Source of the DNA: Archaeoglobus sp.
Lineage (GTDB): Archaea > Halobacteriota > Archaeoglobi > Archaeoglobales > Archaeoglobaceae
Length of the DNA: 36,360 nt
NCBI GenBank assembly: GCA_003978865.1
Contig: QNXS01000036.1
Coordinates: 1 to 36,360, forward strand
Reading direction: 5' to 3'
Part shown: in pieces, positions 1 to 36,360 of the stretch
Position numbering within the stretch: the stretch's first letter is position 1
Layout: every line of letters starts with the position of its first letter
Position numbers and translations under genes: made by a program
Notes under the pieces: generated by a model
What the model was told of the DNA's origin: nothing
Seen by the model: only the letters and a program-made list of their open reading frames with translations
Database searches by the model: none

Positions 1-1277
1 CTATAAACAGTTCCGTAAACATCAAACCACCCAAAAGGATAGTAGATACCTTTGTACACGTATATATCCACACTTTCATCGGATTTTGGATTTAAGTCAT
101 TTATAGCCAGATACCACGTCCCAGTGTCTGGGTTGGTAATAACATACCCGTAACCATCCTGAGTGCCTACATTCCAAACGTCCGATGCCTGCACATAGTA
201 ATCCTGATTTGGAGATTTAACATAGAGAGAGATCGGTCTTATACCATAGCTATAGTAAAAAGTATCAAAGTCTGAAGTTGTTACAAAAATCAAGTAATCG
301 TAGTTACTGTTGTTTATATTCACGCCAATTACAGATGGGGAGGATGTGACATTTCCACTTACACTCGAGTACGGGGTGTAATCATTCATACTTCCAGATG
401 CATCGATTGTATGAATCACAGTAATATTTGTTGAACTTTGATTTATCCCATTACCAAAGAGAAATATATTTACAGTTGAGCTTTCTCCAGGAGCAATAGA
501 TGCCGGAACAACATACTTATCGATGTAAAGTTCCGGTTGTGGATTTGAGACAACACTAACGTTAACACAGTCATAGCTTACATAACCAAGACTATCCTTC
601 ACCTCAAGGGTTATAGTATAATTTCCAGTAGAGCTAAAATTCCAAGTTGTTATTCCGGTATCCGGATTTACTGGGTCATACTCTTTAAAAGATTGAAACA
701 GTATTCTCTTATAGTTTTGACCAGTGATGATCCATCTATAGTAAAGAGTACCCTCTCCGTATGAGTGAGTCATGTCTAAAGTTATGTTTTCACCAACAGT
801 GGCTTCAGTTGGATGAACAATAGCCACCGCCGTGGGTAGCAGGTGTATGGACGAATTCAGTAGTATTTCGTGGGTAATTTCGCTGCTGAAAGTTCTGCCC
901 TTTGTTATAAAACCCAATGTTGTTCTACCTATGTTTTCTTTTTGAGTCCATATATTTGATTTAACTATCAGTTCGTTATTACTCAATTCTACACTGTAAG
1001 TCTCCTTACCTACCTCAGCAGGCATGTAAACTTTACTCTTAAAAATACCGTTCTTCGGTGAAACGAGTAGCATATCTGTTATCTGAGCTGAAATTTCGCT
1101 TGCTACATCCTGAAACTGATTTTTCATTGCATTAGCAGTTGGCATTCTCGACATTAGTGTGCTAAGCTGAGGTACTATGAATGCCATGAGCAATGCAAGT
1201 ATTCCAACGATCAGCATGTATTCAACCAGTACTGAAACACCATTCCTGTCAGACAACAACAGTCTCAGTATCTTCAT
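1..1277 (-). CDS. Prepilin-like surface protein with PKD-like and VWA-like (DxSxS MIDAS) segments; partial, runs off the left edge
   Basis: Absent from the ORF track because it has no stop in the window. My translation from ATG at 1277 stays open to position 1: MKILRLLLSDRNGVSVLVEYMLIVGILALLMAFIVPQL... (prepilin-like charged N-terminus plus H-domain), then ...TVGENITLDMTHSYGEGTLYYRWIITG...TITLEVKDSLG... (PKD-like), then ...TVIHTIDASGSMNDYTP... (MIDAS start). Confidence 0.75.
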   Translation of the reverse strand, partial: MKILRLLLSDRNGVSVLVEYMLIVGILALLMAFIVPQLSTLMSRMPTANAMKNQFQDVASEISAQITDMLLVSPKNGIFKSKVYMPAEVGKETYSVELSNNELIVKSNIWTQKENIGRTTLGFITKGRTFSSEITHEILLNSSIHLLPTAVAIVHPTEATVGENITLDMTHSYGEGTLYYRWIITGQNYKRILFQSFKEYDPVNPDTGITTWNFSSTGNYTITLEVKDSLGYVSYDCVNVSVVSNPQPELYIDKYVVPASIAPGESSTVNIFLFGNGINQSSTNITVIHTIDASGSMNDYTPYSSVSGNVTSSPSVIGVNINNSNYDYLIFVTTSDFDTFYYSYGIRPISLYVKSPNQDYYVQASDVWNVGTQDGYGYVITNPDTGTWYLAINDLNPKSDESVDIYVYKGIYYPFGWFDVYGTVY

Positions 1278-1659
1278 AATCAACACCTGAATTAAAGAAA
1301 ACTATATTAACCGTATAACAAGAAATTTCATCGTTACTGGTATATTTAACATCGACAATATTTATACTTGCATAACATCCATGTTCAGCATAGAGTTTTT
1401 CGACTTGCTGATTTACCTTCTGAGCATAGTTTAAAAAGTTATTCGGATTATTCTCGGCATATTTTTTTAAATCAATGAATGCTATTCTTCTAAGATTTTC
1501 TATTGCATACTTTGGAAAAGTTAACTGAGTTGTACTGCTCTCCATACCCGCAAGTACATTCTGAGTGTAAACAAGAGAGAGTTCAGCAAGTAACACCGAT
1601 ATGAAGAGCGTTAGTATTATTATTATCTGACCTCTATTATCTCCAATTAAACCTGCCAT
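1249..1659 (-). CDS. Small prepilin-like membrane-anchored protein
   Basis: 136 aa; MAGLIGDNRGQIIIILTLFISVLLAELSLVYTQN: short charged N-terminus, Gly, then a hydrophobic helix; overlaps neighbouring genes. Confidence 0.7.
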   Translation of the reverse strand: MAGLIGDNRGQIIIILTLFISVLLAELSLVYTQNVLAGMESSTTQLTFPKYAIENLRRIAFIDLKKYAENNPNNFLNYAQKVNQQVEKLYAEHGCYASINIVDVKYTSNDEISCYTVNIVFFNSGVDYEDTETVVV

Positions 1660-2210
1660 AGTGTCAACCTCACCTCCAAAACAACCGGATACCCAGAACT
1701 TTCATAACTTGAATTACTTACAAACGGGGAGTCGCTCACGAAATCGTTGCTGTCTATTACGATGTACCTAGAAGCTGTCACAGTATTTGAAACAGGATTA
1801 GTGTTCGTGAGGCTGATTTTTTCAACACTACCAGTTGAAAAGTTGTAGTAGTAAACAACAAAGCTAAAATTAACATCCACAGGCAAACATTCTTTTGTTG
1901 AATTTATAAGAGGTAAAACAACTGTATTAAAGTTGCTTGAATTTAAATGCTCTAAAACATACTCGAGCGTGTCCTGAGTTGGTGATGAGGGATTATCAAG
2001 TACCCTCAGTGTATCCTTAGCGTACTGACTTAGCTGAACGTCAACTACCTGAGTTGACTGGGGAGCAATTATCAGAGTTGAACGGAAAAGGAAGTAAGCT
2101 ACCAAAAGCAAAAGCATGGCAGCAACTATACTTTCAAGTGTAAAAGCCTGTGCTTTACAGTCTCTTCCAAACTTACCCCCCACAAGCTTACTTATTCCCG
2201 TCATATACAC
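1647..2210 (-). CDS. Prepilin-like protein
   Basis: 187 aa; ...FGRDCKAQAFTLESIVAAMLLLLVAYFLFRST: FTLE-type prepilin N-terminus and a single N-terminal hydrophobic helix; overlaps the next gene. Confidence 0.7.
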   Translation of the reverse strand: MYMTGISKLVGGKFGRDCKAQAFTLESIVAAMLLLLVAYFLFRSTLIIAPQSTQVVDVQLSQYAKDTLRVLDNPSSPTQDTLEYVLEHLNSSNFNTVVLPLINSTKECLPVDVNFSFVVYYYNFSTGSVEKISLTNTNPVSNTVTASRYIVIDSNDFVSDSPFVSNSSYESSGYPVVLEVRLTLWQV

Positions 2211-3113
2211 CTACCACACGCAAACAACAAGTTTGGCAACTATTCTCCCCGCGATGTACTGTCCCGCACTTGAGTAAATCAAATATCCAGCTAAATTATG
2301 AGATATAACCGTCAAGTTTACAGTTCCAGAAATGGCAGATATCTGACCAGCAACGTTATAAACCCCCGGTGAAAGAGAACCTCCATTGGATGGAATTCTG
2401 AGTATTTTCTCTCCACCCCATCCATTTCCTTTGCTTATTTTCACTATTATCCAACTGCCACTGCCATTACCCCAGATCTGAGTTTTTGTTACAACAAATG
2501 TAAAAACTCCCACGGGAGCAGTGACATTTAGAATTTTAGTCTTGTTAACTCCATATTCTGACGTGGTTATATCGTAGGTGAAAGATGCATTGTTTAAATA
2601 AACTATTCTACAATATTTAACAACATCTTTAAATTTTGGTATGGGTTTACCTATTAGCAGTAATGGCTTACCGTTGTAGTATGAATAAACAGGATAAGAC
2701 GTATTGCTATAAACGTACTGTAGAGATATATTGTAGTTCTCAATACCGAACATGTTCGCAATGCTATCGTATCCCTCCTGCTCGTACATTTCCGAAAAGT
2801 TCAGAATTTTTGGTATTGACAGCTCACACATTTTCCCATCACACAGGCCAGCTCTAACTGTTACCTCGCTGTCCTTCCAGTGATCCTCCCAGTTCGTACC
2901 ATTACATGTTCCATTTGTCCAGTAACCGGGACTTTCAGTAAGAAGAGCGGAGATTCTGTAAGCATCGGAACTCAGAGAAATATCACTTCTCTGGACAACA
3001 AATATTGAAGGAAGATACTGCAGAATGAATATAAACGTGACCATAAATACAGTTAATCCAACAAGTACATCCAGACTCAACTGACCCGATTTTGATCCAG
3101 TTTTTAGCTTCAC
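2211..3113 (-). CDS. Prepilin-like extracellular protein
   Basis: 300 aa; MKLKTGSKSGQLSLDVLVGLTVFMVTFIFILQYLPSIF: prepilin-like N-terminus and a long Asn/Thr/Ser/Tyr-rich exterior. GTG start; abuts the next gene with 0 nt gap. Confidence 0.7.
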   Translation of the reverse strand: MKLKTGSKSGQLSLDVLVGLTVFMVTFIFILQYLPSIFVVQRSDISLSSDAYRISALLTESPGYWTNGTCNGTNWEDHWKDSEVTVRAGLCDGKMCELSIPKILNFSEMYEQEGYDSIANMFGIENYNISLQYVYSNTSYPVYSYYNGKPLLLIGKPIPKFKDVVKYCRIVYLNNASFTYDITTSEYGVNKTKILNVTAPVGVFTFVVTKTQIWGNGSGSWIIVKISKGNGWGGEKILRIPSNGGSLSPGVYNVAGQISAISGTVNLTVISHNLAGYLIYSSAGQYIAGRIVAKLVVCVW

Positions 3114-3182
3114 TATTATTATGGTAATAATACAAACTATAAATTGATTTCGTTGTCAGCTATGGATGCCTAAAATCAGGAA

Positions 3183-5915
3183 CTAAACACTCCAGAATTT
3201 TCTCGTTCTTATATAATTTTTTTCTACTTCAAGTAGTTCTCTGAAAAATTCTTCTTCATTTCTATAAAACTTTGCAAGAATTCTCGAAGCGTATTCAGCC
3301 CCGACACCAAGAGTATTCATAGCATAAACAGCTCTCTTTCCATAACACATTACTAAATTGGCTATTCTCATAAGTTCATCCCTTGAGTAGTCCTCAAGTT
3401 TTCTTCTCGCATTTACACATGCAATTAACTTGGAACCGCATCTTATACACGTAAGGTTATCCACACAACCAACTTGAACTCTTATCCTGCATCCACAATT
3501 CATACAATATAGCCAGCAGAATTCCTTCTCTATTCTCTTTTTGAATACATGCAAAACTGCAGAGGTGGGTTTTGATGGAAGGAGCAAATCGAAAGTCTGT
3601 CGTTTTACAACTTTTGAAATTTCTTCAAGCTCTCCAAGTTTTACAACATCTATTTCATTAAAAAGCTTGGAAAGGATTTCTACCAACTTTTCAATGTTGA
3701 ACCTTTCTGTGATTAATTCTCTCACAGCTTCCCTGTAAACTGGGGTATCTTTAATTCTTAAGGCAAATTTCTTCAAATTCATTCTCGTTATGTCGGAATC
3801 TTTGCTGAGTATACCAAACTTTCTTGCGGATGACACCAACTTCCACTGAAAGAGTTTGGTATCAAGCATAGCCCTTTCTGAAAGCCAGTATATGCCCTCC
3901 TTTGAAATTTCTCTCAGCTGCATCAGAGTATCATAAACTTCGTCCACTTTTGCAGGATACAACTTTATTCTGTATGGATCTAACTCCACCGAAACACTCG
4001 TCGTTTTTCTCGCAGACACAAGCATCCCTATTATTCTACCAAGAACTTCATTTACTGTATGACCAAAGCAGCAGTTAATAACAACAAATCCCCCACCCTG
4101 CTCCAGTGTTACGAGTTTATCGGAAGGAATAACCCTGCTTTTTTCTATTATTCTTACAACCTCCTCGCAGGCTTCTCTGTTTGTATTAAATCTTTTTTGT
4201 AAGAGTTCCACTGTTTTTTCTCTGCCAAAAACATCAATCATCCTTTTTATCTTTTCTCTCAGTTCTCCGACACCCATCGCCACTTCAAAAGGTACGGGTA
4301 TTTCCTCACCAATCCAGCTTGGTATCTCTCCTTCCCCACTTACCGGCTCAACTTTAACATCTGAATTAACATCAATTATCCTCCAGAGTTCCCCTTTCAT
4401 TGCGAACACTTCACCTCTAAATGTTGTAACGAAAATCTCATCAAGAACTCCAACAGGCTTGCCCGAAGTTATGTCAAAAACCCTGTATTTCTTTTCATCA
4501 GGTATCATTGAAACATTATCGTAGAAGTACCTCCTTGTTTTTCTTTTTGGATATACTACAGCTTCACCTCCATCAGAATCATGCATCCCTACAATACCAT
4601 TACCGGCAAGAAACATGCACACATCAAGAAATTCCCTGTAACTCAAATCTCTGTATGGATACGCTCTTCTAATTATTCTGTATGCTTTTTTACATTCAAT
4701 ACCCCCGTATTCAATTGCCATCGATGCTATCTGGTTTGCAAGTGTGTCTAAGCTCTTTTTATGGCATACCTCCTCTTCAATCTTGCCCATTTCTGCCATT
4801 TCTTTTATTATCCAAGATTCAAGTATCTCATCAAAACTTGTTGCCACAATTATTCCCTTAGATTCCTCTCCTGCCCTATGTCCACTTCTTCCAACTCTCT
4901 GAAGTAACCGGGAAACCTGCCTAGGGCTGTTATATTGAATAACACAATCTATGCTGCCAACATCAATTCCAAGTTCCATTGACGACGTGCAGATCAAAGC
5001 TTTTATCTCGCCTCTCAGGAGTTTTCTCTCAGCCTCGAGCCTAGCCTCCTTAGAGAGAGAACCATGATGAACTTCAACTCTTGCAATCCTTCTCAATTTC
5101 AGGGCAAGAGCTTCTGCAGTCTGTCTTGTGTTTACGAAGATAAGAGTTGACCTGTGCCTTTCGAGTATTTCTGCTATACACCTTATTTGGGCTGCAACTT
5201 CTGCATCAACAAATAGTTCTTCAGCAAGTTTTTCATCCTCAGTATTAACTCCCGGCTTCACAACAGAAAATCTATACTTTTTATTTTCAAATCCCTCTAC
5301 AATATCTACATGACTCCCACCACTGAAAAAAGCAGCAACATCCTTTTTGTTTTTCACAGTTGCCGAAAGACAGATTGTACTAAAGTCCGCTATTTCTCTC
5401 AACCGCTCAACAGCAACAGATAACTGCACACCCCTTTCACTCTGAAAAAGCTCGTGAACTTCATCTATAACAAGAAACTTCACATTTTTCAGCCAGTTTC
5501 TCAATCTTTTTCCAAGAAAAAGTAGTTGAAAAGTTTCCGGAGTTGTTACGAGTATATGTGGTGCTTTCTTGGATTGTTTCTCCCTCTCTGATCTGGATGT
5601 ATCTCCATGCCTGACAGCTATTTTCAAAGAAAGAAGGTTTGATAGTTCCTGCAACCTCCTAAGTACATCTCTATTTAATGCTCTGAGGGGCGTTATATAT
5701 ATAAGGGCGATAGGTTTCAGTTTCCTTCGCAATATCTCATTTAAAGCTGGAACAATTGCCGCCTCGGTCTTTCCACTTCCAGTAGGAGCAACAATTAGGC
5801 AGTTTCTACCTTCAGCTACTGTTTTAAAACTTCTGATTTGTAGCTCATTAAGCTCAACAATTCCATATTTTCTTAAAGCTCTTTTAAGTTCAGGAAGTAT
5901 TTTGTATTCAATCAT
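3183..5915 (-). CDS. Lhr-type DEAD/DEAH superfamily 2 helicase with C-terminal Cys4 zinc-ribbon-like motif
   Basis: 910 aa; APTGSGKTEAA (Walker A), VIDEVHEL (DEVH), LSATVKN, ICTSSMELGIDVGSIDCVIQYNSPRQVSRLLQRVGRSGHR (motifs V/VI), C-terminal CMNCGCRIRVQVGCVDNLTCIRCGSKL. Confidence 0.9.
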   Translation of the reverse strand: MIEYKILPELKRALRKYGIVELNELQIRSFKTVAEGRNCLIVAPTGSGKTEAAIVPALNEILRRKLKPIALIYITPLRALNRDVLRRLQELSNLLSLKIAVRHGDTSRSEREKQSKKAPHILVTTPETFQLLFLGKRLRNWLKNVKFLVIDEVHELFQSERGVQLSVAVERLREIADFSTICLSATVKNKKDVAAFFSGGSHVDIVEGFENKKYRFSVVKPGVNTEDEKLAEELFVDAEVAAQIRCIAEILERHRSTLIFVNTRQTAEALALKLRRIARVEVHHGSLSKEARLEAERKLLRGEIKALICTSSMELGIDVGSIDCVIQYNSPRQVSRLLQRVGRSGHRAGEESKGIIVATSFDEILESWIIKEMAEMGKIEEEVCHKKSLDTLANQIASMAIEYGGIECKKAYRIIRRAYPYRDLSYREFLDVCMFLAGNGIVGMHDSDGGEAVVYPKRKTRRYFYDNVSMIPDEKKYRVFDITSGKPVGVLDEIFVTTFRGEVFAMKGELWRIIDVNSDVKVEPVSGEGEIPSWIGEEIPVPFEVAMGVGELREKIKRMIDVFGREKTVELLQKRFNTNREACEEVVRIIEKSRVIPSDKLVTLEQGGGFVVINCCFGHTVNEVLGRIIGMLVSARKTTSVSVELDPYRIKLYPAKVDEVYDTLMQLREISKEGIYWLSERAMLDTKLFQWKLVSSARKFGILSKDSDITRMNLKKFALRIKDTPVYREAVRELITERFNIEKLVEILSKLFNEIDVVKLGELEEISKVVKRQTFDLLLPSKPTSAVLHVFKKRIEKEFCWLYCMNCGCRIRVQVGCVDNLTCIRCGSKLIACVNARRKLEDYSRDELMRIANLVMCYGKRAVYAMNTLGVGAEYASRILAKFYRNEEEFFRELLEVEKNYIRTRKFWSV

Positions 5916-5996
5916 TTTTAAATTTCCTCTCCGATAATTCGGTAATTAACTCTTTCTTCCAAAACTTTTTTTGCCTTTTATTTCCAACCATTATGC

Positions 5997-7826
5997 ATGC
6001 TTCGGAGGGTAGCCGTTTTAATGATCTTACTAATAATTGCGGTAACATTCCAAACGCCAGTATCTGCTCAATTTATACACGAAAGAAAAGTCGTGATACA
6101 AGCTGTTGCTGTCAAAACGGGAACAAAACCAGAGGGCGCTGTAATAAATATAACTGTGGTTGTTACACCCGGTAATGGAGAAGTCTTCGTTTCAACATCA
6201 CCGTACACAGAAATAGATATGCAGGGTAGTGCTCAGCTTGCTGCTCTTACTGCATGTGATCTACTTGGAATTGACTACATGAAGTACGACTTCTTTTATA
6301 CTATACATGCAAACGCCCCTATAGTTGGAGGCCCCTCCGCCGGCGGTGTTATGTGCGTAGCTACAATAGCAGCTCTGAAGAATCTCAGCATAAAAAGAGA
6401 CGTATTTATGACCGGAATGATATACCCGGATGGATTTATAGGTCCGGTTGGAGGGATACCCTACAAGCTTGAAGCTGCTGCAAGTCATGGAGCCAAGTAC
6501 TTTCTTATTCCAGCAGGACAAAGAATTGTTTACGTAAGAGAGACAAAAATTGTAAAAAACGGACCTTTCATTTTCGAATCGACAGTAACAAAACCTGTTG
6601 ATGTTGTAAAACTTGGAGAGAAACTCGGAGTAAAAGTTGTAGAAGTTGAAACAGTAAATCAAGCCCTTGAATACTATACTGGTTACAAGCTTGAGCAAAA
6701 GAATGCCACCGTAAATCTAACAAGATACTCTAACATTCTCAAAAAGCTTGCTGACAAAATGAAAAAAGAGGCAGAGAATTTATACGACATAATCAGTCAG
6801 ATAACCACGAAAGATGAGTTGTCAAACATCAAAAAAATTATGGAGGAAGCTCAAACAGAGTACAATCAGGGGAGGTACTACACAGCAACAAGTGAGTGGT
6901 TTACTGCAATGATTAAAATGAGGTACATACAGTATGAACGCACAATAAAAACCGAACAAGCATTAGAGAACGAGTTCAAAAGAGTTCAGAAAGACATAAA
7001 CAACATGCTGGGGTATCTTAATTCTACAAGCAACTCTGTTGGACTTGAAAGCTTTCAACTTTACGGAGCTGCTGAGGAAAGGATAACCATAGCCCAGAAC
7101 TATTTGAATAAGGCTGAAAGTTCCTCAGATGTTAACACAGCACTTTATTATTTAGCTTACGCAAGGGAAAGAGTTGAAAGTGCAAGATTGTGGTTGTCCC
7201 TCCTTCCCGGAATAAAAGAAGATGTGCCCTTAGGAAAACAGGAAATAAAAAGAAGAGCACAACTATACTTAAGTCAAGCCGAATCCATGATAGTTTATGC
7301 AAGTTCTATATATGGTCAGAAAGATTTACTTGAGCTTGCTCAACAGGATGTTGACGCAGGTAGAACTCAGCTTGACGAGGGACTTTACTGTGGAGCGGCA
7401 CTATCAGCCATAAACGCTATAACAAAAGCCAGCTTGAGTATAGAACTGATAGGATTTCCAAGTTCTCAAATTCAGGAGTTGCTTCAGGAGAAAATTAATG
7501 CTTCAAAAAAGGATGCTCAGATAGCTATAGCCCAGCTTGAAAAGCACGTTACACCAATACTACCAGTGGCATACTACGAATTTGCTGAAACCAGTAAAGA
7601 TCCCATCACCAAACTTGCTTACTTTAAGCTCTCTGAAAGAATAGCAAAACTTATAGGGGTTCTTGCTAAAATACATCAGCACAGTAAACTTGTAAAGGTA
7701 AATCACCCATCAGCCCCAACTTTCGAAGAATCGTACACAAACACTATAAATACGAGAGTTCCCGGATTTGAAGTCGTTGTTTCAATAGTTGCAGTATTTA
7801 TAGCACTATGGAAAAGAAGGATGTAA
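5997..7826 (+). CDS. Secreted or membrane-anchored Lon-like serine protease (S16 fold) without AAA+ domain
   Basis: 609 aa; N-terminal signal-like helix (MLRRVAVLMILLIIAVTFQTPVSA), VGGPSAGGVMCVATIAAL (catalytic Ser) and GFIGPVGGIPYKLEAAASHGAKYFLIP (catalytic Lys region), long helical region, C-terminal TM FEVVVSIVAVFIALWKRRM. Confidence 0.88.
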   Translation: MLRRVAVLMILLIIAVTFQTPVSAQFIHERKVVIQAVAVKTGTKPEGAVINITVVVTPGNGEVFVSTSPYTEIDMQGSAQLAALTACDLLGIDYMKYDFFYTIHANAPIVGGPSAGGVMCVATIAALKNLSIKRDVFMTGMIYPDGFIGPVGGIPYKLEAAASHGAKYFLIPAGQRIVYVRETKIVKNGPFIFESTVTKPVDVVKLGEKLGVKVVEVETVNQALEYYTGYKLEQKNATVNLTRYSNILKKLADKMKKEAENLYDIISQITTKDELSNIKKIMEEAQTEYNQGRYYTATSEWFTAMIKMRYIQYERTIKTEQALENEFKRVQKDINNMLGYLNSTSNSVGLESFQLYGAAEERITIAQNYLNKAESSSDVNTALYYLAYARERVESARLWLSLLPGIKEDVPLGKQEIKRRAQLYLSQAESMIVYASSIYGQKDLLELAQQDVDAGRTQLDEGLYCGAALSAINAITKASLSIELIGFPSSQIQELLQEKINASKKDAQIAIAQLEKHVTPILPVAYYEFAETSKDPITKLAYFKLSERIAKLIGVLAKIHQHSKLVKVNHPSAPTFEESYTNTINTRVPGFEVVVSIVAVFIALWKRRM

Positions 7827-8000
7827 AGGATGTAACACAAAAATAACATATAATGCATAAATACATACTTGCATAATACAATTACTAATTTAATTTTTAA
7901 TTTTTAACTAATGCATCGCTAAATACTTATTGAAATAAAAAAATAAAAAAGAGAGAAAAGAAGAAAAAACGTAGTAATAGCAAAAACTTTACTATGCTAA

Positions 8001-8159
8001 AACAATGGACATTCTCAACAGGATGATTTAAAGTTGGTAAGGCAAAAAAGAAGTGCTTACTTGTTTGAAGATGCCACGCTGAGAGCTGAGGGATACTCTT
8101 TACAAAACAACATTACAAAACAGTACGGAGTTAGGGATTTAAATTTTAAAATGAAATAA
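8001..8159 (+). pseudogene. Possible degenerate coding remnant (open frame without start codon)
   Basis: After the taa at 7998-8000 the frame is open for 52 codons: NNGHSQQDDLKLVRQKRSAYLFEDATLRAEGYSLQNNITKQYGVRDLNFKMK*. Composition is protein-like for an AT-rich gap. Identity unknown. Confidence 0.25.
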
Positions 8160-8167
8160 AATAAAAT

Positions 8168-8497
8168 TTAGCTCTCCAGAACGATTTCTATATTAACATC
8201 CTTTGGTACCTGAATTCTCATTATCTGTCTCAGAGCTCTTTCGTCAGCAGCTATATCTATTAGTCTCTTGTGAATTCTCATTTCCCAGTGGTCGTATGTT
8301 TCACTTCCTTCCCCATCCGGTGCCTTTCTAACGGGAACAACCAGCCTCTTTGTAGGTAGGGGAACAGGACCTCTAATTTCCACTCCCGTCTTGTTAGCTA
8401 TTTCCTTGATTTGCCTGCATATTCTGTCAAGATCAGACGGATTCATCCCAGAAAGCCTTATTCTTGCCTTGTAACCTTTAATGCCCATTATAAACAC
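8168..8497 (-). CDS. rps10: Ribosomal protein S10 (uS10)
   Basis: 109 aa; [73 protein letters not shown]. Confidence 0.96.
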
Positions 8498-8556
8498 CTT
8501 ATAAATGTTTTTAAGGTTTTAGAATTCTCCACATATAAAAATATTATAAAAAAGAG

Positions 8557-9828
8557 CTAATCCCTCGGAGTTAAATCAAGCACCATTCCAGCTGCAACGG
8601 TCATACCCATATCTCTGATAGCAAATCTGCCAAGCGGTGGTATTTCCTTGACTTTCTCGAGTACCATTGGTCTGGTAGGTTGCAGTTTGACTATTGCAGC
8701 ATCACCTGTTTTGAGGAACTGCGGATTGTCTTCCTTAGCCTGTCCCGTTCTTGGGTCAATTTTCTTCAGTAGCTCAACAAACTTACATGCAACCTGAGCA
8801 GTGTGAGCATGAACTACAGGTGTATATCCTACAGTTATTGCAGTTGGATGCTGGAGCACTATTATCTGAGCTGTAAAATCTCTTACAACAGTTGGTGGAT
8901 TTGTCGTATGTCCGCATACATCTCCTCGTCTAATATCGTTCTTACCAACGCCTCTTACGTTAAATCCAATGTTATCTCCCGGATATGCTTCTTTCAACGG
9001 TTCATGGTGCATTTCAATACTCTTTACTTCACCACTCACGCTTGGGGGCTCAAACACAACTTTGTCGCCCACTTTAAGTACTCCAGTCTCCACTCTGCCG
9101 ACTGGGACAGTTCCAACACCACTTATTGAGTAAACATCCTGAATTGGTATTCTAAGCGGTTTGTCAACTGGTTTCTCTGGTGGCTTCAGGTTGTCAAGGG
9201 ACTCAAATATGGTTGGACCTTTGTACCATGGAGTCTTATCGCTCCTCTTCAACACGTTATCTCCATAGTAAGCAGAAGTTGGTATGAATGGAATTTCATC
9301 AACTTTGTAACCCACCATTTTAAGAAGTTTTACTACCTGCTCTTTAACCTCATTATATCTCTTTTCATCGTAGTTTACTTTGTCCATCTTGTTTACGGCA
9401 ACAATCATCTGATTTATACCAAGAGTTCTAGAAAGAAATACGTGCTCTTTCGTCTGCGCCTGCACTCCATCATCAGCAGCAACAACGAGAATTGCAGCGT
9501 CAGCCTGAGAAGCTCCAGTAATCATGTTCTTTATGAAGTCTCTGTGCCCGGGGCAGTCAACTATTGTGATTTCATACTTCTGAGTTTTGAATTTTCTATG
9601 AGCGACGTCAATAGTTATACCCCTCTCCCTCTCTTCTTTCAGTTTGTCCATTACCCAAGCAAATTCAAAAGTTGCCTTACCTTTTTCTTGAGCCTCTTTT
9701 CTATACTTCTCTATTATATGCTCCGGGATCTCACCAGCCTCGTATAAAAGCCTACCTATCAGTGTACTCTTTCCATGGTCGACGTGTCCTATCATGGCAA
9801 CGTTAATGTGCTCCTTCTCCTTCGCCAT
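8557..9828 (-). CDS. tuf: Translation elongation factor 1-alpha (aEF-1A)
   Basis: 423 aa; [67 protein letters not shown] ribosome binding site just upstream. Confidence 0.98.
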
Positions 9829-9931
9829 ACTTACCTCCTCCTTTACATTTATTCGATTAATTTCGAATTTGAACTACAGCTTTTCAAACTTTCGTCTGAT
9901 GAATCTTCTTCTGCCATACACATGACAGGTA

Positions 9932-9946
9932 TATAAAACTTTGCTG
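9932..9946 (-). promoter_or_regulatory. Putative TATA-like element for tuf-rps10
   Basis: Minus strand reads ...aaagttttatatacctg... in the divergent tuf/AMMECR1 intergenic region. Confidence 0.4.
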
Positions 9947-10037
9947 AGCTAATTATGATATTTGCTACCACGCAAGGTTAAGCACAGTTGTGTCTGCTTC
10001 CTAAAGAGTTAATACCACCTTTGTTCAAACTCGAAAT

Positions 10038-10625
10038 ATGAAACTAACTGAGAAGGAAGGAGAAGTTGCTGTAAAGCTTGCAAGAAAAGCTATAGAAGTC
10101 TATCTTACAGAAGGAAAAGTAATTCGAAATAGACTTTCTGGCGTATTCGAAGAAATGAGAGGTGTTTTTACAACACTTACAAAAAAGGGTACGTTGAGAG
10201 GATGCATTGGTTTTCCCTATCCAGTTAAAAGACTTGACGAAGCAATAATAGAATCAGCCATAGCTGCCGCAACTCAAGATCCAAGATTTCCAAGAGTGGC
10301 TCCCGATGAAATGAAAGAAATTTGTGTTGAAATAACAGTTCTAACCATACCTAAAAAGATTTTAGCAAATCCAAAAGATTATCCAAAGTATATAGAGATA
10401 GGAAGACATGGATTGATGGTACAGATGGGTCCTTACTCCGGGTTACTTTTACCTCAAGTAGCTGTTGAACTAAGACTGGATGCAGAGAGTTTTCTAAGTG
10501 AAACATGTATGAAAGCGGGTTTACCTCCAGACTGCTGGCTATCTGGAGCAGAAGTTTACAGATTTGAAGGACAGATATTCAAGGAAGTGGAACCAATGGG
10601 AAAAGTGATTGAGGTTACCTTTTGA
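10038..10625 (+). CDS. AMMECR1-domain protein (AmmeMemoRadiSam system protein A family)
   Basis: 195 aa; [44 protein letters not shown] and [10 protein letters not shown] motifs. Confidence 0.92.
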
Positions 10626-10688
10626 GCCTGCTGTCAAAAATACAACAAACAAATAAACAGATATATAGTTTCATTAAGACATGGTGGT

Positions 10689-12317
10689 ATGATGGAAGGA
10701 GATGAAAGTGCATGCCTGCTCAAAACTGGAATCAAAAATCTTGTTAACGAGCTCATTATAAGGTACGAGTATTTAGAAGAAAAAGTAGCCTCTATAAAGG
10801 ATCCTGAGGAGGCACTAAGGATTGCCCTGCAAGAGCTTGCTAAAGACGAAGCTTACGAGTTTCTATGTGATTTTGCTCCAATAGCTGAAGCTGATTACAA
10901 CATTTTAAAAGATGTGTTCTCAAAAAAGTATGATCCAGAGATACTTGACAGGCTTATTGAAATAGGAGTTCTCGAAAAGAGAGGTGATACTGTCAGGCTA
11001 CCAATACGCAAGTTAAAAATGGAGCTTAGAGGAGATCCAGCAATAGTTGCTGAGTACTGGAAAAGAGTGATGGAAAAGGAAAATGGTCCAAAAGAGGTCT
11101 GTGAATTTCTAAACGCTGCAATAGACGCAGGTTATATTGATGAAGCTGTAGATCTTTTCTTACAGCAAAATCAAGCCTCAGATAAACTAATAGAAGTTGG
11201 AGAGAAACTATTTGAAACTATAAATGATAATAAAGAAATAAAGGACTCTCTCGGGGAAAAATGGGCTGAAGTCGTAAGGCACATAGCCAACATGTGCTTT
11301 GACACAGGCAGAAAAAATGAAGCAGAAAAATACTACATTGTAGCAATCCAAGAATTTATCGATTTAGCAAAGAAAGATGAAAAAAGGATGAAAGACCTTG
11401 CAAAACTACTGTACAATCTTGCGAATCTCTACCATTTTATGAGAAGGTACGAAGATGCTGAAAAAAATTATGACTGGTCTGCGAGTATAATGAGAGACAT
11501 GGGTATGGTAGAAGAGTTATCGGTGGTTCTCGATAGCTTAGGCTTGCTATGTATGAATTTAAGAAAAACCGAGAAAGCAAAAGATTGTCTTGAAGAATCT
11601 GCCAAAATAAGAAAAGAACTTGCACGAAAAGATAAAACTGCGATCCCTGACTACGCAAAAACAGTAAACAATCTCGGAGTCCTTTACAGAAGGCTAAAAC
11701 AGCTTGAAAAAGTAGAGGAATGTTATAAAGATGTGATTGACATGCTTAGAGATGTTGCTGGAACAAGCCCAGAACTAATACCCGAGCTCGCTACAGTCCT
11801 AAATAACTTAGCATCTCTGTATATAGATGAAGGTAGACTTGAAGATGCAGAAAAACTTGTTGCCGAGATAATGATGTATGACAGATTCCTTCCACCAGAT
11901 ATAAAGATGAGGTACTACATGAACCTTGCCAAAATTCTTGAAAACAAGGATGAACAGGCTGCTGGAGAATATTACTTTAAATCTGCATGTTTAGCTTTTA
12001 ACCTCTTTAAGAGCTATGGTTACAACTCTCCTAATTTTATACACCTCTTCGAAAAGGCAGAAAAACTTGCAAAAGATGAAATAAGTGGAGATGCTGCAAT
12101 AATGAAAAGTGCCATAATGAGATTCTACTACAGGGTTGATACTGCACCTCCAGCAGGTATAAAATACAGCAAAAGAGGGGAGCTTATTTTGAGAGCTGCA
12201 AAAGGTGAGGCTATGAACTTTGTCGTTCAAAGCGAGGAAGATGCTACTGCACATATAATAGCGAGGGATATACTGCCAAAAGTTAGAGCAAAAATGAGAA
12301 AATACGAAGAAGACTGA
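10689..12317 (+). CDS. Tetratricopeptide-repeat protein
   Basis: 542 aa; repeated TPR-like helical pairs (YNLANLYHFMRRYEDAEKNYDWSASIMRDM; NNLGVLYRRLKQLEKVEECYKDVIDML; NNLASLYIDEGRLEDAEKLV). Confidence 0.85.
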   Translation: MMEGDESACLLKTGIKNLVNELIIRYEYLEEKVASIKDPEEALRIALQELAKDEAYEFLCDFAPIAEADYNILKDVFSKKYDPEILDRLIEIGVLEKRGDTVRLPIRKLKMELRGDPAIVAEYWKRVMEKENGPKEVCEFLNAAIDAGYIDEAVDLFLQQNQASDKLIEVGEKLFETINDNKEIKDSLGEKWAEVVRHIANMCFDTGRKNEAEKYYIVAIQEFIDLAKKDEKRMKDLAKLLYNLANLYHFMRRYEDAEKNYDWSASIMRDMGMVEELSVVLDSLGLLCMNLRKTEKAKDCLEESAKIRKELARKDKTAIPDYAKTVNNLGVLYRRLKQLEKVEECYKDVIDMLRDVAGTSPELIPELATVLNNLASLYIDEGRLEDAEKLVAEIMMYDRFLPPDIKMRYYMNLAKILENKDEQAAGEYYFKSACLAFNLFKSYGYNSPNFIHLFEKAEKLAKDEISGDAAIMKSAIMRFYYRVDTAPPAGIKYSKRGELILRAAKGEAMNFVVQSEEDATAHIIARDILPKVRAKMRKYEED

Positions 12318-12326
12318 GCTTAGTAT

Positions 12327-13355
12327 TTAAATTATTTTTTCTTTGATCATAAGCTCAGCATTCAGTATGCTTGCTCCAGCAGCTCCCCTTACTGTGTTAT
12401 GTCCCGTAACTATATATTTAATGCCCCATGCATCCTTTCTTATTCTGCCAACAACAACACTCATCCCATTACCTTCGTTTCTGTCGAGTCTTGGTTGAGG
12501 TCTGTCCTTTTCCATCCTGACTACGATAACTTTTTCAGGGGAACTCGGCAGATTCAAAGATTTCATGTTTTCGAACGCTTTCGCTACTTCCTCTACTTCA
12601 ACATCCTTATAAAAGTCAACCCACACTGCTTCCGTATGACCATCAACAACAGCTACTCTATGACATGAAGCTGAAACGGTTATTGGAGCAGGAATAACCT
12701 TATTTCCGTCAAATTTTCCAAGTATTTTCAATGGTTCTTTTTCGACCTTGTCCTCCTCGCCGCTTATGTACGGGATAACGTTGTCCATTATTGCCATTGA
12801 AGGTACTCCGGGATAACCTGCTCCGCTCAGAGCCTGCATTGAAGCCACTCTAACAGATTTTAGTCCGAGTTCCATGAGAGGTTTGAGTGTTAGAACAAGC
12901 ATTATCGTTGTACAGTTAGGATTCGTAACTATAAACCCATCCCATCCTCTATTCTTCTTCTGAACTTCAATTAAGGAGAGGTGTTCAGAGTTTACTTCTG
13001 GAATTACGAGGGGGACATCATCTACCATCCTGTACGCCGAGGCATTACTTGCAACAACAAATCCAGCCTCTGAAAACTTCGGTTCAACCTCTTTAGCCAC
13101 GTCTGATGGAAGAGCTGAAAACACTATATCAGCATCAACGTACTTGGGATCCATTGGAACCATTTCGATATCCCTAACACATTTAGGCATATTAGCTGAG
13201 ACCAACCAAGTTACTTCATTCCCATATATTTTTCCTACTCTCCTTTCAGATGCTGCCAGTGCTGAGATCTTAAACCATGGATGATTCTCCAAGAGCTGTA
13301 CAAACTTTTGTCCCACCATTCCAGTTGCACCTAAAACAGCAACTTTGACTTTCAT
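12327..13355 (-). CDS. asd: Aspartate-semialdehyde dehydrogenase (archaeal/fungal type)
   Basis: [57 protein letters not shown]. Likely start at ATG 13355 ([12 protein letters not shown]) rather than the track start at 13394. Confidence 0.95.
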
Positions 13356-13427
13356 GGCTTTAAGAAATAACGCATAGCTAAAAAATATTTGCAAAATTTA
13401 ATGGGTATTAACTTTAATGGATGTTAA

Positions 13428-13457
13428 GCCATGCAGAGGTTCACTTCGGGTATATAC

Positions 13458-13465
<8 letters not shown>
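13428..13465 (-). other. Pre-23S BHB processing stem, 3' strand
   Basis: Minus strand GGTCCCGG-GTAT-ATA-CCCG-A-AGTGAACCTCTGCATGGC. Confidence 0.88.
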
Positions 13466-16413
<2,948 letters not shown>

Positions 16414-16421
<8 letters not shown>

Positions 16422-16451
16422 TATGTATCCCGGAGTGAACCTCTGCACGGC
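16414..16451 (-). other. Pre-23S BHB processing stem, 5' strand
   Basis: Minus strand GCCGTGCAGAGGTTCACT-C-CGGG-ATAC-ATA-CCGGGACC, complementary to 13428..13465. Confidence 0.88.
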
Positions 16452-16537
16452 CTCACGCAGCCTAAGTCTGAACTTAGGCCATCAACCCTTCCCCGACGAC
16501 TCTACATCGCCGGGTGCACTGGTTGAATAACAGTATA

Positions 16538-16610
16538 TGGACTCGTCGGGATTTGAACCCGAGGCCTCCGCCTCGCAAAGGCGGCGCTCTGCCAGCTGAG
16601 CTACGAGCCC
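16538..16610 (-). tRNA. tRNA-Ala (anticodon UGC) in the 16S-23S spacer
   Basis: Minus strand: GGGCTCGTAGCTCAGCTGGCAGAGCGCCGCCTTTGCGAGGCGGAGGCCTCGGGTTCAAATCCCGACGAGTCCA. Cloverleaf with anticodon TGC, GTTCAAATC T-loop and G3:U70 acceptor pair. CCA not encoded. Confidence 0.97.
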
Positions 16611-16615
16611 TAAGC

Positions 16616-16641
16616 CTGCCAGCATTTGGACTTCGGCAGGC
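16616..16641 (-). other. Pre-16S BHB processing stem, 3' strand
   Basis: Minus strand GCCTGCCGAA-GTCC-AAA-TGCTGGCAG pairs with the 5' strand at 18169..18194. Confidence 0.9.
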
Positions 16642-16660
16642 AGGGGCTGGATGCTCCGTT

Positions 16661-18137
<1,477 letters not shown>

Positions 18138-18168
18138 TTTGGCGGGGGGATAAGCGAATACGTCCCTC

Positions 18169-18194
18169 GCCTGCCGAATTTGTCCTGCTGGCAG
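18169..18194 (-). other. Pre-16S BHB processing stem, 5' strand
   Basis: Minus strand CTGCCAGCA-GGAC-AAA-TTCGGCAGGC: 9-bp outer helix, 4-bp central helix with 3-nt AAA bulges, 10-bp inner helix. Confidence 0.9.
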
Positions 18195-18204
18195 ACCCAC
18201 TTCA

Positions 18205-18225
18205 GACGTGTTTTAAAAACACGTC
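18205..18225. repeat. 10-bp perfect inverted repeat in the pre-rRNA leader
   Basis: gacgtgtttt-a-aaaacacgtc. Confidence 0.85.
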
Positions 18226-18336
18226 CTCATTTTTTATGCCGCGGATGGGAACACTCCCCCTCATTTCAGGCTTATGCCTACTTCAGGGTTCGTGCCGGAT
18301 CCGCGACCTGTTGGTAAGTAGTGATTGTTGAATTGT

Positions 18337-18354
18337 GATTTATAAATCTTGCGC
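18337..18354 (-). promoter_or_regulatory. Putative rRNA operon promoter (TATA box with GC-rich BRE-like flank)
   Basis: Minus strand gcgcaagatttataaatcac upstream of the leader and 16S gene. Confidence 0.6.
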
Positions 18355-18430
18355 CTGAAAAGTTCCAGACATTAGATACTCTTACTTAAAAAATTAAAAT
18401 AACTATAATAAAATTTCCTTCACTAAAAAA

Positions 18431-19933
18431 TTATTCTACAAGCATGTTCAAGCCTTCCATCATCGCCTCAACCGATGCCATGATTATGTCAGTTCTTGCA
18501 CCTCTTGCAGTAACAATTTTGTTTCCTCTTTTGAGTTGTACAATTACGTCAACAAGAGCATTTGTCCCACCGGTTATTGCATCAACCTTGTAGCTTACGA
18601 GTTCAATGTCTCCAAACTCCTTCACACCCTTCTTTATTGCGTTTATTGCTGCATCAACCGGCCCAGTTCCAACTGCAGCTTCTACAACTACCTTTCCATT
18701 TATCCTTAGTTTGACACTTGCAGTTGGCATGACATTCATGCCACTAACTATCGACAGATCTTCAAGAATAACTTTTTTCTCCCTCTTTATTTGAAGGACA
18801 GTTTCAATAATTGTTCTAACATCGGCATCCGTTATAGTTTTACCTTTATCACCTATTTCCTTAATCCTTTTTAGTATCTCTACCATCTGCTCCTTTGTTG
18901 CTTTATAACCAAGTTCCTTCATGACGGCTTCAACGCTCGCTTTTCCTGCGTGTTTTCCAAGAACAAGATGTCTTTCCCTCCCAACCACATCCGGTGTTAT
19001 AGGTTCATAGGCAGATGCGTTTTTTAGAATCGCTGATGTGTGTATCCCACTCTCATGAGTGAAAGCATTCTCTCCAACTATTGCTTTGTTTGGAGGAATA
19101 AATATCCCAGTTGTTTTTTCTACAAGCTTTGCAGTTCTATACAATCTTCTAAGTTCTATAGCTGTTTCTATCCCGTAAAGGATTTCAAGAGTTGTAACAA
19201 CTTCTTCAAGTGCTGCATTTCCAGCCCTCTCTCCAAGACCATTAATAGTTGCGTGAACTTCATTTGCTCCGCCTTTAACTGCAAACACAGTATTTGCAAC
19301 AGCCAGACCAAAATCATCGTGGCAGTGTATTGCCAGATCAACATCTCTGAATTCACTTCTTAACTCAGCCATAACGCTTTCACACTTCTCAGGGATCATT
19401 ACACCAACCGTATCTGTATATGTGAGTCTATCTGCTCCTGCATCAAGTGCTGCCCTATAAAGATTTTTTATGAAGTCAAGTTTAGCTCTAGAAGCATCTT
19501 CCCCACCAAATTCAACAATCAAACCCCTCTCCTTTGCATATTCTATTGCCTTTACAGACATATCTATTACATCATCTTCACTTTTTCCCGGAAACTTCGT
19601 TGAAATATGAATTGGTGATGAAGGAGCAACCATAAATATTGAATCTGCCCCCGCATCAGCAGCGGCATCAATATCTACTTCCTTAATTCTGCAGAAGCTG
19701 CATATTTCAGCTTTCAATCCAAGAGACGAAATTTCCTTAATTGCTTCAAATTCTCCCTCCGAAGCTATTGCAGTTCCAGCTTCTATTATATCCACACCAA
19801 GCTTGTCAAGAGCCTCAGCTATCATTTTTTTCTGCTCTATGCTGAGGCTAAGTCCCGGTGTTTGTTCTCCGTCCCTCAAAGTTGTATCCAATACCTTTAC
19901 CTTTCGCTTGCCTTTTTTGTTGAACTCAGACAT
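18431..19933 (-). CDS. leuA: 2-isopropylmalate synthase-family enzyme (LeuA; citramalate synthase possible)
   Basis: 500 aa; VLDTTLRDGEQTPGLSLS, HCHDDFGLAVANT, GLGERAGNAALEE, C-terminal LeuA regulatory domain (VAAVGTGPVDAAINAI-like). Confidence 0.9.
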   Translation of the reverse strand: MSEFNKKGKRKVKVLDTTLRDGEQTPGLSLSIEQKKMIAEALDKLGVDIIEAGTAIASEGEFEAIKEISSLGLKAEICSFCRIKEVDIDAAADAGADSIFMVAPSSPIHISTKFPGKSEDDVIDMSVKAIEYAKERGLIVEFGGEDASRAKLDFIKNLYRAALDAGADRLTYTDTVGVMIPEKCESVMAELRSEFRDVDLAIHCHDDFGLAVANTVFAVKGGANEVHATINGLGERAGNAALEEVVTTLEILYGIETAIELRRLYRTAKLVEKTTGIFIPPNKAIVGENAFTHESGIHTSAILKNASAYEPITPDVVGRERHLVLGKHAGKASVEAVMKELGYKATKEQMVEILKRIKEIGDKGKTITDADVRTIIETVLQIKREKKVILEDLSIVSGMNVMPTASVKLRINGKVVVEAAVGTGPVDAAINAIKKGVKEFGDIELVSYKVDAITGGTNALVDVIVQLKRGNKIVTARGARTDIIMASVEAMMEGLNMLVE

Positions 19934-19966
19934 GTTCGCTCCAACGTGATAAAGGTATAAATTAAT

Positions 19967-20662
19967 TTACCTACTATCTATAAGCTTTCTTACAGCAGGA
20001 TTTTTTTTCGAAATTTTGAGAAGAGTTGATTCAAAACTCTCATCCGGAGGGACTCTGCACTGCAAAAACGTCCCTGTTCTTCCGATCTCTCTTCTTCTCT
20101 CCAGTACTCTTATTCTTTCCACAACAATGTCTATGCACACTCCAAGTGTCTTTGCCAATTCGTTTGGCTGCATTTCGTTTACCGGTATTTCCTCATGTCC
20201 ATTCTTCCTTGGAACTATGAGAACTAATCTTTTATCGACTCCAGCAACTCTTTCCTTATTTTCAAGTTGTTTTAATGTTAAACATCCCCCAAACCTGTAA
20301 AAATCAATTTCTCTATCTTTCATTTTAACAAGGGGAAAACTGACAGTAACCTCCTCATCAACAACAAGTTCTCCTTTTATTACATAGTTTGGTGTAGCCT
20401 GAACAATCCATCTATCTATCCAATCAACTGCGAGTTCAATTCGGTATGATGGTACCAAACATGGAACAAATATGTCAATATCACTCTTCTCGCTTACATC
20501 ACCCCTTGCAACGCTTCCATACACTATACAGGGCAGACCTGCCAGCGACAGATTGCGCATTACCTCTCTCGCTATGTTTCTCTTTTTTTCAAGAATTTTC
20601 CAGTGTTCGTTTGAGTACTCCACAAACTTCCTGCATCCAAATGTAGCAGTTTTTGGTCTCAT
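19967..20662 (-). CDS. Nucleotidyltransferase-fold protein
   Basis: 231 aa; IVYGSVARGDVSEKSDIDIFVP (GS-X-ARG-DxSDxD motif). Confidence 0.85.
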   Translation of the reverse strand: MRPKTATFGCRKFVEYSNEHWKILEKKRNIAREVMRNLSLAGLPCIVYGSVARGDVSEKSDIDIFVPCLVPSYRIELAVDWIDRWIVQATPNYVIKGELVVDEEVTVSFPLVKMKDREIDFYRFGGCLTLKQLENKERVAGVDKRLVLIVPRKNGHEEIPVNEMQPNELAKTLGVCIDIVVERIRVLERRREIGRTGTFLQCRVPPDESFESTLLKISKKNPAVRKLIDSR

Positions 20663-20707
20663 ATTTTGTATTTCACATTTTATATATGTTTTTAGCTTAC
20701 AGAAACA

Positions 20708-21028
20708 CTAAGTCCCGGAAACAACATCCCCTATCCAATCGAGAAACTTTTTCGAAACTTTGTTGGCTTTAAATGAGACTATGCACGGATTCTCATAACT
20801 GTGAATCTCCTTTACTTTCTTCTCAACCTCATCAAACTTACTTTCAAGTGTTTTAATTATTACGACAAATTCGAGAGCGCCTTTAACCTCTCCCTCCCAT
20901 AGATATATTGAATTTACAGGAAATATATTTACGCACGCAGCGAGTCTCTCTTCAACAATAGTTTTCCCTATATGTCTTGCCTCCTCAAGACTCGAACAGG
21001 TCACATAAACGAATATGCTTTCATCCAT
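20708..21028 (-). CDS. cutA: CutA1-like divalent cation tolerance protein
   Basis: 106 aa; FVYVTCSSLEEARHIGKTIVEERLAACVNIFPVNSIYLWEGEV. Confidence 0.95.
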   Translation of the reverse strand: MDESIFVYVTCSSLEEARHIGKTIVEERLAACVNIFPVNSIYLWEGEVKGALEFVVIIKTLESKFDEVEKKVKEIHSYENPCIVSFKANKVSKKFLDWIGDVVSGT

Positions 21029-21055
21029 ATTCAGTTAAAAACTTCATCGCTTTAA

Positions 21056-22615
21056 ATGCATTCCGTGTCAGCAAACTTAATTAACTTAAAATTCAAACTT
21101 ACTTCAATGTACTTGAAGACGTCAATAACTCCAGAAGGTTTAGCTGTAATACTTTTCATAGTTTATTGGCTTGTTTTAGAGTACCTAAGAAGTATAAATT
21201 TCCTTGAAAGGCATAATCTGTCATCTTATGGTCCACTGCTTATACTAAGGACAAAAAAAGGACTTAATCTACTCGAAAAACTATCCCGTCCAAAAAAGTT
21301 GTGGAGAGTTTTTGCAACACTTGGCATACCGATGGTTTTTTTGGGAATGGTATTCATGTTCTCTTTAATAATATTCATGGATATTGTCATGTTAAAGTCT
21401 CCTCCCCCTCCGTCCTCGATAACCTCTCCAAGAAATGTTCTACTAATTCCATGGGTTAATACTCTATTTCCCCCGTTATACCTGCTATTAGCTTTAATAG
21501 TCACACTCGTTGTCCATGAATTCAGCCATGCAATACTGTGCAGAGTTGAAGGTATAAAAGTAAAGGCTCTCGGCATTCTACTACTATTAGTACCCATAGG
21601 CGGGTTTGCCGAACCCGACGAAAAAGAGTTAGAAAAAAATGCAAACAGAATACAGAAAGTAAGAATATTTTCAGCTGGTGTTATCAGCAATTTCTCGTTA
21701 GCTACAATTGCATTTATACTATTCATTCTTCTTCTAAACTTTCTGCAACCAACTGTATTTATTGCACACTCGAAAAATCCAGAGATACATGCGGGAGAGA
21801 TAGTTTACAGCATAAATGGAATAAAAGTGTTCACGCCATCTGATGTTACAACAGCACTAAAATTGAACAGAAAAAAGCTTGAAATAGTAACAGACAATGG
21901 AACGTACATACTACCTTGCGTAGCAGGTGTCGAAATAGCAAAAACGTATCCGGGATATCCCGCATATAAGGCTGGAATGAAAGAAGGTATGATAATATAC
22001 ATGGTAAATAACACATATACACCAACATTAGAAGCCTTTGAAGAATTCATGTCCAAAACAAAGCCCGGACAGATATTAGACGTTCACGTTTATTATAATA
22101 ATAAAAAAGAGGTTTTTCATGTAAAACTAACAAAATCACCTTACTCAAATTCTGGATTTCTTGGAGTTGAAGTTTATGAATATATTTCCGGATTAGAGTT
22201 GGGGTACAGTAGTGTATTACTTGAAGAGTTGAAGAGCTTACCCTACCAGCTAAAAAGCATTAGGGGGTTGCTGTTCTTTGTTGCAATGCCACTTATGGGA
22301 TTTAAAGGATTTATAGGACAGGCAACTAAATATTTCAAACCAGAGATTCTTGGAGGATATCTATTCGTAATTCTAACTTCACTATACTGGATAGGATGGG
22401 TAAATTTCTACGTTGGACTTTTCAACTGCCTGCCAGCAATACCATTGGATGGTGGAAGAGTGTTTTATGAAGCCTTCACATGGATTCTAAACAAGTTTGG
22501 TTTAGAGGGTGATAAAATTGCTGGTGCCACGGTAAAGTACTTAGCTTATCTGATTTTTGCTTCCTTGATAATGTCAGTTGTTGTGCCAAACATAGCTTAC
22601 TTGAAAAGACTGTGA
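21056..22615 (+). CDS. Site-2 protease family (M50) membrane metalloprotease with PDZ-like insert
   Basis: 519 aa; VVHEFSHAILCRVEG (HExxH), NCLPAIPLDGGRVF (LDGG-type motif), multiple TM helices, PDZ-like region GVEIAKTYPGYPAYKAGMKEGMIIYMVNNT. Start may be at 21107. Confidence 0.9.
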   Translation: MHSVSANLINLKFKLTSMYLKTSITPEGLAVILFIVYWLVLEYLRSINFLERHNLSSYGPLLILRTKKGLNLLEKLSRPKKLWRVFATLGIPMVFLGMVFMFSLIIFMDIVMLKSPPPPSSITSPRNVLLIPWVNTLFPPLYLLLALIVTLVVHEFSHAILCRVEGIKVKALGILLLLVPIGGFAEPDEKELEKNANRIQKVRIFSAGVISNFSLATIAFILFILLLNFLQPTVFIAHSKNPEIHAGEIVYSINGIKVFTPSDVTTALKLNRKKLEIVTDNGTYILPCVAGVEIAKTYPGYPAYKAGMKEGMIIYMVNNTYTPTLEAFEEFMSKTKPGQILDVHVYYNNKKEVFHVKLTKSPYSNSGFLGVEVYEYISGLELGYSSVLLEELKSLPYQLKSIRGLLFFVAMPLMGFKGFIGQATKYFKPEILGGYLFVILTSLYWIGWVNFYVGLFNCLPAIPLDGGRVFYEAFTWILNKFGLEGDKIAGATVKYLAYLIFASLIMSVVVPNIAYLKRL

Positions 22616-23490
22616 AAAAAGAATTAAAAAGAATTGTAACCTTTAATGCTGAGGTGCAAATGTCCTTGAAGAAAATACTGAAGGATAGGCTCGGTAGCAG
22701 GATAAGTGAAAAAGAACTGCTGATGGTAAGAAGGAGTTTTGAAATTATTGGAGATATCGTAGTGGTTGATATCCCGGATGAAATATACCACTTAAAAGAT
22801 GAGATAGTCAGAGCAATACTCACAAAGCATAAGCATGTAAAAACTGTACTGAGAAAAATTGGAGAAGTACGTGGTGACTACAGGCTTGCTGAGTATGAGA
22901 TAATCTATGGTAGAGAAACTGAGACTGTATGTAAAGAACACGGTTGTAAATTCTTACTCGATCCCACAAAAGTTTACTATTCTGTTAGACTTTCAGGAGA
23001 AAGAGAAAGAATATTTAGGCTCGTAAATCCGGGAGAAAGAATTCTTGTAATGTTTGCAGGTGTTGGCCCATTTGCAATAACGATCGCAAAGAATGCCAGA
23101 CCAAAAGAGGTTGTTGGTGTTGAACTAAATCCAGAAGCTGTGAAATACTTTAGAAAAAACGTCAAGCTAAACAGGGTCGAGAATATCGTAAGAGTATATG
23201 AGGGAGACGTTAGAAAAATAGTCCCAGAACTTGAAGGCAGTTTTGACAGAATACTCATGCCTTCTCCAAACAATGCACAGGATTTTGTCGATGTTGCGGT
23301 AACGAAGGCAAAAAAAGGCAGTATTATTCATTACTACACTTTTGCAGGTGTTGAGGAGGAAAAAGAACTACAGAAAAGAGTGGAAAAGCTTTTTTCCCGC
23401 TACATCAAATGCAAAGCGTTTTTCATGAGAAGGTGCGGAAGCTTCGCCCCTTACGTTCACAGGTACGTTGTGGATTTAGCTGTTGGATGA
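22612..23490 (+). CDS. trm5: Trm5-family tRNA (guanine-N1) methyltransferase-like protein
   Basis: 292 aa; VNPGERILVMFAGVGPFAITIAKNARPKEVVGVELNPEAVKYFRKNVKLN (SAM-binding). Starts at GTG overlapping the upstream stop; internal ATG at 22660 is an alternative. Confidence 0.87.
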   Translation: MKKELKRIVTFNAEVQMSLKKILKDRLGSRISEKELLMVRRSFEIIGDIVVVDIPDEIYHLKDEIVRAILTKHKHVKTVLRKIGEVRGDYRLAEYEIIYGRETETVCKEHGCKFLLDPTKVYYSVRLSGERERIFRLVNPGERILVMFAGVGPFAITIAKNARPKEVVGVELNPEAVKYFRKNVKLNRVENIVRVYEGDVRKIVPELEGSFDRILMPSPNNAQDFVDVAVTKAKKGSIIHYYTFAGVEEEKELQKRVEKLFSRYIKCKAFFMRRCGSFAPYVHRYVVDLAVG

Positions 23491-24423
23491 TTCTATGTTA
23501 GCAAGCAAATCCCTAACAGCCATTCTGACAGCTTGCTCGGAACTATACTTGGGTCTCCATCCTATTGCTTTCAGTTTTTCTATGGACAGAAGCATAACTG
23601 GCACATCGCCTTTCCAGCCCCTATCCCCCCCAGTAAATCTGAACTCCGGAGATACACCCATCTCTTCACATACGATTTCAGCTATTCTCTTTACTTTAAT
23701 TTGATCTTCACTCCCTATGTTAAATACGTTCACTCCTTCATTAGCCCTCAAACCAAAAAACATTGCCTCAACACAATCGGATATATAGATATATGATTTG
23801 TTTTGTTCTCCATTTCCGAGTATCTCAAGTTCCTTAGGATTTCTACGAAGTTTAATTATAAAATCATATATAACACCATGATTACTTCTCTTTCCAATTA
23901 CATTTGCAAAACGGTAAATCCAAGCCTGAATATTGAAAGTGTGGCAATAAGAGGAAATTAAAGCTTCGCAAGCAAGCTTCGAAGCACCGTATATTGAGAT
24001 AGGCATCGTAGGATACTCCTCCGGAGTCGGTATTTGCTTAGCTTCCCCATACACAGTGGATGTTGAGGTAAATACTATTCTATCAACACCTGTTTTTCTC
24101 ATAGCTTCCAAGACGTTGTAAGTTGCAAGCACGTTATTTTTATAAATTTCATCAGGATTTTCACTTCCAATTCTAACATCAGGATTTGCAGCTATGTGCC
24201 ATACTTCTTCAAAGTTATATTTTCTAAAAACAGATTCTACGCTATATCTATCGGCTAAATTTATCTCTACAAACTCTGCATTTGGATTAATAAAAGATAC
24301 ACCAGAAGAAAGATTATCAACGATTACTACTTCTCTACCACACTCGACAAGTCTATCAACAACATGACTGCCTATGAAGCCCGCTCCACCAGTAACAAGA
24401 GTTGCCATTAAATGAGTGTTCAA
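23476..24423 (-). CDS. NAD-dependent sugar-nucleotide epimerase/dehydratase (UDP-glucose 4-epimerase-like)
   Basis: 315 aa; TLVTGGAGFIGSHVVDRL, TSTSTVYGEA, YGASKLACEAL (YxxxK). Likely start at 24408 (MATLVTGG). Confidence 0.93.
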   Translation of the reverse strand: MNTHLMATLVTGGAGFIGSHVVDRLVECGREVVIVDNLSSGVSFINPNAEFVEINLADRYSVESVFRKYNFEEVWHIAANPDVRIGSENPDEIYKNNVLATYNVLEAMRKTGVDRIVFTSTSTVYGEAKQIPTPEEYPTMPISIYGASKLACEALISSYCHTFNIQAWIYRFANVIGKRSNHGVIYDFIIKLRRNPKELEILGNGEQNKSYIYISDCVEAMFFGLRANEGVNVFNIGSEDQIKVKRIAEIVCEEMGVSPEFRFTGGDRGWKGDVPVMLLSIEKLKAIGWRPKYSSEQAVRMAVRDLLANIESSNS

Positions 24424-24494
24424 CAGAAGGTATATATACGATTTTTGACATGAGTCACTTGCAAGTGATTAAAAAGCAAATAGAGGTGGAAAAC

Positions 24495-24719
24495 ATGCTA
24501 CCAAACCAGATGGTCAGATCCCTCATAGGAAAAGTAATCAGAGTTGAAATGAAAGGAGAAGAAAATGAGCTCGTTGGTAAGCTTGAAAGCGTTGACGACT
24601 ACATGAACATCCATATAAGCAATGCTGTGGAATACAGAAATGGAGAAAAAATTAGAAATCTCGGCACACTTGTTTTGAGGGGAAACAACGTTATACTTAT
24701 ACAGCCCTATGAGGAATAA
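24495..24719 (+). CDS. Sm-like archaeal protein (Lsm)
   Basis: MLPNQMVRSLIGKVIRVEMKGEENELVGKLESVDDYMNIHISNAVEYRNGEKIRNLGTLVLRGNNVILIQP. GAGGTG ribosome binding site upstream of ATG 24495; the track start at 24402 is probably too early. Confidence 0.94.
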   Translation: MLPNQMVRSLIGKVIRVEMKGEENELVGKLESVDDYMNIHISNAVEYRNGEKIRNLGTLVLRGNNVILIQPYEE

Positions 24720-24727
24720 AATACACT

Positions 24728-25105
24728 ATGATGGATACAAGGGATGAAATACTCAAAATCCTCGAGGAAAGAGGTAGCATACTACAGAAAGACTTGTGGA
24801 AGGAGCTCAACATAGATAGCAGTAAGTGTTCCAGAATTTTGAGGAAACTGGAAAAGGAGGGACTAATAAAAAGAATTGAGATAGTTGTTGATGGAGTTAA
24901 AACTTTTAAAATAGTTCCGGCTGGAGCCGAGGAGGAGGAAGAAGAAAAGGATGAGTTTAGCTTGCAGGCAGTAATGGAAAGAATGCAGGATGTTTCAGGT
25001 TTGCCTCCATGTTTTGGTTGTCTTGAAAAAGACTGTGAAGTGTCTTTCTGCCTCAAACTTGAAGTTTGGTTTTTAAAGAAGGTTATAAGTAATACTAACT
25101 CTTAA
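24728..25105 (+). CDS. Winged-helix transcriptional regulator-like protein with C-terminal Cys cluster
   Basis: 125 aa; DEILKILEERGSILQKDLWKELNIDSSKCSRILRKLEKEGLIKRIEI (wHTH) and PPCFGCLEKDCEVSFCLKLEVWF (CX2CX4CX4C). Confidence 0.85.
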   Translation: MMDTRDEILKILEERGSILQKDLWKELNIDSSKCSRILRKLEKEGLIKRIEIVVDGVKTFKIVPAGAEEEEEEKDEFSLQAVMERMQDVSGLPPCFGCLEKDCEVSFCLKLEVWFLKKVISNTNS

Positions 25106-25122
25106 ATACTTTCCAGCGGAAA

Positions 25123-25953
25123 TTGATTATGGATTGTTACGGTGTAATTGGACACCCTATAAAACATTCAGTCTCTCCAGCAATGCACAACGCGGCTTTT
25201 AGAGCTATGGGTATTAATGCCGTTTACGCATCATTTGATGTTAAACCTGAAGATTTGAAGAAAGCAATAGAGGGTGCAAAAGCTCTTGGTATTAAAGGAC
25301 TCAATGTAACGATTCCCCACAAAGAAGAAGTTTTAAAACTGGTAAATCCTGATGAACTTGCATCAAAGATAGGTGCTGCAAACACGTTAAAGTTCGATAA
25401 AGATATCTCAGCTTACAATACTGACGCCTATGGAGCACTAAAAGCTCTTGAAAGTGCTGGAGTCGGTGTTTCAGGAAAAACTGTGCTAATAATAGGCGCT
25501 GGAGGAGCAGCAAGAGCGATAGCATTTGCTCTTGTAGATAGAGGAGCTACAGTTGCAGTTACAAACAGGACTGAGGATAGGGGAATAAAACTGGCTCAGG
25601 ATGTAAGAAAGTACGGAGATTGTATTTTTATTTCAACAACCGAACTTGAAAAACTTAAGTTTGATATTCTGATTAACGCAACACCTGTTGGTATGAGTGG
25701 ATATATGCCCGGAAAACTACCAGTAGACGGACAGTTAATAAAGGAGGGGGTAGTTGTTTTTGATACAGTTTACAATCCTATGGAAACAGCTTTAATAAAA
25801 CTTGCAAAGATGAGAGGTTGTAAAGTCGTTTACGGAATAGATATGCTTGTTTATCAGGGAGTGAAAGCTTTTGAAATTTGGACAGGTTTAACACCACCTT
25901 TCGATGTTATGAAGAGAGCTGCGCTAAATGCTTTGGAAGATACAACACGTTAA
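25123..25953 (+). CDS. aroE: Shikimate dehydrogenase
   Basis: 276 aa; YGVIGHPIKHSVSPAMHNAAFRAMGINAVYASFDV, NVTIPHKE, GAGGAARAIAFAL. Confidence 0.97.
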   Translation: MIMDCYGVIGHPIKHSVSPAMHNAAFRAMGINAVYASFDVKPEDLKKAIEGAKALGIKGLNVTIPHKEEVLKLVNPDELASKIGAANTLKFDKDISAYNTDAYGALKALESAGVGVSGKTVLIIGAGGAARAIAFALVDRGATVAVTNRTEDRGIKLAQDVRKYGDCIFISTTELEKLKFDILINATPVGMSGYMPGKLPVDGQLIKEGVVVFDTVYNPMETALIKLAKMRGCKVVYGIDMLVYQGVKAFEIWTGLTPPFDVMKRAALNALEDTTR

Positions 25954-25984
25954 AACTTAATACTCTCGATTCTTAATTAAAAAC

Positions 25985-26767
25985 ATGGATGCTTCTCTCG
26001 CACTTAAAATTTCAAGAGAGGTTGCGAAGGCTGTAAGAGATTCTGTACTTCCAGTTGCTGGAACTGTAGAAGCCGGAGAAAATATTGGAATGGGTAAAGA
26101 TGGAACGCCAACAAAGAAAATTGACAGGCTTGCTGAAGACGCTGCAATTGAAGTTTTAAAGGAGTGGAATCTAAAAGTTGTAACAGAGGAGTCCGGAATT
26201 GTCGGTAGTGGAGACACTGTTGTTGCTTTAGACCCGGTGGATGGAACATTCAATGCTGCAAGAGGTATACCCATTTATTCAGTTTCCCTGTGCTTTGCAG
26301 AATCGAAAAATGGTACTGCAAAGTATAAAGATACATTCTTCGGATACGTCTACAATATAGCTACGGGAGATGAATACTATGCAGATGAGTTTGCCTATAA
26401 AAATAGGAGAAAGATCAAAGTTACAGAAACAGAAAGCATAGAGAAAACAAACGCAATAATGTATTATCCGCTAAAAAACTATGGATTTAAAAGAATCAGA
26501 ATTTTTGGTGCTGCATCTCTTGAGATATGCTTCGTTGCTGATGGTACGGTTGACTGCTTTATAGACATAAGAAGAGGAGCCGGCAGAGGTATGTTAAGGG
26601 TTTACGATGTTGTTGCTGGACTATATATAGCAGAAAAAGCTGGTGCCGTTGTAACAACGCCCAAAGGTAAAAGCATTAAATATAAAGAATTTACGATGGA
26701 TGAAAGATTTAAGATTGTTGTAGCTAATAAAAACTTACACAGAAAAATTATTGATATTTTAAATTGA
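25985..26767 (+). CDS. Archaeal inositol monophosphatase / fructose-1,6-bisphosphatase family
   Basis: 260 aa; VVTEESGIVG, VALDPVDGTFNAARGIPIYSVSLCFAE, GAGRGMLRVYDVVAGLYIAEKAGAVV. Confidence 0.93.
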   Translation: MDASLALKISREVAKAVRDSVLPVAGTVEAGENIGMGKDGTPTKKIDRLAEDAAIEVLKEWNLKVVTEESGIVGSGDTVVALDPVDGTFNAARGIPIYSVSLCFAESKNGTAKYKDTFFGYVYNIATGDEYYADEFAYKNRRKIKVTETESIEKTNAIMYYPLKNYGFKRIRIFGAASLEICFVADGTVDCFIDIRRGAGRGMLRVYDVVAGLYIAEKAGAVVTTPKGKSIKYKEFTMDERFKIVVANKNLHRKIIDILN

Positions 26768-26793
26768 ACACATTTTGATGGGATGGGATATAG

Positions 26794-27546
26794 ATGAAAG
26801 GAATTATTGTTTATAAACCCGGATCAGAGAAAATAGCAAATAAAGCATTTACATTTCTTGAAAGTATTGGTATTCCAGTGGATATAGCAGATAAATGTTC
26901 AAAATGCGAAAAATATGACTTCATAGTAACTGTTGGAGGAGACGGTACAATCTTAAGAACCCTTCAACAGATAAGGGATTGCCCCCCGATATTCGGAATA
27001 AACACGGGCAAGGTTGGGTTGCTGACCCATGCAACTCCAGAGAATTTCAAAGACAAGCTGAGTATAGCCCTCGAAAAAATGGAAATTGAAGAGTTCATGA
27101 GAATAGAGTGTGAGAACTTAATAGCACTCAACGAAATAGCACTTTTAACAGCAATGCCTGCAAGACTTGTAGAATTTTCGGTGTTCGTTGACGGAGTTGA
27201 AATAGACAGACTGAGAAGTGATGGTTTGCTAATTTCAACACCCATTGGCTCAACTGCTTATGCACTTTCAACAGGTGGACCAATAATAGATCCAAAAATG
27301 GAGTGCACGCTAATAGTTCCAGTAGCACCCTTCAAGCTTGGATGGAAACCTTGGATTGTTGGAAAGCAAAGAAAAGTTGAAGTTGAAGTTGTAGGTAGAC
27401 ACTGCCTGGCAATAGCCGACGGGCACACAACTTTGCAGATTGAGCCTAAAACAACTCTTTTGTTTAGAAAATCGAAATATCCCGCCAGATTCTTCAAAGT
27501 CGAAAATAGAATTGCAAGAATAATAAATATGTTACGAAATATATAA
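26794..27546 (+). CDS. nadK: NAD kinase
   Basis: 250 aa; VTVGGDGTILRTLQQI, INTGKVGLLTHA, NEIAL, DGLLISTPIGSTAYALSTGGPIIDP. Confidence 0.95.
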   Translation: MKGIIVYKPGSEKIANKAFTFLESIGIPVDIADKCSKCEKYDFIVTVGGDGTILRTLQQIRDCPPIFGINTGKVGLLTHATPENFKDKLSIALEKMEIEEFMRIECENLIALNEIALLTAMPARLVEFSVFVDGVEIDRLRSDGLLISTPIGSTAYALSTGGPIIDPKMECTLIVPVAPFKLGWKPWIVGKQRKVEVEVVGRHCLAIADGHTTLQIEPKTTLLFRKSKYPARFFKVENRIARIINMLRNI

Positions 27547-27566
27547 AAATTAATATAAATTAAAAA

Positions 27567-28733
27567 CTATTTAAAGCACAGTCCTCTAAGAAGTTTTTCA
27601 CCCTCCCTAGTACCTTTCACAACAAGCATATCCCCCGCAATTATTCTTGTTGATGCAGTCGGATTTGTCAGCCATTTGTTGTTTCTTTTTATAGCTATAA
27701 CATGCATACCCGTGTTTGTTTCAACCCTAACTTCTCCAAGCGTCTTTCCATCAAGACTTGAACCTTTCAAAACCTCAACCATAGTTATTATTTCATCAGC
27801 TTCTTTCATGGCTTCTGAAAATATGGGATGTATTTCTCTACCTTCTACGATTATCTGAGCTATTTCTTTCGCTGAATCGGCTATACATTCGCTTGCATGC
27901 GTAAGCTCCAAAACTGCAAGTAGCATGTTTAACTCCTCATCAGGTCTGTTTCTCAGGCTCTTTAAAACAAGTAGCTGTACCTCATACTTCATGTTGTCAA
28001 CTTTTTCTTCAATGTAACTTGCTTCCTGAGCTATTTTTTCATCTCTATAAAGCAGAGAAAGGTAACTTAGGTCAACAGCAAGCTCAGACAAATTTTTCAT
28101 CTCAACAAGTAGTTCAACCGCCTTTTCAAGGTTCTCTTCTAACTTGGGTTCGAATTCTTCAATTTTTCTCTCTTCGCCAGTGATAATCTTGTAAAATTTT
28201 GGAATTCCTGAAATATCCCCTTTTGCGAAAAGTACATCTCCCTTAAGTATTTTTGTATCTCTTTCCGGATCAAATATCCACTTATATCCTCTTTTTATTG
28301 CAATTACCTTCATTCCTGTGACTGTATGAAGTTTTACTTCCGCAAGTGTTTTTCCAACCACTTTAGAATTTTCGCTAACTTTTACTTTTGTCACAGTTTC
28401 TTCACTCTTTATCAAAGCTATTCTTACCATATCAGGTAGAAGTTTAACTCCTCTCAACACAAGCTCAGCTATATCTCCGGCAGCCTGACACATCTTTTGG
28501 CTTGCATTTGCAACCTGCAAGATTGTTGAAACAGATTCAGCCTCGTCAACACTTCTTGCAGCAAGGATTGAAACTATCCTTATTTGCTTTAACAGATCAT
28601 TTATTTTGTTTTCAAGGTCTATGACCTCCTCCGCTATATCTTCGCTATCAAAAAGGATTGCAGAATAGGCAAGGTCAACGATAACTTCAGATGTATCCTT
28701 TATTTCAATTAACAGATCCTTAACAGTTCGCAT
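27567..28733 (-). CDS. Tandem PhoU-like / TrkA-C (RCK_C) domain protein, likely K+ transport regulator
   Basis: 388 aa; two homologous halves, each a helical PhoU-like segment followed by an RCK_C-like segment (VTGMKVIAIKRGYKWIFDPERDTKILKGDVLFAKG and NTGMHVIAIKRNNKWLTNPTASTRIIAGDMLVVKG). Confidence 0.88.
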   Translation of the reverse strand: MRTVKDLLIEIKDTSEVIVDLAYSAILFDSEDIAEEVIDLENKINDLLKQIRIVSILAARSVDEAESVSTILQVANASQKMCQAAGDIAELVLRGVKLLPDMVRIALIKSEETVTKVKVSENSKVVGKTLAEVKLHTVTGMKVIAIKRGYKWIFDPERDTKILKGDVLFAKGDISGIPKFYKIITGEERKIEEFEPKLEENLEKAVELLVEMKNLSELAVDLSYLSLLYRDEKIAQEASYIEEKVDNMKYEVQLLVLKSLRNRPDEELNMLLAVLELTHASECIADSAKEIAQIIVEGREIHPIFSEAMKEADEIITMVEVLKGSSLDGKTLGEVRVETNTGMHVIAIKRNNKWLTNPTASTRIIAGDMLVVKGTREGEKLLRGLCFK

Positions 28734-28756
28734 TTTTAAAAAGTCTTAAGAAAGCT

Positions 28757-29758
28757 TTATTTAAGGATTTCGTAATTTTTTATCTCCAGCCTCCTCAAAA
28801 CTTCAGAAGCCTTGATAATTTCATAAATACTAACCTTCTCCATACGTGTATGACAGATTTCAAGCTTTCCCGGACCAAAAACAGCAACATCCCATCCCGC
28901 ATTATTCAGATTTACAGCATCAGTCCATGATGGCATGCAAGCTCTTTCTAACTTTATTCCTGCGGTAATTACAGCATTCTCAAGAATCTTAGCCACCTTA
29001 TGAGAAACAAACGGATTTGAAACTTCCAAAATCCTTGCTTTTCCATATTTCTCTAAGGTTTCAAGGAGTTCAAGTAGAGGTAATGGTTTTTCTGGTAGCA
29101 AGTACTCAGCTTTCAGGTAGCAGGAGTTAGGTATGGCGTAAATGTTTTCTGGAGCTGATTTAGCCTGCAGCAGATTTAGAAATGCTCCATTTTTTTCTCC
29201 AATTTTTCTGAGTTCTTCAATTAAATCCAATGCTTTTTCTATAGCATTCTCACCTGCCCAAGGAGTTGAGCCGTGAGCTTGTTTTCCTTCAATTTCAATT
29301 GAGAACTCAACTACTCCCCAGTGCTTGGAACAAATTTTTAGTTCTGTTGGTTCCATCACAACAGCCATACTTGGAGGTTTGCCCTCAACAAATTTTTTAG
29401 AGCCAAAACCTGATTCCTCCTCATCAACAAAGAGAGCACAGTTGAAATTTTTTCTTCCACTCTCCAACGCCAAAAGTATTGCAGCTATGCTTGCCTTATC
29501 GTCAGCTACTCCAGTCCCATAACAGAATTCACCATCAAAACTGAAGTTTACCTGTTTTTCCACAGTATCCATGTGAGCTGTTACCCAAATATCAGCTCCA
29601 AAATCAAGAACAACGTTCCCGACACTGTCAACTTTCGGAGAGTAGTTTAGATTTTTAAGATAGGACACTATGTACTCAGACAGTTCCTCTTCATATCCAG
29701 AAGGAGACGGAATTTTCACAAGTTCCTTCAAAAGCTCCAATGCTTTTGATGCCAGCAT
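28757..29758 (-). CDS. M20-family amino-acid deacetylase / carboxypeptidase, possibly LysK-like
   Basis: 333 aa; VTAHMDTVE, GTGVADDKASIAAILLAL, FVDEEESGFGSK, VEFSIEIEGKQAHGSTPWAGENAIEKAL. Confidence 0.88.
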   Translation of the reverse strand: MLASKALELLKELVKIPSPSGYEEELSEYIVSYLKNLNYSPKVDSVGNVVLDFGADIWVTAHMDTVEKQVNFSFDGEFCYGTGVADDKASIAAILLALESGRKNFNCALFVDEEESGFGSKKFVEGKPPSMAVVMEPTELKICSKHWGVVEFSIEIEGKQAHGSTPWAGENAIEKALDLIEELRKIGEKNGAFLNLLQAKSAPENIYAIPNSCYLKAEYLLPEKPLPLLELLETLEKYGKARILEVSNPFVSHKVAKILENAVITAGIKLERACMPSWTDAVNLNNAGWDVAVFGPGKLEICHTRMEKVSIYEIIKASEVLRRLEIKNYEILK

Positions 29759-29794
29759 TGTAATTTTTTAAACCATTAGGTATTAAAAGCTGCT

Positions 29795-30352
29795 GTGCTT
29801 AGAATACACATTAGAAATGCCACACCAGAGGATTGTGATGAATTTGTGGAATGTTATATAAAAGCATATAGAGGAATGGAAATTTACGCATACAAGTCAA
29901 AGAGAGAAATAAAACGCTACTTTCGCTGGCTTATAAAAAGAGACAGGCAGGGTGTTTTTTCAGCAGACATTTTAATTAATAATATTGAAAATAATATTGA
30001 AAATATTAAAAATACTAATAATATTAAAAATTACTTTGATAAAAATCACTTTGATCAGATTTATTTGAAAAACGCTGGCTTTCTTGCCTGCGACTCTGAA
30101 TGGTTTAGCAGGTATGAAGAAAAAATTGTTTGTGAAATTCACGAAATATTCGTCAATCCGGAATGGAGAGGTATCGGTATTGGCAGTACGCTCATGAACA
30201 AAACTATTGAGTACGCCTCAGAAAAAAAACGGGATATACTGGAGCTGTGGGTCGGAGAGAAAAACTACAGAGCAATAGCGTTTTATCAAAAATTTGGTTT
30301 TGAAGTGAAGGATAGAGCAAACCACTGGTTAAGAATGACCAAATTTATTTAG
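29795..30352 (+). CDS. GNAT-family N-acetyltransferase (RimI-like) with low-complexity insert
   Basis: 185 aa; IRNATPEDCDEFVECYIKAY, EIHEIFVNPEWRGIGIGSTLMNKTIEYA, LWVGEKNYRAIAFYQKFGFEV. GTG start. Confidence 0.9.
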   Translation: MLRIHIRNATPEDCDEFVECYIKAYRGMEIYAYKSKREIKRYFRWLIKRDRQGVFSADILINNIENNIENIKNTNNIKNYFDKNHFDQIYLKNAGFLACDSEWFSRYEEKIVCEIHEIFVNPEWRGIGIGSTLMNKTIEYASEKKRDILELWVGEKNYRAIAFYQKFGFEVKDRANHWLRMTKFI

Positions 30353-30379
30353 TCAAATACTTCCAATTGTTAAAAAAAA

Positions 30380-31054
30380 TTAAGCTGCTGTCTCTGCCTT
30401 CTCTTTCTCAGCAGCTTTGGCAACTTCCTCTTTCTGAGCCATCTTTGATTTGATCTTCTTCAATCTGATTATATTTTCCCTGTCCTGTTCTTCAAGCTTA
30501 AAGGTTATATATTTAGCAGCTTCTTTCATGCTCGGTATAACCCTATATTCCAGAGCATTAACTCTCCTCTTTGTTCTCTCAATCTCCTCTATCAACCTCT
30601 TTACTGTTGTTTCGATTTCAGCAACTTCAAGTATTGCATCAACAAGCTCTTCGTAAGCAGCAACAGCTTCATCTATCCTTGCTGTTGTGGCAATAACACC
30701 GTATTCTCTCTCTGTAACTTTTCTTCTGATTTTCTCCCTCTTCACTACCGGAACAACAACACCCATTATGTTTTTCTTCTTTATAGTAAAAGTTGGTTCG
30801 CACTGACATGATATAGCAACAGACTTTACCGCAAGAACACCATCGACAGCTTTTGCAAGAGTTATTTTCTCATTAGCCTTGCTATACTTTTCAACCATTC
30901 CTCCAATTACTTCCTTAGCCTCTTCGAGTATTTCTCTGAATTCCATTATTAACCCATCTCTTTTCATCTTAAGCAGTGCATGACCTCTTGTAGCCATCTT
31001 TATTCTCCTCTTGAGTTTTATCAACTCCATTCTCGTTGGTTTTATTTCAGCCAT
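30380..31054 (-). CDS. atpD: A-type ATP synthase subunit D
   Basis: 224 aa; PTRMELIKLKRRIKMATRGHALLKMKRDGLIMEF, EVAEIETTVKRLIEEIERTKRRVNALEYRVIP. Confidence 0.97.
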   Translation of the reverse strand: MAEIKPTRMELIKLKRRIKMATRGHALLKMKRDGLIMEFREILEEAKEVIGGMVEKYSKANEKITLAKAVDGVLAVKSVAISCQCEPTFTIKKKNIMGVVVPVVKREKIRRKVTEREYGVIATTARIDEAVAAYEELVDAILEVAEIETTVKRLIEEIERTKRRVNALEYRVIPSMKEAAKYITFKLEEQDRENIIRLKKIKSKMAQKEEVAKAAEKEKAETAA

Positions 31055-31108
31055 TGCTATCCCTCATTATTATTTTTTATATTTTTTATTTTATTATATT
31101 AAAAAAAG

Positions 31109-32530
31109 TCAGGCTGCAGCTTCAGCAGCCTCAACTTTCGTTTCACCCTTCTTCTTGTAAGCAGGATGATACTTCTCAATGTACTTCTTCTCGATCTTTG
31201 TCAGCTCACTTTCAGGTAGCATGGCTAAGAGCTCCCATCCAAGATCAAGTGTGTATTCGATATCTCTGTCTTCATACTTGCCCTGCTGAACAAATCTCTT
31301 CTCGAATTCATCGGCAAATCTTAGGAATTTTCTATCTCTTTCAGATAGAGCCTCTTCACCGACTATGGCAACAAGACCTCTTAGGTCAACACCTTCTGCG
31401 TAAGCCGCATACATCTGGTCGTTCCACTGGACATGGTCATCTCTTGTCATTCCCTCACCAATACCTTCCTTCATAAGTCTGCTTAGGGATGGTAAAACAT
31501 CTATTGGCGGGTAAATTCCCTTTGCATGCAGTTCTCTACTAAGGACAATCTGCCCCTCTGTTATATATCCTGTAAGATCAGGTATTGGATGTGTTATATC
31601 GTCTCCGGGCATTGTTAGAATCGGGAACTGGGTAATTGTACCCTTTCTACCTCTAATTCTTCCAGCTCTTTCGTATATCGTTGCAAGATCAGTATACATA
31701 TAGCCCGGATAACCTCTTCTACCGGGGACTTCTTCTCTTGCAGCCGACATCTCTCTCAGAGCTTCACAGTAGTTGGTCATGTCTGTCAGTATAACTAAGA
31801 CGTGCAAGTCGTACTCGTAAGCAAGGAATTCAGCAGCAGTAAGAGCCATTCTTGGAGTGAGAATCCTTTCTATAGCCGGATCATCAGCTAAGTTCAGGAA
31901 AACTACGGCTCTCTCAAGAGCTCCTGTTCTCTCAAAGTCCTTCATAAACTGGTAAGCTTCCTCATGCGTGATACCCATAGCAGCAAATATAACTGCAAAC
32001 TCTTCACCCCCACCTCTGACCTTAGCCTGTCTCGCTATCTGCAATGCAATGTCATTGTGAGGTAATCCAGAACCGCTGAATATAGGCAGTTTCTGACCTC
32101 TAACAAGTGTGTTCATACCATCTATAGCAGAAATACCTGTCTGTATAAATTCTCTCGGATACTGCCTAGCATAGGGGTTTATGGCAGCACCTATTATTTC
32201 TCTTCTCTCTTCTGGAACTATTTTCGGACCACCATCTATTGGGTCTCCGCTACCAGAAAGAACCCTTCCAAGCATATCCTTTGAACAAGGTAGCCTGACT
32301 ATATCTCCTGTAAACCTCACAGTAGATGAGGAATCTATACCTCTCGTACCCTCAAAGACCTGAACTACAACAACTTCCTTTGATGTATCAAGAACCTGTC
32401 CTCTCTTAACACTCCCATCCGGCAAGGTAATCGTAACAAGCTCACCAAAACCCACAGGCTCTGTCTTCTCAACAAATATCAGGGGTCCAGCAATCTTGTT
32501 TATCGTCTTATACTCCTTCATCTCCACCAC
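31109..32530 (-). CDS. atpB: A-type ATP synthase subunit B
   Basis: 473 aa; [93 protein letters not shown] 32521 is a likely start. Confidence 0.98.
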
Positions 32531-32571
32531 CTTTTTTACAAACTAAAAATAAACCAATAAATAAATCAAAT

Positions 32572-34317
32572 TTACTCACCCAGCAGAGCGGACTTTATCT
32601 TGTTCATAGCTTCCTCCATAGCTGCTTTGTAGTTTTCTTCGAATTTCGCTCTTGCAAACTCTTCTTTGCCCGGAACTTCGAGTATCTCATCAATAAGCTT
32701 GCCCTGATCAAGTGCCTTGTAGAACCAGTCGTTTAGTGTCTTTATTGCCTTTAATAAATCATACTGCTTCTGTGGTGAACAGTATGAATCGACTGGATGG
32801 TATGCATACTGCTGAAGGAAGACTTCTCTGATTAGTCTTGCAACTTCAAGCAAAACTCTCTGAGATTCGGGCAGAGCATCACTGCCAACGAGCTGAACTA
32901 TTTCCTGAAGGTTTGCTTCTTCTTGTAGAACTTCCATAGCCCACCTTCTCAACTCACCCCAATCAGGAGCTACGTTCTGTTCATACCACTCTTTAAGTGT
33001 GTCAACGTACAGGCTGTAGCTCTGAAGCCAGTTTATAGCAGGGAAGTGTCTCCTTGCAGCAAGTTTTGCATCAAGAGCCCAGAAAACTTTTACTATTCTA
33101 AGCGTGTTCTGAGTTACCGGTTCACTAAAGTCCCCACCGGGCGGTGAAACTGCTCCTACAACTGTAACACTTCCAACTTCTCCACAGAGTGTCTTGACTC
33201 TTCCAGCTCTTTCATAGAATTCTGCAATTCTCGATGCCAGATATGCCGGATATCCTTCCTCACCCGGCATCTCCTCAAGTCTTCCTGAGATTTCCCTCAT
33301 TGCCTCTGCCCATCTGCTTGTTGAATCAGCCATAATGCTGACGTCATAACCCATATCCCTGAAGTACTCTGCAATCGTAATTCCAGTGTAAACCGAAGCT
33401 TCTCTTGCAGCAACAGGCATGTTAGAAGTATTTGCTATTAAAACTGTTCTTTCCATTAGCGGCTTTCCACTTCTTGGATCTATAAGCTCAGGGAATTCTT
33501 CAAGAACTTCAGTCATCTCGTTTCCTCTTTCACCGCATCCAATGTAAACAACTATTCTAGCATCACTCCACTTAGCAAGCTGGTGCTGTGTAACAGTTTT
33601 ACCTGAACCAAATGGTCCGGGAATCGCAGCAGTACCTCCCTTTGCAACTGGGAACATCGTATCCAATATTCTCTGACCGGTTATGAGGGGTATTACTGGA
33701 GGTAACTTTTCCTGATACGGCCTTGCTTCTCTAACTGGCCACTTGTGGTACATCTTTAGTTCCGTTCCATCATCAAGAACGGCAATTGTATCCTCAACTG
33801 TAAAACTTCCATCGTAAATTTCTGTTATTGTTCTCTCTCCAAGTTTTGGAGGTGCAAGAATTTTGTGTTCCACAAGCTCGGATTCCTGCACAATTCCTAT
33901 TATATCTCCACCTTTTATCTTATCACCTTTCTTAACTATTGGCTTAAAATCCCACTTCTGGTTTCTGTCCAGTCCGGGAACGTGAATGCCTCTGCTTATG
34001 AAGTCTCCACTTGCCTCTTTTAGGGCTGGGAGAGGTCTCTGAACACCATCGTAGAATGACTTTATAAGTCCCGGTCCAAGTTCGACGCTGAGTGGCATTC
34101 CAGTATTTTCAACCCTATCTCCGGGTTTTATACCAGAAGTGTCCTCGTAAACTTGTACGAGTGTCTTGTTGCCGACTATACCCACAACTTCGCCCATTAG
34201 CCCCTCTTCTCCAACATAGCAGACATCATACATCCTCGGTGATATTCCTTCTGCCACTACAAGAGGTCCCGAAACCCTATAAACTTCACCAACTTTACCT
34301 GCAGTTTTCACTTCCAT
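32572..34317 (-). CDS. atpA: A-type ATP synthase subunit A
   Basis: 581 aa; [78 protein letters not shown]. Confidence 0.99.
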
Positions 34318-34607
34318 AGGTCAACACCTATTGCCCTTCTTATTTTCTCCCTCAATTCCTCTACACCTGCTTCTCCGCCCACCTTAACAAAGGTGGGTTC
34401 TAAACTTTCTTCAACTCTAATTTTAACATGTATTGGCAAATTCTTATAAAAATCATACTTTATTACAACTATACCCTTCTTCCCGAGCAAGCCCTCAACT
34501 ATTTCAGGTAGCTTTTCCTCATCCTCAACGTCTATAACATCCCGTATTCCGACAAGTCTGAACCCTATATTGAAATCCGGATCTCCAACAACTACTAAAT
34601 GACTCAT
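34308..34607 (-). CDS. atpF: A-type ATP synthase subunit F
   Basis: 99 aa; [48 protein letters not shown]; operon position. Confidence 0.95.
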
Positions 34608-35620
34608 ACCATCACCAGCTGTTCTTCTATTGCTTCATTTGGCAGATTTTCCCATTTACCCCATCCAATAACCCTCAAGTTGTCAACTTCTATTTTCTTT
34701 AGACACATATAGTGCAGCACTGGCAGTATTGAGAGTGGGTAATAATCGGCTTTCCTTGCAACTTCCTCCATCCATACACTGTCAAGTTTGATCTCAACTT
34801 TTGAAAAGCTGTCTTCAATTTCTATTTCCTTCCAGAACCAGTACCCCTCCATAGCTTTGAGCAGTTCATCGAGCGGCATGGATGCAAGTTTTCTGGCCTC
34901 ATCCAAGTTAAGCTGGTAACCACCGGGAATTATTTTCTCCGCAATTGTATCGGGAGGTACGTCATCAATCTTTAATCTGAGTATTGTTTTTATGTTCTTT
35001 ATATCTATTTCCTTCTTTATAAAGTCCACAAACAGCTTCAGCGGTTGATCGGATGGTCTCATGCTAATTATACGGGAATAGTAGATCTTGTAGAGTTCAT
35101 CCTCTATTTGTCCTATTGGTTCCTGCCCAACTTTTGAGAGTACTTCATAGTAAGGTGTCCTATCAAAGGCTTTCACGATCTCATCAACCTCTTTGGCTGT
35201 AAGAGCTTTGTAGAAGTCGTAGCTGAACTCACCTACGGGCACAAGTGTTTCTTCAATTTCCTCAGGTGATACATTTGCAAGTTTACCCCTGAGTATGTTT
35301 ATTATATTCCAGATGTCCCACCTCTTCAGGTATTCAAAAACAAGTTCCTTTGCAGCACCAAAAGAGACATCAAGGATTCTCTTATATTTTCTGAAGAGAT
35401 GCAAAGAGAGTGCATAGTCGATGAGCCTTGGCCCAGAGTACTTGTAAGATAGCTCGTCGATTTCTTTCTTGTATTCTGATTCCTCAAGATACCTAACGAT
35501 TTCATTAAAATCCATATTGAGGAGTTTTCGGAATTCCTCTTTTGGTATCAGGCTTCTCTTCATCACCTTTACTCTTGCAACTATGTACGCCCACTGGGAC
35601 TTCTTACCGAGTGTCAGCAT
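34604..35620 (-). CDS. atpC: A-type ATP synthase subunit C
   Basis: 338 aa; WAYIVARVKVMKRSLIPKEEFRKLLNMDFNEIVRYLEESEYKKEI; operon position. Confidence 0.95.
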   Translation of the reverse strand: MLTLGKKSQWAYIVARVKVMKRSLIPKEEFRKLLNMDFNEIVRYLEESEYKKEIDELSYKYSGPRLIDYALSLHLFRKYKRILDVSFGAAKELVFEYLKRWDIWNIINILRGKLANVSPEEIEETLVPVGEFSYDFYKALTAKEVDEIVKAFDRTPYYEVLSKVGQEPIGQIEDELYKIYYSRIISMRPSDQPLKLFVDFIKKEIDIKNIKTILRLKIDDVPPDTIAEKIIPGGYQLNLDEARKLASMPLDELLKAMEGYWFWKEIEIEDSFSKVEIKLDSVWMEEVARKADYYPLSILPVLHYMCLKKIEVDNLRVIGWGKWENLPNEAIEEQLVMV

Positions 35621-35626
35621 GGCTGA

Positions 35627-36193
35627 TCACTCCCCGAATAGTATTTTTGAGACTTCGCTCATCTTGTTCTCGTAAACCTGAGCGAGGAGGTCATCAAATG
35701 TCAGGTTTATCCTCACCTCCCCATCTGTACTCTCAAGAATTACTCCACCAAGACAGTCTATGTTGCCTCCATATCTGTAACCTTTTTTACCCGAAATTAC
35801 CTCTCTAACTGCATTTTCGTCATCTTTGTTGGAGTAAACTACAGCTTCCTCAAGTTCACAGCTATCTATTAGCTTGCTAAGCAATCTCTTCTTTTCTTCT
35901 GGATCCATTTTCTTTATTCTGTCTTCCACAAGTTTAAAAACTTCTTCAAGTACTTCTTTCCTCTTATTAAGGAGTAATCTTTTCATTTCCAAATTTACGC
36001 TTGAAATCTCCTGCCTTCTGTATCTCTCCGCTTCCTTCTCCGCATCCTCCCTTGCTTTATTGATTATCTCCTCAGCCTCAGCTTTTGCTTCAGCTATTAT
36101 CTCCTCAGCCTCAGCTTTTGCTTCATTGATTATTTGTTGAACCTGTTCTCCGCCTTTCTTCTGTATCTCCTCGATTACTACTTCAAGTGGCAT
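35627..36193 (-). CDS. atpE: A-type ATP synthase subunit E
   Basis: 188 aa; helical stalk AEAEEIIAEAKAEAEEIINKAREDAEKEAERYRRQEISSVNLEMKRLLLNKRKEVLEEVF. Confidence 0.95.
   Translation of the reverse strand: MPLEVVIEEIQKKGGEQVQQIINEAKAEAEEIIAEAKAEAEEIINKAREDAEKEAERYRRQEISSVNLEMKRLLLNKRKEVLEEVFKLVEDRIKKMDPEEKKRLLSKLIDSCELEEAVVYSNKDDENAVREVISGKKGYRYGGNIDCLGGVILESTDGEVRINLTFDDLLAQVYENKMSEVSKILFGE
36063..36125. repeat. Two exact 30-nt direct repeats, period 33, inside subunit E
   Basis: attatctcctcagcctcagcttttgcttca at 36063..36092 and 36096..36125, separated by gct. Confidence 0.95.
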
Positions 36194-36211
36194 ACCTACC
36201 GCCCCACAAGT

Positions 36212-36360
36212 TTACTTGAACGCGAACATCAGTATGAACGATATGACCAGACCGAATATGACGATTGTCTCTGGCAGAACTGTGAACAGTATACCGAGAC
36301 CGAAGAAGCCCCTGTCTTCCGCTGTAGCTCCTACTGCAGCAGCACCTATACCGCTTTCAC
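36212..36360 (-). CDS. atpK: A-type ATP synthase subunit K (proteolipid c ring), partial at the right edge
   Basis: Not in the ORF track. My translation: ...ESGIGAAAVGATAEDRGFFGLGILFTVLPETIVIFGLVISFILMFAFK*, with the LPET carboxylate typical of c subunits. Confidence 0.95.
   Translation of the reverse strand, partial: ESGIGAAAVGATAEDRGFFGLGILFTVLPETIVIFGLVISFILMFAFK

Follow-up and report, generated by a model that had tools for sequence, protein, structure and literature searches.

A six-gene type IV pilin cassette in an Archaeoglobus genome, with a VWA-bearing modular pilin that is probably part of a PilB4-type pilus

The window analysed here is a 36,360-nucleotide stretch that makes up the whole of one contig (C2) of a fragmented Archaeoglobaceae MAG, 76.5% complete. 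At its left end lie four consecutive minus-strand open reading frames, g1, g2, g3 and g4, whose tight packing had been described in a first-pass annotation of the sequence; the frames and the neighbour junctions 2211/2210 (g1/g2), 1659/1647 (g2/g3) and 1277/1249 (g3/g4) are as claimed there. The same annotation held that the locus continues past the left edge, and it does. Window bases 1-149 are identical to the last 149 bases of a second contig (C42), in an overlap no longer than that, suggestive of a k-mer overlap that was left unresolved. When the two contigs are joined, g4 stays a single open frame of 797 aa, the whole of which is 76% identical to the uninterrupted gene in a sister genome (G040), and the C42 side adds two further prepilin-like genes, g5 and g6, so that the set consists of six tandem genes. 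All six lie on one strand, and adjacent genes overlap or are at most 13 bases apart. Past g6, C42 carries an unrelated 136-aa ORF and then trp-type genes. The features are listed below.

3137..3152, minus strand: BRE/TATA-like box CGAAATCAATTTATAG, ahead of g1
3114..3132, minus strand: palindrome TATTATTACCATAATAATA, between the TATA-like box and the g1 start
2211..3113, minus strand: g1, prepilin-like, 300 aa; Pfam DUF7287 at the N-terminus (E 3.7e-7)
1647..2210, minus strand: g2, prepilin-like, 187 aa; Pfam DUF7288 (E 5e-16)
1249..1659, minus strand: g3, prepilin-like, 136 aa; weak DUF7261 match
1..1277, minus strand: 5' part of g4; the rest is on C42 (L007 8987..7731, minus strand)
390..404, minus strand: MIDAS motif DxSxS (DASGS) in the first VWA strand of g4; the MIDAS Thr and Asp are on C42
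1..149, no strand: assembly join, 149-base exact overlap with the end of C42 (8839-8987)
L007 7717..7022 (C42), minus strand: g5, 231 aa; DUF7289
L007 7018..6230 (C42), minus strand: g6, 262 aa; DUF7289

The TATA-like box begins 24 bases before the g1 start codon, is kept in three orthologous loci (L155, L156, L157) and is likely to be the promoter of the whole operon. Judged from the sequence, this region and the gene layout suggest that g1-g6 form a single, possibly leaderless operon, in which the palindrome TATTATTACCATAATAATA is a possible operator or start-site element. Some orthologs are preceded by AT-rich sequences that loosely resemble this palindrome.

Class III-type leaders (basic residues, Gly/Ala, hydrophobic stretch) are found in all six cassette genes, including the four for which they had been proposed from the window. 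The rule-based scan covered ORFs of at least 90 aa in eight pieces of the same genome, with the archaellin FlaB as positive control, and returned 11 positives among 96 ORFs (the six cassette genes, FlaB and four others), which corresponds to a background of about 4-5%. With a slash at the putative cleavage site, the leaders read KS-G/QLSLDVL in g1, K-A/QAFTLE in g2, R-G/QIIII in g3 and N-G/VSVLVEY in g4, and the motif is kept across orthologs. In the characterised archaeal pilins listed in one source (PMC4371748), the peptidase cuts after Gly/Ala; if the same holds here, residue +1 would be Gln in g1-g3, and g4-g6 would start with Val-Ser. A prepilin peptidase (PF01478) is encoded on another contig (C9) of the genome.

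The C-terminal strand of g1 (KLVVxVW) is similar to that of g2 (EVRLTLW), the core residues of which are invariant. In the g2 model (mean pLDDT 82), a long N-terminal helix (helices 25-48 and 52-70) is followed by two shorter helices and a four-stranded sheet, of which EVRLTLW forms the last strand. Compared against the PDB with Foldseek, this model is without significant match to any solved pilin or other structure (best E 0.066, ribosomal uS3), and no convincing match was obtained among viral structures. The predicted models, that of g2 included, do not prove a pilin fold. For g3, Pfam matches to Fve and Rv2525c-like domains lie far under the cut-off and were set aside as chance. The NCBIfam search yielded sub-threshold matches only, and the PHROGs search nothing useful.

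The fourth gene is the exception in size. Its start codon is the ATG at 1277, with a GTG at 1286 as an alternative, and the 797-aa product consists of a DUF7266 pilin module, a PKD domain, a VWA domain with an insert of ~220 residues, and a C-terminal beta domain. The VWA domain had been noted from the window, which holds its first strand (DASGS); the insert separates this strand from the rest of the domain, on C42. The order DUF7266 - PKD - VWA recurs in the orthologs, Pfam VWA is significant in a full-length one, and the full MIDAS (DxSxS, Thr, Asp) is conserved in 14 aligned long g4 orthologs. In the predicted structure of the G040 ortholog (mean pLDDT 80), a 57-residue N-terminal helix (alpha-1, 16-72) of low confidence (pLDDT about 50-70) precedes a series of beta domains, and the VWA is well predicted. 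Against solved structures, the g4 profile matches Mfa5 (E 1.5e-8) and, in the VWA part alone, PilB, a pilin of Streptococcus sanguinis (E 3.8e-7); fold comparison matches the pilus tips Mfa5 and PitA. By analogy with S. sanguinis PilB, g4 is most likely a tip-exposed adhesin.

The cassette is widely conserved. In the class Archaeoglobi, g2 is present in 48 of 59 genomes, and the g1-g6 order with its small overlaps is kept in essentially all intact loci examined. Phylum-wide, DUF7288 occurs in 161 of the 247 genomes sampled, and among 14 control genomes only in Haloferax volcanii. The opposite outcome foreseen by the first-pass annotation, namely that the N-termini are ordinary TM anchors and that homologs lie apart in related genomes, is contradicted by this near-fixed co-location and is unlikely in view of the leaders. 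The Archaeoglobi cassettes are of two kinds, with either a long VWA-bearing g4 or a bare DUF7266 g4 of about 130-148 aa. In the family of Haloferax volcanii, g4 is likewise devoid of VWA. Since bare DUF7266 stands as the fourth gene elsewhere, the core of g4 is an ordinary small pilin that has gained the VWA part (or from which this part has been lost). A very long extension is borne by the third pilin rather than the fourth in two of the VWA-less cassettes, those of G023 and G055; the extended third pilins are L048 6683-9070 (795 aa, with a Big_7 Ig domain) and L146 7043-9766 (907 aa).

The same module bears on a different placement of g4. Bacterial TadG is also a VWA protein of a Tad-type pilus system and is a proposed membrane anchor (PMC4858521), and g4 could likewise be a membrane-anchored protein that ties the pilus to the cell surface and is no tip subunit. 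However, g4 carries a DUF7266 pilin module and a class III-type site, and in homologous cassettes this module by itself, with no VWA, makes up the fourth gene; a TadG-like role is therefore unlikely.

The families identify the system to which the cassette belongs. A euryarchaeal clade 2, PilB4-type type IV pilus was predicted by Makarova et al. (2016; PMC4858521), and in the Haloferax volcanii HVO_1160 locus, which is of this type, DUF7287, DUF7288, a DUF7261-like small pilin, DUF7266 and DUF7289 follow one another in order. The same succession is found in g1-g6, where the third gene (DUF7261) matches weakly. In haloarchaeal-type loci and in some Archaeoglobi, the set has PilB and TadC genes as neighbours. 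They directly adjoin VWA cassettes in G020 and G018, are separated from one by a single gene in G033, and adjoin VWA-less cassettes in G014, G015, G017, G035, G039 and one of the two G057 loci; in seven of eight sampled loci, the haloarchaeal-type cassette has a very long PilB directly beside it or close by, in most cases together with TadC. These long haloarchaeal PilBs agree with the extra ATPase domains described for the PilB4 locus (PMC4858521). G023 encodes a PilB-like ATPase of 1028 aa (L139 4245-7331) that bears a long extension and sits on a long branch in the ATPase tree. Given the cassettes beside PilB and TadC in several genomes and the haloarchaeal-type loci, g1-g6 is assigned as the pilin set of a euryarchaeal PilB4-type type IV pilus, and no new kind of filament. 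For the pilins of this type, arCOG03926 and arCOG02911 have been named (PMC4858521), and our guess is that g5 and g6 correspond to arCOG02911. The cassette is unlike the known type in its longer g1, in the PKD-VWA extension on g4, in the two short DUF7289 pilins (g5, g6) that come last, in its unlinked PilB/TadC, and in a PilB clade that differs from the ATPases of VWA-less cassettes.

The first-pass annotation had spoken of an uncharacterised surface filament. This holds in that no experiment on a PilB4-type filament was found in the literature examined, largely as titles and abstracts; it does not hold for the type, already predicted in 2016 (PMC4858521), nor for the families DUF7287, DUF7288, DUF7266 and DUF7289, which are in Pfam. 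In the same body of literature, no paper found mentions DUF7288.

No ATPase, platform or peptidase gene lies inside the six-gene cluster, in the leftward extension as in the window, and in this genus the PilB and TadC genes are unlinked from the cassette. Such separation of ATPase and TadC genes from pilin genes is known for these systems (PMC4858521). The ATPase tree (41 rows) places the three ATPases from loci with a VWA cassette in one clade (99/97), separate from the seven of VWA-less cassettes. Orthologs of this PilB (74-76%) occur in four of the six genomes of the genus (G040, G041, G042, G044), not beside the cassette where examined; the two least complete genomes are without one, and the cognate PilB is absent from the present 76.5%-complete assembly. 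The matching TadC (~70%) is found in all six, here on C76. The PilB clade is also present in genomes without a VWA cassette (27/27 versus 12/16, p = 0.015 before correction for relatedness), and its co-occurrence with the cassette is only weakly informative. A PilB gene on C81 (L010 3666-4838) was rejected as the partner: it falls in another clade of the ATPase tree and is probably not cognate. This gene is cut by the contig end, and its neighbours are thiolase and MinD/Mrp-like ATPase genes. Beside or near other Archaeoglobi PilB/TadC pairs there is a single large prepilin-like ORF of 435-784 aa (L120 3391-5745, L127 2921-4498, L137 9968-11275, L138 624-2879, L142 7717-9969, L145 2792-4420), possibly a further modular pilin in each case.

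Taken together, the class III-like leaders, the differing heads, the conserved order, the ATPase and platform genes adjacent in relatives and the peptidase in the genome bear out the earlier proposal of a minor-pilin set. The reading that we favour, with a probability of roughly 0.7, is that the six-gene operon is a dedicated PilB4-type pilin set, assembled by an unlinked PilB/TadC pair, in which g4 displays an adhesive VWA head.

The unlinked position of PilB and TadC could also mean that the VWA cassette decorates the filaments of another ATPase/TadC pair or of the archaellum, and not those of cognate machinery. An exchange of pilin sets between ATPases has been proposed for Archaeoglobus veneficus (PMC4858521), and an archaellum locus with archaellin, FlaG/F-like, FlaH, FlaI and FlaJ genes is present in the same MAG (C58, L009 232-7419). 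Yet one supported ATPase clade is adjacent to or near the cassettes of G020, G018 and G033, and orthologs of the cognate PilB and TadC are retained in the genus, which makes such decoration improbable.

Archaea of this group are bounded by a single membrane and are not known to have a secretin, which argues against a T2SS-like pseudopilus, that is, a short secretion piston of six pilins with the VWA pilin recruiting or gating cargo. Such a piston would agree with operon pilins that are all minor-type and mutually different, with no clear major pilin among them, and large pseudopilins such as GspK also bear inserted domains (discussed in PMC8179133), but the genus has PilA-type pilin genes at other loci, the PilB and TadC proteins are of the kinds known from euryarchaeal T4P, and a MIDAS-VWA typically marks an adhesin, so that we give it little credence.

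Under the favoured PilB4-type reading, the leaders and gene content suggest that g1-g6 would be inserted via Sec and that the PibD-like peptidase encoded in the genome would cleave them behind the conserved Gly/Ala. Assembly would then depend on a TadC platform and a PilB ATPase whose genes lie elsewhere in the genome, the TadC on C76 and a PilB of the clade known from sister genomes. The six differing pilins may form a priming or tip complex, with g5/g6 or a PilA-type pilin encoded elsewhere as the bulk subunit. The pilin module of g4 would anchor in the filament and display a PKD stalk and a VWA head rimmed by the inserted beta domain, and this head may bind surfaces or neighbouring cells in a metal-dependent manner. 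A tip/minor-pilin complex that displays a VWA adhesin is the best reading of the six-pilin set; tip position, complex formation and the ligand of g4 are all inferences.

Among the closest counterparts is the PilB of S. sanguinis (PDB 7b7p), a bimodular vWA type IV pilin. Its MIDAS binds metal and lies between two arms, and for this pilin adhesion has been shown and a tip position modelled (PMC8179133). Like g4, it combines a pilin module with a MIDAS-VWA and has insertions at the MIDAS rim. By contrast, g4 is archaeal, has another pilin module, an extra PKD and a C-terminal beta domain, and an insert of ~220 residues in place of the two smaller arms. The common architecture is most simply explained by convergent domain grafting. 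RrgA, PitA and Mfa5 also place a VWA head at a filament tip, as proposed for g4, but belong to sortase or type V pili, which are not assembled by PilB/TadC.

The literature search, mostly at the level of titles and abstracts, returned no report of an archaeal pilin with a VWA domain. A version of this pilus that bears an adhesin seems so far undescribed in archaea, and the supplements of the 2016 census may list these genes. We would put at even odds the wider proposal that a modular type IV pilin, with a MIDAS-VWA head that serves as adhesin at the tip of a PilB4-type pilus, arose in Archaeoglobi independently of the bacterial examples. On this proposal, the bare DUF7266 of homologous cassettes would make the graft a natural before/after pair, and the extension on the third pilin in G023 and G055 would mean that different tip-complex pilins have been recruited as adhesin carriers.

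Hardly any minor pilin of archaeal type IV pili has been characterised, and little is known of the way in which these pili hold on to surfaces. The cassette supplies a defined pilin set together with the ATPase/platform clade that is likely to be its cognate one. It also includes a pilin that has an adhesive-type head and a mutable metal site, which opens the function of an archaeal pilus tip to direct tests. Both S. sanguinis PilB and sortase-pilus tips offer a parallel, which suggests that the grafting of VWA heads onto filament tips has been repeated across domains of life.
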